Source of the DNA: Sinorhizobium alkalisoli
GTDB lineage: Bacteria > Pseudomonadota > Alphaproteobacteria > Rhizobiales > Rhizobiaceae
DNA: 64,000 nt
Assembly (NCBI RefSeq): GCF_008932245.1
Contig: NZ_CP034909.1
Coordinates: 434,001-498,000 of the forward strand
Direction: 5' to 3'
Shown: positions 1-64,000 of the stretch, one piece after another
Layout: each line of letters opens with the position of its first letter
Numbering within the stretch: the first letter of the stretch is position 1
Made by a program: the position numbers and the translations under genes
The notes under the pieces: generated by a model
What the model saw: only the letters and a program-made list of their open reading frames with translations
Database searches by the model: none
What the model was told of the DNA's origin: nothing

Positions 1-1
1 G

Positions 2-244
2 GCCTTCGTTTCCCGCATTGCCGCAGACCGCGCGTCGGAGCATATCGTCAGGGCGATCGTCTCGATGTGCGAAGGGCTAGAACTCGAGGTCGTTGCCGAA
101 GGCATCGAGGATTTCGCCGAGGCGGTCAAACTGAAAGCGCTCGGCTGCGGCATGGGGCAGGGCTATTTCTATGGCAAGCCAGCCGACGCGGTCGCAACCA
201 TGCGCTATCTCGCCGGCCGCCACCGCGCGAATGCGTTGCTCTAG
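2..244 (+). CDS. EAL-domain protein, C-terminal fragment (c-di-GMP phosphodiesterase type)
   Basis: The reading frame is open from the window edge to a TAG stop, so only the last 80 residues are visible. They contain VVAEGIED followed by ALGCGMGQGYFYGKP. In EAL phosphodiesterases this is the segment carrying the conserved Glu of the (A)EGVE motif and the Gln of QGY-x-x-xKP near the end of the barrel. The upstream domains (GGDEF, sensor or membrane parts) lie outside the window, so neither the signal sensed nor the activity can be judged. It ends about 340 bp before the convergent PRC-barrel gene. Confidence 0.85.
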   Translation, partial: AFVSRIAADRASEHIVRAIVSMCEGLELEVVAEGIEDFAEAVKLKALGCGMGQGYFYGKPADAVATMRYLAGRHRANALL

Positions 245-301
245 GATACCCCAGCTAACCGGTGATTGGCGGCGGAACGGTAGCCCCCTCCTCACGGACA
301 G

Positions 302-366
302 GCCGCGCCGCCGTCTTGTCAGACGCGAAAAGCCGCTGTCGTCCTTTGATTTGCAGGTGATGCAAA
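302..366 (-). repeat. Degenerate RIME-like palindromic repeat
   Basis: Read on the minus strand this matches the second half of the better copy at 11819-11923: a GACGCG-centred hairpin, then a stretch resembling CTTTGAATTGCTGCATG. It is the most diverged of six copies and lies in the gap between the EAL gene and the PRC-barrel gene. Nothing else was recognised in 245-538. Confidence 0.5.
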
Positions 367-538
367 AACGCGTGGACGAAGGAAGCGTGGGAAGTGCGCG
401 TCAATCGCAAGTCAAGGGTCTTCTCGCCGAAGATGGAGCGCCGCCGAGACAGGCTGAAAAGGTGAGGGACTATTTGGCCCCACGCTGACAGCTGACACTA
501 CCTTCAGCTGCGGCTGCGCGCCGGCTGTCAGGCGAGAA

Positions 539-568
539 AGCAGGGGCCGGGAGATGCGCCCCTGCCTT
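539..568 (-). terminator. Hairpin downstream of the PRC-barrel gene
   Basis: GCAGGGG and CCCCTGC arms flank a short loop just after the stop of the minus-strand PRC-barrel gene. On the minus strand the stem is followed by TTTCTC, so it may work as an intrinsic terminator. The T-run is short. Confidence 0.5.
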
Positions 569-584
569 CTCAGCCCCGCTCAGC

Positions 585-1247
585 TTACTGCTGCGGAGCA
601 GGTTCCGGTTCTACCGGGGTCGCCGGCGTCACGCCGGACGTTGTTGTCGTGTCGGTCTGCTGGGCATTACGCTCGGCCATCACCTGCGACCTGTTCTTGA
701 ACTCAGGTGCGGCCTTCAGAGAATCAGCCGTTTCGGTGGTCATCAGCTTGAGCGTCAGGCCGTCTTCCTGCATGTTCGCTTCGATGTTGGCGAACGGAAC
801 CGCGACATTCTTTTCACCAATGCCGAGGAATCCGCCGACGCCGATCACGGCCGCTTCTACGCCGCCGTCCTTTTCGATGATCAGGTCGTTGATCTGGCCG
901 ACATTTTCATCATTGGCGTTGTAGACCGTTTGCCCGATATAGCTGTTGGCTGAAATCTGATCTTCAGCCTGTTCGGTCAAGTAGCCCGCACCGGCATCCG
1001 CGGTGGCGGTCGTGGTGTCCGTCGCCGCAGCATCCGGGGTCTGCGCCTGCTGGCTCGCATCAGGCATCGCCGGAGCGTCCGGAGTCTGCGCCTGCTCACC
1101 AGCATCCGGCGTGACCGGGGCCGGTTCCATCGTCTGCGTCTCCGGCGTGGCCGGCGTTGTGGTGTCCTGTGCGAAACTCATCGGGGCAAGGGCAACGCCC
1201 ACGACCAGCGCGCCAGCGGCAACGGAAGATTTAAGAATCTTGGTCAT
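585..1247 (-). CDS. Exported PRC-barrel domain protein
   Basis: 220 residues. A signal peptide covers about residues 1-26 (MTKILKSS, then a hydrophobic core ending in SFA). Residues 27-85 are a low-complexity Thr/Pro/Gln/Asp/Ala linker with repeats of the QAQTPDA type. A PRC-barrel-like domain spans about 90-170 (ISANSYIGQTVYNANDENVGQINDLI, here split: ISANSYIGQTVYN and GQINDLIIEKDGGVEAAVIG). The tail is again Thr/Pro-rich. PRC-barrels are small beta-barrels used as protein interaction modules; exported versions are common in rhizobia and have no assigned reaction. The gene is monocistronic, and the start follows a GGCACTGTGAG leader. Envelope or periplasmic location is inferred from the signal peptide. 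Confidence 0.85.
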   Translation of the reverse strand: MTKILKSSVAAGALVVGVALAPMSFAQDTTTPATPETQTMEPAPVTPDAGEQAQTPDAPAMPDASQQAQTPDAAATDTTTATADAGAGYLTEQAEDQISANSYIGQTVYNANDENVGQINDLIIEKDGGVEAAVIGVGGFLGIGEKNVAVPFANIEANMQEDGLTLKLMTTETADSLKAAPEFKNRSQVMAERNAQQTDTTTTSGVTPATPVEPEPAPQQ

Positions 1248-1510
1248 CTCACAGTGCCTTTCGTTGACGTTGTCGATTGAGGCGCAGTCCTCTCACTCCA
1301 AGCAATTGAACTGCGCCGATGACGTTCAGGCAACGCGCGAGAATGAAAACGGTTCCCGAGCGGGCGCTTCTTCAAAGCTGATGATTGTAGATATGAGGCT
1401 TGTCCAATCGGCGGTGGCGGGCGCCGGCGACCAACTAGCCGTGCACGTGGTTGCCATCTGTCGCGCTCATGACAGAAAAGACACGGAGGCGGCGCTCGCT
1501 TGTCAAGGAC

Positions 1511-1542
1511 GAACCGGGGCGTGCTGCAGCCCGCCCCGGTTC
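1511..1542 (-). terminator. Strong hairpin between the dehydratase and PRC-barrel genes
   Basis: Eleven-base perfect arms (GAACCGGGGCG / CGCCCCGGTTC) with a 10-base loop lie 40 bp beyond the stop of the minus-strand dehydratase gene, at the end of the sugar-acid operon. There is no T-run, so termination would depend on the hairpin alone or on Rho. The rest of the 334-bp gap (1248-1510) should hold the promoter of the PRC gene, but I see no convincing -35/-10 pair. Confidence 0.45.
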
Positions 1543-1581
1543 GGTCTGTTACGTCGCAGGTTACCGTCCTTACGACAGGCT

Positions 1582-3306
1582 TCAATGGCTTTCGCGTTGC
1601 ACATCGCTGCCGCTCATGCCGACGAGGAAATCGAGGTCGGCGCCCTTGTCGGCCTGCAGAACCGTGTCGTAGTAGAGCTTATAGTAGCCGCGCTGCCACT
1701 TTTGCTCCGGCGGTTGCCATGCGGCCATGCGGGCCGCGAATTCCTCTTCGCTCACCAGGAGGTTCAACTCGCCCTTCATCGCGTCGAGGCGAATGCGGTC
1801 GCCGGTTCTGACGATCGCGAGCGGGCCGCCGGCATTGGCTTCCGGGCTGACATGCAGGACCACGGTGCCGAAGGCGGTGCCGGACATGCGCGCGTCGGAA
1901 ATGCGCACCATGTCGCGAACCCCTTTTTCAACGAGGCGACGCGGGATCGGCATGTTGCCGACTTCCGCCATGCCGGGATAGCCCTTGGGGCCGCAGCCCT
2001 TCAGCACCAGGATCGTATCCTCCGTCACCGGCAGGTCCGGGTCGTCGATCTTTGCCTTGAGCTCTTCGATCGTTTCGAAGACGAAGGCGGGGCCCTCATG
2101 GGAGAGCAGGTGCTCGCTTGCCGCCGAGGGCTTGATAACCGCCCCGTTGGGGGCGAGATTGCCTTTCAAGACACGGATACCGGCCGCAGCGCGAAGCGGA
2201 TTGTCGAGCGGTCGGATGACGTCGTCGTTGTAGACCTCCGCGCCTTCCCAGTATTTGCTGATCGGCACACCGAACACCGTCGGCGCGTCGGCATGCATGA
2301 GGTGCTGGATTCGGTTCATCACCGCCGGCAGCCCGCCCGCATAGGCAAGGTCCTCGATCAGATACTTGCCCGACGGCATGCAGTTGACGATGCAGGGCAC
2401 CTTACCGCCGACGCGATCGAAGTCGTCGAGACAGAGGTCGACCCCGGCGCGTCCGGCAATTGCCAGCAGATGCACGACGGCATTGGTCGAGCCGCCGACG
2501 GCGGCGTTGGCGACGATGCCGTTTTCGAAGTTTTTCGTCGTCAGGATCTTAGACAGCCTCAGATCCTCATGCACCATCTCGACGATCCGCTTGCCGGTCA
2601 TGTGCGCAAGTGCCATGCGGCGGGCGTCGACCGCCGGCAGGGCCGCGTTGGTCGGCAGTGACAGGCCCATGGCTTCGACGATGGAGGCCATTGTCGTCGC
2701 GGTGCCCATCGTCATGCACACGCCTGGCGAACGTGACATGCCGCTTTCGGCCGCCATGAATTCCTGCATGCTCATTTCGCCGGCCCGCACGGCCTCGGAG
2801 AATTTCCAGACGTCGGTGCCCGAGCCGATGTCCTTGCCTTTCCATTTGCCGTTGAGCATCGGTCCAGAGGAAACGACGATCGTCGGCAGGTCGACGGACG
2901 CCGCCCCCATCAATTGCCCCGGCGTCGTCTTGTCGCAGCCGCCGAGCAGCACGACGCCGTCAATGCCATGGGCCCGGATCGCCTCTTCGACGTCCATCGC
3001 CAGAAGATTGCGGAAGAGCATCGCCGTCGGGCGCATCTGCGTCTCGCCGAGCGAGGAGACGGGAAACTCCACCGGGAAACCGCCGGCCTCCCAGACGCCG
3101 CGCTTCACACCCTCGGCGAGGACGCGCAGATGGCTGTTGCAGGGGGTAAGCTCGGACCAGGTGTTGCAGATGCCGATGATCGGCCGGCCGTCGAAGACAT
3201 GGTCCGGAAAGCCCTGGTTCTTCATCCAGGACCGGTGAATGAAACCATCCTTGTGTGTGCCGCCGTACCAGTGGCGGCTTCTTAGTTCTTTCATCTTTTC
3301 GCTCAT
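1582..3306 (-). CDS. araD: Sugar-acid dehydratase, IlvD/Edd family (L-arabinonate / D-galactonate dehydratase type)
   Basis: 574 residues. It dehydrates an aldonic acid to the 2-keto-3-deoxy acid using an Fe-S cluster and Mg. The three expected cysteines are present: C56 in SELTPCN, C124 in GGCDKTTPGQ and C197 in GVCMTMGTATTM. Their spacing fits the [2Fe-2S] sugar-acid dehydratase branch, whose characterised Rhizobium leguminosarum member acts on L-arabinonate, D-fuconate and D-galactonate. The ORF opens further upstream, but MSEKMKELRS is preceded by AAAGGGAG and is the better start. It is the last gene of the operon and lies 135 bp after the lactonase. With dgoK and dgoA upstream, the physiological substrate is probably D-galactonate. 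The symbol follows rhizobial usage and should not be confused with ribulose-phosphate epimerase araD. Confidence 0.85.
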   Translation of the reverse strand: MSEKMKELRSRHWYGGTHKDGFIHRSWMKNQGFPDHVFDGRPIIGICNTWSELTPCNSHLRVLAEGVKRGVWEAGGFPVEFPVSSLGETQMRPTAMLFRNLLAMDVEEAIRAHGIDGVVLLGGCDKTTPGQLMGAASVDLPTIVVSSGPMLNGKWKGKDIGSGTDVWKFSEAVRAGEMSMQEFMAAESGMSRSPGVCMTMGTATTMASIVEAMGLSLPTNAALPAVDARRMALAHMTGKRIVEMVHEDLRLSKILTTKNFENGIVANAAVGGSTNAVVHLLAIAGRAGVDLCLDDFDRVGGKVPCIVNCMPSGKYLIEDLAYAGGLPAVMNRIQHLMHADAPTVFGVPISKYWEGAEVYNDDVIRPLDNPLRAAAGIRVLKGNLAPNGAVIKPSAASEHLLSHEGPAFVFETIEELKAKIDDPDLPVTEDTILVLKGCGPKGYPGMAEVGNMPIPRRLVEKGVRDMVRISDARMSGTAFGTVVLHVSPEANAGGPLAIVRTGDRIRLDAMKGELNLLVSEEEFAARMAAWQPPEQKWQRGYYKLYYDTVLQADKGADLDFLVGMSGSDVQRESH

Positions 3307-3441
3307 CCGAGCACTCCCTTTCCATGGCGATGAATCCCATGGATCAATTGTATGACTTTTTCTCGGCGCCGTGCCAGCTTTTGTTGACGCAAGCTGGTTC
3401 AGCAAAAGTGTCCCCACGAGGAACCTAAGCAGAGTATCTGC

Positions 3442-4326
3442 CTAGAGCAGGAAAGCCGGCTCAAAGCGGCCCCTGACCGCAATACCGAGCTCGAAGGTCT
3501 TGCCGGCATGGGGGTCGGCTGCTCGCGCGGCGTCGTCCATGTCCTGCCATGCAGAGGTTACGAGCAGCCGGTCGGCATTCGGGCCGATGAAGGCCGGGCA
3601 ACTCGGCTGCCTCGTTGGAACGGCGTGGCATGCAACCTTCTGGCCGTCGGGCTTGTAGACCTCGACCGCGCCAGCACCCCAGCGAGCATTCCAGATCAGC
3701 CCATCGGTATCGCAGACCGCGCCGTCGACGCCGCCCGGGGCAGTGCTCTCGTCCGAGAGAAGAATGGGGTCGCCCGTCGGAAGCGCGGTCGCCGGATCGA
3801 TGTCGACACGCATCAGATGGTTGACGTCCGTGTCCACGAAATAGGCGGTGGCGCCATCCGGTGAAAAGCAGATCGCGTTGGGGATCGTCACGTTGCTGAA
3901 GAGCTTCGTAGTGCGGTTGCCGGCGACGTGGTAGATTGCACCGGCATGCTTCTCGGCCTGCCGTCCCATGGTGCCGATCCAGAGCGCGCCGCAGGCGTGG
4001 ACGCGGCCGTCATTCGATCGGTTGCCCGGCTTGTCCTCAAGTGTCGCGAACGGACTGAGCTGATAGCTCGCCGTGTCACGGATGAAGAGCCCCTGGTCCG
4101 ATGCGATCAGTTGCCGGGCCGGATCGATGGTGGCGAGTACACTGCCGAGAAAGGGCAGGGGGTGGATCGTGTTCCGTCCGCTTGCAACATGGAGCTCGTG
4201 CAGTTCCTGGCCCTTGATGTTGAACCACCAGGCCGTGCCTGTGAGTGGATCGTAGGTCGGGCCCTCGCCAAGTTCGGACGCGAAGTCGCAGAGGATGCGG
4301 CCGGAAAAAGGAATGAGGTCGATCAT
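3442..4326 (-). CDS. SMP-30/gluconolactonase-family sugar lactonase
   Basis: 294 residues. A six-bladed beta-propeller lactonase would hydrolyse the aldonolactone made by a sugar dehydrogenase to the free aldonic acid. Family marks are visible: ELGEGPTYDP near the N-terminus (metal-binding Glu), then SNDGRVHACGALWIGTMG (metal-binding Asn and the RxxxxGxxWxGTM-like stretch), and PGGVDGAVCDTDGLIWNARWG with the catalytic Asp. The open frame extends far upstream, but MIDLIPFSGRI is chosen because its ATG overlaps the dgoA stop by 4 bp, giving translational coupling. The product feeds the adjacent dehydratase. The exact sugar (galactose, arabinose or fucose) cannot be read from the sequence. Confidence 0.85.
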   Translation of the reverse strand: MIDLIPFSGRILCDFASELGEGPTYDPLTGTAWWFNIKGQELHELHVASGRNTIHPLPFLGSVLATIDPARQLIASDQGLFIRDTASYQLSPFATLEDKPGNRSNDGRVHACGALWIGTMGRQAEKHAGAIYHVAGNRTTKLFSNVTIPNAICFSPDGATAYFVDTDVNHLMRVDIDPATALPTGDPILLSDESTAPGGVDGAVCDTDGLIWNARWGAGAVEVYKPDGQKVACHAVPTRQPSCPAFIGPNADRLLVTSAWQDMDDAARAADPHAGKTFELGIAVRGRFEPAFLL

Positions 4327-4961
4327 CGCTCGCCCCCGTAGACTGCGTCGTAGGCTGCCAGCGTGGCGGCTGCGCGCTGCCTGACCTCCCCAGCGCTCAT
4401 CCCCGGCTTGTAGAGGCTCGATCCGAGGCCGAAACTGCGGATGCCGACCTTCGCATATTCGGCGAAATTCGCTTCCGAAACGCCGCCGACGGCGGCGATC
4501 TCGATATCCTTCGGAAGCACGGCGCTGATCGCCTGTATGCCCGCCGGGCCGAGCACGCTGGCCGGAAAGAATTTCAGCCCGCTCGCGCCCGCACTTGCCG
4601 CTGCCAATGCTTCCGTCGGCGTGAAAACGCCGGGCATCGTCACCATGCCTTTGGCCGCAGCGAGACGAATGACCGCCGCCTCGACATTGGGGCTGACCAT
4701 CAGCCGACCGCCGACGTCGAAAAGCTGTTCCACCTGCGCCGTCGTCAGCACGGTGCCCGCGCCAATCAGGCACCCGGCCGGCGCCATCTTCACCGCGGTT
4801 TCGATCGAGCGGAACGGGTCCGGCGAGTTGAGCGGGATTTCGATTGCGGTGAAACCCGTTTCGATGAGGGCACCGACCACGCTCTCCGTCTCCTCGGGCT
4901 TCAAACCACGCAGGATGGCGATCAGCGGATGTTTCATCGGGGGCAAGAGAATGCGTTCCAT
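4323..4961 (-). CDS. dgoA: 2-dehydro-3-deoxy-6-phosphogalactonate aldolase
   Basis: 212 residues, typical for class I KDPG/KDPGal aldolases. It splits KDPGal into pyruvate and glyceraldehyde-3-phosphate. The Schiff-base lysine is K130 in ASGLKFFPAS and the catalytic glutamate is E41 in AIEIPLNSP; GAGTVLT and TMPGVFTP are also present. Pairing with a KDGal kinase favours the KDPGal over the KDPG (Edd) assignment. The gene follows dgoK by 13 bp and overlaps the lactonase start, so all are likely translated from one mRNA. MERILLPP is taken as the start because GGAAAGACG precedes it; an internal MKHPLIAIL is possible but lacks a ribosome site. Confidence 0.9.
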   Translation of the reverse strand: MERILLPPMKHPLIAILRGLKPEETESVVGALIETGFTAIEIPLNSPDPFRSIETAVKMAPAGCLIGAGTVLTTAQVEQLFDVGGRLMVSPNVEAAVIRLAAAKGMVTMPGVFTPTEALAAASAGASGLKFFPASVLGPAGIQAISAVLPKDIEIAAVGGVSEANFAEYAKVGIRSFGLGSSLYKPGMSAGEVRQRAAATLAAYDAVYGGER

Positions 4962-4974
4962 GTTCGTCTTTCCG

Positions 4975-5895
4975 TCAGAGTGGCCAGATCAACCGGGCGG
5001 CGGCCGAAAGCCCTCGCCGAACCGCGTCGTCGGCATCCACGTAGCGCGGCGCAAAGCCCAGGCTTTCCAGCGCCGAACGATAGAGTGCGCCGAGCCGGCC
5101 CGAAGCCACGAGGCAGATGCCCTCCACGGAACCGGCGGTCGTAATCGCTCCGGCAATCTCGAGGCCGATCAGCATGCCCGACAGTCGCGCCCTGGCGTCG
5201 GCGGCGCTCAGGCTGTTGAGCAACTGGCCCGCCCGGACGGAAAAGAGCAGGTTCGTGGCCAATTCCGGCTTCTCCCGCGCCTGCGCCACCGCATCGGCAA
5301 AGGCCGGACTGTCGGCGGCGACGGCATCGGATTCCCCCATGGCATGGCTCAGGATCGTGTGATGCGAGATGACGTCGAACAACTCGCCGGTCATGAAGGT
5401 GGAGAAGCCCTCGACCGTTTCACCGGAGAGCCGGACCCATTTGCTGTGGGTGCCGGGCATACAGACGAGATGGCGGCCGCCGCCGAGACCGTCCGCTGCG
5501 CCGAGGAGTTGCGTTTCCTCACCGCGCATGACATCGGGCTGCCGCTTGTCACGCTGGGCGAGGCCCGGAAGAATGCGTATGTCGCGATCGACGTTCGGGA
5601 CGGCGATCGCCTGGCCGGGGATTGCCGCAAGCCTTGCCGGCGTTTCAAGATAGCCGGCTTCCTTCCAGCCCTGGCGGGCGCCAGCCATGCCGCAGATGAC
5701 GATCGGCAGATGGGTGGGCGCCTCGACGGCGGCAAGGTGCGCATCGAGAATAGCATGGAAACCGGCTTTCGCCGCGGTCGTCATGCCTTCGCCGCTTCGG
5801 CGCTCGGCAAGCACGCTGCCATCCTCGCCGATGATCCAGAGCCGGAAACTCGACGTTCCCCAATCCGCCGCGGCGTAATAGCCTCGCCTCGTCAA
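4975..5895 (-). CDS. dgoK: 2-dehydro-3-deoxygalactonokinase, TTG start
   Basis: 306 residues. It phosphorylates 2-keto-3-deoxygalactonate with ATP at O-6. The N-terminal YYAAADWGTSSFRLW is the nucleotide-binding start typical of DgoK, and VCMPGTHSKWVRL is the conserved central motif. No ATG precedes the conserved N-terminus within the part not overlapped by the SDR gene. The TTG at 5893-5895 overlaps the SDR stop as TTGA and is preceded by GGAGG at a good distance, so I call it the start. That makes DgoK synthesis dependent on translation of the SDR gene. The downstream neighbour dgoA uses its product. Confidence 0.9.
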   Translation of the reverse strand: MTRRGYYAAADWGTSSFRLWIIGEDGSVLAERRSGEGMTTAAKAGFHAILDAHLAAVEAPTHLPIVICGMAGARQGWKEAGYLETPARLAAIPGQAIAVPNVDRDIRILPGLAQRDKRQPDVMRGEETQLLGAADGLGGGRHLVCMPGTHSKWVRLSGETVEGFSTFMTGELFDVISHHTILSHAMGESDAVAADSPAFADAVAQAREKPELATNLLFSVRAGQLLNSLSAADARARLSGMLIGLEIAGAITTAGSVEGICLVASGRLGALYRSALESLGFAPRYVDADDAVRRGLSAAARLIWPL

Positions 5896-6662
5896 AGCAC
5901 GCCTCCATCGATAATCATGGTCTGCGCCGTCATCGCCGCCGAGCAGTCGGACGCCAGGAAGAGGCAGGGCCCGACCAGGTCCTCGGCGGTCAACATGCGC
6001 TTCAGGCATTGCCGCCCCTGCATCCGTGCGATCGACTCGTCATCGAGCCATAGCCGTTTTTGCCGTTCCGTGACGATCATGCCGGGCAGAACGGCATTGA
6101 CGCGGATCTTGTCCGGGCCGAGCCTTCCCGCGAGCGACTTCGTGAGTCCGACAATTCCGGCCTTCGCCGTGGCATAGGCCGGAATTTCAGGCATGTTCAG
6201 CATGAATGCGATCGACGAGAAGTTGATGATCGATCCGCCGCCCGCCTGTCGCATATGGGGGGCCACAGCCTGGCTTACGAAGAAGAGATGGCTGAGGTTG
6301 ACGGACAGGCTTTCGTTCCAGCTTTCCTCGGTGACGTCTTCGAGGGCCTGGCGGTCGTCGCGCGCGGCGTTGTTGACGAGCACACTGATCGGGCCGAGGG
6401 CTGCGACGGCGGCGGCCACTGCCCTTTTGACCGCCTCGATGTGGCGCAGGTCTGCGGCGATATATTCCGGCCGGGTCCCCGTTTCGGGGGTAAGCTTGTC
6501 GCAAAGCGCACGGCTCTGTTCTTCGGCTATATCGATGAATGCCACGCGCGCGCCTTGGCGCAGGAAGCCTTTCACGAGCGCGGCGCCGATGCCGGACCCG
6601 CCACCGGTGACCAGCACGCCGCGATCGCGCAGGTCGGGAAACTGGCCGCTCGGCAAGCTCAT
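5892..6662 (-). CDS. Short-chain dehydrogenase/reductase, first gene of the sugar-acid operon
   Basis: 256 residues. Classical SDR: NAD(P)-binding TGGGSGIG at 19-26, an acidic residue at the end of beta-2 (AFIDIAE) suggesting NAD preference, NNAA at 97-100, catalytic Ser in NFSSI (149-150), Tyr163 and Lys167 in YATAK. By position it probably oxidises the sugar (galactose, arabinose or fucose type) to the lactone used by the SMP-30 lactonase two genes on, but the family is broad and substrate is inference. It is the promoter-proximal gene; its start follows CAGGAGACC and its stop overlaps the dgoK start. Confidence 0.8.
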   Translation of the reverse strand: MSLPSGQFPDLRDRGVLVTGGGSGIGAALVKGFLRQGARVAFIDIAEEQSRALCDKLTPETGTRPEYIAADLRHIEAVKRAVAAAVAALGPISVLVNNAARDDRQALEDVTEESWNESLSVNLSHLFFVSQAVAPHMRQAGGGSIINFSSIAFMLNMPEIPAYATAKAGIVGLTKSLAGRLGPDKIRVNAVLPGMIVTERQKRLWLDDESIARMQGRQCLKRMLTAEDLVGPCLFLASDCSAAMTAQTMIIDGGVL

Positions 6663-6694
6663 GGGGCAGGGTCTCCTGGTAGCGGGTTGGTAAC

Positions 6695-6713
6695 TGTTCC
6701 ACTATATGGAACA
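6695..6713. promoter_or_regulatory. Probable IclR-family operator
   Basis: TGTTCCACTATATGGAACA has 7-base inverted arms around a 5-base centre. It lies in the divergent gap between the SDR gene and the IclR regulator, just downstream of the -10 of the SDR promoter, about +12 to +30 of the expected transcript. That position fits repression of the operon by the neighbouring IclR protein. Confidence 0.65.
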
Positions 6714-6730
6714 GCATTTTATTTTCTGGA

Positions 6731-6760
6731 ATTATCGCGCCACTGGCTTTAACCTGTCAA
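6731..6760 (-). promoter_or_regulatory. Sigma-70-type promoter of the sugar-acid operon
   Basis: On the minus strand TTGACA is followed by 18 bases and GATAAT, a near-consensus housekeeping promoter. It points into the SDR-dgoK-dgoA-lactonase-dehydratase operon, with the putative IclR operator just after the start point. Confidence 0.65.
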
Positions 6761-6788
6761 GGTGACGCGATGGCGGAAAGCGAGTGGA

Positions 6789-7601
6789 ATGGACCGGAGC
6801 AAACTGGACAATCCGGAAAAGCAGGGTGCCGGGACTGGTACGCTCGGGAAGGCCTTGGCTGTGCTCGAGGCCGTAGCGATGGCCGATCGACCGCAACGCT
6901 TCACCGACGTCCTTCAATTGGTGGGCCAACCGCGCGGGACTTTGCACCGGCTGCTCGGCCACTTGGTCGATGAGGGACTGCTGGTGCAGCGGCAAGATCT
7001 GTCCTACGAGCCCGGGCTTCGCCTGCTGAAGCTTGCCTATCGTTCCTGGTCCGGCAGTCGCTTCCGCGACATCGCGGAACCCTATCTCCTGCGCCTGCAC
7101 GACCTGACCGGCGAGACGGTTCATCTCGGCGTGCTCCAGGAAACGGAGATCATCTATGTCGACAAGGTCGAAAGCCGCCAGACAGTGCGCATGAGTTCCC
7201 AGATCGGCAAAGCCTCGCCGGCCTATTGTACCGGCGTCGGCAAGGCGGCACTTTCCTCGCTCCCTCCAGACGAACTCAGGCGAATAGCCGCGCGGATGGA
7301 GTTCCGCCCGTTCACCGCACGCACCCATCGTTCGGCCGCTGCCTTGCTTGCCGAAATCGAGGAAATTCGCCGCGACGGCCATGCCTTCGACCGAGAGGAG
7401 CACGAGGGGGAAATCTGCTGCGTGGCCGCGCCGATCGCCGTTCCGGAGCACGATCTGGTTGCTGGTGTTTCGGTGACGGGTCCTTCCTATCGCGTCAGCA
7501 TGGCACAGTTGGCAATCTGGGCGAAGGATGTGCGCAAGGCTGCGGCACAAATCGAAGAGGAGGTCAGGATTCGGCTCGGCCCTGGCCGCGGCGAGCGCTG
7601 A
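6789..7601 (+). CDS. IclR-family transcriptional regulator of the sugar-acid operon
   Basis: 270 residues. N-terminal winged helix (GTLGKALAVLEAVAMAD, then QPRGTLHRLLGHLVDEGLL with the recognition helix) and a C-terminal IclR ligand-binding domain (YLLRLHDLTGETVHLGVLQ, AYCTGVGKAALS, RDGHAFDREEHEGEICCVAAPI). IclR proteins bind small metabolites, often sugar acids, through the C-terminal domain. It is divergent from the De Ley-Doudoroff operon and is its obvious local regulator, probably a repressor relieved by a pathway intermediate (inference). An in-frame GTG at 6762 would add nine residues; ATG 6789 has GGAAAGCGAG before it and is preferred. Confidence 0.88.
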   Translation: MDRSKLDNPEKQGAGTGTLGKALAVLEAVAMADRPQRFTDVLQLVGQPRGTLHRLLGHLVDEGLLVQRQDLSYEPGLRLLKLAYRSWSGSRFRDIAEPYLLRLHDLTGETVHLGVLQETEIIYVDKVESRQTVRMSSQIGKASPAYCTGVGKAALSSLPPDELRRIAARMEFRPFTARTHRSAAALLAEIEEIRRDGHAFDREEHEGEICCVAAPIAVPEHDLVAGVSVTGPSYRVSMAQLAIWAKDVRKAAAQIEEEVRIRLGPGRGER

Positions 7602-7952
7602 GCAGATTTCGCAGAAACGCACATGGTCTTCAGGTCGGGCCCTGCGACCCGCAATTTGCAAGGACCCAGCGTATCCCACGAAGGTCTGGCTGGCAATTGC
7701 TTTACGGTAAATTAGAAGTTTCAACTGGACGAGACGGCAGGAGACCGTTAGCTTCCGGTCAGTCCGTTTCTACGGGGGGTTGCACCGTCGTATGGGCGCC
7801 GTTTGCGGACCGCAGGTCCTGGTGCCTTTTATGACGACCTGTTTCCTCGAGATCGGTTTCGATGGATGAAGCCGGCAGTTTCGACAGAAGGTCATGATGG
7901 CGAAGACATTCAGCAGTCCCTACGGGGTGCAGGTGCGGGAGGAGAGCGGAAG
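7602..7952. other. Intergenic, no feature recognised
   Basis: About 350 bp between the IclR and first LuxR genes. Open frames crossing it are not protein-like. The promoter of the LuxR gene should lie here, but no clear motif was found; only the ribosome site GGAGAGCGGAAG next to 7953 is evident. Confidence 0.4.
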
Positions 7953-8693
7953 ATGATTGATTTCAACGCTGATATTTCCTCACTGATGCTCCCGAATGGG
8001 CGTTCCGTGGTCGGATCGCTCGACAGCGAAGATGAAGTCAAGCGCGTTCTCGGCCTGATATCTGATGCCTATGGTTTCCGAGGCTTCACGGTGTTGGGCA
8101 TTCCGGAACGGGGATGCCGCAGCCTTGCCGCGCAGGCACAGCTGACGACGTGGCCGTCGGAATTCTTCCGACGCTATGACGACGCTCGCCTGATGGACGG
8201 CAGCCCCGTCGTCCAGAAGCTGCGGCGCAGCACGATTCCCTTCACTTACGATGCGCATGAGCTGGCGCGCAGGCGGCTGGACGGCAAGGGCGATGCCGCT
8301 GTCAGCGTCTTCGAAGAAGCCAACATACCGCGCGGCGTCTACCTGCCCGTCCATGATGCCGCCGGGCATCGTGGCGCGATCGCCTTTGGCGGCGAGAGGC
8401 CCGTCGTTTCCAATGACGAGCTGCAGGCACTCAATCTCTGGGCCGGATTTCTATATTGCAGGTGGACCGAGGTCAGAAGCCGCGACAGGCGAGGGTCGGG
8501 CAGCCTCTCCCGGCGCGAGATCGAATGCCTGCGCTGGGCCGCTGCCGGCAAGACGACGGTCGAGATGGCCCGGATCATGGCGCTGTCCGAATATACGGTA
8601 AACCACTACCTGAACCGTGCGACCCGAAAATTGGACTCGGTCAATCGCGTCCAGACGGTCGCCAAAGCAATGCGCGCCGGCCTGATCAACTAG
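7953..8693 (+). CDS. LuxR-family solo regulator, first of a tandem pair
   Basis: 246 residues: an autoinducer-binding-like domain (about 20-165) and a C-terminal LuxR/GerE helix-turn-helix (about 185-246; LSRREIECLRWAAAGKTT, SEYTVNHYLNRATRKL). No luxI-type synthase is present in the window, so it is a solo. The pocket is atypical: the usual DP pair is replaced by GSP in DGSPVV, and the aromatic at the W85 position of TraR is Tyr in PFTYD. The ORF extends 50 codons upstream, but MIDFNADIS follows GGAGAGCGGAAG and fits the family start. The neighbour 8928-9683 is a paralogue, particularly close in the DNA-binding domain, suggesting tandem duplication. Confidence 0.85.
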   Translation: MIDFNADISSLMLPNGRSVVGSLDSEDEVKRVLGLISDAYGFRGFTVLGIPERGCRSLAAQAQLTTWPSEFFRRYDDARLMDGSPVVQKLRRSTIPFTYDAHELARRRLDGKGDAAVSVFEEANIPRGVYLPVHDAAGHRGAIAFGGERPVVSNDELQALNLWAGFLYCRWTEVRSRDRRGSGSLSRREIECLRWAAAGKTTVEMARIMALSEYTVNHYLNRATRKLDSVNRVQTVAKAMRAGLIN

Positions 8694-8927
8694 GGTCACT
8701 ATCTGTTGGATTTTCGGGACTCGCCACGCGAGTGGAAAAAGAGACAGGTCCTGGGCTTGGCCCAGCGGCCGTCTCGGTGCGCCCCCTGAAAAAAGTGGGG
8801 ATGTTTTGGCCGCAATCGCGAAATACACAGCCTTTTGCCAGGGAACGGCGATGATTGTAGATCTGCAGTTGGCATTGGCCGCGGGCTCGGGCTATTTGAT
8901 AATTGATGATTGTCATGGAACGCGCGA

Positions 8928-9683
8928 ATGCAAGACACAATGACGACCGGGATGCGTGACATCGATCTGCCCCGGGGCGGCGATTTCGCGCCCGAAATCG
9001 CAAGGCTTGAGACCCAGTTTGACATCATCCGCTATATGCGGCGGATCACGCAGATCTTCGGTTTCAAGACATTCCTCATTTGCTCGATTCCCGCCATCGA
9101 CATGGAGCGGCTGTCCGCTGCCATGGTGATCTCCAATATGCCGGCCGAGTTGCTCAACAAATATGACAGCCTCTCGATGCTGCGCTTCAGCACGGGCGTG
9201 CGACGTTTGCGGGAGACGACGACGCCATTCGAGGTCACGCTGGAGGAGTGGGAGCGGGAGAGCGGCAAGCCGGATTCGGCCGCAGATTACATTGCCATGC
9301 TACGCGAGAATGGCATCTATCAGGCCAATTATTTTCCCGTGCACGATGCCGAGGGCGGTCGCGGCGCGGTTATCTTCATGGGGCCGGACCTGGATCTGCC
9401 GATGACGGCGACGATGGAACTGCAGATGATCGCAATCCACGTCTATAATCGTCTGGCCGAAATCGGCTCCGTTTGGAAGAGCGCCAACACGGCACTTTCC
9501 GAGCGGGAAATCCAGTGCCTGAGCTGGACGGCGGCCGGCAAGACGAGTGCGGAGATCGCCGGGATACTCGGCCTTTCGGAGCACACGGTCAATCACTACC
9601 TCAATCACGTTACCAAGAAGCTCGACGCCGTTAACCGCACGCAGGCGGTCGTTAAGGCGATGAAGAAGGGCTACATCAGCTGA
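8928..9683 (+). CDS. LuxR-family solo regulator, second of a tandem pair
   Basis: 251 residues with the same layout as the preceding gene: N-terminal ligand-type domain and a C-terminal GerE domain (LSEREIQCLSWTAAGKTS, SEHTVNHYLNHVTKKL). Key acyl-homoserine-lactone contacts look lost: the region equal to W57..Y61 reads PAELLNKY, the DP pair reads ST in RFSTGV, and the W85 position is Val in PFEVT. A classical AHL ligand is therefore unlikely. The start is uncertain: ATG 8928 (MQDTMTTGM) is used, ATG 8940 is possible, and neither has a strong ribosome site. 234 bp separate it from the first LuxR gene, enough for its own promoter. Confidence 0.83.
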   Translation: MQDTMTTGMRDIDLPRGGDFAPEIARLETQFDIIRYMRRITQIFGFKTFLICSIPAIDMERLSAAMVISNMPAELLNKYDSLSMLRFSTGVRRLRETTTPFEVTLEEWERESGKPDSAADYIAMLRENGIYQANYFPVHDAEGGRGAVIFMGPDLDLPMTATMELQMIAIHVYNRLAEIGSVWKSANTALSEREIQCLSWTAAGKTSAEIAGILGLSEHTVNHYLNHVTKKLDAVNRTQAVVKAMKKGYIS

Positions 9684-9873
9684 CGCGGGTTTCCGACGCA
9701 GCCTCCCCGGGGACGCCGCACGCAACGGCTCTGGTGTGAACGCTGCTCAATTGCGCGAAAGTTGTGCCTAAACGGTGCGCATGCCTGGAATTTAAGCGCA
9801 GAGCCTTCCATTTTCTTGCGGCGAATCTGTGTTAACGCTTTGAAATGATTACGTCTCTTGTGTCCAGATAAAA

Positions 9874-9890
9874 CTGGCACGCATCCTGCA
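9874..9890 (+). promoter_or_regulatory. Sigma-54 (RpoN) -24/-12 promoter
   Basis: CTGGCACGCATCCTGCA matches the consensus YTGGCACG-N4-TTGCW with one mismatch (C for the first T of the -12 element) and exact GG-to-GC spacing. It points toward 9900 and the structured segment before mrp. No gene overlaps it on the plus strand. Confidence 0.55.
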
Positions 9891-9902
9891 TTCTCATTGT
9901 CG

Positions 9903-10020
9903 TGTCCAGAGGGGACCATAATAAGACAGCGCCCAGGAAGGTTGCGAAGACGGGGCCGCCGCTGATCGCCTGTGATTCCGGATGTACGGACGCAAGGCGC
10001 TCGACTGGCGGCCCCATTTT
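9903..10020 (+). ncRNA. Candidate small RNA (or structured mrp leader) behind a sigma-54 promoter
   Basis: Starts about 12 bp after the -12 element. It holds a small 5' hairpin (GTCC/GGAC, 9904-9916) and a long 3' stem-loop with GGGGCCGCC (9952-9960) pairing to GGCGGCCCC (10007-10015), internal CGCCT/AGGCG pairing, then ATTTTGTT as in an intrinsic terminator. If it terminates there, the product is about 115 nt. On the opposite strand a 61-codon ORF (9832-10017) with a GAGAGG ribosome site covers the same stretch; I regard it as less likely but cannot exclude it. No homologue family was recognised. Confidence 0.4.
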
Positions 10021-10068
10021 GTTGCCTCTCGCGATTGGCGAAGCGCCTCGCCTCGACTATCTGTTGCA

Positions 10069-10156
10069 TGGTCCTTAAATCGACTTCGATTTGGGGATAA
10101 ATTGTGCAGGAGTTCAAAGCGTTACAGCGGCCTTTGCGCCCGTCGGGCGCCGCGCT
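10069..10156 (+). repeat. RIME-like intergenic palindromic element
   Basis: Two palindromic parts: an AAATCGACTTCGATTT dyad, then GTTCAAAGCGTTACAG running into a CGGCCTTTGCGCCCGTCGGGCGC hairpin, here given in parts (CCTTTGCGCC, GTCGGGCGCCGCGCTGT). It resembles the 11819-11923 copy and ends 29 bp before mrp. It creates a spurious in-frame extension of the mrp ORF. Confidence 0.7.
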
Positions 10157-10184
10157 GTTCGCCAGGAAGAGACGAGAGGGCGAC

Positions 10185-11342
10185 ATGCCGGACGTAACCA
10201 GGGAAATGATTCTTGAAAAGCTGCGGAGCGTTCGCGGTCCCGACATGGAGGGCAACATCGTCGACCTCGGCCTTGTCTCCGATGTCTTCATCTCGGACGG
10301 CAAGGCTTATTTCTCTATCACCGTGCCGGCAGAGCGGGCAAAGGAACTCGAACCTATGCGCGTCGCCGCCGAACGGGTGGTGCGCGAAATCCCGGGCGTG
10401 AAGGCCGCAATGGTCGCGCTGACTGCCGATCGCAAGGCGGCCCCGAAGGCTGCACCCGTCGAGCGGCCACGACCGGCGGCCCCGTCCGGACAGCCGCATG
10501 GTCATCGGCCAGCGAGCGGAACGCCGGCGAAGCCGGGAATTCCCGGCGTCGGCGCTATCATTGCCGTTGCATCGGGCAAGGGCGGTGTCGGCAAGTCGAC
10601 GACCTCGGTGAACCTCGCCTTGGCGCTCAAGGCGAATGGCCTCGAGGTCGGCCTGCTCGATGCCGATATCTACGGCCCGTCGATGCCGCGCCTCTTGAAG
10701 ATTTCCGGGCGGCCGCAGCAGATTGAGGGCCGGCTCATCCGGCCGATGGAAAACTACGGGCTCAAGGTGATGTCGATGGGCTTCCTCGTCGATGAGGAGG
10801 TCGCGATGATCTGGCGCGGGCCGATGATCCAGTCCGCGCTCTTGCAGATGTTGCGGGAAGTCGCCTGGGGCGAACTCGACGTGCTCGTCGTCGACATGCC
10901 GCCCGGCACCGGCGACGCGCAACTGACCATGGCGCAGCAAGTGCCGCTTGCCGGAGCCGTCATCGTCTCGACCCCCCAGGACCTTGCGCTCGTTGATGCC
11001 CGCAAGGGACTGGCCATGTTCCGCAAGGTCGAGGTTCCGGTGCTCGGCATCGTCGAGAATATGAGCTATTTCATCGCTCCCGACACCGGCAAACGTTACG
11101 ATATTTTCGGCCATGGCGGTGCACGCAAGGAAGCCGAACGCATCGGCGTGCCTTTTCTAGGGGAGGTTCCCCTGACCATGGGCATCCGCGAAACCTCCGA
11201 TGCCGGAACGCCGCTGGTGGCGTCCGAGCCGGACGGCGAGGTCGCCCGCATCTACCGCGACATTGCTGCAAAGACCTGGGAGCAGGTATCATTGGCGCGG
11301 CAGGACCAGAGCCGCGCCATGCCGAACATAGTTTTTGAATAG
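10185..11342 (+). CDS. mrp: Mrp/ApbC family iron-sulfur cluster carrier ATPase
   Basis: 385 residues. N-terminal MIP18/DUF59-type domain (1-80), an Ala/Pro/Arg-rich linker (85-120), then the ParA-like ATPase with a deviant P-loop SGKGGVGKST at 130-139 and DMPPGTGDAQLT as switch motif. Mrp/ApbC proteins move Fe-S clusters to apo-proteins in the cytosol. The CxxC that binds the shared cluster in many members (ENMSYFICxxC) is absent: the sequence reads ENMSYFIAPDTGKRYDIFGHGG. I believe this variant is common in alphaproteobacteria. The start MPDVTREMI follows GAGAGGGCGAC; the longer ORF reads into the repeat. Probably monocistronic. Confidence 0.88.
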   Translation: MPDVTREMILEKLRSVRGPDMEGNIVDLGLVSDVFISDGKAYFSITVPAERAKELEPMRVAAERVVREIPGVKAAMVALTADRKAAPKAAPVERPRPAAPSGQPHGHRPASGTPAKPGIPGVGAIIAVASGKGGVGKSTTSVNLALALKANGLEVGLLDADIYGPSMPRLLKISGRPQQIEGRLIRPMENYGLKVMSMGFLVDEEVAMIWRGPMIQSALLQMLREVAWGELDVLVVDMPPGTGDAQLTMAQQVPLAGAVIVSTPQDLALVDARKGLAMFRKVEVPVLGIVENMSYFIAPDTGKRYDIFGHGGARKEAERIGVPFLGEVPLTMGIRETSDAGTPLVASEPDGEVARIYRDIAAKTWEQVSLARQDQSRAMPNIVFE

Positions 11343-11818
11343 GGAGCCTTGGCGCGCGGCGCCGCTCAACGCCTTGATTTAGAAAAACTTTTACGGTTGC
11401 AGAACGGCCCGGTCGTCCGTCTCTCGCGATGGGGGAGTACTGCGGCGCAGCAAATCATCGTTGATTTTGCGCTGGTATTGCGTCATATGCCTTGCCGCTG
11501 CCCGCGAGGGCAGTTGGTACGGCACCGGTCGCTGGAGACATTCTTTGCGGCATTCCGCCGAGCGCCGCGGCGGCGGTTTTTACGGGTGCATCGGCGTTGT
11601 GAAGGTCGTGGTGGCTGATCGGCCCGATCCCATTTGGTTGGTCTGGTCGGCCGCATCGAAGAGGCGGCTCTATGCTCACAGGATATTGCGCCTGCGGAAA
11701 GGCCGTCGCGCTCGCGACGGTGGAACCGCCGGGATCACTACGCAAACGCAAGACACGTCGAACCGCGTGGTCGCTTCCTGCAATGTTTCCCTGTTCTATC
11801 GGTGGAAAGGCTGGCTCT
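11343..11818. other. Intergenic, no gene recognised
   Basis: About 475 bp between mrp and the next repeat. Several short ORFs cross it on both strands but none resembles a known family or has a good ribosome site. It may contain decayed sequence; the kup promoter is not obvious. Confidence 0.4.
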
Positions 11819-11923
11819 ACTGCATGTCTCCTTGAATCGACCTCGATTCAAGGACGAAGACATGCAGCAATTCAAAGCGCTACAGCGTCCTTTGCGCGTC
11901 TGATAGACGCGCGGCGCTGTAGG
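11819..11923 (+). repeat. RIME-like element, best-preserved copy
   Basis: About 105 bp, two palindromes. The first pairs TGCATGTC..CCTTGAATCGA with TCGATTCAAGG..AGACATGCA. The second pairs CTACAGCG and CGCTGTAG around GCGCGTCTGATAGACGCGC. This is the layout described for Rhizobium intergenic mosaic elements (about 108 bp, two palindromes). It ends 16 bp before the kup start, so it forms most of the kup leader. Confidence 0.75.
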
Positions 11924-11939
11924 AGCCCGTTCATCGCCC

Positions 11940-13841
11940 ATGTCTGAATTGTCCGCGCCTTCCGTGTCCAGATCCGAAAATATGCGCCGACTGCTCGCGC
12001 TCGCACTCGGATCCATCGGCGTCGTCTATGGCGACATCGGCACGAGCCCGCTTTACGCCTTTCGCGAGGCGCTGCGTCCCGTCGCGCATGATGGTGTCAC
12101 CGGTGTGGAGATCATCGGCCTCATCTCCTTGATGATCTGGTCGTTGACCATCATCGTGACGATCAAATATGTGCTCTTCCTGCTCAGGGCGGACAATGAC
12201 GGAGAGGGCGGGACGCTCTCGCTGCTGGCATTGCTCATGAAGACCGCGACCGGCCACAGGGCGGCCCTCTTCTTCATGGGGATCGCGGGCGCGGCACTTT
12301 TCATCGGTGACGCAATGATCACGCCGGCGCTTTCGGTTCTCTCCGCCGTCGAAGGTCTGAAGCTCGTGACGCCGGCGCTAACCGAATACGTGCTGCCGAT
12401 TGCGGTCGTGATCCTGGTGGTCCTGTTCGCCGTGCAATCGCATGGGACCGGAGCGGTCTCGAGTTTCTTTGGGCCGATCACGCTCGTCTGGTTCGTGGTC
12501 ATGGGCGCGATCGGCCTTGTGCACATCGCCGACGATCTTTCGATTTTCGCCGCCTTCAATCCGCTTTACGCGGCTACCTTCATGATCAATGAAGGATTTG
12601 TCGGCATTGTCGTGCTGGGGGCCGTCTTCCTGACGGTGACGGGCGCAGAGGCGCTTTACGCCGATCTTGGCCATTTCGGCCGCCGGCCGATCCAGTGGGC
12701 CTGGTTTAGTGTCGTCTTTCCCGCACTCACCTTGAATTATCTCGGGCAGGGCGCCTTTATCCTCCATTACCCCCAGGCAATGTCCGACCCGTTCTTCCTG
12801 ATGTTTCCGAAATGGGCGCTGCTTCCCGTCGTCATCCTCGCGACCGCGTCAACCATCATCGCCAGCCAGGCGGTGATCACCGGAGCCTTTTCGCTGGCAC
12901 GCCAGGCCATCCATCTCGGCTTCCTGCCCCGCATGGCGATCTTCCACACGTCAGAGACCCACACGGGGCAGATCTACCTGCCCAGTGTCAATTCGCTCTT
13001 GATGTTCGGCGTCCTGGCGTTGGTCTTCCTCTTCGGCTCGTCCGAGGCACTCGCCACCGCCTATGGAATATCCGTGACCGGCGCCATGGTCGTGACGTCG
13101 TTCCTGGCCTTCGAGTTCCTGCGTGTCCGTTGGAATTGGTCTGCCTTGGCGGCGGCGACTGCCCTGTTGCCGCTCTTTGCGCTGGAGTTCACCTTCCTCG
13201 GCGCCAATCTGCTCAAGATTGGCGACGGCGGTTATGTGCCGATCATGATCGCTGCGACGTTCATCGTGATCATGTGGACCTGGAAACGCGGCACCGAGAT
13301 CCTGCACGCCAAGACGCGCCATATCGAGGTCCCCTTGGCCACCTTCATCAAATCGCTCGAGCGCAAGAGTGAACACGCGCCGGTCTCCGTACCGGGCACA
13401 GCAATCTTCCTGACGAGCGATCCGGGCTCCACGCCCGCGGCGCTTTTGCACAACTTGAAGCACAATCATGTGCTGCATCAGCAGAACTTCATATTGACCG
13501 TGCGCACGGCCAACACACCAAGAGTACCCAAGGAGGAACGCGTCAACGTTCGGCAATTGTCGGAGCGCTTTACTCTGCTCGAGATGAAGTTCGGCTTCAT
13601 GGAGACTCAGAACGTCTCGCAGGCGCTGGGCCTCTTCCGCAAGTCTGGCATCAAGTTCGACATCATGTCCACGTCCTTCTACCTCGGCCGCCGCAAGCTC
13701 GTGCCGGACGCTGAATCCGGGATGCCGTATTGGCAGGACCGGCTGTTCATTGCCCTCGCCAATGCGGCCATCGATCCCTCGGACTATTTCCGCCTGCCGA
13801 CGAACCGCGTCGTCGAACTCGGTTCGCAAGTGATCATTTGA
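11940..13841 (+). CDS. kup: KUP/HAK/KT family potassium uptake protein
   Basis: 633 residues, usual length for bacterial Kup. It imports K+ with H+. The signature [19 protein letters not shown] lies near the N-terminus, followed by about twelve hydrophobic segments up to residue 450 (for example [36 protein letters not shown]) and a cytoplasmic tail of about 180 residues with [16 protein letters not shown]. Rhizobia often carry several Kup paralogues; this is the only one in the window. It is preceded almost directly by a RIME-like repeat and followed by about 200 bp without a clear terminator. Confidence 0.93.
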
Positions 13842-14051
13842 TCGCTCTTGCCGAAGCGAGTGTCCCATCCGGACCGACTGCATTAACCAAACATCAAGGT
13901 TAATGCTTCAACTTCAAGGCTCGAAGGAAGCGGTCCCGGCCAGCCGTCCGATCGCTTCGAAACTTTAGCGTCCCCGCGTGGAATCGTGCCGTCGGCCTCC
14001 GGCCGGCTTGCGAGAACGCGCGCCCGAGTGAGAGTTGCGTGGAGCCGTACG

Positions 14052-15230
14052 GTGCGTGAGAGTCGACAGTCGAGCCGCAAGTTTCGCATGTCCTTCCCGG
14101 CCTGGCGCGCCCCGGCTATCTTCGGGCTTGCGATTTTCCTCTGCTTTCCCTCGGCCGCTGCCTATTCGGATCTCGCCACTTTCCTGGCCGGTATCAATCG
14201 CGGCGGCGAGCGCTGGCGCATGTACATGACGCGGTCGCCAGCGGGCTCGGTGCACCAGGCCGAGATGATATTCTCCGATCCGGTCACGACCGGCGCTCTC
14301 GACGGAGGTGCGGGCATCACGCTGGCCGATGGCAGCCGCGTGGCACTGACGGCGGAATCAAAGCGGCAGGAAGGAACGCCCGATGAGGATCGCGTCACCC
14401 GGAAGTTGAAGAAGGGCCGCGTCGTTGCCGTCAGCCCCGTGACGCCGCCGAAGGACTTCAGCGCCGGATCGATCCTTCAGCGCACAAGCTCGCTGGTCGA
14501 GCCCCAATTCGACGGTGCGGAGAGAATGGTCTTCGCTAAGCCGAAGATCAAGGGCAAGGAGATCGAGATTGCCACGGCCTTCTACCGGAAGATGCCGCCG
14601 AAGCCCGATCCGGGCGTTTCGCCGATGCTCGCCAAGCTGGTGACGAACGACAAGGCCGATATTCTCGCCACCGCTTACGTCCGGACCGACCCGGACTATG
14701 CACGCGAATCGCCCTTCGATTCGATTCTGAGCGACGACGCACACGGCGGGCGCTTCATCCCGGACATAGCCCCGGATGATCATGCCTGGGCAGCGACGGC
14801 CCTGCCGCCGACCGTCTTCAGCAAGGACGAACAGACCTGCCTGGCAGAAGCCATTTATTTCGAGGCCCGCAGCGAGCCGCTGAAGGGGCAAGCGGCGGTC
14901 GGCCAGGTGATCCTCAACCGCGTCCGCAACCCCACCTATCCGAAGAGCATCTGCGGTGTGGTCTACCAGAACAAGAACTGGCGCAACCGTTGCCAGTTTT
15001 CCTTCGCCTGCGACATGATCCGAGATCTGATCTATTCGCGCTCTCACTGGAAGGCAGCCAGGGAAGTGGCCATGGCCGTGACCGCGGGCAAGATCTGGTT
15101 GCCGGAAGTCGGCTCCGCAACGCACTACCATGCCACCTATGTGAACCCCGCCTGGGCCAAGACGATGAAGCGCGTCGGCCGCATCGGTCTGCACATCTTC
15201 TACCGGACCTATGGCGGCGGCTGGAGCTGA
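14052..15230 (+). CDS. Exported SleB-type cell wall hydrolase
   Basis: 392 residues from the GTG start used here. A positively charged N-terminus is followed by a hydrophobic signal segment (AIFGLAIFLCFPSAAAYS), a long unassigned periplasmic region (about 45-280), and a C-terminal hydrolase_2/SleB domain (about 285-390: EQTCLAEAIYFEARSEPLKG split here as CLAEAIYFEARSE, then GQAAVGQVILNRVRNPTYP, CQFSFACD, ATHYHATYVNP). SleB-family proteins are lytic transglycosylase/amidase-like peptidoglycan hydrolases. GTG 14052 has GGAG seven bases upstream; ATG 14088 and GTG 13986 are alternatives. Monocistronic, followed by a RIME-like repeat and the ATP synthase promoter. Confidence 0.8.
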   Translation: MRESRQSSRKFRMSFPAWRAPAIFGLAIFLCFPSAAAYSDLATFLAGINRGGERWRMYMTRSPAGSVHQAEMIFSDPVTTGALDGGAGITLADGSRVALTAESKRQEGTPDEDRVTRKLKKGRVVAVSPVTPPKDFSAGSILQRTSSLVEPQFDGAERMVFAKPKIKGKEIEIATAFYRKMPPKPDPGVSPMLAKLVTNDKADILATAYVRTDPDYARESPFDSILSDDAHGGRFIPDIAPDDHAWAATALPPTVFSKDEQTCLAEAIYFEARSEPLKGQAAVGQVILNRVRNPTYPKSICGVVYQNKNWRNRCQFSFACDMIRDLIYSRSHWKAAREVAMAVTAGKIWLPEVGSATHYHATYVNPAWAKTMKRVGRIGLHIFYRTYGGGWS

Positions 15231-15262
15231 TTGATTCGCGAGATCGCGGACGCCAGCCTGCT

Positions 15263-15360
15263 GGCCGTCTCCAGAGATCGGGGCTCAAGGACAAAGGCTC
15301 GCAGCGATTCAAAGTGTGAGCGTGACCTGTCGCGTCCGTCAGGACGCGCGGCGCTCGGTG
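15263..15360 (+). repeat. Degenerate RIME-like element
   Basis: Alignable along its length with the 11819-11923 copy: GGCTCAAGGACAAAGGCTCG, GCAGCGATTCAAAGTGTGAG, then the GCGTCCGTCAGGACGCGC hairpin and GGCGCT. It is more diverged, and its first palindrome is poor. It lies between the SleB gene and the atp promoter. Confidence 0.6.
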
Positions 15361-15487
15361 CTCCGTTGCGACCAAGACCCCCGAACGGCGACAATTCCCA
15401 GCGCCGCTTTGCCGCAGGCATTCCAAAATACAGCTAACTAATTGAAAAGCCTAGAAAATATTGTCCACCCTCAATACTCTTCCATGC

Positions 15488-15516
15488 CTTGACTATGCGG
15501 AAGCCTAAAACTATGT
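15488..15516 (+). promoter_or_regulatory. Housekeeping promoter of the ATP synthase Fo operon
   Basis: CTTGAC, 17 bases, CTATGT. This fits the rhizobial sigma-70 consensus CTTGAC-N17-CTATAT with one mismatch. It lies about 100 bp upstream of atpI in a 384-bp gap that otherwise holds only the repeat. Confidence 0.65.
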
Positions 15517-15614
15517 TGCGCGCGACTTCAAAAGGGGCCGAACGTGGCATGGTTGCCGGCCGTTTGTATGACCGTGATCGCGTTTAGACCGCGTGAGGCT
15601 GCAAGGGGAGCCAC

Positions 15615-15968
15615 GTGACGGAGAAGCCGGAAGAGAGTTTGGAGGCGCGGCTGAAGCGTCTTGGCGAGGACCTCGCGTCCAGGCGGACGGATCCCTCGGA
15701 CAAGGCGGAGATGCGCAGCGCGGAAAGCCGCAAGGGCTATGCCGAGGCGATGAAGCTTTCGAGCGAATTCATCGCCGGCATCGTTGTCGGGGCGTTTCTG
15801 GGCTATCTTCTGGACCATTTTGCGGGTACAGGGCCGTGGGGCATGATCGTCCTCCTGCTGCTCGGGTTCTGTGCTGGCATATTGAACGTGCTGCGCTCTG
15901 CCGGTCTGGTGGCTAAGCCCGACCAGCATGGGCCTGGGAATGAAAAAAAGGACGGGGACGGCGCCTGA
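15615..15968 (+). CDS. atpI: ATP synthase protein I
   Basis: 117 residues. Charged N-terminus, then two membrane segments (EFIAGIVVGAFLGYLLDHF and WGMIVLLLLGFCAGILNVLRS) and a short polar tail. AtpI is a non-structural helper associated with assembly of the c-ring and Mg uptake. The GTG start follows AAGGGGAGCCAC. It is first in the Fo operon, 60 bp before atpB, as usual in Rhizobiales. Confidence 0.88.
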   Translation: MTEKPEESLEARLKRLGEDLASRRTDPSDKAEMRSAESRKGYAEAMKLSSEFIAGIVVGAFLGYLLDHFAGTGPWGMIVLLLLGFCAGILNVLRSAGLVAKPDQHGPGNEKKDGDGA

Positions 15969-16028
15969 GGCGCCGTCTGGAAGAGCACGGTTTCCGCTTG
16001 CGGGCGGGCAGAACGAAAGAGAAGCGCG

Positions 16029-16781
16029 GTGTCAAACGATCCGACCCACCAGTTCCTGGTCAACAAGATTGTCCCGATCGAGATTGGCGGAATTGACTTT
16101 TCCTTCACCAATGCATCGTTGTTCATGGTTGCGACCGTCGGCGCTGCTGCGGGCTTTCTCTACCTCACCACCTCGCAGCGCGGCCTGATTCCGACGCGCA
16201 TGCAGTCGGTATCGGAGATGTCCTACGAGTTCATCGCGTCGATGCTTCGCGAGGGTGCCGGCAGTCACGGGATGAAATTCTTCCCGATGGTCTTCTCGCT
16301 GTTCATGTTCGTCCTGACGGCGAACCTGCTCGGCATGTTTCCCTATTTCTTCACCGTCACCAGCCAGATCATCGTGACCTTCGCTCTTGCCATGTTTGTT
16401 GTCGGCACGGTGATCGTCTACGGCTTCTACAGGCACGGTCTGGGTTTTCTGCAACTTTTCGTGCCGCACGGTGTGCCGGGCGCTCTTCTGCCGCTGGTGG
16501 TCTCGATCGAAGTCATATCGTTCCTCTCCCGTCCCATCAGCCTATCGGTCCGTCTCTTCGCCAACATGCTGGCCGGCCACATCACGTTGAAGGTCTTCGC
16601 AGGCTTCGTCGCCTCGCTCAGCGCTCTCGGTGCGCTCGGCATCGGTGGCGCGATCCTGCCGCTCCTCATGACCGTAGCTCTCACCGGTCTTGAATTCCTG
16701 GTTGCCTTCCTTCAGGCCTATGTCTTTGCGGTGCTGACTTGCATGTACCTCAACGACGCTGTCCATCCCGGAAGCCACTAA
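16029..16781 (+). CDS. atpB: ATP synthase subunit a (Fo)
   Basis: 250 residues. Membrane subunit forming the proton half-channels against the c-ring. The essential arginine lies in [14 protein letters not shown], with conserved [24 protein letters not shown] at the C-terminus. Five or so membrane segments are evident. The GTG start follows AGAGAAGCGCG. In the same operon as atpI, E, F' and F; the F1 genes are elsewhere, as is normal for alphaproteobacteria. Confidence 0.95.
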
Positions 16782-16865
16782 GGAATAACAGTCGCTGGCT
16801 TCCGGGCGGGCAACGGCCGGAAGCGCAAATCCAAAGCCGCAACATCATTTCGAAGGAGTTCAATC

Positions 16866-17093
16866 ATGGAAGCGGAAGCAGCAAAGTTCATCGGCGCAGG
16901 TCTTGCATGCCTTGGTATGGCCGGTACGGCTCTCGGTCTTGGCAACATCTTCGGCAGCTATCTGTCCGGCGCTCTGCGCAATCCGTCGGCTGCTGACGGC
17001 CAGTTCGGTCGCCTCGTATTCGGCTTCGCCGTTACGGAAGCTCTGGGCATCTTCTCGCTGCTCGTAGCTCTTCTCCTCCTCTTCGCCGTCTAA
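16866..17093 (+). CDS. atpE: ATP synthase subunit c (Fo ring)
   Basis: 75 residues, two membrane helices joined by a polar loop ([14 protein letters not shown]). The proton-carrying acid is in helix 2 ([20 protein letters not shown], Glu). [24 protein letters not shown] here matches the alphaproteobacterial c-subunit helix 1. Preceded by AAGGAGTTCAATC, the strongest ribosome site of the operon, fitting the need for many copies. Confidence 0.95.
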
Positions 17094-17165
17094 TTCCGGC
17101 TGGAGCTTTGGCCGCGGTCCTAGGGCCGCGGCTGCGCATATCTAGAAGTGCACCTGGAGGTGAGC

Positions 17166-17780
17166 ATGTTTGTGACAGCGGCCTATGCCCAGTCAACCAC
17201 CACCGAAGGCGCCGAAGCGCACGATGCCGCTGCTGCCGGTGAGGTGCACACCGAAACGGGTGTGGCCCACGAAGGCGAGCATGGCTCCGGCGTGTTCCCG
17301 CCTTTCGATTCGAGCCATTTCGCATCGCAGCTGCTTTGGCTTGCGATCACGTTCGGACTTTTCTATCTCCTCATGTCGAAGGTCATCATTCCCCGCATTG
17401 GTGGAATTCTCGAGACGCGGCATGACCGGATTGCGCAGGATCTCGACGAGGCGTCCCGCCTGAAAGGCGAAGCCGATGCCGCCATTGCGGCATATGAGCA
17501 GGAATTGTCCGACGCGAGGGCCAAGGGCCATTCGATTGCAGATACCGCCCGCGAAGCGGCCAAGAACAAGGCGAGTGCCGACCGTGTTGCGGTCGAGGCC
17601 GATCTCGCGAAGAAGATCGCTGCCGCCGAGACGCGCATCGCCGACATCAAGGCCAAGGCGCTTTCCGACGTTGGTGCGATCGCCGAAGAGACGGCAACTG
17701 CCGTCGTTACGCAACTGATCGGCGGAACCGTCACCAGGGCCGAGATTTCCGCCGCCGTCAAGGCGTCTGCGGGCAACTGA
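17166..17780 (+). CDS. atpG: ATP synthase subunit b' (Fo stator)
   Basis: 204 residues. A long acidic/His-containing N-terminal region, one membrane helix ([21 protein letters not shown]) and a long alpha-helical coiled coil rich in Ala, Glu and Lys. Photosynthetic-type and alphaproteobacterial enzymes use a b/b' heterodimer stator, and this longer copy is b' (named atpG, atpX or atpF2 in different genomes). ATG 17166 is preferred over the in-frame GTG 17148 because GGAGGTGAGC precedes it. Confidence 0.9.
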
Positions 17781-17793
17781 GGAGCAGGTAATT

Positions 17794-18279
17794 ATGGCTC
17801 TTGATGCGACTTTCTATGCCTTTGTTGGCCTGATCCTTTTCCTGGCACTCATCGTCTATCTTAAAGTTCCGGGCATGGTCGCCGGCGCACTCGATACCCG
17901 CGCCGACAAGATCAGCAATGAGTTGGCGGAAGCCAAGCGACTGCGCGAAGAGGCGCAGGGTCTCGTCGCCGAATACCAGCGCAAGCGCAAGGACGCCGAG
18001 GCCGAAGCGGCCAGCATCGTTGCCGCGGCGCAGCGCGAGGCGGAGATGCTGACGGCGGAAGCCAGGCAGAAGACCGAGGAATACGTGGCGCGCCGCACGG
18101 CACTTTCCGAGCAGAAGATAAAGCAGGCCGAGAGCGACGCGATCAACGCGGTTCGCGCGGCCGCCGTCGACCTAGCGATCAGCGCCGCGGAGAAGGTTCT
18201 GATGGCGAAGGCCGATGCCGGCGCACAGGAAGCGCTCTTCAGGAAGGCCCTCGGCGAGGTCAAATCGCGCCTCAACTGA
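17794..18279 (+). CDS. atpF: ATP synthase subunit b (Fo stator)
   Basis: 161 residues. N-terminal membrane helix (TFYAFVGLILFLALIVYLKVP) then a charged coiled coil to the end (RADKISNELAEAKRLREEA, RRTALSEQKIKQAE). Thirteen bp after b', with AGGAGCAGG as ribosome site. It pairs with b' to hold F1 against Fo. It is the last gene before the intrinsic terminator at 18305. Confidence 0.93.
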   Translation: MALDATFYAFVGLILFLALIVYLKVPGMVAGALDTRADKISNELAEAKRLREEAQGLVAEYQRKRKDAEAEAASIVAAAQREAEMLTAEARQKTEEYVARRTALSEQKIKQAESDAINAVRAAAVDLAISAAEKVLMAKADAGAQEALFRKALGEVKSRLN

Positions 18280-18304
18280 GATCGCTCCAAAACGCTAAAC
18301 GGGA

Positions 18305-18330
18305 GAGCCCCGCTTCGGCGGGGCTTTTTT
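18305..18330 (+). terminator. Intrinsic terminator of the Fo operon
   Basis: AGCCCCGC-TTCG-GCGGGGCT followed by TTTTTT, 26 bp after the atpF stop: a textbook Rho-independent terminator with a stable UUCG-type tetraloop. Confidence 0.95.
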
Positions 18331-18671
18331 GTCGGATGTCACCTACGCTGGGCATTGCCGACATTGGTCATGCGCAATCGAGACGTGTTTATTTCGATCG
18401 CGAATATCGGAATTGAACTTCCTCGGGCCGCCCGAAACCTATGGTGCGCCAAGTCCACCTTCCACTGTTGCACATTGAACGGCCCGAGCCCGCGGCAGAT
18501 GGCAGTCGGCAATGATGCCAGTTGAAGATCGCTCTGTCTCCGCAAGCCACAATATCCCTGGGCGGTATTGCCTCTGCTGCAGCGAACTTACGTCGCCGTC
18601 GACAGATCCCGGATCGAGAACCTTCTTGCCGGCCCTTCTCGGAAGATCGGTTGTGAGGACGTCGCTTGGTC
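18331..18671. other. Intergenic, nothing recognised
   Basis: About 340 bp between the Fo terminator and the convergent rnhB stop. No plausible protein, repeat or RNA was seen. Confidence 0.45.
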
Positions 18672-19322
18672 TCAGACCTGCCGGAAGGGGCGGAAGCTCA
18701 TGCGGTGCAGCGAGCACGGACCATGGCTGTCGATAGCGGTGCGATGCTTCACTGTCGCATAGCCCGCATGCAGGGCAAAGCCATAGGCGGGAAAGGTAGA
18801 ATCGGCGCGCGCCATCATGCGGTCGCGCGTGACCTTGGCGACGATCGAGGCGGCAGCAATTGAAGCCGACCGCGAGTCGCCCTTGACGATCGCCTTTGCT
18901 TGACAGGCGAGACCCGGAGGCACATCGCGCCCATCAATCAGGACAAAGCGGGCCGCCGTCGCCAGGCCGAAAATCGCCCGGCGCATGGCATCGAGGCTGG
19001 CCTTGAGAATATCGCTGGTGTCGATGTGTCTCGCCGAGGATGACGCGATCGAAACCGTGGCCGTCGCCATGATCTGGTCGAACAGCATTTCGCGTTGTTC
19101 GGCGCTCAGGAGCTTGCTGTCGTTGAGACCGTCAGGGACGGCATCGGGATCAAGGATGACTGCGGCGGCGACCACCGGGCCAGCGAGCGGCCCGCGGCCG
19201 ACTTCATCGGCACCGGCAACGGGCCAGAAGCCGTCCCGCCTTGCCGTCAGTTCGAGAGCGAAATCCGGGATCACCGGTTGGAGAGGGAAAAGGAGGGAAT
19301 CGGGCGGGTTGCGACGTGACAT
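18672..19322 (-). CDS. rnhB: Ribonuclease HII
   Basis: 216 residues. It removes ribonucleotides misincorporated in DNA and RNA of RNA/DNA hybrids. [15 protein letters not shown] carries the first Asp-Glu of the active site, LNDSKLLS the substrate-contact lysine region, and IDGRDVP the next Asp; [17 protein letters not shown] completes the family pattern. Monocistronic on the minus strand, flanked by a GC-rich gap with a RIME-like copy. Confidence 0.93.
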
Positions 19323-19498
19323 GCGGGGGACCCTCGCATATTCGCCCGATTCCCTTCAAGCCCCCCGGTACGAGTGCGGCGGTGACCGGGAGGAAAGCCG
19401 GCGTCGTCCTGAGGCGGGGAGGACGCCGGAGCTGAAATCCTGTCGGCGCTCAAGGCGCCATGGGTCCGTCCGGACGCTGTTACGTGGCTCCAAGATCT

Positions 19499-19581
19499 AT
19501 TGCATGCCTGTCTGACGCGACCTCGACTCAAGGGCCACGGCAACACTTGCGCGTTTGCCAAGACGCGCGCCGCTGTGGAGC
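19499..19581 (+). repeat. Degenerate, internally deleted RIME-like element
   Basis: TTGCATGCCTGTCTGACGCG, ACCTCGACTCAAGG, then CTTGCGCGTTTGCCAAGACG with GCGCGCCGCTGTGG. It matches both palindromes of the 11819 copy but lacks the AATTCAAAG linker. It lies in the 311-bp gap between rnhB and the radical SAM gene; I see nothing else there. Confidence 0.55.
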
Positions 19582-19633
19582 AGCGCCTGCTTGAGAACTG
19601 CCGCCTCGGCGTCTCGGAGATGCGCGTGAGCCC

Positions 19634-20791
19634 TTAAAGCAGCGACAATTGCACCCCCATTCCGAGCGGAGGCACGAAGATATCGTTTCGCAACTGGCGG
19701 CGCGCGAGATTGAGGCCAAGCCGCTTGGCGGCGAGGTCGAAGCGGCGGCCGATCTGCCAGGCATAGGGGCCAGCGCCCTTCATCCGCTTGCCGAACTCGG
19801 CGTCATAGTCCTTGCCACCGCGCATCGAGCGAATAAGGGACATTACGTGCCTGTAGCGATCAGGGTAGTTTCTCAACAGCCAGTCCCGGAACAGTGGACT
19901 CACTTCCAGCGGCAGGCGCAGGAGCACGTAGCTTGCTTCGGCAGCGCCAGCCGCCTTGGACGCGTCCAGCACGCGTTCGATTTCATGGTCGTTCAAGGCG
20001 GGAATGACCGGAGCAACCAGAACAGCGGTTGGAATGCCGGCCTCGGACACCGCGCGCATCGCCTCGAGGCGTTTGGCCGGCGTCGAGGCCCTCGGCTCCA
20101 TGGCGCGTGCAAGCTTCCGGTCAAGGGTGGTCACCGAAATGCCGACCCGCGCGAGGCCCTTCTCAGCCATCGGTGCAAGCAGGTCGATGTCGCGCGCCAC
20201 CATGGCCGATTTGGTCACGATCATCACCGGGTGGTTGGCCGACTGAAGCACTTCGAGGATCTGGCGCATGATGCGCCATTCCTTTTCGATCGGCTGATAG
20301 GGATCGGTATTGGTGCCTATCGCGATCGGCCGCACCTTGTAGTCCGGCCGTGCCAACTCTCGCTCCAGCAGGCGCGGAGCGTCTGGCTTGACGAACAGCC
20401 TGGATTCGAAGTCGACGCCCGCAGAGAGGCCCATATAGGAATGCGTGGGCCGCGCGAAGCAATAGATGCAGCCATGTTCGCAACCGCGATAGGGATTGAT
20501 CGAGCGGTCGAAGGGAATATCGGGGGATTCGTTGCGGGTGATAACCGACCGTGGTTTCTCGACCTGGACCTCGGTTTTGAAGGGCGGCAGATCCTCGATG
20601 GTCTGCCAACCATCATCGAAGGTCTCACGGGTTACGGGCTCGAAACGTCCTGACATGTTGAGGCCCGCTCCGCGCCCGCGGCGGCGGTCGACATCGATCC
20701 TGACGCCGCTTGCGGTGGCCATGGCGTCGGCGATCTCGGCGCTGTTGCCCGGTGCAAAGGCGCCCCGCCTGAGTTGAGACAGCTCGTTCAT
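19634..20791 (-). CDS. Radical SAM protein of the SPL-like / PA0069 family
   Basis: 385 residues. The [4Fe-4S] binding motif is CEHGCIYC (CxxxCxxC) in NPYRGCEHGCIYCFARP, about residues 100-115. GTNTDPYQPIEKEW and MIVTKSAMVARDIDLL follow as in the subgroup related to spore photoproduct lyase. The function of this subgroup in non-sporulating bacteria is not established; DNA-repair roles have been supposed from similarity. Monocistronic, divergent from the short GT2-like gene at 20966. Confidence 0.8.
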   Translation of the reverse strand: MNELSQLRRGAFAPGNSAEIADAMATASGVRIDVDRRRGRGAGLNMSGRFEPVTRETFDDGWQTIEDLPPFKTEVQVEKPRSVITRNESPDIPFDRSINPYRGCEHGCIYCFARPTHSYMGLSAGVDFESRLFVKPDAPRLLERELARPDYKVRPIAIGTNTDPYQPIEKEWRIMRQILEVLQSANHPVMIVTKSAMVARDIDLLAPMAEKGLARVGISVTTLDRKLARAMEPRASTPAKRLEAMRAVSEAGIPTAVLVAPVIPALNDHEIERVLDASKAAGAAEASYVLLRLPLEVSPLFRDWLLRNYPDRYRHVMSLIRSMRGGKDYDAEFGKRMKGAGPYAWQIGRRFDLAAKRLGLNLARRQLRNDIFVPPLGMGVQLSLL

Positions 20792-20965
20792 GGAAATCTC
20801 CTCGGAACCGATAGTCGAGTCTGTTCCGCTCTGACTATTTTCCTACCGTAGACAGCAGAACAAATCAAGAACAAAATTCCATGTCATCTCGGCATCGGGA
20901 GGAGGCGGTCGGCTTTGCCCCTGTAATCTTGTGGTATTTGCCTCTGCAATGCGCTAGGAACGGCT

Positions 20966-21499
20966 ATGCTGACGATCATTATGGAAACGCGGGACAATGA
21001 AGCGGAGCTGGCACAAACGCTTTCCGCACTGGTCACGGGTGCAGTGGAAGGGCTCGTCAGCGACGTCATCATACTCGATCACGGTTCCAAGGACGGCTCG
21101 CTGCATGTCGCCGACGCCGCGGGCTGTCGCTTCTGTGTCGACTGGGACCTTGGCGATGTCGTGCGGTCGGCACGGGGCGAGTGGCTGATGCTGCTCGAGC
21201 CGGGCGCCCGTCCTGTGGGCCGCTGGGTCGACGAACTCCTCGAATATGTCTCGCTCAACAAGGCGCCGGCGCGCTTCTCTCCATCGAGAGTGCACAAGCG
21301 GCCCCTACTCAGCCGGCTGTCCAAGAGGGCGCCCCCGCTTGAGACTGGATTCTTGATGCGAAAGCTTGACGCCGTCGCCATGGCGCGTGCCGATATGCGG
21401 CTGAGCGATATCGCGAATGCGCGGTCGGTGCGCAAGCTTGGCACGGAACTCGTTCCAGCATGGGTGGCGCTGAGACACCGGATGGCCGAGCGCGCCTGA
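20966..21499 (+). CDS. Short glycosyltransferase family 2-like protein
   Basis: 177 residues, shorter than typical GT2 enzymes. The N-terminal half has the GT-A pattern (LTIIMETRDNEAELAQTLSAL, then VSDVIILDHGSKDGSLHVAD and RGEWLMLLEPGARP), matching nucleotide-sugar binding. The usual DxD is not clear and the C-terminal part is unlike a full transferase, so catalytic activity is doubtful. Convergent with moaB; the 265 bp between them contain nothing recognisable. Confidence 0.65.
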   Translation: MLTIIMETRDNEAELAQTLSALVTGAVEGLVSDVIILDHGSKDGSLHVADAAGCRFCVDWDLGDVVRSARGEWLMLLEPGARPVGRWVDELLEYVSLNKAPARFSPSRVHKRPLLSRLSKRAPPLETGFLMRKLDAVAMARADMRLSDIANARSVRKLGTELVPAWVALRHRMAERA

Positions 21500-21764
21500 A
21501 CGAGCTTGCCCAGACCCACGGAATATGGGGTGTGCCTTGCGGCACCCCCGAAGCCATTCTTAAATCACCTTGCTCGCGAAAAATCTTTGCCATGATGCCC
21601 CGACCGGGTGGAGCGCATGTTATATATCTCCTACTTCCCCATATTTTTAGGAAAGAGGCGCCGTCGCGTTCATTCCAAGCGAATAGTCACCTGGCCGCGC
21701 GAAGCTAACGTAACAAGGGTAGCGGCTCTTTCCGCCGGCGGCTGTTCCAAAGGGAACAGTTTCC

Positions 21765-22307
21765 TCAACCGCGCTTCAGGTGCTCGTCGAGTCGCGGCAT
21801 GATTTCGACGAAATTGCAGGGCATGTGCCGATAGTCGAGCTGCTGTTTCAGGATTCCATCCCAGGCATCCTTGCAGGCCCCGGGCGAGCCGGGCAGCACG
21901 AAGATTAAGGTGGCGTTCGCAACCCCGCCGGTTGCCCGCGACTGGATCGTCGATGTGCCGATCTTGTCGAAGGAAATGCGGTGAAAGACTTCGGAAAAGC
22001 CGTCCATGCGCTTTTCGAACAGCGGCTCCAGCGCCTCCGGCGTCACGTCGCGGCCGGTGAAGCCTGTGCCGCCGGTGGTGATGACGACGTCGATTTCGGG
22101 GTCGAGCGTCCAGGTTTTCACCTGATCGTAAATCTTCTGCCGCTCGTCAGGGACGATTGCGCGGGCCTTGAGCAGATGACCCGCTTCGCGGATCCTCGTC
22201 TCCAGGGTATCGCCGGACTTGTCGTCCGCGCGCGTACGCGTGTCGGAGACGGTGAGGACGGCGATGCCGACGGGAATGAAGTGGCGAGTCTCGTCGATTC
22301 CCGGCAT
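21765..22307 (-). CDS. moaB: Molybdopterin adenylyltransferase/MoaB-MogA family protein
   Basis: 180 residues. It would act in molybdenum cofactor synthesis by adenylating molybdopterin. [19 protein letters not shown] at the N-terminus and [17 protein letters not shown] are the family hallmarks, and [16 protein letters not shown] lies near the end. It starts 6 bp after the ispE stop, so it is probably co-transcribed with the TPR and ispE genes. MoaB and MogA are hard to separate by sequence; the length fits MoaB. Confidence 0.9.
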
Positions 22308-22313
22308 CTGGCC

Positions 22314-23225
22314 TTATCCTCTCTTTCCGGAACTGCGGCTGGCTAGAACGTACCACCCGGCATGGGCGGCGGAAATGCGCCGTGCAGCCGCAGCCGCCTC
22401 TTCATCGCTGCGGAACAGGCCGAAGCAGGTCGCACCCGAGCCGGACATGCGCACGAGGTCTGCGCCGGCCGCGCTCAAGGCATCGGACACGTGTTCGATC
22501 GATGGCTCCAGGGCGCGAGCCGGTGGCTCCAGATCGTTGCGCATGCCGGCCAGAGCGCTCAGCCACTCCTCGGTTGTTTCGATGCCTTGCGGCAGCACCA
22601 GCGGCGGGTTCGCCTTTCTGGCAAGCGTCCTGAATATCACCGGCGTCGATATGGCGACGAGCGGGTTGGCGAGGACGATCGCGAAGGACGGCAAAGCGGG
22701 GAGCGGCGTGATCACTTCGCCGATTCCCCTTGCGATAAGCGTGCGGCCTTCGAGACACATCGGCACATCGGCACCGAGCTGGAGGGCGAGCTTGTTCAGT
22801 CCTTCGGGCGCGATACTTGCTTCCCAGAGCGCAAGCAGCCCTTTGAGCGTCGCGGCGGCATCTGCCGAGCCGCCGCCAATGCCGGAGGCGATCGGCAGGT
22901 TCTTCTCAAGATGCAGATGGACCGGGCCAGCGGATTCTCCCCTTCCGGTCAGTTCGCTGCGCAGGAGATCGCGAGCGCGCAGGACCAGATTGCCATCCCG
23001 GCCCTGAGCCGTGGTCGCCAGGTCCTGCGAAAAACGGCCCGAGACGGTAAAGCGGTCAGCCTCCGCCGGTGCTAGGCCCACCCGATCGCCGAGATCGGCG
23101 AAGGTGACCAAGCTTTCGAGGAGGTGATGGCCGTCGCCACGCTGGCCGATGACATGCAGCGCCAGATTGATCTTGGCCGGCGCCGCTGAGGTCAGTGCGA
23201 AGCCGGAGAGGTCGTCTGCCTGCAT
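22314..23225 (-). CDS. ispE: 4-diphosphocytidyl-2-C-methyl-D-erythritol kinase
   Basis: 303 residues. GHMP kinase of the MEP isoprenoid pathway, phosphorylating CDP-methylerythritol at O-2. SAAPAKINLALHVIGQRGDG contains the substrate Lys, and PIASGIGGGSADAAATLKGL the ATP-binding glycine loop. MQADDLSGF is the start; the ORF continues upstream only as an antisense frame of the TPR gene, 7 bp away. The pathway product feeds the polyprenyl diphosphate synthase encoded at 25221-26237. Confidence 0.93.
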   Translation of the reverse strand: MQADDLSGFALTSAAPAKINLALHVIGQRGDGHHLLESLVTFADLGDRVGLAPAEADRFTVSGRFSQDLATTAQGRDGNLVLRARDLLRSELTGRGESAGPVHLHLEKNLPIASGIGGGSADAAATLKGLLALWEASIAPEGLNKLALQLGADVPMCLEGRTLIARGIGEVITPLPALPSFAIVLANPLVAISTPVIFRTLARKANPPLVLPQGIETTEEWLSALAGMRNDLEPPARALEPSIEHVSDALSAAGADLVRMSGSGATCFGLFRSDEEAAAAARRISAAHAGWYVLASRSSGKRG

Positions 23226-23232
23226 TCGGTTA

Positions 23233-25065
23233 TCAGGATTTCTTGTCCGATGCAGCGGTTTCCGCGGCGCCCTTTTTCGGCAGGGTCTCCTTGGCATCCG
23301 CCGCAGCCGGAACGGTCTGCGCGAGAGGCGGCAATCCGTTTTCGATCTTTGCCTTGATCTTCGGAATTTCCGCTTCCTCCGGCTCCAACTCCAGCGCCTG
23401 GGTCCATTGGAACACTGCCTCGAGCTTGCGTCCCACCCGCCAATAGGCGTCGCCAAGGTGATCGTTGATCGTCGGATCTCCGGCCATCAACTCCGCCGCA
23501 CGCTCGAGCTCGCCCACTGCCTCCTCGAAGCGGTTCATGCGGAAATAGGCCCAGCCGAGCGAATCGACGATGTAACCGTCGTCGGGCTTGAGCTCGACCG
23601 CCTTACGGATCATCTCCAGGCCCTCTTCGAGGTTGATGTTCATGTCGACCCAGGAGTAGCCGAGATAGTTAAGGACCTGCGGTTGGTCGGGGTTGAGCTC
23701 CAGAGCCTTGCGAAAATTCGGCTCTGCCTTCTCCCAGAGCTTCTGGCGCTCATAGGCGATCCCGCGCTGGAAGAAGACGGTCCAGTCGCTACGCTTCGGA
23801 ACCGGGCCGATCGCCTCGACTGCACGATCGTAAAGCTCGCCCATTTCCTTGTACGCCTTGGCGTCGGAAAGCACGCTGCCATAGGCGAGATAATTGCGGA
23901 TGTTCTTGGGATCGAGTTCGATCAGCCCCTGCAGGTGCTTCTTAGCCTCGTCGACCTTGCCGACGCCGGCAAGGGCGAGGCCGAGTTGCAGTTCCGAGAC
24001 CCGGCGCATTGGCGAATCTTCAGGCACACTCCTGTAAAGCGCGATTGCCTCCTGCTCCTTCTTCAGGTTTTCGGCAATGCCTCCCAGCATCACCAGGATA
24101 TCGGCACTGTCCGGATCGAGCCGGCGCGCCGTCTGGAGGTAAAGCGACACGATGTCCTCGGCACCTTCCCGGTTGAGGGCACCACCGATCGAGAAGAGCA
24201 CGGCAGCCGCACCCTGCACGGCCGTACGTACCTGCTGCTCCTGGTGTTTGCCCTCTTCAATGCTTTTCCTGAGCGCCTCGAGCGGAGTGTAGTTGTTGAC
24301 GAGGCTTTCGCCAACGGAGACGGTATCGAGCGCCTTCTGCTTGTTGCCCTCTCGCGCCTCGAAGCGCGCCAGCGCCTCAACCGCACGCATGAAGGTGTCC
24401 GGCGCGGCACTTCCGCCTTCCCGGTCGAGAATGGCGTCGTTCAGCCTCGCGCGCGCCGTCGCCTTGTCGCCGGCGGCCAGAGCGATCGCGCCAGCATGAT
24501 AATTCTTGAACACCCGGAACCATTCCGGCCCGTCGAGCGCCTTAATCTGCGCAAGCGCTTCCTTCGGCCTGCCCTGACCGTATTTCGCCCAGGCGGAGAG
24601 CAGAGTGCTCATCAGCCGGTCGAGGTCGTTGGGGCCTTCATATTTCAAGAGCTTTTGGGCCGTGCGGTATTCGCGTTTGCGGATCGCGTCGATGGCGCGG
24701 ACGACCGTCGTGATCCGTTCGACGGCCCGCTCTGACTTCAGATCCTCGGCAACCTTGACGCCTTCGTCGAATTCGCCGCCGATCAACAGCGTGATCATCA
24801 GGCGCTGCTTGACTTCCCGGTTGTCCGGCTCGAACTGCAATGCGATCCGGTAGAGGTCTGCCGCCATCGCATAATCTCGATCGACATCGGCGGTGCGAGC
24901 CGCCAGGAAGGCACCGGCGAAGGTGTTTGCGCTCGTGAGGTCGAAAGGTTCGGCGTCCTCGACCGCAGCCGCTTCTTCAGCGAAGGCGTAATGGCTGCCG
25001 GTCGTAACCACGAGGGCCAGCATTGCCGCGGCGCTGAGAAGCCGAAGGAGTTTATTCTGCCGCAT
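23233..25065 (-). CDS. Exported tetratricopeptide repeat protein
   Basis: 610 residues. A signal peptide (MRQNKLLRLLSAAAMLALVV, ending near AFA) is followed by many TPR units, for example YAMAADLYRIALQFEPDN, KKHLQGLIELDPKNIRNYLA and EAVGELERAAELMAGDPTINDHLGDAYW in parts. The tail is Ala/Lys-rich. TPR scaffolds of this type act in envelope or polysaccharide assembly, but no reaction can be given. It is the first gene of a likely TPR-ispE-moaB operon. MRQNK is chosen as start because it gives a proper signal peptide and GAAAGG precedes it; the ORF opens 45 codons earlier. Confidence 0.82.
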   Translation of the reverse strand: MRQNKLLRLLSAAAMLALVVTTGSHYAFAEEAAAVEDAEPFDLTSANTFAGAFLAARTADVDRDYAMAADLYRIALQFEPDNREVKQRLMITLLIGGEFDEGVKVAEDLKSERAVERITTVVRAIDAIRKREYRTAQKLLKYEGPNDLDRLMSTLLSAWAKYGQGRPKEALAQIKALDGPEWFRVFKNYHAGAIALAAGDKATARARLNDAILDREGGSAAPDTFMRAVEALARFEAREGNKQKALDTVSVGESLVNNYTPLEALRKSIEEGKHQEQQVRTAVQGAAAVLFSIGGALNREGAEDIVSLYLQTARRLDPDSADILVMLGGIAENLKKEQEAIALYRSVPEDSPMRRVSELQLGLALAGVGKVDEAKKHLQGLIELDPKNIRNYLAYGSVLSDAKAYKEMGELYDRAVEAIGPVPKRSDWTVFFQRGIAYERQKLWEKAEPNFRKALELNPDQPQVLNYLGYSWVDMNINLEEGLEMIRKAVELKPDDGYIVDSLGWAYFRMNRFEEAVGELERAAELMAGDPTINDHLGDAYWRVGRKLEAVFQWTQALELEPEEAEIPKIKAKIENGLPPLAQTVPAAADAKETLPKKGAAETAASDKKS

Positions 25066-25220
25066 ATCAAACCTTTCGTTGCCGATGGTCCGGCGCATCG
25101 CGCCATCGCTCATTGCTGCGGAGTCGATTGGAGGGTGCCGGACGCAAGTCTCGAAAAACAGAATGGCTTTTTTGGCGCAGCCCGGCAAGAAATTCCTCAA
25201 GGGAAACCCTGACCAGCCGG

Positions 25221-26237
25221 CTAGCTCACTCGATCGATGCAGAAATCGATCACCTCGGTGAGCGCAGCTTTCCAGGGGGAAGCGGTGAGGGGCGCGAGCG
25301 CATCGCGCGCGATCGTGCCGTAATGCTGGGCGCGCGCAATCGTATCGGTCAGCCCCCCGTAGCGGTGGATTAGCCCGAGTGCCTTTTCGAGATTGGCCCC
25401 ATCACTGGCGCCACCTTCGATGGCTTCGCGCCAGAAGGCGCGGTCCTGCGGCGTGCCGCGTCGATAGGAAAGAATGACCGGCAACGTGATCTTGCCCTCT
25501 CGGAAGTCGTCGCCGACATTCTTGCCGAGATTAATCGACGATCCGCCATAGTCGAGTACGTCGTCGACGAGTTGGAAGGCAAGGCCGAGATTCATGCCGT
25601 AGGATTTCAGCGCGTTGCGATCGGCCTTGCTCGCAGCCGCAACAATGGGGCCGACCTCGGCGGCCGCGGCAAAGAGCGCAGCCGTCTTGGCGCGGATCAC
25701 CTGCAGATAGTCGTCCTCAGTGGTCTCCATGTTTTTGGCCACGGACAACTGGAGAACTTCACCCTCCGCGATCACAGATGCGGCGGTTGAGAGCACATCG
25801 AGCGCATCCAACGAACCGACATCCACCATCATGCGGAAGGCCTGGCCGAGCAGGAAGTCGCCGACGAGCACGCTCGCCTGATTGCCCCAGATCGTCCGCG
25901 CCGTCGACTTGCCGCGCCTGAGATCGCTTTCGTCGACCACGTCGTCGTGCAGAAGTGTCGCCGTATGCATGAACTCGACGCTGGTCGCGAGCTTGACATG
26001 GGCGTCGCCGTCATAGCCGAACATCGAAGCGGCCGCGAGTGTCAGCATCGGCCGCAGGCGCTTGCCGCCCGAAGAAATCAGGTGGTTGGCGACCTCCGGA
26101 ATCATCTGCACGTCGGAGCCGGCCTTCGAGAGAATAAGCTGGTTGACCCGCTCCATGTCGGACGCCGTGAGCCCGACGAGCGGCTTCACGGACGCCTGTT
26201 TGTTTTTGCCGTCTTCCAGCGGTATCACTACGCCCAA
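25221..26237 (-). CDS. ispB: Trans-polyprenyl diphosphate synthase (octaprenyl/decaprenyl type)
   Basis: 338 residues. It builds the isoprenoid tail for ubiquinone from IPP and an allylic primer. The first Asp-rich motif is LLHDDVVDESDLRRG and the second is LVDDVLDY; GGKRLRPML is also present. No ATG fits: TTG at 26235-26237, preceded by CAGGAG, gives the common 338-residue length; a GTG three codons on is possible. In rhizobia the chain length is usually C50, so octaprenyl is not certain. It is divergent from DUF2007. Confidence 0.88.
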   Translation of the reverse strand: MGVVIPLEDGKNKQASVKPLVGLTASDMERVNQLILSKAGSDVQMIPEVANHLISSGGKRLRPMLTLAAASMFGYDGDAHVKLATSVEFMHTATLLHDDVVDESDLRRGKSTARTIWGNQASVLVGDFLLGQAFRMMVDVGSLDALDVLSTAASVIAEGEVLQLSVAKNMETTEDDYLQVIRAKTAALFAAAAEVGPIVAAASKADRNALKSYGMNLGLAFQLVDDVLDYGGSSINLGKNVGDDFREGKITLPVILSYRRGTPQDRAFWREAIEGGASDGANLEKALGLIHRYGGLTDTIARAQHYGTIARDALAPLTASPWKAALTEVIDFCIDRVS

Positions 26238-26349
26238 CGCCCCGGACTCCTGTTTCTTGCTCGGTTGTGACAATAGTAAAGAGGTGGCTCGTGCGGCAAG
26301 AGGCGAATTGCCTCGCCCGCTGGAATTTGAAGGAGGAGACCCGATCGCG

Positions 26350-26571
26350 ATGAAGGAACTGATCCGCACCAACGATGCCGTCCTTCTCTCCTTCGCAGAA
26401 AGTCTGATGAAGGACGCCGGCATCACCTGTTTCGTCGCCGATCGCGACATGAGCATCCTTGAAGGCTCGCTCGGCCTGTTGCCGCGGCGCTTCCTGGTGG
26501 CCGAGGAGGATGCCGAGCGGGCCCGGCGCATTCTGGTCGAAGCTGGCCTGGAAAAGGAACTGCGGCAGTGA
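26350..26571 (+). CDS. DUF2007 family small protein
   Basis: 73 residues. MKELIRTNDAVLLSFAESLM, then GITCFVADRDMSILEGSLG and RRFLVAEEDAERARRIL match DUF2007, a ferredoxin-like fold sometimes called a putative signal-transducing protein. No function is established. Start ATG 26350 has GAAGGAGGAG upstream; the ORF extends further only into the divergent gap. The methyltransferase gene follows after about 40 bp. Confidence 0.82.
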   Translation: MKELIRTNDAVLLSFAESLMKDAGITCFVADRDMSILEGSLGLLPRRFLVAEEDAERARRILVEAGLEKELRQ

Positions 26572-26611
26572 TCGAGGCATCTCCGCGGACCGGCCGCGAT
26601 GCGCTGGCAGA

Positions 26612-27400
26612 ATGGCGGCCATGACAACGCTGATCAAGGAAACCGTGGATGCGTTCCACCGAGGCGGCTTTCACCTGATCCAGCCGCTTGGCCAGGGGCA
26701 TCGCTCCGGCATGGACGCAATGCTGCTTGCGGCCCTCGTTTCCTGCGAGGGTTCCTGCCGCGTCGCCGATCTCGGTGCAGGGGCGGGGGCGGCCGGCATG
26801 GCGGTCGCCTCGCGCGTTGCAACGGCTGAGGTGCTGCTCGTCGAACGCTCGCCGATCATGGCCGGCTTTGCCCGTCGCAGCCTTGCCTTGCCTGCAAATG
26901 CACATTTTGCGGGACGCGTCGCCGTTCTCGAGGCGGATGTGACGCTGACTGGCAAGGCACGCGTAGAGGCGGGCCTTGCCGATGACACCTTCGATCACGT
27001 CATCATGAACCCGCCCTTTAACGATGCCGCCGATCGCCGGACGCCGGATCGGCTGAAGGCCGAGGCCCACGCGATGAGCGACGATCTCTTCGAAACCTGG
27101 ATCAAGACCGCGGGCGCGGTCATGAAGCCCGGGGGCCAGCTTTCGCTCATAGCCCGGCCGGAATCGATCGCCGAGATCATCGCAGCCTGTGGCCGCCGCT
27201 TCGGCGGCATCGAAATCACGCCGCTCCTGCCGCGCGCCGGCGAAAACGCCGTGCGTATCCTGGTGACCGCGATCAAGCAGAGCCGCAAGCGATTGGCGCT
27301 GCGCGCGCCGCTCGTGATGCACGGGGAGGGGACGCACCGTTTCTCCCCGGACGTCGACGACCTCAATAACGGCCGGACCGCCTATCCTCGCCGGCGATAA
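26612..27400 (+). CDS. N6-adenine type methyltransferase (TrmN6/YfiC-like)
   Basis: 262 residues. Class I SAM fold: motif I VADLGAGAGAAGMAVASRV and the amino-methyltransferase motif NPPFND, which is typical of N6-adenine methylation of tRNA1(Val) A37 (TrmN6). HRSGMDAMLLAAL precedes motif I as in that family. tRNA as substrate is inferred from family. The start MAAMTTLIKE lacks a strong ribosome site; ATG 26621 is the alternative. It may be co-transcribed with DUF2007 and the S49 peptidase. Confidence 0.8.
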   Translation: MAAMTTLIKETVDAFHRGGFHLIQPLGQGHRSGMDAMLLAALVSCEGSCRVADLGAGAGAAGMAVASRVATAEVLLVERSPIMAGFARRSLALPANAHFAGRVAVLEADVTLTGKARVEAGLADDTFDHVIMNPPFNDAADRRTPDRLKAEAHAMSDDLFETWIKTAGAVMKPGGQLSLIARPESIAEIIAACGRRFGGIEITPLLPRAGENAVRILVTAIKQSRKRLALRAPLVMHGEGTHRFSPDVDDLNNGRTAYPRRR

Positions 27401-27475
27401 ACGGTAAGCGTGGCATTGCGTTTGCTGCGGCAGTGCATACATGCAGGGACAAGTTTCGAATGAGCAGGAGTTGAA

Positions 27476-28342
27476 ATGGCCGGGTTCTTGAAAAAATTGC
27501 TTCCGAGGCGTTTTCGCAAGGACGGGCAAACGATCCCGGCTATCCGGCTCCATGGCGCGATCATGGCCGGGGGCAGCCAGTTCCGTCCTGCTCTCAATCT
27601 CGCGACGGTGGCGCCGCTGCTCGAGAAAGCCTTCGCCGTCAAGGAGGCTCCGGCCGTAGCCATCTCCGTCAACTCGCCCGGCGGCTCGCCGGTGCAGTCG
27701 CGCCTGATCTACCAGCGTATCCGCGATCTCGCCGAGGAGAAGAAAAAGCGGGTCCTGATCTTCGTCGAGGACGTGGCGGCCTCGGGCGGCTACATGATTG
27801 CGCTTGCCGGCGACGAGATCATTGCCGATCCGAGTTCGATCGTCGGCTCGATCGGTGTCGTGTCCGGCGGGTTCGGTTTTCCGGAGCTGTTGAAGAAGAT
27901 CGGCGTCGAACGGCGCATCTATACGGCCGGCGAGAACAAGGTGGTCCTCGATCCGTTCCAGCCGGAAAAGGAGCGGGACGTCGAGTTCTTGAAATCACTT
28001 CAGCTCGATATCCACGATACCTTCATCGAGATGGTCAAGGCCCGGCGCGGCACGCTGCTCAGCGACAATCCCGATATATTCTCGGGTCTCTTCTGGACAG
28101 GGCGTCGCGGGCGGGAGCTTGGCCTCGTCGATGGACTCGGTGACATGCGCGGAGAGGTGAAGAGGCGCTATGGCGAAAAGGCGCGGCTTGAACTCATCCA
28201 GCCGAGCCGCAGCCTCTTCGGACGGCGCCAGCCGGGGGCGGCGGTCGCGGGATCTCTCGCAGCCCCACTCGCCGCTTCTGCTGTAGCGGGACTTGTCGAG
28301 GCGATAGAAGAAAGGGCGCTATGGGCGCGTTTCGGGCTGTGA
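27476..28342 (+). CDS. S49-family (SppA/SohB-like) serine peptidase
   Basis: 288 residues. SppA-like membrane-linked protease: VAISVNSPGGSPVQSRLIY, then the catalytic serine in VAASGGYMIALAGDEIIADP, and SIVGSIGVVSGGF. The C-terminal half contains ARRGTLLSDNPDIFSGLFWTG in parts, which includes the region of the partner basic residue. There is only a weak N-terminal anchor, so it may be cytoplasmic or peripheral. Signal peptide degradation is the family role. Preceded by AGGAGTTGAA. Confidence 0.86.
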   Translation: MAGFLKKLLPRRFRKDGQTIPAIRLHGAIMAGGSQFRPALNLATVAPLLEKAFAVKEAPAVAISVNSPGGSPVQSRLIYQRIRDLAEEKKKRVLIFVEDVAASGGYMIALAGDEIIADPSSIVGSIGVVSGGFGFPELLKKIGVERRIYTAGENKVVLDPFQPEKERDVEFLKSLQLDIHDTFIEMVKARRGTLLSDNPDIFSGLFWTGRRGRELGLVDGLGDMRGEVKRRYGEKARLELIQPSRSLFGRRQPGAAVAGSLAAPLAASAVAGLVEAIEERALWARFGL

Positions 28343-28446
28343 TACCAAGGGCAGTAGATTTCGGTCGGTCCCGCACCGCCCGGCCAGGGAATCGCTGCAC
28401 CTCCAGCTGGCATTCTGTCTGATCCGGGAGGCGCAGAGGAGGAAAC

Positions 28447-28641
28447 ATGCCGCAGATCATTCTGCTCTTGATCATCGCTGTTATCGCCTGGATCGGCTAT
28501 CGCAAGTTCATCGCCGACGCCGAGCGGCTCGCGCGCCAGCGCGAGCGTTTGCGCCGTGAGCGCGAGAGCGGCGCCGACGGAACGCTCGTCAAGGATCCGA
28601 AGACCGGCGAATACCGCCTGAGGCGCGACGACGAGCGATAA
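28447..28641 (+). CDS. Small single-pass membrane protein
   Basis: 64 residues. An N-terminal membrane helix (IILLLIIAVIAWIGYRKFIA) is followed by a very basic, Arg/Glu-rich helix (RLARQRERLRRERES) and DPKTGEYRLRRDD. The ribosome site GAGGAGGAAAC is excellent. The family is unknown to me; similar small proteins are found beside glyQ or sppA in rhizobia. Function unknown, possibly a membrane adaptor. Confidence 0.7.
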   Translation: MPQIILLLIIAVIAWIGYRKFIADAERLARQRERLRRERESGADGTLVKDPKTGEYRLRRDDER

Positions 28642-28722
28642 ATTGCCGCAGGCTGAGGCTTAGGCCGTGGATCGGCCAAGGCGCTTGACCCTAGTTCTCC
28701 GGCATGGCACCTGTCCCCGCAC

Positions 28723-29706
28723 ATGTCGAAGAATTCGGACGAACCCATGACCGCTGCCCCCCTCCCGGACCATATGAACCCGAAGCGCTCGTTCCAGGCT
28801 TTGATCCTGACACTGCACAACTATTGGGCCGACAAGGGCTGCGCGGTGCTCCAGCCCTATGATATGGAAGTTGGCGCCGGCACCTTCCATCCGGCGACGA
28901 CGCTCCGCGCGCTCGGGCCGAAGCCGTGGCGCGCGGCCTATGTCCAGCCCTCGCGGCGTCCAGCCGACGGCCGCTATGGCGAAAATCCGAACCGGCTCCA
29001 GCATTATTATCAATATCAGGTGATCCTGAAACCCAACCCGTCCAATCTTCAGGAACTCTATCTCGGCTCGCTCGAGGCGATCGGTCTCGATCCGCTGCTG
29101 CACGATATCCGCTTCGTAGAGGACGACTGGGAAAGCCCGACGCTTGGTGCGTGGGGCCTTGGTTGGGAGTGCTGGTGCGACGGCATGGAAGTGTCGCAAT
29201 TCACCTATTTCCAGCAGGTCTGCGGCATCGAGTGCTCGCCGGTTTCCGGCGAACTGACCTATGGCCTCGAGCGATTGGCGATGTACGTCCAGGGCGTCGA
29301 CAATGTCTACGACCTCAATTTCAACGGCCGCGAGGGCGCAGAAAAGATCACGTATGGCGATGTCTTCCTGCAGGCTGAGCAGGAGTATTCGCGGTACAAT
29401 TTCGAATACGCCAACACAGCGATGCTGCATCAGCACTTTATCGACGCGGAGAAGGAGTGCCTGGCGCTTCTTGCCGCCGGTGCGCCCAACGCCGGCAACG
29501 ATCGCCTGCACAAATGCGTCTTGCCCGCCTATGACCAGTGCATCAAGGCGAGCCATGTCTTCAATCTTCTGGATGCGCGCGGCGTGATTTCGGTGACGGA
29601 GCGCCAGAGCTACATCCTGCGCGTGCGCACCCTCGCAAAGGCCTGCGGCGAAGCCTTCCTGCTGACCGATGCAGGCGGCGCGAATTGGAATCAGGAGGCA
29701 GCCTGA
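28723..29706 (+). CDS. glyQ: Glycyl-tRNA synthetase alpha subunit
   Basis: 327 residues. Catalytic subunit of the tetrameric alpha2beta2 bacterial Gly[21 protein letters not shown] and [17 protein letters not shown] at the N-terminus, [20 protein letters not shown] as class II motif 2, and [18 protein letters not shown] near motif 3. The start is ambiguous; MSKNSDEP is the longest, MTAAPLPDH (28747) or MNPKRSF are shorter possibilities. The beta subunit gene is 3.2 kb downstream rather than adjacent, with lemA and DUF2207 between. Confidence 0.95.
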
Positions 29707-29738
29707 CGGTTGCCAGGGTGCCGTTGGCCCGGCTGCGA

Positions 29739-29930
29739 TCAGAGCAGATCGTCGTTTTCCATAGGGCGGGTCGGTTTCACGAGCGGAGAAGCGCCCGGCT
29801 GCAGCGCCCTGGCATAGGTCTCCAGCGCGCGGCGGACGCCGTCCGGCCTTTCGACCTCCTCTACGCCCGCATAGGTAGCGAAGAGCGCTGTAAAGGCGAT
29901 CGCGTTGACGAGGGTCGCGAGCGGTTTCAT
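29739..29930 (-). CDS. Small exported or membrane protein
   Basis: 63 residues. MKPLATLVNAIAFTALFATYAG reads as a signal or anchor (here in parts: MKPLATLVNA, IAFTALFATYAG), followed by a polar stretch VERPDGVRRALETYARALQP. AAAGG lies upstream of the ATG. It is oriented opposite to glyQ and lemA. The family is not recognised; the call rests on start context and a sensible N-terminus. Confidence 0.5.
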   Translation of the reverse strand: MKPLATLVNAIAFTALFATYAGVEEVERPDGVRRALETYARALQPGASPLVKPTRPMENDDLL

Positions 29931-30178
29931 CGGGGGACCTTTGCGTCCTGGCGTGCGGGTGGATCTACTATCCCCCACTTGCTGGTCCGGCGCCGTTACC
30001 GGGGATACAGGCCGGCAGGCAGTCGAAATTCGTCGGTCGACAGCAGCGCGGCGCATGCGGAATACCGCTCCCCTGGTGCCGCTTCGATGCGGGCGGTCGC
30101 CCTTGCGTCTCCCGTCGGAATGCAGTTGCGGCTGCCCGTGTGCTGCGCCCGAGAGTCGCGGCGGGCTCTTTGAAATTG

Positions 30179-30229
30179 CTGCAGGCTTTCATCCTAAATC
30201 GATTTGGATTCGAGGAATCATGCAGTAAG
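30179..30229 (+). repeat. Half RIME-like element (first palindrome only)
   Basis: TGCAGGCTTTCATCCTAAATC, given in parts (TGCAGGCTTTC, CCTAAATCGATTTGG, GAATCATGCAG), forms the TGCA..AATCGATT..TGCA dyad of the first palindrome. The second hairpin is missing. It ends about 28 bp before the lemA start. Confidence 0.55.
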
Positions 30230-30257
30230 CTCCGGCGGGTGCAAAAGGAGGGTTCTC

Positions 30258-30806
30258 ATGCTCGGGCTGGCAATCGGTGTCGCCGTGATCCTTTATCTTG
30301 TCTACGTCTACAACAGCCTTGTCAGGGCGCGGCAGATGACCCAGGAGGCCTGGTCCGGCATCGACGTACAGTTGAAACGCCGCGCCGATCTCATTCCCAA
30401 TCTGATCGAGACGGTGAAGGGCTATGCGGCGCACGAGAAGTCGACGCTCGAGGAGGTGGTCGCACTTCGCAACCGGGCACAGGCCGTGCCGGAAGGCGAC
30501 GTAGCCGGCCGGGCCGCGGTGGAGGGGGCGCTCTCGCAGGCGCTCGGCCGCCTCTTTGCGCTCGCTGAAGCCTATCCCGACCTGAAGGCCAACCAGAATT
30601 TCGCCGAACTGCAGCGTTCGCTGGAGACGATTGAAGGCGAGATCCAGATGTCCCGCCGCTATTACAACGGCGCTGCCCGCGACTTGAACGTGAAGGTCGA
30701 GAGCTTCCCGTCGAATCTGATTGCGAACCTATTCCGTTTTGCCCGGGCCGGTTACTTCGAGATCACCAACGAGGCGGATCGTGCTGTGCCGTCGGTCAGG
30801 TTCTGA
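30258..30806 (+). CDS. lemA: LemA family protein
   Basis: 182 residues. An N-terminal membrane helix (LGLAIGVAVILYLVYVYNSL) leads into a coiled helical bundle typical of LemA (QLKRRADLIPNLIETVKGYA, ALRNRAQAVPEGDV, YYNGAARDLNVKVESFPSNL). LemA proteins are membrane-anchored cytoplasmic or periplasmic bundles of unclear role, often beside DUF2207 or TPM proteins, as here. Start ATG 30258 follows AAGGAGGGTTCTC. Likely co-transcribed with the DUF2207 gene 30 bp downstream. Confidence 0.9.
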   Translation: MLGLAIGVAVILYLVYVYNSLVRARQMTQEAWSGIDVQLKRRADLIPNLIETVKGYAAHEKSTLEEVVALRNRAQAVPEGDVAGRAAVEGALSQALGRLFALAEAYPDLKANQNFAELQRSLETIEGEIQMSRRYYNGAARDLNVKVESFPSNLIANLFRFARAGYFEITNEADRAVPSVRF

Positions 30807-30836
30807 TTCGTATCGGGTGAGGAAGGGGGCATTGCT

Positions 30837-32774
30837 ATGAGGCGGCTCTTGGCGGCGTTGGCGGTCGCACTGCCCCTTCTGGCGACGTCGCCCGCTGCAG
30901 CGGCAGAGATCATCTCCGCCTTTCATTCGGTGATCGACGTCGCCAGGGATGGCACGCTCACGATCACGGAAACGATCACGGCAAATGTCGAAGGCAGGGA
31001 GATCCGCCGCGGCATCTACCGCGATTTTCCGCTGACCTTCCTCGATGAGAATGGCCGCCGGGCCCGCGTGGACTTCAAGGTCCTTTCCGTCGAGCGCGAC
31101 GGCGAGGAGGAGGAGCACCGCACGGAGGCGATCAGCGGCGGGATCCGCGTTTACACCGGTAAGGCCGACGTCTTCCTGCCGCATGGCGAACATACATTCC
31201 AGATCTCATACGAGACCGGACGCCAGATACGCTTCTTCGACGACCACGACGAACTTTATTGGAACGTGACCGGAACCGAGTGGATTTTTCCGATCGAGGA
31301 GGCAACTGCAACGGTGACCTTGCCGTCGGGGGTCAGGGCTCAGGCGCTCGACGTCTTCACCGGCGGCTACGGCGCCACCGGCAAGGATGCGCGCGTTGTG
31401 GAAGAGGGTGACGAGATATTCTTTGCGACCACGCGAAGGCTGCGTCCGCAGGAAGGATTGTCGATCGCGATCATGATGCCGAAGGGCAGTATCGACCGGC
31501 CGAGCGCTGGCCAGGAAAACATCTGGTGGCTACGCGACCGTCTGACACTGGTCATCGCCGCGGCAGGCCTCCTGCTCGTCACCCTCTATTACGGGCGTGC
31601 CTGGGTCCGCGTCGGCCGCGATCCCGCCCGTGGGGTCATGGTGCCGCGCTGGGATCCGCCGGACGGAATTTCGCCGGCTCTCGTCAACTATGTCGACAAC
31701 AGGGGTTTTTCCGGTGAGGGATGGACAGCACTTTCTGCGGCCGTGCTCAACCTTGCTGTCAAGGGCTATGTCGTCCTCGACGATCTGAAGAATGCCATCG
31801 TCATCGCCGCCACCGGCAAGGGGGGCGTGGAGCAGCTGCCGACGGGTGAGGCGGCAGTGATGAAGGCGATCGCAGCGGCCAACGGCAGGCTTACGATCGA
31901 TCGGGCGAACGGCAAAAAGGTCGAAGCGGCAGGGTCCGGTTTTCGCCGCGCGATGGAGCGCGAACACCGCGATAAATACTACCGCGCCAATACCGGATAT
32001 ATCATCGGTGGCGTCCTGATTTCGGTGGTTTCGCTGGGCGCACTGTTCATCTTTGGCGATCTCGGAGAGGACAAGATCCCTCTCGTTTTCGTTCCCGTCG
32101 TCTTCGCCATTCTTGTTTCGACCCTGGCGGTTTCATTCGGCAAATCACTACGGCGCGGGTCGAGCCTCGCGCGCCGCATTCTGTCGATCGTCGTGCTCGC
32201 CTTTATCGGTTTCGTGCTCTTCTCCGTCTTCTCGAGCATCCTGGCGGTCGTCGTGCTCTCTGCGAGCGAACCGGATGACCTGGCGCTGCTTTCCGCAATC
32301 GGCGGCATACTGCTCGTCAACTTGCTCTTCTTCTTCCTGATGGGGGCGCCGACGCCGCTCGGCACCCGCATGATGGATGGGATCGACGGTCTCAGGCAAT
32401 ATATGACGCTTGCCGAAAAGGATCGCTTGAACATGCAAGGCGCGCCGGAAATGTCGCCGCGGCATTTCGAGACGCTCTTGCCCTATGCGGTTGCGCTCGG
32501 CGTCGAGAAGCCGTGGACGGAGACGTTCGATCGCTGGCTGCTGGCCGCAGCAGGCGGTGCAGCCGCGGCCGCTGCCTATCAGCCGGCGTGGTATCACGGC
32601 GATTCCTTCAGTCCGGGGTCTTTCGCCGATACGATCGGCGATTTCGCCGGCTCCATGGCGGGTACGATGACGTCTTCGCTGCCGCCTCCGCCAAAGAGTG
32701 CGTCATCGGGCTTCTCGTCCGGCGGCGGCTTCTCCGGCGGTGGTGGAGGCGGCGGCGGTGGCGGCGGCTGGTAG
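30837..32774 (+). CDS. DUF2207 membrane protein with Gly-rich C-terminus
   Basis: 645 residues. A signal peptide ([20 protein letters not shown]) is followed by an extracytoplasmic beta-rich region (about 25-230; [20 protein letters not shown] here in part), a membrane segment near 235-255, a cytoplasmic stretch, a cluster of further hydrophobic segments about 380-500, and a Ser/Gly-rich tail ending in [16 protein letters not shown]-type sequence. DUF2207 partners LemA in many bacteria; the role is unknown. The Gly-rich tail is a typical family feature rather than an assembly artefact. Confidence 0.85.
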
Positions 32775-32867
32775 AGTGCGCCGATTTCCTCACAGCACTT
32801 GATGACATTTTCTCCAGAGCTTGCTAAGTCCCGCGCCAACGGTCCGGAACATAACAAAGCTGAATTC

Positions 32868-35033
32868 ATGCCCGATCTTCTTATCGAACTGCGCTCCGAA
32901 GAAATCCCTGCCCGCATGCAGCGCAAGGCGGCCGGCGACTTAAAGAAGCTGGTGACCGACGCCCTGGTCGGGGCTGGCCTAACCTATGAGGGCGCGCGCG
33001 AATACTGGACGCCGCGCCGGCTGACGCTCGACATTCGCGGCCTGAATGCCCGCTCCGCCGATGTCCGCGAGGAGCGCAAGGGGCCGCGCACCGATGCCAA
33101 CGAGAAGGCGATCGAAGGCTTCCTGCGCGCCGCGGGTCTCTCCTCGATCAGTGAAGCGCATGTTCACAGCGATCCGAAGAAGGGCGAATTTTACGTCGCT
33201 CACATCGTAAAGCCCGGCCGCGCGGCAGAAGACATCATTGCCGATGTGATGCCGGCAATCATCCGAGACTTCCCCTGGCCGAAATCGATGCGCTCCGGCG
33301 CCGCTTCCGCCAGGGCGGGCAGCCTGCGCTGGGTGCGCCCCCTGCAATCGATCATCTGCACCTTCGGCGCAGAAACCGAAGAGACGAAGGTGATCCCCTT
33401 CGAGGTCGACGGCATCGTCGCCGGCAATGTCACCTACGGCCACCGGTTCCATGCGCCGGAGGCGATCAGCGTTCGTCGCTTTGCCGATTATTCCGAGCAG
33501 CTCGAAAAGGCGAAGGTCGTGCTCGATGCCGAACGCCGCAGACAGATGATCTCAGCGGACGCCCACAACATCGCCTTCGCCAACGGCCTCGAACTGGTAG
33601 AGGACGAAGGGCTGCTTGAGGAAGTTGCAGGTCTGGTCGAGTGGCCGCGCGTGCTGATGGGAAGCTTCGACGAGAGCTATCTGGAAATCCCTTCCGAAAT
33701 CATCCGCCTGACGATCAAGACCAACCAGAAATGCTTCGTCACGCGGCGGCCCGGGGCGGAAAAGCTTTCCAACAAGTTCATCCTCGTTGCCAATATCGAA
33801 GCGCGCGACGGTGGCCAGGAGATCATCCACGGCAACGGCAAGGTCGTGCGCGCCCGCCTCTCCGATGCGGCGCATTTCTGGAAGCGCGACCAGGGCGATC
33901 TGCCGGACCTCGAAACGCTGGAAGCGCCGGCGGCGAAGCTTGCGCTTGATCTTGAAAAGCCGCTCGACCAGCGCATGGCGAAGCTCGATGCGCTGAACGT
34001 CACCTTTCATGCCAAGCTCGGAACCCAGGGCGAGCGCGTCGCCCGCATCCGCGCCCTGGCTGCCGCACTTGCCAAGATCACCGGAGCCGATGCAGCGCTG
34101 GTCGATCGCGCAGCCGTTCTCGCCAAGGCGGATCTACGCACCGAAGCGGTCGGGGAATTCCCGGAGCTTCAGGGCATCATGGGCCACAAATATGCTGCCT
34201 TGCAGGGCGAGGATCAGGCCGTCTCCAACGCGATCGAAGACCATTACAAGCCTCAGGGTCCTTCGGACCGCGTGCCGACCGATCCGGTATCGGTCACCGT
34301 CGCGCTTGCGGACAAACTCGATACGCTCGTCGGCTTCTGGGCGATCGATGAAAAGCCGACCGGCTCGAAGGATCCTTACGCACTACGCCGCGCCGCGCTA
34401 GGCGTGATCCGGCTCGTGCTCGAAGGAAAGGCACGTCTCCCAATGCTGCCCTTCTTCGATGTCGCCCTTGCAGGGCTCAAGGCTCAGCGGCCCGACATTG
34501 CCGGCGAGATCGGCGGGGACCTCCTCGCCTTCTTCCATGACCGGCTGAAGGTCTATCTACGCGACCTCGGGGCGCGCTACGACCTGATTGACGCGGTGCT
34601 GACGCCTGAGGCCGACGACCTGTTGATGATCGCCCGCCGCGTCGAGGCGCTGACGGCCTTCATCACGGCGGAGGAGGGCAAGAACCTGCTTGCCGGCACC
34701 AAGCGCGCGACGCAGATCCTTGCGGCCGAGGAGAAGAAGGGCACCGAGGTGGCCGCGAGAGTGGACGAGAAGCTCTTCCGGCTCGACGCCGAGCGCACGC
34801 TGCACGCTTCGATTATGATCGCCTCCGACGACGCGCGCCAGGCGATCGTCAAGGAGGACTTCCGCTCGGCCATGGAGGCGCTCTCCAAATTGCGCGAGCC
34901 GGTCGATGTCTTCTTCGACGACGTGCTCGTCAACGACGAGAATGTAGCGATCCGCGCCAACCGTCTGGCGCTGTTGGGCCTGATCCGCACGGCGACCGGC
35001 GAGGTCGCGGATTTCTCGAAGATCGCGGGATGA
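32868..35033 (+). CDS. glyS: Glycyl-tRNA synthetase beta subunit
   Basis: 721 residues. It binds tRNA-Gly in the alpha2beta2 enzyme. Recognised by [18 protein letters not shown] at the start, the EGFLRAAGL and [21 protein letters not shown] stretch (in parts), [13 protein letters not shown] and [20 protein letters not shown] is taken as the start; the ORF begins 23 codons earlier without family similarity. Its stop overlaps the AraC gene start (ATGA), suggesting coupled translation with that unrelated regulator. Confidence 0.95.
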
Positions 35034-35953
35034 CGTCGACAAGCGACGGGAGCGATCCTAACTCCCGCCGTATGACGAGCGACAATGCGAGCGCGGGCGC
35101 AGGTGTCATCGAGCCTCCGGGCCACGAGCGGGGCGGTGATTGGATTGCCGTTGCCGACGATGCCATCCCGTTCGAGCGTATCGAGGCCTTCTTTTCGGGG
35201 CGTGCCTACGAGCCGCACCGGCACGATACCTATGCCATCGGCCAGACCTTGTCCGGCGTTCAGAGTTTCCATTATCGCGGTGCCGAGCGGGCAAGCCTTC
35301 CTACCACGACGATGGTGCTGCACCCCGACGAAGTGCATGACGGCCAAGCCGGTAGCGAGGATGGCTTTCACTATCGCATGATCTACATCGAGCCGGCAGC
35401 CATCCAGAGCGTTCTCGGTGGTCGGCCGCTGCCTTTCATCAAGGGCGGGATCTCCTGCGATCCACACCTCTTCGCCGCGGTTCGCGCCTTGCTTCCGGCG
35501 ACGGATGCCCGGATCGAAATCCTGGAATTCGAGGACGGCCTTTTCGAACTCGCCCGTGCGCTTGAAGTCGCCGGCGGCGGACCCGCGAAGGCTGGCCGCA
35601 CGCTCGACTACCGCGCCTGCGAGCAGGTGCGCCTTTACCTCCATGACCTGCCCGGAGGCACTGTGACACTTGAGAGCCTCGAAACCATCAGCGGCCGCGA
35701 TCGCTGGGGCCTCAGCCGCGACTTCCGCCGGCTTTTCGGCACGAGCCCCTATCGCTATCTGGTGCAAAGGCGCCTTGAGACGGTCAAAGTCCATCTGCGG
35801 CGGGGCGTCCCAGTTGCACAGGCCGCGCTCGTCGCGGGCTTTGCCGACCAGGCGCATATGAGCCGCCACTTCAAGAAGGCCTTCGGCGTCACCCCCGGAC
35901 GATGGCTGCGCGTGGCGGGCATGCCTTCGGCTGTCGAAGCGGACCGAGCCTGA
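35030..35953 (+). CDS. AraC-family regulator with cupin-type N-terminus
   Basis: 307 residues. An N-terminal AraC ligand-binding cupin ([19 protein letters not shown], then [10 protein letters not shown]) and a C-terminal double helix-turn-helix (about 205-295: [40 protein letters not shown] in parts, [28 protein letters not shown]). Proteins of this type often regulate amino-acid exporters, but no such gene is adjacent. The ATG overlaps the glyS stop as ATGA. The target may be the cupin gene downstream or a distant locus. Confidence 0.85.
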
Positions 35954-36039
35954 AACGGCTCTCTTCCTGCACGATCGTTCAAGACCGGTCGCAAGGCTCC
36001 TGCTGTTATTCCTGTCGGAAACAGCCTGAGGAAACAGCG

Positions 36040-36420
36040 ATGAAATCAAACAGACCCGCCTATGCCCCGATAAACTTCGCAGACAAGCTGGCGCAGTTCA
36101 CCGATCGATGGCAGCCGCGCGTGATCGCAGAGCTCAACGACTATCAGTTCAAGATCGTCCGCATTGAAGGCGACTTCATCTGGCACGATCACCCCGAGAC
36201 GGACGAGGCCTTCATCGTGCTGGAGGGCGTCCTCCGCATCGATTTTCGTGATGGCGCGGTGACGCTCGGTCCGGGCGAAATGTACATCGTGCCGAAGGGC
36301 GTCGAACACAAACCCTTTGCAGCAAGCGAAGTGACGATGTTGCTCATCGAACCGCGTGGGACGCTGAACACCGGGGAGGTGGGCGGTGAGCGCACGACAG
36401 CGAATGATATCTGGATCTGA
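36040..36420 (+). CDS. Small single-domain cupin protein
   Basis: 126 residues. One cupin barrel with a metal site: FIWHDHPETDEAFIVLEGVL supplies two His and one Glu, and PGEMYIVPKGVEHKPFA supplies the last His. Such small cupins bind sugars or other small ligands or act as isomerases; the substrate is unknown. Start ATG 36040 follows GAGGAAACAGCG. It follows the AraC gene by 86 bp. Confidence 0.8.
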   Translation: MKSNRPAYAPINFADKLAQFTDRWQPRVIAELNDYQFKIVRIEGDFIWHDHPETDEAFIVLEGVLRIDFRDGAVTLGPGEMYIVPKGVEHKPFAASEVTMLLIEPRGTLNTGEVGGERTTANDIWI

Positions 36421-36544
36421 CAGGGTTGACGTCCAGGTTCGGCGATCTCGCGCCCCTCCTTCAGCGGGTCATGCCGCTGGTTTCGTTGCCGCGGTATTTC
36501 TGACGGAATGAATCTTCTGTTGAAGAAGTCGGCGGTGGCCGTCT

Positions 36545-37054
36545 ATGACGGACAGCATGATCGCAAGAATTCTCGTCAGTGCCTGTCTCATGGGGCATGC
36601 GGTGCGCTACGACGGCGTAGCGAAGCCGCTCCTTCATCCGGCCATCGAACGCTGGCGCGGTGAGGGGCGGCTTGTGGTCCTCTGTCCCGAAATGTCGGCA
36701 GGCATGCCGGTGCCGCGCCCGCCGGCGGAAATCGAGCCCGGCAGGACCGCTGGCGCAGTGCTTTCCGGCGATGCTCGCGTCCTCGAAAGGACCGGCGGGG
36801 ATGTGACGGCCGCGTTTCGCGAGGCGGCTGAAAACGCGCTTGCTCTTGCGCGTCGGACGAATTGCCGCTTTGCGCTGCTTATCGATGGCAGCCCATCCTG
36901 CGGCTCAAGCTTCGTCCATGACGGGGGCTTCAGGGGCGCTCGGGTTTCCGGGGCGGGGGTGACGGCGGCGCTGCTCCGCGCGAACCGCATAGAGGTCTTT
37001 TCCGATCGGCAGATCGGCGAGTTGGCGGCGCGGATCGAGGAATTCGGTTCCTGA
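36545..37054 (+). CDS. DUF523 family protein
   Basis: 169 residues. ILVSACLMGHAVRYDG near the N-terminus and LIDGSPSCGSSFVHDG are the two DUF523 motifs with conserved Cys residues, suggesting thiol or metal chemistry. The family has no proven function. ATG 36545 is used; MIARILVSA four codons later is possible. Followed by a good hairpin at 37066. Confidence 0.83.
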   Translation: MTDSMIARILVSACLMGHAVRYDGVAKPLLHPAIERWRGEGRLVVLCPEMSAGMPVPRPPAEIEPGRTAGAVLSGDARVLERTGGDVTAAFREAAENALALARRTNCRFALLIDGSPSCGSSFVHDGGFRGARVSGAGVTAALLRANRIEVFSDRQIGELAARIEEFGS

Positions 37055-37065
37055 CAAAAGATTAC

Positions 37066-37095
37066 GCCCCTGCTTCTCTCAGGGGCGCAACCTTT
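37066..37095 (+). terminator. Intrinsic terminator after DUF523
   Basis: GCCCCTG and CAGGGGC arms with a 7-base loop, then CGCAACCTTTT. It lies 12 bp after the DUF523 stop. The T-run is displaced by a few bases, so strength is uncertain; no gene converges until 37168. Confidence 0.6.
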
Positions 37096-37167
37096 TCGCC
37101 ATTGCAGCGAAACGCCCGTCGGTCCTTGAACCTGGCCGATGGGGCAGGGAACTCAGTTTATATGGGT

Positions 37168-37668
37168 TCAATCTAGCCGAAGTGCGAAAGCGGACGGATC
37201 AAATTCTCGTGAAGTGCCCGCCATGGCCGCGCTCACCGGCTCGGTCCGCGTTGGGGTGCCGACCGCAGAGGTCTTCGTCGTCACGTCGATCGTCGCGGCG
37301 GGTGGTGTGGACGGGCTCGTTGAGGCATATGCCTGTTTCGTTTGATCCGCTTCGAGTGCCGCGGCCCTGATCGCTTCCTCCGACGCTTTGCTGACGAAGA
37401 TCACCGGCGAGCCGCCGAGCCAGGCCTCCGTGCGGACCGACTTGAACTCCCCATGGATTTCCTTGAGCTCAACCCGGTCCGTTCCGGGCGCGAGCTCGGG
37501 CACGAGATAGGAGCTCTTCTTCTTCGGCTGTAGCGGAGGGCACTCGGCACAGGAGATCGTCGCGACGCTGGAATTAATGGCCTCGCCGGAGACCACGTCT
37601 TCGATCGAGGATGCTGCCGCTGTGCCGGCGGCGAAAAGGAGGGCGGCGGTGATCAGCAGGGAACGCAT
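37168..37668 (-). CDS. Exported protein, possibly HPE1-like family
   Basis: 166 residues. Signal peptide MRSLLITAALLFAAGTAAAS, then a region with a Cys pair (ISCAECPPL), VELKEIHGEFKSVRTEAWLG and GGSPVIFVSKASEEA, and a low-complexity Ala/Thr/Pro-rich tail. The central part resembles a rhizobial exported family annotated as plant virulence effector HPE1-like, a name I cannot verify here. Periplasmic location is inferred. Upstream on the minus strand a GAGGAGAGACC ribosome site supports the start. No operon partners. Confidence 0.7.
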   Translation of the reverse strand: MRSLLITAALLFAAGTAAASSIEDVVSGEAINSSVATISCAECPPLQPKKKSSYLVPELAPGTDRVELKEIHGEFKSVRTEAWLGGSPVIFVSKASEEAIRAAALEADQTKQAYASTSPSTPPAATIDVTTKTSAVGTPTRTEPVSAAMAGTSREFDPSAFALRLD

Positions 37669-37867
37669 CGGTCTCTCCTCGCTAGCTCACGTGATCCAGG
37701 GTCTGCTTCAGATCATCGTGGTCGTTTCCGGCAGCTGGAGCGGGACGGGCGGGCAAACCGTGTATAGCTCTTCCCTCGCTTCAGTTCGGGGGAGAATATG
37801 AGCTTTCCCTTACCTTCTCGTCAGGAGAATTGGTAAAAATTGAATGATGCGGCCGAAATTCCGCCGT

Positions 37868-39139
37868 TCACGTCGTCTCGCGTTCGACCGCGCGCCAACC
37901 GATGTCGGCACGACAGAAGCCATTCTCCCACGAAACGCCCTTCAGCGCGGCGTAGGCGGCATTCTTGGCTTCGCCGACGGTCCGCCCCATGGCCGTGACA
38001 TTCAGGACCCGGCCGCCGGTGGCGACCAGCCGCCCGTCCTGCATCGCTGTTCCGGCATGAAACACCTTGGTCCTGGCAGACGCCTCCGGCAGCGAGTCGA
38101 TCGGCGTGTTTTTCTCGTAGGTTCCGGGATAGCCGCGTGAGGCAATGACGACCGTCAGCGCCGCCTCATCGCGCCATTCGGCCTTCAGGCCGTCGAGCGC
38201 GCCCGTTGCTGCTGCGTAGAGCAGCGGCAGGAGGTCGCTCGTCAGGCGCATCATCAGGACCTGGCATTCCGGATCGCCGAAGCGGACATTGTATTCGATG
38301 AGTTCCGGTCCCTTCTCGGTGATCATCAGGCCGGCGAAGAAGACGCCGGTGAACGGGTGCCCGCTCTCGGCCATGCCGCGCACCGTCGGCTCGATGATCT
38401 CCTTCATCGTCCGTTCGACCATTTCCTGAGTCATTACCGGGGCCGGCGAATAGGCACCCATCCCGCCGGTGTTCGGTCCCGTATCGCCGTCGCCAACGCG
38501 CTTGTGATCCTGCGCAGAGCCGAGTGGCAGCACCGTCTCGCCGTCGCAGAGGCAAAAAAAGCTTGCCTCTTCGCCGTCGAGATAGGCTTCGACCACCACT
38601 TCCGCACCGGCAGACCCGAAGGCACCCGCAAAGCAGTCGTCGATGGCGGCAAGCGCCTCCTCGAGCGTCATCGCGACGGTCACGCCCTTGCCGGCGGCAA
38701 GCCCGTCGGCCTTGATGACGATCGGTGCGCCCTGTTCGCGGATATAGGCCTTGGCCGGTTCGGCTGCGGTGAACCGCTTATAGGCGCCGGTCGGAATTCC
38801 GTATCTGGCGCAAAGGTCCTTGGTGAAGCCCTTGGAGCCTTCGAGCTGGGCAGCGGCGGCCGATGGGCCGAATACGGGAATGTTTGCGGCGCGAAGCACG
38901 TCTGCAAGGCCGGCGACCAGGGGCGCCTCGGGGCCGACGACGACAAAGTCGATCGCCCGTTCGCGGCAGAAGTCGAGAATGGCCGAATGGTTCTCGGTAT
39001 CGAGTCCGACGATCGTTGCTTCTTCGGCGATGCCCGGATTGCCCGGCGCGGCATAGAGCGCGGTGAGCTTCGGCGATTGCGCGATCTTCCACGCTAGCGC
39101 ATGTTCACGTCCGCCCGACCCGATCAGAAGAACCTTCAT
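37868..39139 (-). CDS. purD: Phosphoribosylamine-glycine ligase (GAR synthetase)
   Basis: 423 residues, usual length. It catalyses step two of purine synthesis. [20 protein letters not shown] at the start, [18 protein letters not shown]-grasp motifs ([31 protein letters not shown]), FRV-type ligand residues in [16 protein letters not shown], and [12 protein letters not shown] near the end are all expected. MKVLL (39139) is preferred over MAGLAMKV five codons upstream. It lies downstream of the GGDEF/EAL gene with a 106-bp gap, probably with its own promoter. Confidence 0.95.
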
Positions 39140-39245
39140 CGCCAACCCCGCCATCTGCTCGTCGATGCGCTGCGGTTAGGACGGCAAATGGGGCCAGGTC
39201 AAGGAAAAAGCGGTGCGGATGTGTGATTCCCGCACTATGCCGTGT

Positions 39246-41624
39246 TCAAGCCTCGCTCGCCGCGACCGGAAAATCGCGGAAACGTTTGGCGGCGAGGGTC
39301 GGTGCATGTCGCGCCGTTCTGGTCAGGCCCCAGATCGCCAGATCATCGAGGGCGAGGGGCTTGCTGATGAGATATCCCTGGAAACGGTCGCAGCCGGCCG
39401 CCGTCAGCATTGCGAGCTTTTCCGGTGTGTCGACGCCTTCACCGACCACCGCCATGTCTTTCGCATGGCAAAGCGCCACGACCGCCTTTAATACGGGGAG
39501 CGCGTGCGACGCGGTGAGATCCGCAACCAGCGCCCGGTCGAGCTTGATCGTGTCGGCGGCATAGTCGATGATCTGCTGGACGGATGTATAGCCGGCGCCG
39601 AAATCATCGATCGAAAGGCGAAAGCCCTTCCGCCGAAGCTCCTCGATGTTTTCCCGCAACTGATCGCTGATTTTGACGGCGAAAGTCTCGGTCAGCTCGA
39701 TATCGATCGATTGCGGACCGAGCCCGTGGCGCTCCAGGCACTCTGAGAAATAGTCGTTGATCGCGCTCGAATGCAGTTCCGCCGAGGAGATGTTGATCGC
39801 CACCACCGTGTCGGGCCCAAAGAACGCCTTCAACTGGTGGCAATCGGCCATGGCTTTGTCGATGACCCACCAGTCGATCTTTGAAAAGAGACCGGAGCTT
39901 TCCGCTATCGGCACGAACTCGTCCGGCGTCACATTGCCGAGAACCGGGGAATGCCAGCGCAACAGCGCTTCGCAGCCGGTGACCTGACCTTGGGTGTTCA
40001 CGATCGGCATGTAGACGAGGTGAAACTGCTCGTTCGGGTCGATGGCGCGCAACTCCTCCTGGATCTGGCGCTGCCTGGTGCGCTTGTCATGAATCGCACG
40101 GGAGAACCGGGCAGACCGGTTCTTGCCGCCGGTCTTTGCCTGATACATGGCGGCGTCGGCATTGGATATCAGTTCGGCGACCGTGATTGCGTCACCCGGG
40201 CATATGGCGACGCCGATGCTCGCCGTGACCGGATAGCGCTTGTCCGAGACTTCGAAACCGCCATCGAAGAGCGCGAGGATGGCGGAAGACATCTCGCGTA
40301 CGGTGCCGTCCCCCGGTTGCGAACGGGCAAGCACCGCGAATTCGTCGCCCGAGAGGCGAGCAATGATGGCCGGCGCTTGGCCCCTCCTTCGGCTGATGGT
40401 CTCGACGCAGCCGGTGATGCGCGTGGCGAGTGTCTTCAGCAGGTCGTCGCCGACTTCGTGGCCATATTTGTCGTTGACGAACTTGAAGTTGTCGATGTCG
40501 ATGAACAGCAGGCTGCACTTGCCGCCGGAGGTCAGGACGTCATCGACGACGCCGGCGGCAAGCGTATTGAAGCGGCCGCGATTGGCGATTCCTGTGAGCG
40601 TATCGGTCCAGGACTTCTGCTGCGCGAGCCGCAGCGAATTGAGGGACTGGCGGTGAAGCTCGCGGATGTTCTGCGTCAGGCGCCCGATTTCGCCCACGGT
40701 GCCCGCACCTGCGATTTCGTCGTGCTCGCCGGTCATGACCGCCGTCACATTGGCATCGAGCCTTGCGATCGGACCGGTGATGAAGCGCCTGATCAGGAGG
40801 ACGATCAGGCAGATGGATATCAGGCTCATGGCAAGCGCGCCGAAGGCAAGCTGCATCTTCTGCTGCAGCATCTGCGCGTCGAAGTGAGAGTCCGGCACGG
40901 CGATCGTCGCGTATAGCTGTGGTCCGAGAGGCACACTCGCCGAAAGCGCGTCCGTGACGGCGAGCGGCCATGGCTGGAGGACGATGTCGGCGCCATACTC
41001 CTTCTTCAGGGCGGCCTGCATCTGCAGAAAGCGATCGGGCAGTATGGCTATCTGCATCAGCAGCGCGTTTGATTTGTTGCTCGGCATCGGGCGGCGGAAG
41101 GTGACCGGATCGACGAAGAGGGAGTAAACGATCCGCGGCCGCTCGCCAGTGGGCTCGAGATAGGTCAGGTCGCTCAGCCGCTTGCTGGCAACCAACTTTC
41201 TTGCAAGAGCACTTTGGGGCCTGTCGATCTGGGCAAAGGGATCCCAGCTGTTTTCAAAATAGTATCGGACTTCTCCCTGCGCATCGAGGATAGCGAATGA
41301 GAGATACGCGATCGGATCGTCCGACAGTGATCTTATGCTCTCCTGCAGGCGCACGCCGAGCGCGGCTACGCGGTAGCGCTCGTCCGTCTCTGCCACGTAC
41401 TGGCGTAGCGCATTGCCGTTCAGCAGCGCATTGAGAAAACCTTCGCTGCGCTGGATTTCGTTCTGGAAGACGGCGGCTGCGTGTTCCAGGCGCTGCGAAA
41501 GCTTCGCCTGTTCCAATGCGCGAATTGATCGCTTTTCGGCGTAGTGAGCCGAGAGAGCCGCGAGAAAGTAGCCGGCAAGCACTACGGGAAAGATCAGAAA
41601 GAGCGCGCGCTTGCTGAGTGTCAC
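39246..41624 (-). CDS. Membrane GGDEF/EAL protein, MbaA-like c-di-GMP receptor
   Basis: 792 residues. TM1 about 5-27, a periplasmic domain of about 230 residues, TM2 about 259-280, HAMP about 275-330, GGDEF about 335-510 and EAL about 525-770. The GGDEF signature is SGDEF (425-429), a tolerated variant, with no RxxD inhibitory site before it. The EAL side looks intact: E552-A-L, NISSAEL, ELTET, DDFGAG (673-678), K694, E729 in GEGVD and QGYLISKP. Phosphodiesterase activity is therefore likely, and cyclase activity possible. Its start overlaps the stop of the PotD-like gene (ATGA), so the periplasmic protein is probably its partner. This is the gene order of nspS-mbaA in Vibrio cholerae, where a polyamine-binding protein controls the receptor. 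Confidence 0.88.
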   Translation of the reverse strand: MTLSKRALFLIFPVVLAGYFLAALSAHYAEKRSIRALEQAKLSQRLEHAAAVFQNEIQRSEGFLNALLNGNALRQYVAETDERYRVAALGVRLQESIRSLSDDPIAYLSFAILDAQGEVRYYFENSWDPFAQIDRPQSALARKLVASKRLSDLTYLEPTGERPRIVYSLFVDPVTFRRPMPSNKSNALLMQIAILPDRFLQMQAALKKEYGADIVLQPWPLAVTDALSASVPLGPQLYATIAVPDSHFDAQMLQQKMQLAFGALAMSLISICLIVLLIRRFITGPIARLDANVTAVMTGEHDEIAGAGTVGEIGRLTQNIRELHRQSLNSLRLAQQKSWTDTLTGIANRGRFNTLAAGVVDDVLTSGGKCSLLFIDIDNFKFVNDKYGHEVGDDLLKTLATRITGCVETISRRRGQAPAIIARLSGDEFAVLARSQPGDGTVREMSSAILALFDGGFEVSDKRYPVTASIGVAICPGDAITVAELISNADAAMYQAKTGGKNRSARFSRAIHDKRTRQRQIQEELRAIDPNEQFHLVYMPIVNTQGQVTGCEALLRWHSPVLGNVTPDEFVPIAESSGLFSKIDWWVIDKAMADCHQLKAFFGPDTVVAINISSAELHSSAINDYFSECLERHGLGPQSIDIELTETFAVKISDQLRENIEELRRKGFRLSIDDFGAGYTSVQQIIDYAADTIKLDRALVADLTASHALPVLKAVVALCHAKDMAVVGEGVDTPEKLAMLTAAGCDRFQGYLISKPLALDDLAIWGLTRTARHAPTLAAKRFRDFPVAASEA

Positions 41625-42661
41625 TGGAAGTTTGCCAATGTGCTGATGATGCGCCGGCGCGCCTGGACGGAATTGACCGAAAGTTCTTGCTGGTACTGAC
41701 TTCTCGTCAGCACCTCCTCCGGCGGGTAGATTTCCGGATTGGAGCGTACGGACTCAGGCAGGAGCTTCTGTGCTGCACTGCTCGGGGTAGGCATGTTCAG
41801 CGACAGCGCATTGGCGGCTGCGACCTCGGGCGAGCCGACATATCTGAGGAACTCCAGAGCCCGTTGCTTGTGGGGAGAGGCGGCGGTAACCGAAACGCAG
41901 TCGAGCCAGGAGAGCGTTCCTTCTAAGGGAACGGCGTAGCGCCACAGACCGGACTTGCCGATCTTCTCGTTGAGGACGTGCTGATCGCCGCTGTAGCCGA
42001 GCGCCATATGGATATCTTGGCCGATTGTGGGGCTCTGAATGGCGGTGATGACATAGTCGTAGGTCAGAACGGACGGCGCCTGGGCCTTCAGTAATTCGAA
42101 GGCGGCCTTCAGGGTCTCGGTGTCGTTGGCATTGATGGAAGCGCCGAGCAGTACCAGCGGCGGCACGAAGAGTTCGCTATAGTCGTCGAACATCGCGACG
42201 TGCTTCTTGAGGGCGGGCGCCGGACGCATCATGTCCTGCCAGGACGTAGGCGGCGGCTCGATGACGTCGGCACGATAGAGAATCCCGACCGTGCCCCACA
42301 GATAGGGAAGGCCATAGCCTGCGCAGCGCTTGCGCCACTCGGGCGCATAGTCCGCGAGCGCCGGCAGATTGCTGTCGGAGAGGGGTTCGAGGACACCCTT
42401 CTTGCCGAAGAGCGAAGCGCCATGCTCATCGACCGTGACCAGGTCGATGTGATTGGTCGGGTCGGCGAGGATCACGTCGCGGGCGTCGTCGCTGTCGAAA
42501 TTGATCTGGTGAATCGAAACGCCGGTCTCCTGCGTCCAGCGATCGATGAGGTCCTGGTCAATATAGTCTTCCCAGATCAAAAGGTTCAGTGTCTCGGCAT
42601 GGCACGCGGACGCGCCGACAAGCGCTGCCAGTAACACGGAAATTGCGGCACGCCCTTTCAT
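41621..42661 (-). CDS. PotD/NspS-like periplasmic polyamine-binding protein
   Basis: 346 residues. Signal peptide (MKGRAAISVLLAALVGASAC, ending near CHA), then a spermidine/putrescine-type solute-binding fold: LNLLIWEDYIDQDLIDRWTQ, ETGVSIHQINFDSDD, YGLPYLWGTVGILYRADVI, IHMALGYSGDQHVLNEKIG, PLEGTLSWLDCVSVTAASPH. These match PotD strand and ligand regions, including the conserved WGT and the acidic residue in LDC. No ABC permease or ATPase gene is nearby; instead the gene overlaps the GGDEF/EAL receptor, so sensing rather than transport is likely. ATG 42661 is used (GGGGG upstream); 42685 is possible. Divergent from ubiA. Confidence 0.83.
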   Translation of the reverse strand: MKGRAAISVLLAALVGASACHAETLNLLIWEDYIDQDLIDRWTQETGVSIHQINFDSDDARDVILADPTNHIDLVTVDEHGASLFGKKGVLEPLSDSNLPALADYAPEWRKRCAGYGLPYLWGTVGILYRADVIEPPPTSWQDMMRPAPALKKHVAMFDDYSELFVPPLVLLGASINANDTETLKAAFELLKAQAPSVLTYDYVITAIQSPTIGQDIHMALGYSGDQHVLNEKIGKSGLWRYAVPLEGTLSWLDCVSVTAASPHKQRALEFLRYVGSPEVAAANALSLNMPTPSSAAQKLLPESVRSNPEIYPPEEVLTRSQYQQELSVNSVQARRRIISTLANFQ

Positions 42662-42827
42662 CCTCAGCCCCCGCTCGATGCCCATGGGCCGATTTTATGG
42701 GGGAATAATTGAGGAATACTTACGGAAAGGCACCGTCGCGGCAGTCGGAAAGTCGCGGGACTTCACCTTGCCTTCATCGCCGCGTCAAGCGCTTGACCGC
42801 CGGCCTTTGCGGCGCCAAACAGAAAGC

Positions 42828-43787
42828 ATGAGCACCTCGCCCGTCGATTCCGGCCGCGTGCATGACGCGCCATCCACCAATTGGGTCTATCGTGCGCTGC
42901 CGCGCGCGCTCTGGCCCTATGCACAACTTGCCCGCTGGGACAGACCGATCGGCTGGCAATTGCTGATGTGGCCATGCCTCTGGTCCACGGCTCTGGCCGC
43001 CGGCACGGCCGCGAGCCTCGGCGGCTTTTCTCCGGCCCGCTTCCTTCTCCATGTTTTTCTTTTCGTCGCCGGGGCAATCGCCATGCGTGGCGCCGGCTGC
43101 ACTTATAACGATCTCGTCGACCATGATATCGACATGGAGGTGGCGCGCACGCGCTCGCGCCCGCTGCCGTCCGGCCGCGTCACGCGCGCCCAGGCCAAGG
43201 CCTTCATGATCCTGCAGGCGCTGGCGGGCTTCGTCATCCTGCTGCAGTTCAATGGCTTCACCATCTTCCTGGGCATTCTCTCGCTGGTGCTGGTCGCCAT
43301 CTATCCCTTCGCCAAGCGGTTCACGGACTGGCCGCAACTTTTCCTCGGTCTTGCCTTCTCATGGGGAGCGATCATGGGCTGGGCGGCGGAATTCGGTACC
43401 CTCTCGGTTGCGGCCGTGATCCTCTACGCGGCGGCCATCGCCTGGACCATCGGCTACGACACGATATACGCCTATCAGGACCGCGAGGATGACGAACTGA
43501 TAGGCGTCCGCTCCACGGCGCGCCGCTTCGGCGAGAACCCAGGGCCGTGGCTGATCGGGCTCTATGGAATGGCCGTCCTCCTGATGTTCTTCGCGTTTCT
43601 CGCAGCGGGCGCCGGCTTTTTCGCCTATATTGGGCTTGTGATTGCGGCGGTCGTACTCGCCTATCAGATCCTGGTGCTGAATATCCACGATCCGCTGCAA
43701 TGCCTGGCGCTGTTCAAATTCAACGGCACAGTCGGCCTCATCGTATTCGCGGGGCTGGTTCTGGCGCTTCTCGTGCGCCTTTTATGA
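42828..43787 (+). CDS. ubiA: 4-hydroxybenzoate polyprenyltransferase
   Basis: 319 residues. Membrane prenyltransferase of ubiquinone synthesis, joining 4-hydroxybenzoate to the polyprenyl chain made by the synthase at 25221. RWDRPIGWQLLMWPCLWST leads to the first Asp motif NDLVDHDIDMEVARTRSRPLPSG (in part) and the second is YAYQDREDDELIGVRSTA. Eight or so hydrophobic segments are evident. The start MSTSPVDSG is chosen because the ORF upstream is non-coding; the ribosome site is AGAAAGC. Divergent from the PotD-like gene. Confidence 0.92.
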   Translation: MSTSPVDSGRVHDAPSTNWVYRALPRALWPYAQLARWDRPIGWQLLMWPCLWSTALAAGTAASLGGFSPARFLLHVFLFVAGAIAMRGAGCTYNDLVDHDIDMEVARTRSRPLPSGRVTRAQAKAFMILQALAGFVILLQFNGFTIFLGILSLVLVAIYPFAKRFTDWPQLFLGLAFSWGAIMGWAAEFGTLSVAAVILYAAAIAWTIGYDTIYAYQDREDDELIGVRSTARRFGENPGPWLIGLYGMAVLLMFFAFLAAGAGFFAYIGLVIAAVVLAYQILVLNIHDPLQCLALFKFNGTVGLIVFAGLVLALLVRLL

Positions 43788-44114
43788 AGAAGCCTCCGGG
43801 TTCACCGGATGCGATTCAAGCCCAACTCAATTCAGTATCGGCCCGCCGCCGCCTTTCAGCGAGTCGAGCGCGGATGATGGCGCGGATAGCGGCGAAAGTA
43901 GTCAGCAGCGGTCTGCGCATCGGCGTCTCCTTCTTCTATGTCCTGCCGCGGCTTATGACAAGAAGAACGCATTTGCGCTGTTTCGCGGGTAACACTCTGC
44001 TCTTGAGGATCGCGCGGCGGTCTGCCGGCGTCGCGAGGCCCATGCAAGAGAGCCGACCATTTGTTGATGGCCGGCTCCCATTACGAGAAGGGATTTGTAA
44101 GGGGACTTGTCAGG
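43788..44114. other. Intergenic with a hairpin for the DUF6101 gene
   Basis: 327 bp between ubiA and the DUF6101 stop. A good hairpin at 44050-44077 (GAGCCGACCAT / ATGGCCGGCTC) lies just beyond the minus-strand DUF6101 stop and may terminate it. A short Arg-rich ORF of 34 codons on the minus strand was not accepted. Confidence 0.5.
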
Positions 44115-44681
44115 TCAGCGACGGGCGATGATTTCGCGGCCGTTGATCTTCATGTGCACGCCAAGCTGCCCGGTGGAGCGGCGCACGAGGAAGCGAGGTC
44201 GGCGCTCGGCGAAGAAGGCGTGGCGCCGGCGCGGTTTCGCCGGTGCGGTGCGCACGTCGCCGAGATGTTCCTCGAGGGATCGTGCCACCCCGTCCGCCTC
44301 GATCATCAGCATCGGGATTCGATAGGCCTCCGCCCAGGCACGCCAATCGGCTGCAATGTCGGACAGATCATGGGCCACGAGCAGCGGGATGCAAAGATCC
44401 GGATCGTCGTGATGGAGCTCTAGCGTCACTGTAACCTCTCCGTTCCCGTGGTCGATGGCCCGCGCCGCCACGCCCCTGAAGGCCCGGGCGGGCAAAGCGA
44501 TTGAAAGCGGAAGTCCGCTGGATGGTAACACCTTGCGCAGCACAGCGCCACGCTGGTCGAGGCTGATGCTGACATTGCCCACATCGCCATGCAAGATATA
44601 GCTTGCCTGCTGCGGGAAACGCTTCGGATCGAGTCGCAGCGTGTTTTCAACCCACGCCGGTTGAGAGAGTGTATTGCCCAT
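44115..44681 (-). CDS. DUF6101 family protein
   Basis: 188 residues. MGNTLSQPAWVENTLRLDPK, SISLDQRGAVLRKVLPSSGL, ELHHDDPDLCIPLLVAHDLSD here in part, and an Arg-rich C-terminus with GVHMKINGREIIARR match a Rhizobiales family of unknown function. No signal peptide or membrane segment. ATG 44681 fits the AAGGG ribosome site better than 44687. No operon partner. Confidence 0.75.
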   Translation of the reverse strand: MGNTLSQPAWVENTLRLDPKRFPQQASYILHGDVGNVSISLDQRGAVLRKVLPSSGLPLSIALPARAFRGVAARAIDHGNGEVTVTLELHHDDPDLCIPLLVAHDLSDIAADWRAWAEAYRIPMLMIEADGVARSLEEHLGDVRTAPAKPRRRHAFFAERRPRFLVRRSTGQLGVHMKINGREIIARR

Positions 44682-44996
44682 TTCCATCGCCCTTGTTTTC
44701 CTTGAGAGCCGGGATGCCGGTCTTCTCGTCGGGACTTTTCGTCCTCTATGGGCGGGAGGATAGGCGCGGCCGCTTCCGCGCGGCTTAAGAATTGCGGTTA
44801 AAAAAACTTTGCGTTGCCCGATGGTTAGCAAAAGCCGAGCCTGCAGGGTTTCTCCTTCGTAAACGGAAACTACGGCATTTTTTGCGTCAGCGCCGCAATG
44901 GGCCGAACAGCTTCGCGCAAGGGTGTCGCGTCACCTTGAGGCCGTTTGATGATCGGAGACGGGCGCGCGTCGGCCGTCTGGTGGAGCGGCCCTCGC
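44682..44996. other. Divergent intergenic, promoter region
   Basis: 315 bp between DUF6101 and the DUF1217 gene. It contains an AT-rich patch (GGTTAAAAAAACTTTGCG) about 44800. No firm promoter or repeat was identified. Confidence 0.4.
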
Positions 44997-47303
44997 ATGG
45001 TTTCGACTTATCTCGACTATAATCTCATTGCGCGGGACATGACGCTCAGCCTCAAGCGTGTTTCGGAGCAAACCCTCGTCGCCCGCGATACGCAATACTT
45101 CAAAGAAAACATCGGCAATGTGACTTCGGTCGATGAGTTCCTGGACGATTTTCGTCTCTATTCTTACGCAATGGCGGCGTTTGGGCTGGGGGAGATGATC
45201 GATTCGGTCGCCTTCATGCGCAAGGTGCTGGAAAGTGACCTCTCCGACGAAAACAGTTTCGCCAACAAGCTGACGGATGAGCGCTATCGTGAATTCGCAA
45301 TGGCGTACAGCTTCAGCAGCGGGACCGCCGTCTCGCAGACCGAGGCGCAACTCGACGAACTCATCGGATTGTACAACACGAGCATCGCCAATCTCGGGGA
45401 GACCCAGAAGGAGGAGACCCGCTACTACAACGTCATGATCGACAAGGTCACCAGCGTCGATCAGTTGTTGAACAACGACCGCCTGCGCGCCTACGTGTTC
45501 ACCGCCTTCGGGATCGATGAGAGCACCTATTCGCGACAGACGATTCGTGGCGTGCTTTCCAGCAGTGCGGACGATGCGGACAGCTACGAGAATACCGTGA
45601 TTGCGCCCCAGCTCTCCAGCCTCGAAACGGCGAAGGCAGAGGCGCAGGCGGAACTTTCGGCGGGGGGGCTTACCGACGACGAGCGAGTACGGCTCCAGCG
45701 TAAGATAACGACCTACACGAATTCCATCGCCACGCTTAACAACTACCTCGACCTCGCTGCGGCTTTCGATTTTGGCTCTGACGGAGCCGCGACGGCAGGC
45801 GCCGCGCAGACGGCCGAAAACAAGCTCGCCACCAACGATCTCTATATTTCCAGCAACTCCCGCGTCACGCCGCAGGCGGCCCTTTTGAACAAGGCCTATT
45901 TCGAGGAGCAGATCGCCAGCATCACGACCGTCGATGAGCTCGTCGCCGATGCGCGCCTTTACAACTACATCAGAACGGCCTTCGACCTTACCGGCGTCAC
46001 GATCGTTCCTGCGACCATCAAAAACATTCTCACGAGCGATCCGGATGATCCGGATAGTTACGTCAACACGATCGGCGGCGGCGACGAGAACTACATAGCA
46101 CTCGCCAAGGCCTTCAATTTCCAGGAGGACGGGACACTCGCTGCCGGGGACACGGCCCAGGCTGCGGCACAAACGAGCCTTACCTCCAATCGCTACATGA
46201 CGCGATATAACGACAAGGATGAGGAGGCGGACGAGAAGGCGATCAGCGCTTACGAGATCGCCGTTTCCGACCTGACCTCCGTCGACGACTTCGTCGGCAC
46301 CGCTTCAATCTACGAATTCGCGCTGACAGCAGTCGGGCTGGATCCCGATGCCGAAAGCGCGCGGACGATCAAGCGGGTGCTGACCAGCGACCTGACCGAT
46401 CCGAAAAGTTTCGTTTATACGCTCAAGGACGAGCGCTACCTGACGCTTGCCCAACTGTTCAACTTTACGACAGAGGGTGAAATCGGCGTTCCTGCACTCG
46501 CCCAATCCGAGACGCAAATCCAGGAGACCGCGAAGAGCTACATCGTCAACAAGTCCCGTTTTGGATCGGAGGACGACAAGGCGGCGGCAGAGGACGAGAG
46601 CGATTATTACACGGCCGAGGTTCCCAAGCTTGCCTCGCTCGATGAATTCCTGGCGGATTCCCGTCTGGTGAGCTTCGCGCTCGAAGCCAATGGGATCAAC
46701 CCGGAAAGCGTGAGCCCCGACGTGCTTCGCCAGATCTTCACTTCCGATCTCGACGACCCGGAAAGCGTCATCAATCAGCAGGAAAATTCCGCCGCCTATG
46801 TCTCGCTGGTGACCTCCTTCAACTTCGACAGCGAAGGAAACCTGCTGCGCGAGCAGAAGGACGCCATTGTCACCCGCCAGGGATTCTACGAAACGCTCGA
46901 CCATTATCTGCACCAGATGCTGGAGGAGCAGGCGGGCGAGGAAAACGAGGGCGTCCGCCTTGCGCTGTATTTCGAACGGATGGCGGGGTCATTGGTCGAC
47001 GCCTATGACCTGCTGGCCGATGATGCGCTGGCCGAGGTGTTCCGGACTATTTTCAGCCTGCCAGACGAGTTCAGTTCCATGGACATCGACCAGCAGGCGA
47101 AGTTCGTCGACAAGAATCTCGATCTCGAAATACTGAGCGACACGGTTGAGCTCAAGAAGCTTCTCGCACGATTTGCCGTGCTCTACGATCTGGAGAATAA
47201 CACGGCAGTCGATCCGGTCGTGTCGATCCTATCGAGCAGCGGCACCGTCGGGATCAGTGCCGATACGCTTCTTACGTTGTCGCAGCTTCGGGTGGGTGGT
47301 TAG
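44997..47303 (+). CDS. Large multi-repeat DUF1217 protein
   Basis: 768 residues with no signal peptide. Five repeats of one module are visible, each starting with a VDE/LDE phrase and ending near a short conserved strand: VDEFLDDFRLYSYAMAAFGL, VDQLLNNDRLRAYVFTAFGI, VDELVADARLYNYIRTAFDL, VDDFVGTASIYEFALTAVGL and LDEFLADSRLVSFALEANGI. A second phrase recurs after each, LTSD..DPDS-type (VLESDLSDENSF, ILTSDPDDPDSY, VLTSDLTDPKSF, IFTSDLDDPESV). DUF1217 proteins in rhizobia usually carry one or two modules and are often linked to flagellar genes; secretion through the flagellar system is possible but not shown. ATG 44997 has GGAG upstream. Confidence 0.8.
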   Translation: MVSTYLDYNLIARDMTLSLKRVSEQTLVARDTQYFKENIGNVTSVDEFLDDFRLYSYAMAAFGLGEMIDSVAFMRKVLESDLSDENSFANKLTDERYREFAMAYSFSSGTAVSQTEAQLDELIGLYNTSIANLGETQKEETRYYNVMIDKVTSVDQLLNNDRLRAYVFTAFGIDESTYSRQTIRGVLSSSADDADSYENTVIAPQLSSLETAKAEAQAELSAGGLTDDERVRLQRKITTYTNSIATLNNYLDLAAAFDFGSDGAATAGAAQTAENKLATNDLYISSNSRVTPQAALLNKAYFEEQIASITTVDELVADARLYNYIRTAFDLTGVTIVPATIKNILTSDPDDPDSYVNTIGGGDENYIALAKAFNFQEDGTLAAGDTAQAAAQTSLTSNRYMTRYNDKDEEADEKAISAYEIAVSDLTSVDDFVGTASIYEFALTAVGLDPDAESARTIKRVLTSDLTDPKSFVYTLKDERYLTLAQLFNFTTEGEIGVPALAQSETQIQETAKSYIVNKSRFGSEDDKAAAEDESDYYTAEVPKLASLDEFLADSRLVSFALEANGINPESVSPDVLRQIFTSDLDDPESVINQQENSAAYVSLVTSFNFDSEGNLLREQKDAIVTRQGFYETLDHYLHQMLEEQAGEENEGVRLALYFERMAGSLVDAYDLLADDALAEVFRTIFSLPDEFSSMDIDQQAKFVDKNLDLEILSDTVELKKLLARFAVLYDLENNTAVDPVVSILSSSGTVGISADTLLTLSQLRVGG

Positions 47304-47321
47304 GCGCAAGGCGCGCCCGGC

Positions 47322-48755
47322 TCAATCGGCCCGCAGCACCTTGTCAGGGTTCATGATTCCGGCCGGATCGAAAGCATGTTTGATCCGACGCATCAGCTCG
47401 ATCTCGATCGGGGAGCGGACCGCGGCGAGTTCGTCGCGCTTCAGCTGGCCGATGCCGTGTTCGGCCGAAATCGAGCCGTCATATTTCAGCACTACGGCAT
47501 GCACGATTGCGTTCATCTCGCGCCAGCGGGCGAGAAAGGCCGACTTGTCCGCGCCGACCGGCTGGGAGATGTTGTAGTGGATGTTGCCGTCGCCCATATG
47601 GCCGAAGGCGCAGATGCGCGCGCCGGGTATTGCCTTCAGGACGGCCGCGTCGGCCTCCGCCATGAAGGCTGGGATGCTCGATACCGGCACGGAAACGTCA
47701 TGCTTGATCGAGCCGCCTTCGGGCTTCTGCGCCGGCGATATGCTCTCGCGCATGTGCCATAGCGCCTCGCTCTGCGCTTCGCTTTGGGCGACGACGGCAT
47801 TCTCGATGAGCCCGTCCCTGATGCCGGCTTCCAGCAGGCTCTGCACCATCCGATCTGCGCTTTCGGCGGAATCGAAGGTGGAGACGTCGACCAGCGCATA
47901 CCAGGAGTGGATTGAGTCCAACGGGTCCCGCACGCCTGGTATATGGCGCGTGGTGAATTCTATGCCGAGCCTCGGCATCAGTTCGAAGCCGGTGAGCGCA
48001 GGACCGCAGAGGCTTGATGCCAGGTCGAAAAGCGCAAGCGCATTCTCGACGCTCGCCAGTCCGGCAAAAGCCACCTGTCGGCCGCGCGGCTTCGGAAAAA
48101 GCCTCAGGACGGCGCCGGTGATCACGCCGAGCGTTCCTTCCGCGCCGATGAAGAGGTCGCGCAGGTCGTAGCCCGTATTGTCCTTCTTGAGCCGTCGCAG
48201 ACCCTCCCACACCTCGCCGGTCGGAAGCACCACCTCGAGTCCGAGGCAAAGCTGGCGCATATTGCCGTAGGCGAGCACCGCCGTGCCACCGGCATTGGTG
48301 GAGAGATTGCCGCCGATCCGTGCCGAGCCCTCTGACCCGAGCGAAAGGGGAAAGAGCCGATCGACGTCGTCGGCGGCCCCCTGGATATCCGCAAGGATGC
48401 AGCCTGCGTCGGCGACGATGACATTGCCCACCGGATCGATCTCGCGGATCCGGTTCAACCGTTCGAGTGAAAGAATGACGTCCGCCTTGCCTTCGCGCGG
48501 AACGCCGCCCGCGACATGTCCCGTATTGCCGCCCTGCGGCACGATCGCCGTCAGGGTGTCAGTTGCGAGTCGCAGGATGCGCGACACCTCGTCGACGGAA
48601 CCGGGCTTCAGCACGAGCGGCGTGGTGCCGCGATAGAGCCCGCGCGATTCGACCAGATAGGGCGCAATCTCGCCGGCACCCGTCACGGCATAGTCGGCGC
48701 CGACGATGTCGATGAAGGAGGCGATCAGTTCGGGAGAAGGTATTACGCTCGTCAT
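47322..48755 (-). CDS. FAD-binding oxidase, D-lactate / D-2-hydroxyglutarate dehydrogenase type
   Basis: 477 residues. N-terminal FAD_binding_4 (PQGGNTGHVAGGVPREGKAD and IVADAGCILADIQGAA), then LGSEGSARIGGNLSTNAGG, YGNMRQLCLGLEVVLPTGEV, DLRDLFIGAEGTLGVITGAV, and a C-terminal FAD-oxidase domain ending GDGNIHYNISQP and SAEHGIGQLKRDEL. D-2-hydroxy acids are the likely substrates. The Sua5-type gene lies 16 bp upstream on the same strand, suggesting co-transcription without an obvious metabolic link. Confidence 0.88.
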   Translation of the reverse strand: MTSVIPSPELIASFIDIVGADYAVTGAGEIAPYLVESRGLYRGTTPLVLKPGSVDEVSRILRLATDTLTAIVPQGGNTGHVAGGVPREGKADVILSLERLNRIREIDPVGNVIVADAGCILADIQGAADDVDRLFPLSLGSEGSARIGGNLSTNAGGTAVLAYGNMRQLCLGLEVVLPTGEVWEGLRRLKKDNTGYDLRDLFIGAEGTLGVITGAVLRLFPKPRGRQVAFAGLASVENALALFDLASSLCGPALTGFELMPRLGIEFTTRHIPGVRDPLDSIHSWYALVDVSTFDSAESADRMVQSLLEAGIRDGLIENAVVAQSEAQSEALWHMRESISPAQKPEGGSIKHDVSVPVSSIPAFMAEADAAVLKAIPGARICAFGHMGDGNIHYNISQPVGADKSAFLARWREMNAIVHAVVLKYDGSISAEHGIGQLKRDELAAVRSPIEIELMRRIKHAFDPAGIMNPDKVLRAD

Positions 48756-48771
48756 GACCCTACCTTGACGG

Positions 48772-49746
48772 TCAATCCCTCGGCGCGGCCGCCCGCTGCA
48801 GGCGGTCGATGATGGCTTCGCCTAAGCCTTCATTCGGGACTGTTCCGAAGGCGATGGTGCGGGCACCGCTCGCATCCGCCTTCTTCATATAATCGAAAAG
48901 ATTGGCGGCCGCCTCGCGGAGATTGCCGCCCGGGCTCAGGTCGAGCACCATAGCCGCCTCGCTCTCGCCGGGGAGCGGGCTGCCGCCGAAACGAATGAGC
49001 GCTTCTCCCTTGCGAACGTCCGTTGCATCGAGCCGCACCACGGCGCCCGGTGCATAATGCGAGGTCAGCATGCCCGGCGCCTCGATCGTCGCACCTGCGG
49101 TTTCGGGGCGCTCCACCACGAGGCCGGTCAGCGCCTCGACCTCCGCGGCATCGAGCCCGCCCGGCCGCAGCAGCCGGAGCGTCTCGCCTTCGACCTTGAT
49201 GATCGTCGACTCCAGGCCGATCTCGGCCGGGCCCGCATCGAGGATCAGTTTCAGCTTCGATCCGAGATCCGCCTGCACGTGGGCCGCGCTGGTCGGGCTG
49301 ATCCTGCCCGAGGTGTTGGCGCTCGGCGCCGCCAGCGGCCGCCCGAACTGCGCGATCACGCGGCGCGAGAAGCCCTCGGGCATGCGCAGGCCGAGCGTGT
49401 CGAGACCTGCGGAAGCGAGCGCATGCACGCTCCTTTCCGACCGCTGCGGCAGGATCAGCGTCAGCGGACCTGGCCAGAAGGCTTCCGCCAGTTGCCGCGA
49501 AACTGCATCGAAGGCCACATGCTCCTCAGCCATCGCCAGGTCCGAGACGTGGCAGATGAGCGGATTGAAACGGGGCCGGCCCTTGATCTCATAGATCCGG
49601 CCGATCGCCTCTGCATTCGTCGCATCCGCCGCGAGGCCGTAGACAGTCTCTGTCGGGATCGCGACCGGTTCGCCGGCGGAAAGCACCGCGCAGGCCGTGT
49701 CGATCGCCCGGTCGGGTTCGCTGCGCGTATCGATGATTTCGGCCAT
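48772..49746 (-). CDS. L-threonylcarbamoyladenylate synthase (Sua5/YrdC type)
   Basis: 324 residues. It makes threonylcarbamoyl-AMP for the t6A modification of tRNA. The N-terminal YrdC domain has GEPVAIPTETVYGLAADATN, IYEIKGRPRFNPLICHV, WPGPLTLILPQ and PLAAPSANTSGRISPTSAAH; the C-terminal Sua5 extension (PGMLTSHYAPGAVVRLD onward) distinguishes it from short YrdC/TsaC. MAEIIDTRSEPD is the start; the ORF extends upstream through a region without similarity. Second gene of a short minus-strand operon. Confidence 0.9.
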   Translation of the reverse strand: MAEIIDTRSEPDRAIDTACAVLSAGEPVAIPTETVYGLAADATNAEAIGRIYEIKGRPRFNPLICHVSDLAMAEEHVAFDAVSRQLAEAFWPGPLTLILPQRSERSVHALASAGLDTLGLRMPEGFSRRVIAQFGRPLAAPSANTSGRISPTSAAHVQADLGSKLKLILDAGPAEIGLESTIIKVEGETLRLLRPGGLDAAEVEALTGLVVERPETAGATIEAPGMLTSHYAPGAVVRLDATDVRKGEALIRFGGSPLPGESEAAMVLDLSPGGNLREAAANLFDYMKKADASGARTIAFGTVPNEGLGEAIIDRLQRAAAPRD

Positions 49747-49834
49747 GGCGTTCGCCTTCCTTTCCGCGGTTTCCTTAGCGGACCTGCCGGGAAAACAGAA
49801 CGATTTTCTTTGCCGCTGGGCTCGGCGCGTTACA

Positions 49835-50431
49835 CTAGATGCCGCGGATGATCCTTCGCAGCGCCTCCTCGCGTGCGCCAAGCATCAGCACGTTCTTGAG
49901 CGCCACCTTCGGGTCCTGCGTGCGAAAGATCAGGCCGTCGCCGCGCACATTGCGGTTGACGACCATCCGCCCTCCCTCCGTGCCCGGCTCAATGGCAACG
50001 GCGAAATACATGCGCGAATAGCCGGCCTGGATCCGGTCGAAGAAGTGCGCCTCGTCGCCGAGATCTGAAAAGAAATTTGCGAAGTAGAAAGCCCAGGTGA
50101 CGTCTTTCGATCGAGCAAGCCGGGTCGTGGCGGCCGTCACATGGCAATAGCCAAGGTGCGGGCTCGCGGCGAGCGTCCGGTGGAAGATCATATTCGGGAA
50201 TTTGATCGAGGCGTGAAAGCTGTTGATCCGCTTGTGAGTCGCTTCTCCCGCCGCCGTCAGCTTGCGCCCGGTTTTCTCCGCCACCTCCTCGTAGCTCAGA
50301 TAGCGCCGCTGCTCGGGCGTTTGGCGGCGTCGCTCGATGCGGCCGGTTCGCAGAAACTCGGTGTGGGACGTCGCCTTTGGCACCGGAGCCGACGCCTTCT
50401 CTGAGGCGTCGTAATATCTGAGCTTTGCCAT
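49835..50431 (-). CDS. Conserved protein of unknown function
   Basis: 198 residues. No signal peptide or membrane segment. Readable features: an Arg-rich segment RRRQTPEQRRYLSYEEVAEK, then TWAFYFANFFSDLGDEAHFF and GYSRMYFAVAIEPGTEGGRM in a likely beta-rich second half. I do not recognise the family. It starts before the 680-bp gap that holds the riboswitch on the other strand. Confidence 0.7.
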   Translation of the reverse strand: MAKLRYYDASEKASAPVPKATSHTEFLRTGRIERRRQTPEQRRYLSYEEVAEKTGRKLTAAGEATHKRINSFHASIKFPNMIFHRTLAASPHLGYCHVTAATTRLARSKDVTWAFYFANFFSDLGDEAHFFDRIQAGYSRMYFAVAIEPGTEGGRMVVNRNVRGDGLIFRTQDPKVALKNVLMLGAREEALRRIIRGI

Positions 50432-50749
50432 CGACCTCTGCGCGCCTTCGCGAGAATGCGGTTGAACTACCGGTGGACGCTAAACCATCAGGGTTAACAG
50501 AGTATTTTTCGTACTTCTGCGCGAGGCGCGTGCACCGGTGCCGTCGCAATCAGTCGCAATCTGGATGGTCGCTTTCGCACTTGGGATGGCGTTGCCGAAA
50601 AAATTACCCATTGCTCAACATTTCCTTTATCGTTTTGTTTCTATTAGTGAAAATCGACGCGACCCTCACCGCCGTCCCGCCGTAAGATTGCTGTCGTCTT
50701 TCCAGAATGGAATGTCGTTTATCGGCACTTGTGCGGGCTGCGAGACCGC

Positions 50750-50945
50750 TTAGATGGGGACACTCGAGGTGCCGCCCTGAAGCGGGCGGAGAATTGGGAA
50801 GCCGGTCAAATCCCGGTGCTGCCCCCGCAACGGTGGTGGAGTGAAGCCACGGCGAAGGCCACTGGACGGGAATGTCCGGGAAGGCGCCGGGCGGGTCCTT
50901 GGCGGGACGGCTCCAGAGCCCGGAAACCAGCCTTGAGCACATCGA
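50750..50945 (+). promoter_or_regulatory. Cobalamin riboswitch aptamer
   Basis: Conserved elements in order: GGTGCC (50768), GGGAAGCCGGTCAAATCCCGG, given in parts as GGGAAGCCGGT and AATCCCGGTGCTGCCCCCGC, then GCCACTGG, GGGAAGGC, and the B12 box AGCCCGGAAACCAGCC (about 50916-50931). These match the coenzyme B12 aptamer closely, with spacing as expected. It lies on the plus strand 170 bp before the GbcA-like gene; no other plus-strand gene is nearer. Cobalamin would be expected to repress the downstream pair. The 680-bp gap (50432-51114) also holds an AT-rich stretch (about 50600-50660) that may include the promoter. Confidence 0.85.
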
Positions 50946-51028
50946 CCGTAACGGGTTGCGGCGGGCAGCCGGACGGAGCCATGGCGCGCGGCCTGTTGCC
51001 GCGGGGGTTCCTGTCCTGCCTCTCCGAA

Positions 51029-51083
51029 CTAGAGCGAGATGAGGAAAAGAGTGCGCGGTTTTCCGCCCGCATCTCGCTCTAAC
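51029..51083. repeat. Rhizobial palindromic repeat between aptamer and gbcA
   Basis: AGAGCGAGATG (51031-51041) and CATCTCGCTCT (51070-51080) flank AGGAAAAG..GCGCGGTTTTCCGC, with an inner GCGG-TTTT-CCGC hairpin. It resembles the short palindromic element scattered in rhizobial genomes (RIME2-type). On the plus strand it is followed by AACTCTTTT, so it can also read as a terminator. Confidence 0.7.
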
Positions 51084-51114
51084 TCTTTTGATCTGGGCGA
51101 ACGAGGACATGGGC

Positions 51115-52359
51115 ATGGACATTCAGAGCGAAATGCTGCGCAAGCTGGAGACCCGTCGCGAAGGCTACAGCCTCGACCGGGACTTCTATATCGATCCCGA
51201 CTATTATCGTCACGACTTGGAAAACATCTGGTACAAGGATTGGCTCTTCATCGGCCACGATTGCGAAATCCCGCGGGCCGGCAACTACTTCACGGTGCAG
51301 GTCGGCGATTATCCGATCGTCATCGTTCGCGACCGGCAGGGAACAATCCGGGCGCTGCATAATTCGTGCCGCCATCGCGGCTCGCGCGTCTGCACCCAGC
51401 ACAAGGGCTCTTCGGCAAAGCTCGTTTGCCCCTATCATCAATGGACCTACGAATTGGACGGCAAGCTGCTCTTCGCGCGGCAGATGCCGGACGGGTTCGA
51501 TCCGGCGGCGCACAGCCTGAAGCCGGTGCATTGCGAGGCTGTCGGCGGCTACATCTTCATCAGCCTCGCCGACGAGCCGATGGAGTTCCAGCCGTTCCGC
51601 GACATGGTTTCCGGCTATCTCGCGCCGCATCGTCTCGGCGAGACCAAGGTCGCCTTCGAAAGCACGATCATCGAGAAGGGCAATTGGAAGCTCGTCTGGG
51701 AGAACAATCGCGAGTGCTACCATTGCGCGGCCAATCATCCCGAGCTCTGCCGCACCTATCCCGAAGCGCCGACGGTGACGGGGGTGCATGGCGCGATGAA
51801 CGATCCGGAGATCAACGCCCATTGGCAGAAATGCGAGGCGGCCGGCCTGCCGAGCGCATTCAGGATCGGGTCGACCGGTCAGTTCCGCATGACGCGCATG
51901 CCGCTGATCAACGGCGCCGAGAGCTACACCATGTCGGGTCAGAAAGCCGTGGCCAAGCCGCTCTCCTCCGAAGCGATGACCGGCCGCATCGGCACATTGC
52001 TGCTCTTTCACTATCCGACGACGTGGAACCATATTCTCGGCGACCATGCGATCACCTTCCGCGTGCTGCCCCTCGGTCCCGAAACGACCCAGGTCACGAC
52101 CAAGTGGCTCGTCAACAAGGACGCGGTCGAAGGCGTCGACTACAAGCTTGACGACCTCATCCATGTCTGGACCGAGACCAACGACCAGGACCGGCAGATC
52201 GTCGAGGAGAACGCCTTCGGCATTCGCTCGCCGGCTTACCAGCCGGGACCCTATTCCGTCGAGCACGAGGGCGGCGTGATGCAGTTCGTCGAATGGTACG
52301 CGCGCTACATGCTGGAGCGCCTGCAGCGCGGCGCAGCGCCTCTTTCGCGGGTGGCATGA
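51115..52359 (+). CDS. gbcA: Rieske non-heme iron oxygenase, glycine-betaine demethylase type
   Basis: 414 residues. The Rieske [2Fe-2S] centre is C85-R-H87 and C105-P-Y-H108. The mononuclear iron site has H203 and H208 in NRECYHCAANHPELCR. NWKLVWENNRECYHCAANHPE (in parts) and RTYPEAPTVTGVH are typical of GbcA, which oxidatively removes one methyl of glycine betaine to give dimethylglycine and formaldehyde; stachydrine demethylases are close relatives, so the substrate is likely but not proven. ATG 51115 fits the GAGG ribosome site. The reductase gene starts 1 bp after its stop. The upstream cobalamin riboswitch suggests B12 control. Confidence 0.85.
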   Translation: MDIQSEMLRKLETRREGYSLDRDFYIDPDYYRHDLENIWYKDWLFIGHDCEIPRAGNYFTVQVGDYPIVIVRDRQGTIRALHNSCRHRGSRVCTQHKGSSAKLVCPYHQWTYELDGKLLFARQMPDGFDPAAHSLKPVHCEAVGGYIFISLADEPMEFQPFRDMVSGYLAPHRLGETKVAFESTIIEKGNWKLVWENNRECYHCAANHPELCRTYPEAPTVTGVHGAMNDPEINAHWQKCEAAGLPSAFRIGSTGQFRMTRMPLINGAESYTMSGQKAVAKPLSSEAMTGRIGTLLLFHYPTTWNHILGDHAITFRVLPLGPETTQVTTKWLVNKDAVEGVDYKLDDLIHVWTETNDQDRQIVEENAFGIRSPAYQPGPYSVEHEGGVMQFVEWYARYMLERLQRGAAPLSRVA

Positions 52360-52360
52360 C

Positions 52361-53452
52361 ATGGAAATGGCCCGTTCCTTCCATCATTTCGACGAGCTCA
52401 GCCCCTGGATCGACCGCCAGCACATGCTCGAATGCATCTCGGTGGTGGCCGAAACCGCGGATGTGATGACCTTCACCTTCCGCTCCGACAGGCCGGCCTG
52501 GTTCCGCTACCTGCCCGGGCAGTTCGTAACCCTCGAACTGCCTGTCGGAGAGGAGCCGGTGATGCGCACCTACACGCTCTCGTCCTCACCGTCGCGGCCG
52601 CTCTCCGTTTCGATCACCGCCAAGGCACAACGGGACAGCATCGGCACCCGCTGGATGTTCGACAATCTGAAGCCGGGCATGGTGCTGAAGGCGTTCGGGC
52701 CGCTCGGCGATTTCAGCTTCGTCCGCCATACGGGTGAAAAATATCTCTTCATCTCCGCCGGCTCGGGCATCACGCCGATGATGTCGATGACGCGCTGGAT
52801 GGCAGATTGCGCGCCGGATTCCGATGTCACCTTCATTTCCTGCGCGAGGCGCCCGGAGGATCTCCTGTTCAAGCCGGAGCTGGAGATCCTCGCCAGACAG
52901 ATGCCGCATCTCAATCTCGGCTTCCTAGTCGAGGGGCACGAGGCGCGTCATGGCTGGCACGGGCTGCGCGGCCGTATCGACGCCACGAAGCTGCCGCTGC
53001 TGGCTCCGGATTTTCAGGAGCGAACGGTCTTCTGCTGCGGTCCCGAGCCTTTCATGCGCGGTGTCCGGGAGATGCTTCAGTCCGTCGGGTTCCCCATGGC
53101 CCGCTACCACCAGGAAAGCTTCCAGCCTGCGGCGGCACCAGCAGCAGAAGAGCTTGCCATCCGCGCCGGTGCGGCGGGCGCCGAGGCGGGGACGTCGAAG
53201 GTGATTTTTACCATGAGCGGCAAGGAGGTGGAGGCGATCCCGGGCCACACCATCCTCCAAACCGCGCGTGCCAACGGCGTCAGGATCGGAGCCGCCTGCG
53301 AAGGCGGCATCTGCGGCACATGCCGGGTGTTGAAGATCGCCGGCGATGTGGACATGAACCACAATGGCGGCATTCTCGACGACGAGGTCGAGGAGGGCTA
53401 CATCCTCGCCTGCTGTTCGCGTCCGCGGGGCGACGTCCAGATCGAGGCGTAA
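52361..53452 (+). CDS. gbcB: Ferredoxin-type reductase for the Rieske oxygenase
   Basis: 363 residues. An FAD domain (RTYTLSSSPSRPLSVSI), an NAD domain (FISAGSGITPMMSMTRW, VFCCGPEPFMRGV) and a C-terminal plant-type [2Fe-2S] ferredoxin with CEGGICGTC plus a later Cys in LACCSRP. It transfers electrons from NADH to the oxygenase partner. The ORF starts 1 bp after the oxygenase stop, and overlapping transcription ensures stoichiometric supply. It matches GbcB in length and domain order. Confidence 0.87.
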   Translation: MEMARSFHHFDELSPWIDRQHMLECISVVAETADVMTFTFRSDRPAWFRYLPGQFVTLELPVGEEPVMRTYTLSSSPSRPLSVSITAKAQRDSIGTRWMFDNLKPGMVLKAFGPLGDFSFVRHTGEKYLFISAGSGITPMMSMTRWMADCAPDSDVTFISCARRPEDLLFKPELEILARQMPHLNLGFLVEGHEARHGWHGLRGRIDATKLPLLAPDFQERTVFCCGPEPFMRGVREMLQSVGFPMARYHQESFQPAAAPAAEELAIRAGAAGAEAGTSKVIFTMSGKEVEAIPGHTILQTARANGVRIGAACEGGICGTCRVLKIAGDVDMNHNGGILDDEVEEGYILACCSRPRGDVQIEA

Positions 53453-53528
53453 CCGGACCAACTGTCCTGCTTGGGTCCCACAGCGCCGAGCTCTCAGAGA
53501 CGCGGCGTGGTGGGCAGCAGCGTGAGCT

Positions 53529-54605
53529 TCAGCGCCGCTCGGTCCGGTAGGGCATCAGCGCCTCCGCTGCCTTCACGTCGATCGTCCCGGTGACCGTCGT
53601 ATCAACGGCGGCCTCGACGCCGCTGCCCGAGCCGCTCTCGGCATCGGCACGGCTGATCAGCAGCGGTTGCGACAAGGCGTCGGCTGCTGCGGCGCTGGCG
53701 GCCGGTGACAGGCCGATCGTCGCCGACGCGACCACGGTCAGTACCGGCGGCTTTTCCGGAAGGAGGGCCCCATGCGGCCAGATCTTCTTCAGTTTAGCGG
53801 CGTTCATCGCAGCCACGTTCACATCGATGTCGTTGCGCGTGCCGGGCACGCGATAGGGACAGCGTTTCTTCCCGCAGTTGTGCGCCGACGAGAATTGCCA
53901 GAGCGCGTATTTCTCCCAATTGCCCAGCGGGAAGACCTTGCGGATGTCGGGCTTGTAGCGTGCATACCAGAGCGGCAGGCGGGACAGCAGCCGATGCTTA
54001 AAGCGATTGTCGGCAATGTATTTCGCCGTGACGTGGTTGGTATATAGAATGGGATAGCGACCGGTACGTGACTTGATGTGCCCGGCAAAAATCGCGGCGT
54101 CTTCGAGGGACATGAATTGCACGGGATCCATGCCTTCGATATCGAGCACCATCAATTCGTCCTCGCGCGGATCGGCGTAGTCGAGGAAGTGATTGGCCTG
54201 GTCGACGGGATTGCCCGGCCGGGCCAGATGATAGGCGCCCCAGAGCAGGCCTTGGGAGCGGGCAATCATACGCCGCGTCTGGTATAGCTCGCGGCTGACC
54301 GCATATTTCCGCCACATCGTCTTGCAATGGGCGACCGTGTCGCCGCCGTGATCGCCGGCGCAACTGAAGCTTTCGGGCAGCCCGTCCGAGGCCTTGGCAA
54401 TGAACCCGGCGATGCGCCTGTCCTTCAGCATCGCCTCCCAATCGATGCTGTTCAATTCATAGGCATCGACGATGATGGCGTTCTGCGATTGCTTCCAGGG
54501 CTCTATATTGGCGGCGCATGCCGTCGCCGTCGCCGCGAAGGTCAGGCCCACGAGGGCCGCCAGGCGCAAGATCGTTCCCGAGATCGAGAGTCCCCGCTTT
54601 TCCAT
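53529..54605 (-). CDS. Exported GH25-type lysozyme-like protein
   Basis: 358 residues. MEKRGLSISGTILRLAALVGLT reads as signal sequence (in parts: MEKRGLSISGTILR, LAALVGLTFAATATACA). The GH25 fold is seen in IIVDAYELNSIDWEAMLKDR, IAGFIAKASDG, LLWGAYHLARPGNPVDQAN, the catalytic pair region MVLDIEGMDP, and YTNHVTAKYI. The tail (about 290-358) is a Pro/Ala/Ser-rich extension. Family members cut peptidoglycan glycan strands. Convergent with gbcB. Confidence 0.8.
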   Translation of the reverse strand: MEKRGLSISGTILRLAALVGLTFAATATACAANIEPWKQSQNAIIVDAYELNSIDWEAMLKDRRIAGFIAKASDGLPESFSCAGDHGGDTVAHCKTMWRKYAVSRELYQTRRMIARSQGLLWGAYHLARPGNPVDQANHFLDYADPREDELMVLDIEGMDPVQFMSLEDAAIFAGHIKSRTGRYPILYTNHVTAKYIADNRFKHRLLSRLPLWYARYKPDIRKVFPLGNWEKYALWQFSSAHNCGKKRCPYRVPGTRNDIDVNVAAMNAAKLKKIWPHGALLPEKPPVLTVVASATIGLSPAASAAAADALSQPLLISRADAESGSGSGVEAAVDTTVTGTIDVKAAEALMPYRTERR

Positions 54606-55027
54606 TCTCTGAGATTGCCGACTTAGAGTTAAGAGGTCGTAAATCCCAGCCCCGCCGGCATCCTGCGCGAGACGGACGGGCCTGTACACCGACCGCCGGC
54701 CGCAATTGTCGGTCCGACTCGGCTCATGATTGTGTGTAACCGTTGCAGATCGCCGCCACTTCCGGCGCAGGCACTCTTCTGCGTGCAGCTGCATTCCTGC
54801 TCTACGCGCTGCGGTCGTGCCGGGCCGGGAACGAAATGCCCGGCGAAGGCGTTTGCGTGGTGATCACGCTGACTTGGGTCGGATAACTCGAGCGTTTTGA
54901 AGGCGATCGATCCTGAACGGCAGTTGCGATACGGAACTCAGGCGCAAGTTTGGGCGCTTCCCCCCGTGTCTCACGCGCCCGCGTTTGGGCATCCGATCGG
55001 GGCTGGCGTCGGGTCATGGAGGTGAGA
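54606..55027. other. Divergent intergenic, no gene recognised
   Basis: About 420 bp between the GH25 and BA14K-like genes. An inverted pair GCCGGGCCGGGAACGAAATG / CCCGGC near 54815-54845 may be a small hairpin. ORFs crossing it are weak. Confidence 0.4.
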
Positions 55028-55453
55028 ATGAAGATCACAAAGACGAAATGGGTTTCATGCACGTTCGCCGTATTCGCTTTGACCGCGACGGCGGTTCCGA
55101 CACATGCTTTCACGCCCGCTCCGTCGAAGGTCGTGGTCACGAGCGATGTAACCGATGTCCAATATCGATCTCGGCGCGGCTACTACCGGGACGGAGACGT
55201 CCGTTATTACAATGGACACCGTGGCTACCGACATCATCGTCCCGGCTATCGCTACCATCGTGGATGGTGGTTCCCGCTTGCGGCGTTCGGGGCAGGGGCG
55301 GTCATCGGCGGCGCCCTCGCACAGCCGCCAGTGCGCTATGGCAACAGGCATGTGGAATGGTGCTACGATCGCTACCGCTCCTATAGAGCCTATGACAATA
55401 CGTATCAGCCCTATAACGGCCCGCGTCGTCAGTGCTATTCGCCCTATAGTTAA
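55028..55453 (+). CDS. BA14K-like exported protein
   Basis: 141 residues. Signal peptide ([20 protein letters not shown], ending in AFA), an Arg/Tyr/His/Gly-rich middle ([20 protein letters not shown]), a hydrophobic helix ([19 protein letters not shown]) and a C-terminal motif [20 protein letters not shown] with a second Cys, as in BA14K lectin-like proteins of Rhizobiales. GGAGGTGAG precedes ATG 55028. Surface or periplasmic role, not further known. Confidence 0.82.
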
Positions 55454-55513
55454 GGGCGCTTGCAGCTTCAGCGGCATCGATGGTCGGATTCGCTGCTATC
55501 GGCGTGTCCCCCC

Positions 55514-55549
55514 AGCAGATATTCATGGGTTTACCCACGGCTATCTGCT
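55514..55549. promoter_or_regulatory. Nested inverted repeat, possible operator or terminator
   Basis: AGCAGATA (55514-55521) pairs with TATCTGCT (55542-55549) around an inner ATGGGTTTACCCAC dyad, 60 bp after the BA14K stop and about 200 bp before the acyl-CoA dehydrogenase. It could end the BA14K transcript or bind a fatty-acid regulator. The remaining bases of this 300-bp gap show nothing. Confidence 0.4.
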
Positions 55550-55753
55550 TAATTGGGTCCCTTAGGTTTGCCGCAGGTGCTGATCGAAAAATGTTGGGTT
55601 GACCGGTGATCGCCCTCATCGGCCAGGGGGCAGAAGCCGAACCGGCTGCAGAAGTGGCCGCGACCGAAGTTGACGTTTACGTAAAAATCAATAATCTGCC
55701 TGCGCGAAGCATGAGCAATGCGGCCAAACCGTGGCCGCGCGGGGAGGAGCAGC

Positions 55754-57535
55754 ATGTACAAGGCGCCGGTCGAGGAGATCGCATTCACCTTGAAGCACGT
55801 GGTCGGCATGGCGGACGGCTTGGATGCCGGGATGTTCGGCGAGCTCGGCGAGGACCTCATCGATGCGATTCTGTCGGAAGCGGGGCGCTTTGCCACGGAA
55901 GAGGTAGCGCCGCTCGGCGAAGTTGGCGACAGGCAGGGATCTCGCCTCGTCGATGGCTCGGTGAAGACACCAGACGGCTGGCGTGGTCTTTACCACAACT
56001 GGATCGCCGGCGGCTGGAATGGGCTCACGGCGCCGGAAGCTTTCGGTGGTCAGAACCTGCCGCATATGCTGCACGTCGCCGCCATGGAGATGTGGAACGG
56101 CGGTTCGATGGCCTTCGCGCTGGGGCCGACCCTGACCATGGGCGCCATCGATGCGCTGGAAAAGCACGGTACCGACGCACTGAAGGCGACATTCCTCGAG
56201 AAGATGGTCTCCGGCGAATGGATGGGGACGATGAACCTCACCGAGCCGCATGCGGGCTCCGACCTCGGCGTGCTCAAGACCCGTGCAGAGCGCCGCGACG
56301 ACGGCACCTACCGCATCTTCGGACAGAAGATCTTCATCACCTGGGGCGAGCACGACTTCACCGACAACATCGTCCACCTCGTGTTGGCGCGCTTGCCGGA
56401 TGCATCGCCGGGCACCAAAGGCATCTCGCTGTTCCTCGTGCCGAAGTTCCTCGTCAACGAGGACGGGTCGCTCGGCGCGCGGAATGATCTCTTCTGCCAT
56501 GCGCTCGAGCACAAGCTCGGCATCCATGGCTCGCCGACCTGCACCATGATCTATGGCGACGGCAGATATGGCGAGGAAAAGGGCGCGATCGGCTATCTCG
56601 TGGGCGAGGAAAATCGCGGGCTCGCCTGCATGTTCACGATGATGAACAATGCCCGGCTTGCCGTCGCCATGCAGGGTGTCGCGATCGCCGAGGCCGCGAC
56701 CCAGAAGGCGGTTGCCTATGCCAGGGAACGCACGCAGGGCCGTGCGCCGGGCTGGGAGGGCGAGGGCATGAGCCCGATCATCGAGCATCCGGACGTCGCC
56801 CGGATGCTGCTGACAATGAAGGCGCTGACGCAAGGTGCGCGCGCCATCGCCTATGCGTGTGCCCATGCAGTCGACATGGCGCATGCGAGCGAGGGCGACG
56901 CGGCGCTTCGTTGGCAGGAGCGCTCGAGCCTGTTGACGCCGATTGCCAAGTCCTTTGCCACCGACGTCGGCGTCGACGTCGCCTCGATCGGCATTCAGGT
57001 GCATGGCGGCATGGGCTTCATCGAGGAGACGGGGGCCGCGCGCTACCTGCGCGACGCCCGCATCGCGCCCATCTACGAGGGCACCAACGGCATTCAGGCG
57101 ATCGACCTCGTTACCCGCAAGCTGCCGCTGTCCGAAGGTGCGCAGGTGCGCGGCTTCATCGGGGAGCTCCGGCAGGTCGCGTCTGCCGTCAGGGCCTCGA
57201 ACCGCCAAGGCTTCGGGGAAACGGCCTCGCGGCTCGATGCGGCGCTTGCGGAGCTAGCGGAGGCGACCGATTGGCTCCTGGCGACGCTCGCCGCCGGAAG
57301 GCACGCCGATGCGCTCGCCGGCGCCACCGCCTATCAGCGCCTCTTCGGCCTCACACTGACCGGTGTCTATCTTGCCAAGGGCGGACTTGCCGAGGCCGGC
57401 GACGGCAGGCAGGAGGGGCGAATTGCGCTCTGCCGTTTCGCCGCGGAGAACCTAATTGCCGAAACGGCGGCGCTCAAGGACAGCGTCGTGAACGGAGCCG
57501 CGAGCCTCGCGGCCGCCCGCGCCATTCTGGACTGA
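55754..57535 (+). CDS. Acyl-CoA dehydrogenase
   Basis: 593 residues. Large acyl-CoA dehydrogenase with C-terminal extension: N-terminal PVEEIAFTLKHVVGMADGLD, FAD-binding and active-region phrases MNLTEPHAGSDLGVLKTRAE, FITWGEHD, NNARLAVAMQGVAIAEAATQ and QVHGGMGFIEETGAARYLRD in parts, then a ~130-residue C-terminal domain. It introduces the alpha-beta double bond during beta-oxidation. ATG 55754 has GGGGAGGAGCAGC upstream; the ORF starts 12 codons earlier. The enoyl-CoA hydratase follows after 12 bp. Confidence 0.92.
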   Translation: MYKAPVEEIAFTLKHVVGMADGLDAGMFGELGEDLIDAILSEAGRFATEEVAPLGEVGDRQGSRLVDGSVKTPDGWRGLYHNWIAGGWNGLTAPEAFGGQNLPHMLHVAAMEMWNGGSMAFALGPTLTMGAIDALEKHGTDALKATFLEKMVSGEWMGTMNLTEPHAGSDLGVLKTRAERRDDGTYRIFGQKIFITWGEHDFTDNIVHLVLARLPDASPGTKGISLFLVPKFLVNEDGSLGARNDLFCHALEHKLGIHGSPTCTMIYGDGRYGEEKGAIGYLVGEENRGLACMFTMMNNARLAVAMQGVAIAEAATQKAVAYARERTQGRAPGWEGEGMSPIIEHPDVARMLLTMKALTQGARAIAYACAHAVDMAHASEGDAALRWQERSSLLTPIAKSFATDVGVDVASIGIQVHGGMGFIEETGAARYLRDARIAPIYEGTNGIQAIDLVTRKLPLSEGAQVRGFIGELRQVASAVRASNRQGFGETASRLDAALAELAEATDWLLATLAAGRHADALAGATAYQRLFGLTLTGVYLAKGGLAEAGDGRQEGRIALCRFAAENLIAETAALKDSVVNGAASLAAARAILD

Positions 57536-57547
57536 AAGGGCTGTCCC

Positions 57548-58300
57548 ATGACCGACCATGTACTCGTCGAACGCCCGGAGGCCCATCCCGGCGTTCAGGT
57601 CATCCGCTTCAACAGGCCGGAAAAGAAGAATGCCATCACGCGCGAGATGTACGCGAAGATGACGACCGCCTTGACGGTGGCGCAATCGGACCCGGCAATC
57701 CGGGTGACGGCCTTCCTCGGAAGCGAAGGCTGTTTCTCCGCTGGAAACGACATGAGCGATTTCTTGGCCGTCGCCATGGGCGGAAGCATGGGGCGCGAGG
57801 TACTCGATTTCCTTCGGGCGCTCGCGCGTGCGGCAAAGCCGGTCGTTTCCGGCGTCGACGGTCTGGCGATCGGCATCGGCACGACAATCCATCTGCATTG
57901 CGATCTGACGGTCGCCTCCGCTCGGTCGCTCTTCAGGACACCCTTTGTCGACCTCGCGCTGGTTCCGGAAGCGGCCTCGAGCCTGATCGCGCCGCGCATC
58001 TTGGGGCACCAGCGTGCCTTCGCGCTGCTTGCCGCCGGCGAACCGCTCGAAGCCGCCGAGGCGCTGACGGCCGGACTGATCTGGAAGATTGTCGATGCGG
58101 AGAGCGTCGAGGAGACGACGCTGTCGCTTGCCGCGCGCCTTGCCGCGAAGCCGCCGGAGGCGTTGCGCATCGCCCGCGACCTCGTTCGCGGCAACCGCAA
58201 GGACGTGCTTGCCCGCATCGACGAGGAGGCGGAGCACTTTGCGGCGCAACTGAAGAGCGCCGAAGCGCGCGCCGCCTTCGAGGCCTTCATGCGTCGTTGA
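57548..58300 (+). CDS. Enoyl-CoA hydratase/isomerase
   Basis: 250 residues. Crotonase fold: RFNRPEKKNAITREMYAKMT, oxyanion-hole GCFSAGNDMSDFLAVAMGG, and ARAAKPVVSGVDGLAIGIGTT. The second catalytic glutamate position reads TPFVDLALVPEAASS. It would hydrate the enoyl-CoA made by the adjacent dehydrogenase. Operon with the preceding gene; the end of the pair is followed by the accessory copper region. Confidence 0.92.
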   Translation: MTDHVLVERPEAHPGVQVIRFNRPEKKNAITREMYAKMTTALTVAQSDPAIRVTAFLGSEGCFSAGNDMSDFLAVAMGGSMGREVLDFLRALARAAKPVVSGVDGLAIGIGTTIHLHCDLTVASARSLFRTPFVDLALVPEAASSLIAPRILGHQRAFALLAAGEPLEAAEALTAGLIWKIVDAESVEETTLSLAARLAAKPPEALRIARDLVRGNRKDVLARIDEEAEHFAAQLKSAEARAAFEAFMRR

Positions 58301-58424
58301 GTCGACGGATGGTGCCATCGTGGGGAGTGGCCCGGTCATGCGCGTGCGGGAGAGGAGTGTTTTGACGCGCTAGGCTCCTTGGTGGCATGGCGATGCGCCC
58401 TTCCATGCCCGGCCATTTTCTTGC

Positions 58425-58455
58425 TTGACCCTGCCACTGTTGTAACCATTACATC
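58425..58455 (+). promoter_or_regulatory. Possible MerR/HmrR-type promoter of the copper cluster
   Basis: TTGACC, 19 bases (CTGCCACTGTTGTAACCAT), TACATC. The 19-bp spacer is the hallmark of MerR-family promoters and the left half ACCCTGCCA resembles CueR/HmrR sites, but the right half is degenerate. It lies about 120 bp upstream of the first copper gene. No MerR gene is in the window. Confidence 0.35.
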
Positions 58456-58572
58456 CGTCTTCAGTCAGATGATTTTCGCGGCCGTTCGTTGCGGTGCCAC
58501 AGAATAGACGCGAATCGCGTGTCTGCATGAACTGACAATTGACAACTTCGGTACCGGTGGTAGTCCTCGGGC

Positions 58573-58953
58573 ATGGGTATGTTCCGAATCACATTGCAAA
58601 AGATGTTGGTTCTGCTCCGCTTGGCGATTGTCATGTCGCTGACGGTTTACTCATTGCCGACGGCTTCTGCCGCAATGCATGGCGCTTCGTACAATCCTGA
58701 AATCGCGCAGTCCGACAACCATCATCGTGAGACGGCGAGCGGCGGGCATACGCATGGCGACCACAAATCCTCCCTGGACGATGCCCAGAAGCTTGTGAAG
58801 CAGGAATGTTGCAAGGGCTTCTGCGTCAGCATGGCGATCGTCGGGGAGGCCGAGGCCGTCGGCGGACCGCGCGTAGTCTCCATTCGCGAATTCATCGATG
58901 ACGCCCGCACCACGGGCGAGCTTCCTGCACTGCACCGTCCCCCGAACATCTGA
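58573..58953 (+). CDS. His/Cys-rich exported protein of the copper cluster
   Basis: 126 residues. An N-terminal signal or anchor (KMLVLLRLAIVMSLTVYSL), then a His-rich segment NHHRETASGGHTHGDHKSS and a CCKGFC motif in KQECCKGFCVSMAIVGEAE. His and Cys residues of this kind suggest Cu binding in the periplasm. The family is not recognised firmly; position next to lipoprotein, oxidase and cupredoxin genes supports the copper role. The start ATG 58573 or 58579 is uncertain. Confidence 0.65.
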   Translation: MGMFRITLQKMLVLLRLAIVMSLTVYSLPTASAAMHGASYNPEIAQSDNHHRETASGGHTHGDHKSSLDDAQKLVKQECCKGFCVSMAIVGEAEAVGGPRVVSIREFIDDARTTGELPALHRPPNI

Positions 58954-59048
58954 CTAGGACGCACCCGTTCTTCTCACGGGTCCAAGGAGTGTTCGTGAGC
59001 AAGGATTCGCTCTCGGGCGCCACTGCAATTTCCTATTCGGATGAAACC

Positions 59049-59276
59049 ATGAAGCCGTTGTTTTTCGTGGCCGCCCTGCCGCTGTTTGCGAGCGGATGCG
59101 CCGCCACATTGCCTCCCGATGTCATTGCTTCGGGCGATCTCGCCACCTCCCAGGCTCAGGTCCGCCCCCTCAGATATACGAGCCCGGTCTCCGGCTACAC
59201 CCACCGCGCTCCGGTCGATCCCCAGCCGTGGCGCAACCAGAACGACGCGCAGGCTCCGGAAGGAGACGCGTCATGA
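59049..59276 (+). CDS. Small lipoprotein of the copper cluster
   Basis: 75 residues. MKPLFFVAALPLFASGCAAT is a lipoprotein signal with the lipobox ASGC. The mature part is short and polar (PLRYTSPVSGYTHRAPVDPQ). Its stop overlaps the next gene start (ATGA), so the two are translationally coupled. Function unknown; membrane anchoring near the outer-membrane protein is inferred. Confidence 0.65.
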   Translation: MKPLFFVAALPLFASGCAATLPPDVIASGDLATSQAQVRPLRYTSPVSGYTHRAPVDPQPWRNQNDAQAPEGDAS

Positions 59277-60736
59277 TGAACAGCAAGATCAGACTTGCAG
59301 CGACTCTCGCCCTGCCGCTGGTGCTCGGCGGCTGCGTATCCGCCAGCGAACATGCAGCGAAGAACGCTGGCTTCTCGTCGGTCGAGGCCAAGACCGCCGA
59401 GGCCGCAGGCAAGCAGACGGTCTGGATACAGAACCAGCAGCAGGCACGCGTGGTCTCAGACCGCGTGAAGACGCTGATGGCGAAGAAGACCATCGACGTC
59501 GAGACCGCCGTGCAGGTGGCGCTCCTGAACAACAAGGGTCTGCAGGCGGCCTACGCTGACCTCGGCGACTCCGCGGCCGACGCCTGGCAGTCCACCATGC
59601 TCGTCAATCCGACCGTTTCGCTCGGAGTCACCGGTATCGGCGCGCCGGGGCTGGAAGCCTTCAGGTCGGTCGAAGGCATGATCGCCAATAATATTCTCGC
59701 GCTTGCCACCCGAGACCGGAATATCGCCATCGCCGATACTGAATTCCGAAGGGCGCAATTGAATGCGGCTCTTCGTACGTTACAGCTAGCCTCAGATACA
59801 CGCCATGCCTGGATCAACGCCGTTGCCGCCTGGGAAACGGTCGGCCAACTCAACCAGGCGCAGGCAGCAGCCGACGCAGCCTCGGAGCTTGCACAGGAAC
59901 TTGGCAAGAGCGGCGCGCTCACGAAAGAAGGTCAAGCCCGCGAGCATGTGTTCTATGCCGAGCTAGCGGGACAGACGGCAAAGGCGCGGCTGGAGGCGCG
60001 GCTCGCCAAGGAAGAGCTGACGCGGCTGATGGGGCTCTGGGGCTCGGACATCGACTATCAGGTTCCGAACCGTCTGCCGCAGTTGCCTAGGGGAATAATG
60101 AAGCGTGACCTGATCGAGGCGGAAGCGTTGCAGCGCCGCGTCGACCTGCAGATGTCGAAGCTCGACCTTGAAGCGTCGGCCAAGTCCTACAAGCTGACCG
60201 AAGCAACCCGTTACGTCACCGACCTCGAACTATTGACCGGCTTCGAGACCGAACGGGAGAAGGAAGACGGCAACGTCGAGACCGAGACCACCGGACAGGC
60301 GGAACTCGAGTTCGTTATCCCGATCTTTGACAGCGGCAAGGCCCGGATGCGCAAGGCGGAACTTGCCTACATGCGGGCGGCGAACCTGCTCGCCGAGAAG
60401 GCGGTCAACGTCCGCTCCGAAGCGCGTTCCGCCTACCAGGCCTACCGCGCCAACTACGACATCGCCCGGCACTACCGAAACAGCGTCGTGCCGCTGCGCA
60501 CCAAGATCGAGGAGGAATCCCTCCTCACTTACAACGCCATGATCACCAACACCTTCGAACTGCTCGCCGACAGCCGCGAGAAGGTCAATGCGAACCTGCT
60601 TGCCGTCAACGCCAAGCGCGACTTCTGGCTCGCGGAGGCGAACCTCGCCCCTGTCATCTACGGCGGTGGCACAGGAGCTGCCTCCGGCGAGATGGAAGTC
60701 GCGGCGGCCGCCGAAAGCGGCGGCGGTGGCCACTGA
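59273..60736 (+). CDS. TolC-family outer membrane lipoprotein
   Basis: 487 residues. Lipoprotein signal (LAATLALPLVLGGCVSASEH), then two long helical hairpin halves as in TolC/CusC-type channels: KTIDVETAVQVALLNNKGLQ, YADLGDSAADAWQSTMLVNP, and later VIPIFDSGKARMRKAELAYM with RSEARSAYQAYRANYDIARH. Such proteins form exit ducts for metal or drug pumps. No RND or membrane fusion gene follows here; a partner must be elsewhere or it acts alone. GGAAGGAGA precedes the start. Coupled to the lipoprotein gene. Confidence 0.82.
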   Translation: MMNSKIRLAATLALPLVLGGCVSASEHAAKNAGFSSVEAKTAEAAGKQTVWIQNQQQARVVSDRVKTLMAKKTIDVETAVQVALLNNKGLQAAYADLGDSAADAWQSTMLVNPTVSLGVTGIGAPGLEAFRSVEGMIANNILALATRDRNIAIADTEFRRAQLNAALRTLQLASDTRHAWINAVAAWETVGQLNQAQAAADAASELAQELGKSGALTKEGQAREHVFYAELAGQTAKARLEARLAKEELTRLMGLWGSDIDYQVPNRLPQLPRGIMKRDLIEAEALQRRVDLQMSKLDLEASAKSYKLTEATRYVTDLELLTGFETEREKEDGNVETETTGQAELEFVIPIFDSGKARMRKAELAYMRAANLLAEKAVNVRSEARSAYQAYRANYDIARHYRNSVVPLRTKIEEESLLTYNAMITNTFELLADSREKVNANLLAVNAKRDFWLAEANLAPVIYGGGTGAASGEMEVAAAAESGGGGH

Positions 60737-60750
60737 GAAAGGAACAAACA

Positions 60751-62100
60751 ATGTTCAGCAGAAGACAGTTGCTCGGTGCGAGCGCCGCCCTAGTGTCGAC
60801 CGCCGCCTGGGCCAAGACCTCCAACATGGGCCTGCCTGAGGCTGCGGTGATGGAGACGGCGGAGACTCAAGCCCCGGTCCGGCCGACCTCCGGCCCCGAC
60901 TACAATCCGGTCGTCACGCTCAACGGCTGGACGCTGCCCTACCGCATGAACAACGGCGTCAAGGAGTTCCACCTTGTCGCCGAGCCGGTCGAGCGTGAAA
61001 TGGCGGAAGGCATGACCGCCTATCTCTGGGGGTATAATGGCCAGTCGCCGGGACCGACGATCGAGGCGGTCGAAGGCGACCGGGTGCGCATCTTCGTCAC
61101 CAACAAGCTGCCGGAGCACACGACGATCCACTGGCACGGCATGATTCTCCCCTCCGGAATGGACGGGGTCGGCGGCCTGTCGCAGCCGCACATCCCGGTC
61201 GGCAAGACCTTCGTCTACGAGTTCGACCTCGTGAAGTCGGGCACCTTCATGTACCACCCGCATTCCGACGAGATGGTGCAAATGGCGATGGGGATGATGG
61301 GCTTCTTCGTGATTCACCCCAGAGACCCGAAGTTCATGCCGGTCGACCGCGACTTCGTGTTCCTGCTCAACGCATACGATATCGATCCGGGCTCCTACGT
61401 GCCCCGGGTCATGGAAATGACCGACTTCAACATGTGGTGCTGGAACAGCCGCATCTTCCCGGACATCAGCCCGCTTGTCGTCTCCAAGAACGACCGGGTG
61501 CGGGTCCGGGTCGGCAATCTCACCATGACCAACCACCCGATCCACATGCACGGCTACGATTTCGAGGTCACCTGCACCGACGGCGGTTGGGTGCGGCCCG
61601 AGGCCCGCTGGCCGGAGGTCAGCATCGACATTCCGGTCGGCGCGATGCGGGCCTACGAGTTCGACGCCAAGTATGAGGGCGACTGGGCGATCCACTGTCA
61701 CAAGTCGCACCACACGATGAACGCGATGGGGCACGACATCCCGACCTTCATCGGCGTCGACAAATCGAAGGTTGCCGAGAAGATCAAGAAGCTTCGCCCG
61801 GAATACATGCCGATGGCCACCAAGGGCATGGCCGATATGGGCGAGATGGAGATGGAAATCCCCGAGAACACCATCCCGATGATGACCGGCTGGGGACCGC
61901 ATGGCCCGATCGAGATGGGCGGCATGTTCTCGGTGGTCAAGGTGCGCGAAGGCATCTCGGCGGGCGATTACGCCGATCCCGGCTGGTACGAAAACCCACC
62001 CGGCACTGAGGCCTGGGAGTGGACGGGCGAGCTTCCCAACGCGGACAAAGCCAAGGACGCCAAAACCCAGATCATGCCGAAACATAAGAACCACGGCTGA
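60751..62100 (+). CDS. Tat-exported multicopper oxidase
   Basis: 449 residues. Twin-arginine signal MFSRRQLLGASAALVSTAAW. Copper-ligand motifs in order: TTIHWHGM, TFMYHPHSDEM, HPIHMHGYDFEVT and HCHKSHHTMNAMGH, covering type 1, 2 and 3 sites (the type 1 Cys is in HCH, with axial Met after HTMNA). A Met-rich acidic loop (TKGMADMGEMEMEIPE) follows, common in copper-oxidising enzymes. It likely oxidises Cu(I) to less toxic Cu(II) in the periplasm. It starts 14 bp after the TolC-like gene. Confidence 0.9.
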   Translation: MFSRRQLLGASAALVSTAAWAKTSNMGLPEAAVMETAETQAPVRPTSGPDYNPVVTLNGWTLPYRMNNGVKEFHLVAEPVEREMAEGMTAYLWGYNGQSPGPTIEAVEGDRVRIFVTNKLPEHTTIHWHGMILPSGMDGVGGLSQPHIPVGKTFVYEFDLVKSGTFMYHPHSDEMVQMAMGMMGFFVIHPRDPKFMPVDRDFVFLLNAYDIDPGSYVPRVMEMTDFNMWCWNSRIFPDISPLVVSKNDRVRVRVGNLTMTNHPIHMHGYDFEVTCTDGGWVRPEARWPEVSIDIPVGAMRAYEFDAKYEGDWAIHCHKSHHTMNAMGHDIPTFIGVDKSKVAEKIKKLRPEYMPMATKGMADMGEMEMEIPENTIPMMTGWGPHGPIEMGGMFSVVKVREGISAGDYADPGWYENPPGTEAWEWTGELPNADKAKDAKTQIMPKHKNHG

Positions 62101-62139
62101 TCCCGCATGCCGATGTTCAACCAACCAAAGGAACACACA

Positions 62140-62619
62140 ATGAAAGCTCAAATCTTCGGACTTCTCGTCGCCGCGCTCGCTACACCCGCGCTCGCAGGCG
62201 GCAATCACGCAGGCGGCCACGGCGAGGCAATGGCCGTCGGCGAGCCCGGCAAGAAAGCCAATGCCACCCAGACGATTCGAGTGACCATGAAGGAGACGGA
62301 CGACGGCAAGATGATCTTCACTCCGTCGACGTTCGAGGTCCGCAAGGGCCAGACCATCGTCTTCGCGATCAAGAACGCGGGCGAACTCGACCACGAGTTC
62401 GTGCTCGATCAGGAAGACAAAATCATGGAGCACAAGGCGGTGATGGAGAAGTTCCCGGAGATGGAGCACGACGATCCGAATGCGATCCGGCTGGCCACTG
62501 GAGAGTCCGGCGAGATCGTCTGGAAGTTCACCAATGACGGCACGTTCAAGATCGCCTGCCTCGTGCCCGGCCATTACGACGCCGGCATGCACGGCGACAT
62601 CACCGTTGCCAAGAAATAA
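62140..62619 (+). CDS. Periplasmic cupredoxin
   Basis: 159 residues. Signal peptide (MKAQIFGLLVAALATPALAG), a His/Gly patch (GGNHAGGHGEAM), then a plastocyanin-like fold with type 1 ligands: His in LDHEFVLDQ, and Cys, His, Met in FKIACLVPGHYDAGMHG (C-x4-H-x4-M). It would carry electrons or copper for the oxidase encoded upstream. ATG 62140 is chosen; the ORF starts 11 codons earlier without a signal-like N-terminus. Confidence 0.88.
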   Translation: MKAQIFGLLVAALATPALAGGNHAGGHGEAMAVGEPGKKANATQTIRVTMKETDDGKMIFTPSTFEVRKGQTIVFAIKNAGELDHEFVLDQEDKIMEHKAVMEKFPEMEHDDPNAIRLATGESGEIVWKFTNDGTFKIACLVPGHYDAGMHGDITVAKK

Positions 62620-62637
62620 TCGCAGGAAGGAGACAAC

Positions 62638-62922
62638 ATGAAGACGCTGATCAAACTCACCCTCGCCTCTGCCCTCGCTGTCGGGACCGCCTACGGCGCT
62701 CTCGCGCAGGAGTTCACAAAGGGAACCGTTAAGAAGGTCGACGCCAAGGCGAAGAAGGTCACGCTGATCCACGAGGAGCTGAAGAGCCTTGAGATGCCGG
62801 CGATGACCATGGTGTTCCGCGTCCAAGACGACGCGATCCTGGAGAAGCTGAAGGAAGGCGCGAACGTCGAATTCGTCGCCGAGCGCGTCAACGGAAAGTT
62901 GACAGTCATTGAGGTCAAATAA
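62638..62922 (+). CDS. CusF-like periplasmic copper-binding protein
   Basis: 94 residues. Signal peptide (LIKLTLASALAVGTAYGALA) and a small beta-barrel domain: GTVKKVDAKAKKVTLIHEEL then SLEMPAMTMVFRVQDDAILE. In CusF the ligands are H36, W44, M47 and M49; here the His and both Met are present, and the Trp position is Met (MPAMTM), giving a possible extra thioether. It receives or delivers Cu(I). AGGAAGGAGAC precedes the start. Last gene of the cluster. Confidence 0.87.
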   Translation: MKTLIKLTLASALAVGTAYGALAQEFTKGTVKKVDAKAKKVTLIHEELKSLEMPAMTMVFRVQDDAILEKLKEGANVEFVAERVNGKLTVIEVK

Positions 62923-62927
62923 TTCCC

Positions 62928-62970
62928 GACACAGGACGCGGGCGTAGCCGCCCGCGTCCTGTGTCTTTCA
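62928..62970 (+). terminator. Strong terminator closing the copper cluster
   Basis: Two 17-base perfect arms (62928-62944 and 62949-62965; GACACAGGACGCGGGCG with its complement) and a 4-base loop, then TTTCATT. It lies 6 bp after the CusF-like stop and may stop transcription from both sides. Confidence 0.9.
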
Positions 62971-63034
62971 TTCGTTGGGCGACAGCTCCGATCGATGTCT
63001 TGGATGTCGCTCGCGGCGTGCTGCAGCGGGAGTG

Positions 63035-63403
63035 TTACGATACGGGCGGCGTGCAGACGGTTCTCCAGAGATCGTCTTTCCAGTCGCTTCCCCCACCTTC
63101 CGCAGTGGGTATCGCGTAATCGACGCCCCTTACCGAAACCGCCGGCGGTGGGCCGCATCGGACAGATGCCTTGTGTTGGCCGGGGTCCTTGTAACCGGCC
63201 TCTATGTCGTCACTCGTTTGTGACAGTGAGATGTATACATCATAGTCATAGTCGGTGCTCGACGCCACCTGGCTCCCTACAAGGCTCAGATTGACGATGG
63301 TGTGATCCTGAAAGCGTGCCGTGTGGAAGATCACCGGCTCGGTTGCGGTCGCTGACGAGAGGAGCAATGTCTCGACAGCAAGGACTGAAATGACAATACG
63401 CAT
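63035..63403 (-). CDS. Small secreted protein of unknown function
   Basis: 122 residues. Signal peptide MRIVISVLAVETLLLSSATA, then FHTARFQDHTIVNLSLVGSQ, a Tyr/Asp-rich stretch (STDYDYDVYISLSQTSDD) and two Cys near the C-terminus (VRCGPPPAVSVRG, WRTVCTPP) that may form a disulfide. I do not recognise the family. It is convergent with the copper cluster across the terminator. The GGAGGGGTGA upstream of its ATG supports the start. Confidence 0.6.
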   Translation of the reverse strand: MRIVISVLAVETLLLSSATATEPVIFHTARFQDHTIVNLSLVGSQVASSTDYDYDVYISLSQTSDDIEAGYKDPGQHKASVRCGPPPAVSVRGVDYAIPTAEGGGSDWKDDLWRTVCTPPVS

Positions 63404-63872
63404 TCACCCCTCCCGTGGTTCATGCGACGCCAAACCATACCATGACGGCGCTCCATTGCCTCCGCGAAATTCGCACGTAAGAAGACAGAAGCTCAGATAC
63501 CGGGTGCCCGAACGCCTGGGTGACATGCGCGCTGGCCCCTTGCGCCGACTAGCCGTGCCCCGGCAGCCAGCCCAGCGCTCGCCGGATGCTCCATATCGAG
63601 CCTAGCCGCTCCCGATTTGGACGGCGTTGAAAACGCCTGCTACTGCTGCTGCAGTTCCGGCACGTCAGGCCACCTGAGGAATGCTGAACCAAACGCCTCC
63701 TTGAAGCCGATTGTGTGCCGAACTTCGTGATCACTGCGGGTTAGCCCTTTTCTCGGGGGAAAGCCCGCTCATTGGAGCAATCCAGGACATGAGCCGAGTT
63801 CGGCGCGCTTTCAACCGGCCGCGCAGGAGCGGACCGCCCCACCCATCAATGGCGACCGCAGCGCCGTCTTGA
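63404..63872. other. Intergenic, no gene recognised
   Basis: About 470 bp. It includes ORFs of 60-90 codons with no recognisable similarity, and a GCCGTCTTGATCAGACGGC hairpin at about 63863-63881 that overlaps the stop of the partial ORF at the edge. It may hold degraded accessory DNA. Confidence 0.4.
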
Positions 63873-64000
63873 TCAGACGGCCTCGGTCGACAGGAAGCCC
63901 GCGGCTCCTCGTTCGGCTGCAGCCTGCAAGCGTGCCGCGGCGTTCACACCATGGCCACCAGAATCGCCACCTATGACCACAACGTCGGCAATGTGTAGCC
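63873..64000 (-). CDS. Partial ORF at window edge, unknown
   Basis: On the minus strand the frame is open from the edge to a TGA stop, 42 codons. The visible end reads ADVVVIGGDSGGHGVNAAAR then LQAAAERGAAGFLSTEAV. The hydrophobic strand plus Gly-rich loop could be nucleotide-binding, but the piece is too short to name. Only half-supported as a real gene. Confidence 0.3.
   Translation of the reverse strand, partial: LHIADVVVIGGDSGGHGVNAAARLQAAAERGAAGFLSTEAV

Follow-up and report, generated by a model that had tools for sequence, protein, structure and literature searches.

A gbcA-gbcB-like gene pair is preceded by a cobalamin riboswitch in Sinorhizobium alkalisoli and in many other soil bacteria, and across genomes this riboswitch follows the presence of MtgB, a component of the B12-dependent betaine demethylation system. 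We give a probability of roughly 0.78 to the reading that gbcAB is an oxygen-using, B12-free substitute for the B12-dependent MtgBCD which is repressed when B12 is high. The stretch of DNA analyzed (the window) is 64,000 nucleotides long and carries the following features, numbered from its first nucleotide.

50713..50717, plus strand: TGTCG motif, a possible activator site (pattern TGTCG[CT][TCA][TCA])
50750..50949, plus strand: cobalamin riboswitch aptamer RF00174 (104.6 bits, E 2.8e-26, model positions 1-189 of 189)
50818..50831, plus strand: L5 region GCTGCCCCCGCAAC of the aptamer, from the sequence and its alignment to the Rfam consensus; the name L5 is our own reading of the structure line
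50858..50864, plus strand: GCCACTG, the core of the B12 box, from the sequence and its alignment to the Rfam consensus
50954..50970, plus strand: P13-type hairpin with the L13-type loop motif GCGGCGGGC at 50958-50966
51030..51082, plus strand: palindromic repeat inserted in the leader, with 10 dispersed copies in the genome
51103..51107, plus strand: Shine-Dalgarno sequence GAGGA of gbcA, from the sequence
51115..52359, plus strand: gbcA-like Rieske oxygenase subunit, 414 aa (PF00355 and PF00848; NF058607, 513.6 bits)
52361..53452, plus strand: gbcB-like reductase subunit, 363 aa (PF00970, PF00175 and PF00111; NF058606, 389.1 bits)

The covariance match to RF00174 extends across the full model with a score far above the Rfam gathering threshold of 31.5 bits, and was the single match between positions 50000 and 54500 (cmscan, E up to 1). 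The initial annotation had proposed a B12 aptamer with a B12 box upstream of gbcA-gbcB-like genes, and both RNA elements are borne out. Downstream of the aptamer the L13-type loop is by sequence largely complementary to L5. This loop motif was present in 69 of 72 leaders with an aptamer (the window and two repeated genomes being counted in the 72) and in none of the 38 leaders without, and pairing in the P13-type stem is preserved despite base changes in most of the 69 motif-bearing leaders. Judged by sequence, with 26 leaders aligned, the leader appears to possess both the L5-L13 kissing loop and the downstream regulatory hairpin expected of the RF00174 class.

The start of gbcA is best placed at 51115, where the resulting 414 residues match the first-listed homologs; the domain, NCBIfam and structure scans used a start at 51109. 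The gbcA product combines a Rieske domain with a ring-hydroxylating alpha subunit, and the adjacent gbcB product is an FAD/NAD/2Fe-2S reductase, i.e., the oxygenase-reductase arrangement expected of GbcAB. The NCBIfam top matches were GbcA and GbcB, respectively, and the gene assignment of the initial annotation also stands. The pair resembles GbcAB of Pseudomonas and Chromohalobacter in domain make-up, gene order and top NCBIfam match, but falls below both equivalog cut-offs (513.6 against 670 bits for NF058607, 389.1 against 500 bits for NF058606); the GbcA cut-off was also missed by eight relatives and by the 3vca stretch. The wording gbcA-gbcB-like is therefore the right one, and glycine betaine is a likely substrate only. 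The closest solved structures to the gbcA product are 3n0q and 3vca/4qup. Of these 3vca, which we take to be the stachydrine (proline betaine) demethylase Stc2, is a close homolog (394 residues, 510.9 bits) that scores only slightly lower on the GbcA model than the window protein (494.3 vs 513.6 bits), and another betaine is thus possible as substrate.

The same genome carries a B12-dependent counterpart. MtgB is encoded at C1:1894464-1896161, 1.4 Mb away from gbcAB, and its best structure match is 4yyc (1146 bits), followed by 2qne and by 9yce, an entry titled "Glycine betaine methyltransferase". It adjoins a gene for an MtgC-like corrinoid protein (NCBIfam top match MtgC, below the cut-off), and genes for a homocysteine methyltransferase and a glycine-betaine transporter lie within 25 kb. 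Unlike gbcAB, the MtgB locus has none of the riboswitches located in the genome upstream of it. In the available part of PMC12478193 the B12-dependent system is described as MtgBCD, or MtgBCDE, of Ruegeria pomeroyi and S. meliloti.

It is conceivable that the same isozyme logic applies to a different substrate, proline betaine or another quaternary amine, with the cognate MttB-family enzyme as partner. The similar scores of 3vca and the window protein on the GbcA model would fit this, as would the several MttB paralogs of many genomes and one MttB locus that has a gene for a betaine-binding protein and the N-terminal remnant of a Rieske protein next to it. At E 1e-60 the MtgB query matched nothing in the MtgB-lacking genomes, which leaves room for a different member of the MttB family as partner. 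Such a pairing is nevertheless unlikely, as the best-matching partner is the MtgB that adjoins the MtgC-like gene and as MtgB is the sole MttB-type match in seven aptamer-bearing genomes (G309, G317, G338, G356, G362, G295, and G254). A pairing of GbcAB with MtgBCD is the reading followed below.

The distribution of the two traits carries this reading. Both MtgB and the gbcA aptamer were present in 53 of 80 named genomes, MtgB alone in 1, the aptamer alone in 1 and neither in 25. The corresponding counts were 17, 2, 0, and 10 among 29 genomes sampled from the order, two of which duplicate named ones (L023 = L096, L029 = L113), and 4, 1, 0, and 2 among seven other members of the class. With L023 and L029 removed as repeats and the window itself left out, the joint table of 114 genomes holds 72 with both, 4 with MtgB only, 1 with the riboswitch only, and 37 with neither, and MtgB is thus present in 72 of 73 aptamer-bearing relatives. 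Such a pattern is what a B12-independent isozyme would be expected to show. Of the 116 loci from relatives, 80 had their aptamer called with Rfam (the 26 named negatives, L062 and 17 other named positives, all 29 of the order and all seven of the class) and the remaining 36, all named positives, by the sequence motif alone; the 16 loci checked last by Rfam all agreed with the motif call. The initial annotation had named absence of the aptamer from orthologous loci as a refuting outcome; the result was mixed, the aptamer being found at gbcA in 54 of the 80 named genomes and absent from 26, with the absences following the same rule. Four genomes have MtgB and no gbcA aptamer (L075, L039, L050, and L144), which indicates that the control is dispensable. 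The lone MtgB-lacking genome with a gbcA aptamer (L062) has an eroded one, scoring 57.9 bits and without the L13 loop. Among the 26 named loci without an aptamer, 12 showed no gbcB in the examined stretch, and part of that group may therefore have a different role.

These counts also bear on the purpose suggested initially, i.e., that betaine demethylation feeds one-carbon units to the SAM-dependent methylations of cobalamin synthesis and that B12 shuts this supply. In its favor, industrial B12 fermentations are supplied with betaine as a methyl donor (available part of PMC8123684), and cobN is found in the window's genome. Against it, cobalamin riboswitches scoring above the cut-off occur in all 26 named MtgB-lacking genomes and cobN matches in 22 of them (21 above the cut-off), but 25 have no aptamer at gbcA and the last has the weakened one. 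By established chemistry, moreover, formaldehyde from GbcAB is a less direct path to SAM than MtgBCDE. We regard this purpose as very improbable, and it was not upheld. The shut-off by B12 that the initial annotation assumed is retained below as a prediction, on a different rationale.

On a quick gene tree of GbcA with only 12-14 changes, a model in which the two traits depend on each other was preferred over an independent one (likelihood ratio 37.6), with an aptamer-loss rate of 17.9 without MtgB vs 0.43 with MtgB. No independent pair ran in the opposite direction, and a sign test on seven pairs gave a median p of 0.03 (range 0.016-0.125), which is weak alone. A coincidental loss of both traits from shared clades, or one tied to other genome content, could draw on this small number of changes, on the quick tree and weak sign test, and on the large R. 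leguminosarum-type and Agrobacterium-type blocs lacking both, but is hardly credible given the separate rows lacking both in Xaviernesmea, A. vitis, Brucellaceae, Sphingomonas, and Martelella, the preference for the dependent model and the lack of opposing pairs. The riboswitch probably stays intact only for as long as MtgB is retained.

As the gbcA aptamer is almost exclusively found in MtgB carriers, the cell most likely chooses its route by B12 level. When B12 is plentiful the leader riboswitch would keep the Rieske demethylase off, and corrinoid-dependent MtgBCD would demethylate betaine, with folate or methionine receiving the methyl group. Under B12 shortage MtgBCD would fail and the riboswitch would free gbcAB, a route that would use O2 and NAD(P)H, need no B12 and release formaldehyde. 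This would transfer the MetE/MetH arrangement to osmolyte breakdown, a catabolic step. The B12-independent isozymes metE and nrdAB are under cobalamin riboswitches, and gbcAB shares with them the RNA class and the proposed replacement of a B12-dependent enzyme of the same genome by a B12-free one. It differs in that a catabolic reaction is concerned, the demethylation of a quaternary amine, and in that the two enzymes, an O2-dependent Rieske oxygenase and a corrinoid methyltransferase, are unrelated and would give different one-carbon products. B12-independent isozymes are an established target class of cobalamin riboswitches according to the available part of PMC3766115.

It is fairly probable that the two systems form a widespread, so far unrecognized isozyme pair in those Alphaproteobacteria that have both enzymes, in which B12 status picks MtgBCD or GbcAB via RNA. 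In the open-licence PubMed Central literature no paper was found with a B12 riboswitch before gbcAB or with its pairing to MtgB. The initial view that the locus lies outside the standard B12 regulon is supported. Riboswitch, B12, Rieske, and betaine occur together in that literature in PMC12478193 alone, where "riboswitch" appears, in the available part, in a reference title only. A cobalamin riboswitch from Rfam was listed in 2007-2008 at S. meliloti SMc00982, a gene described as "likely encoding a dioxygenase"; the available parts of these papers catalogue it and propose neither a function nor a partner (PMC2245857, PMC2573895). The gene arrangement is the same as here, with the riboswitch upstream, and SMc00982 is probably the orthologous locus. 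The available part of PMC12478193 attributes betaine use in S. meliloti to MtgBCD alone, its 2025 authors ascribing to MtgBCD a second betaine-demethylating system noted in that species, and mentions aerobic bacteria without GbcAB, with the S. meliloti study as one of its references; this speaks against the isozyme reading. If the isozyme pairing is correct, GbcAB becomes a further candidate for that second system, and the riboswitch in S. meliloti lists since 2007 gains a testable role. A catabolic pair would then join the short list of B12-dependent/B12-independent substitutions, osmolyte turnover of rhizosphere bacteria would be linked to B12 supply, and a cobalamin riboswitch before gbcA would predict from the genome alone that both routes are run.

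The leader was also examined for the way in which binding of B12 would lower gbcA expression. A transcription-terminating platform was rejected, as no intrinsic terminator lies between aptamer and gbcA on the plus strand of 50500-51200 and one is present in only 1 of 69 leaders (loci without a clear ATG and repeats left out). Concealment of the ribosome-binding site would be the most likely way in which gbcA is switched off. With six loci without a clear ATG excluded, the median pairing of the Shine-Dalgarno sequence was 0.83 in 70 leaders with an aptamer vs 0.60 in 34 without, and its AGGA is unchanged in all 26 aligned leaders. Co-variation between anti-Shine-Dalgarno and Shine-Dalgarno sequences gave no signal in a swap test (own pairs 14.45 vs swapped 14.48, loci without a clear ATG and repeats excluded). 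The palindromic repeat at 51030-51082 was absent from the leaders of the ten relatives compared; its 10 genomic copies have at most three mismatches, and a backwards-read control gave 0.

Finally, the TGTCG motif lies upstream of the aptamer where an aptamer exists and near the gene where there is none. It may resemble the sites recognized by GbdR and other regulators of the GATase-AraC type. Within the same 500-nt window for all leaders, loci without a clear ATG and repeat genomes being left out, the pattern was found at -500 to -301 in 65 of 69 aptamer-bearing leaders and at -300 to -1 in 2 of 69, vs 9 of 38 and 33 of 38, respectively, in aptamer-free leaders, the shuffled expectation being 5-7% per part.

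The initial annotation had placed a B12 aptamer ahead of gbcAB-like genes, and this is borne out, as the aptamer matches the full RF00174 model and is followed by the Rieske oxygenase and reductase genes:

50750-50949, cobalamin riboswitch aptamer, 104.6 bits over the full model (Rfam)
51115-52359, Rieske oxygenase gene, 3' of the aptamer
52361-53452, reductase gene, 3' of the Rieske oxygenase gene

The aptamer is the sole Rfam match within 50000-54500 (E up to 1); the window itself is C1:434001-498000 of a 6.13 Mb genome in three contigs. The GbcA-like protein has its closest matches in Sinorhizobium (S. kostiense, 93%). The best NCBIfam matches of the pair are the GbcA and GbcB models, both below cut-off (513.6 of 670 and 389.1 of 500, respectively). 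With the GbcA model the protein of PDB entry 3vca, which we take to be the stachydrine demethylase Stc2, scores 494.3, and eight proteins related to that of the window reach 488-527; given these near-equal scores, the family is, by sequence kinship, one of quaternary-amine Rieske demethylases, for which glycine betaine is the likely substrate.

The genome has three MttB-family genes. The one at C1:1894464 gives 1146 bits against PDB 4yyc, followed by 2qne and then 9yce, the latter entered as "Glycine betaine methyltransferase". It is adjoined by a corrinoid protein gene whose top NCBIfam match, below cut-off, is MtgC, and genes for a homocysteine methyltransferase and a glycine-betaine transporter lie within 25 kb of this MtgB gene; MtgC-like genes are present in the fetched stretch at 6/7 further MtgB loci. 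According to PMC12478193 (sections 7 and 9), betaine demethylation and methionine synthesis need MtgC and MtgD in Ruegeria, and MtgBCDE is found together with the cobalamin operon in S. meliloti. The MtgB gene of Rhizobium sp. 32-5/1 (genome G307, C1:4066019-4067589; locus L061) is in two overlapping pieces, as a result of a frameshift or of faulty sequencing. A second MttB-family gene of the window's genome (L014:8444-12562, C1:1310443-1314561) adjoins a frame of 96 aa with similarity to the N-terminal part of the Rieske oxygenase and no Pfam match, and an OpuAC betaine-binding protein lies past a regulator-like gene; perhaps a B12-dependent enzyme here took the place of a Rieske demethylase acting on another betaine.

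The aptamer upstream of gbcA and MtgB largely occur together. Among the best 80 of at least 588 GbcA relatives, from 80 named genomes, the aptamer was found in 54/80 and MtgB (at 66% identity or more) in 54/80; both were present in 53 and neither in 25, with MtgB only in Ciceribacter lividus (L075) and the aptamer only in Rhizobium sp. Leaf371 (L062), all 26 aptamer-negative loci having been checked with Rfam. An order-wide draw gave a match in 59 of 297 genomes, the window's own included, and the 29 others with fetched loci, all scored by Rfam, comprised 17 with both, two with MtgB only and 10 with neither; two (L023, L029) repeat named genomes. A class-wide draw (8 of 385 genomes, again including the window's own) added seven, i.e., four with both, one with MtgB only and two with neither. 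Pooled without repeats (n = 114), both were present in 72, MtgB only in four, the aptamer only in one and neither in 37. On a quick GbcA gene tree of 115 rows, used as the phylogeny, there were at least 14 aptamer changes and 12 MtgB changes. Seven independent pairs on well-supported branches differed in MtgB with none opposing (median p 0.03, range 0.016-0.125), and the dependent model was favored over the independent one (likelihood ratio 37.6; nominal p 1e-7, approximate as rates were at bounds), aptamer loss being about 40 times faster after MtgB loss under the dependent model.

The initial annotation had gbcAB supply methyl groups for B12 synthesis. This purpose has been replaced, as 25 of the 26 named MtgB-lacking genomes have no riboswitch at gbcA despite cobalamin riboswitches above cut-off in 26/26 and cobN in 22/26 (21 over cut-off; not found in those of L120, L121, L127, and L128). 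Most of these MtgB-lacking genomes have B12 synthesis and sensing, and it is the B12-dependent rival enzyme that is missing.

Traces of aptamer loss are seen in the leaders. The L062 aptamer is weakened, without the L13 loop and at 57.9 bits vs. 76-118 for the other pre-gbcA aptamers scored by Rfam, and its sister row L060 has neither aptamer nor MtgB. TTAGAT marks the 5' edge of the aptamer in 37/69 leaders and is retained in aptamer-free L060 and L075. Within one 500-nt stretch searched for both groups, TGTCG occurs at -500 to -301 in 65/69 aptamer leaders (2/69 at -300 to -1) and at -300 to -1 in 33/38 aptamer-free leaders (9/38 further up). It seems from these sequences that aptamer-free loci kept the promoter side and are missing a riboswitch-sized stretch.

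A small hairpin with the loop GCGG-N-GGGC lies 3' of the aptamer in 69/72 aptamer-bearing leaders (window and two repeated genomes included) vs. 0/38 aptamer-free leaders, and its loop is largely complementary to aptamer L5 (GCCCCCGC). In most leaders stem pairing is preserved through differing bases (T-A, T-G, G-C, G-C in the window; C-G, T-G, A-T, G-C in Mesorhizobium), and in a few, e.g., L123-L125, the first pair alone is preserved. The loop motif is lacking in L034, where the start position is misassigned, L043, and L062. Between aptamer and gene no terminator was found on the + strand of the window leader, and one was found in 1/69 leaders. Predicted pairing of the ribosome binding site had a median of 0.83 with the aptamer (n = 70) vs. 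0.60 without (n = 34; Mann-Whitney p 1e-4, kinship ignored), which suggests control of translation, but anti-SD and SD from the same leader paired no better than those from different leaders. In the window leader a 53-nt palindrome (51030-51082), presumably RIME-like, lies between platform and SD and is predicted to sit atop a stem in which the SD region is paired, the whole fold not being unusually stable (z -1.7). The genome has 10 dispersed copies of this repeat (up to three mismatches; control 0), one of them inside the riboswitch leader.

In S. meliloti a cobalamin riboswitch is listed upstream of smc00982, from Rfam (PMC2245857), between SMc00983 and SMc00982 (PMC2573895), and SMc00982 is described as "likely encoding a dioxygenase" (PMC2848018). 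This locus is probably orthologous to that of the window, because the arrangement listed matches. "Isozymes of B12-dependent enzymes" are a class of cobalamin-riboswitch targets in PMC3766115, where "betaine" is absent from the main text. The sections consulted of PMC12478193 mention bacteria without GbcAB, with the S. meliloti study among the citations, and make no GbcAB-B12 link. In open-licence PubMed Central, no paper was found that connects gbcAB with a B12 riboswitch or treats it and MtgB as isozymes. Riboswitch class and logic are known; target and enzyme pair were not found described.

Five cobalamin riboswitches above cut-off and a weak one are present in the genome; genes near the others include CbtA (cobalt transport), a periplasmic binding protein and a nitroreductase-family protein, presumably BluB. 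The top-scoring one (C1:1943315-1943527, L018; 129.8 bits) is not followed by any obvious B12 gene; the first solid gene detected past it encodes a DUF924 protein. Twelve R. leguminosarum-type and related loci have gbcA without riboswitch and without gbcB in the fetched stretch (L073, L074, L076, L079, L085, L088, L090, L094, L097, L099, L101, and L129); in L123-L125 gbcB is absent from that stretch and the riboswitch is present. GbcA from the contigs of L128, L122, and L071, recorded as Bacillus subtilis, Sphingomonas paucimobilis and Arenimonas (MAG), groups with Rhizobiales rows, and the position of L128 next to Pseudochrobactrum suggests a mislabelled or contaminated record. A second cobalamin riboswitch lies near gbcA at L030:3247-3444, L040:816-1020 (- strand), L141:3149-3359, and L069:9766-9974 (- strand), in the first three divergent from the gbcA riboswitch and within about 250 nt of it.
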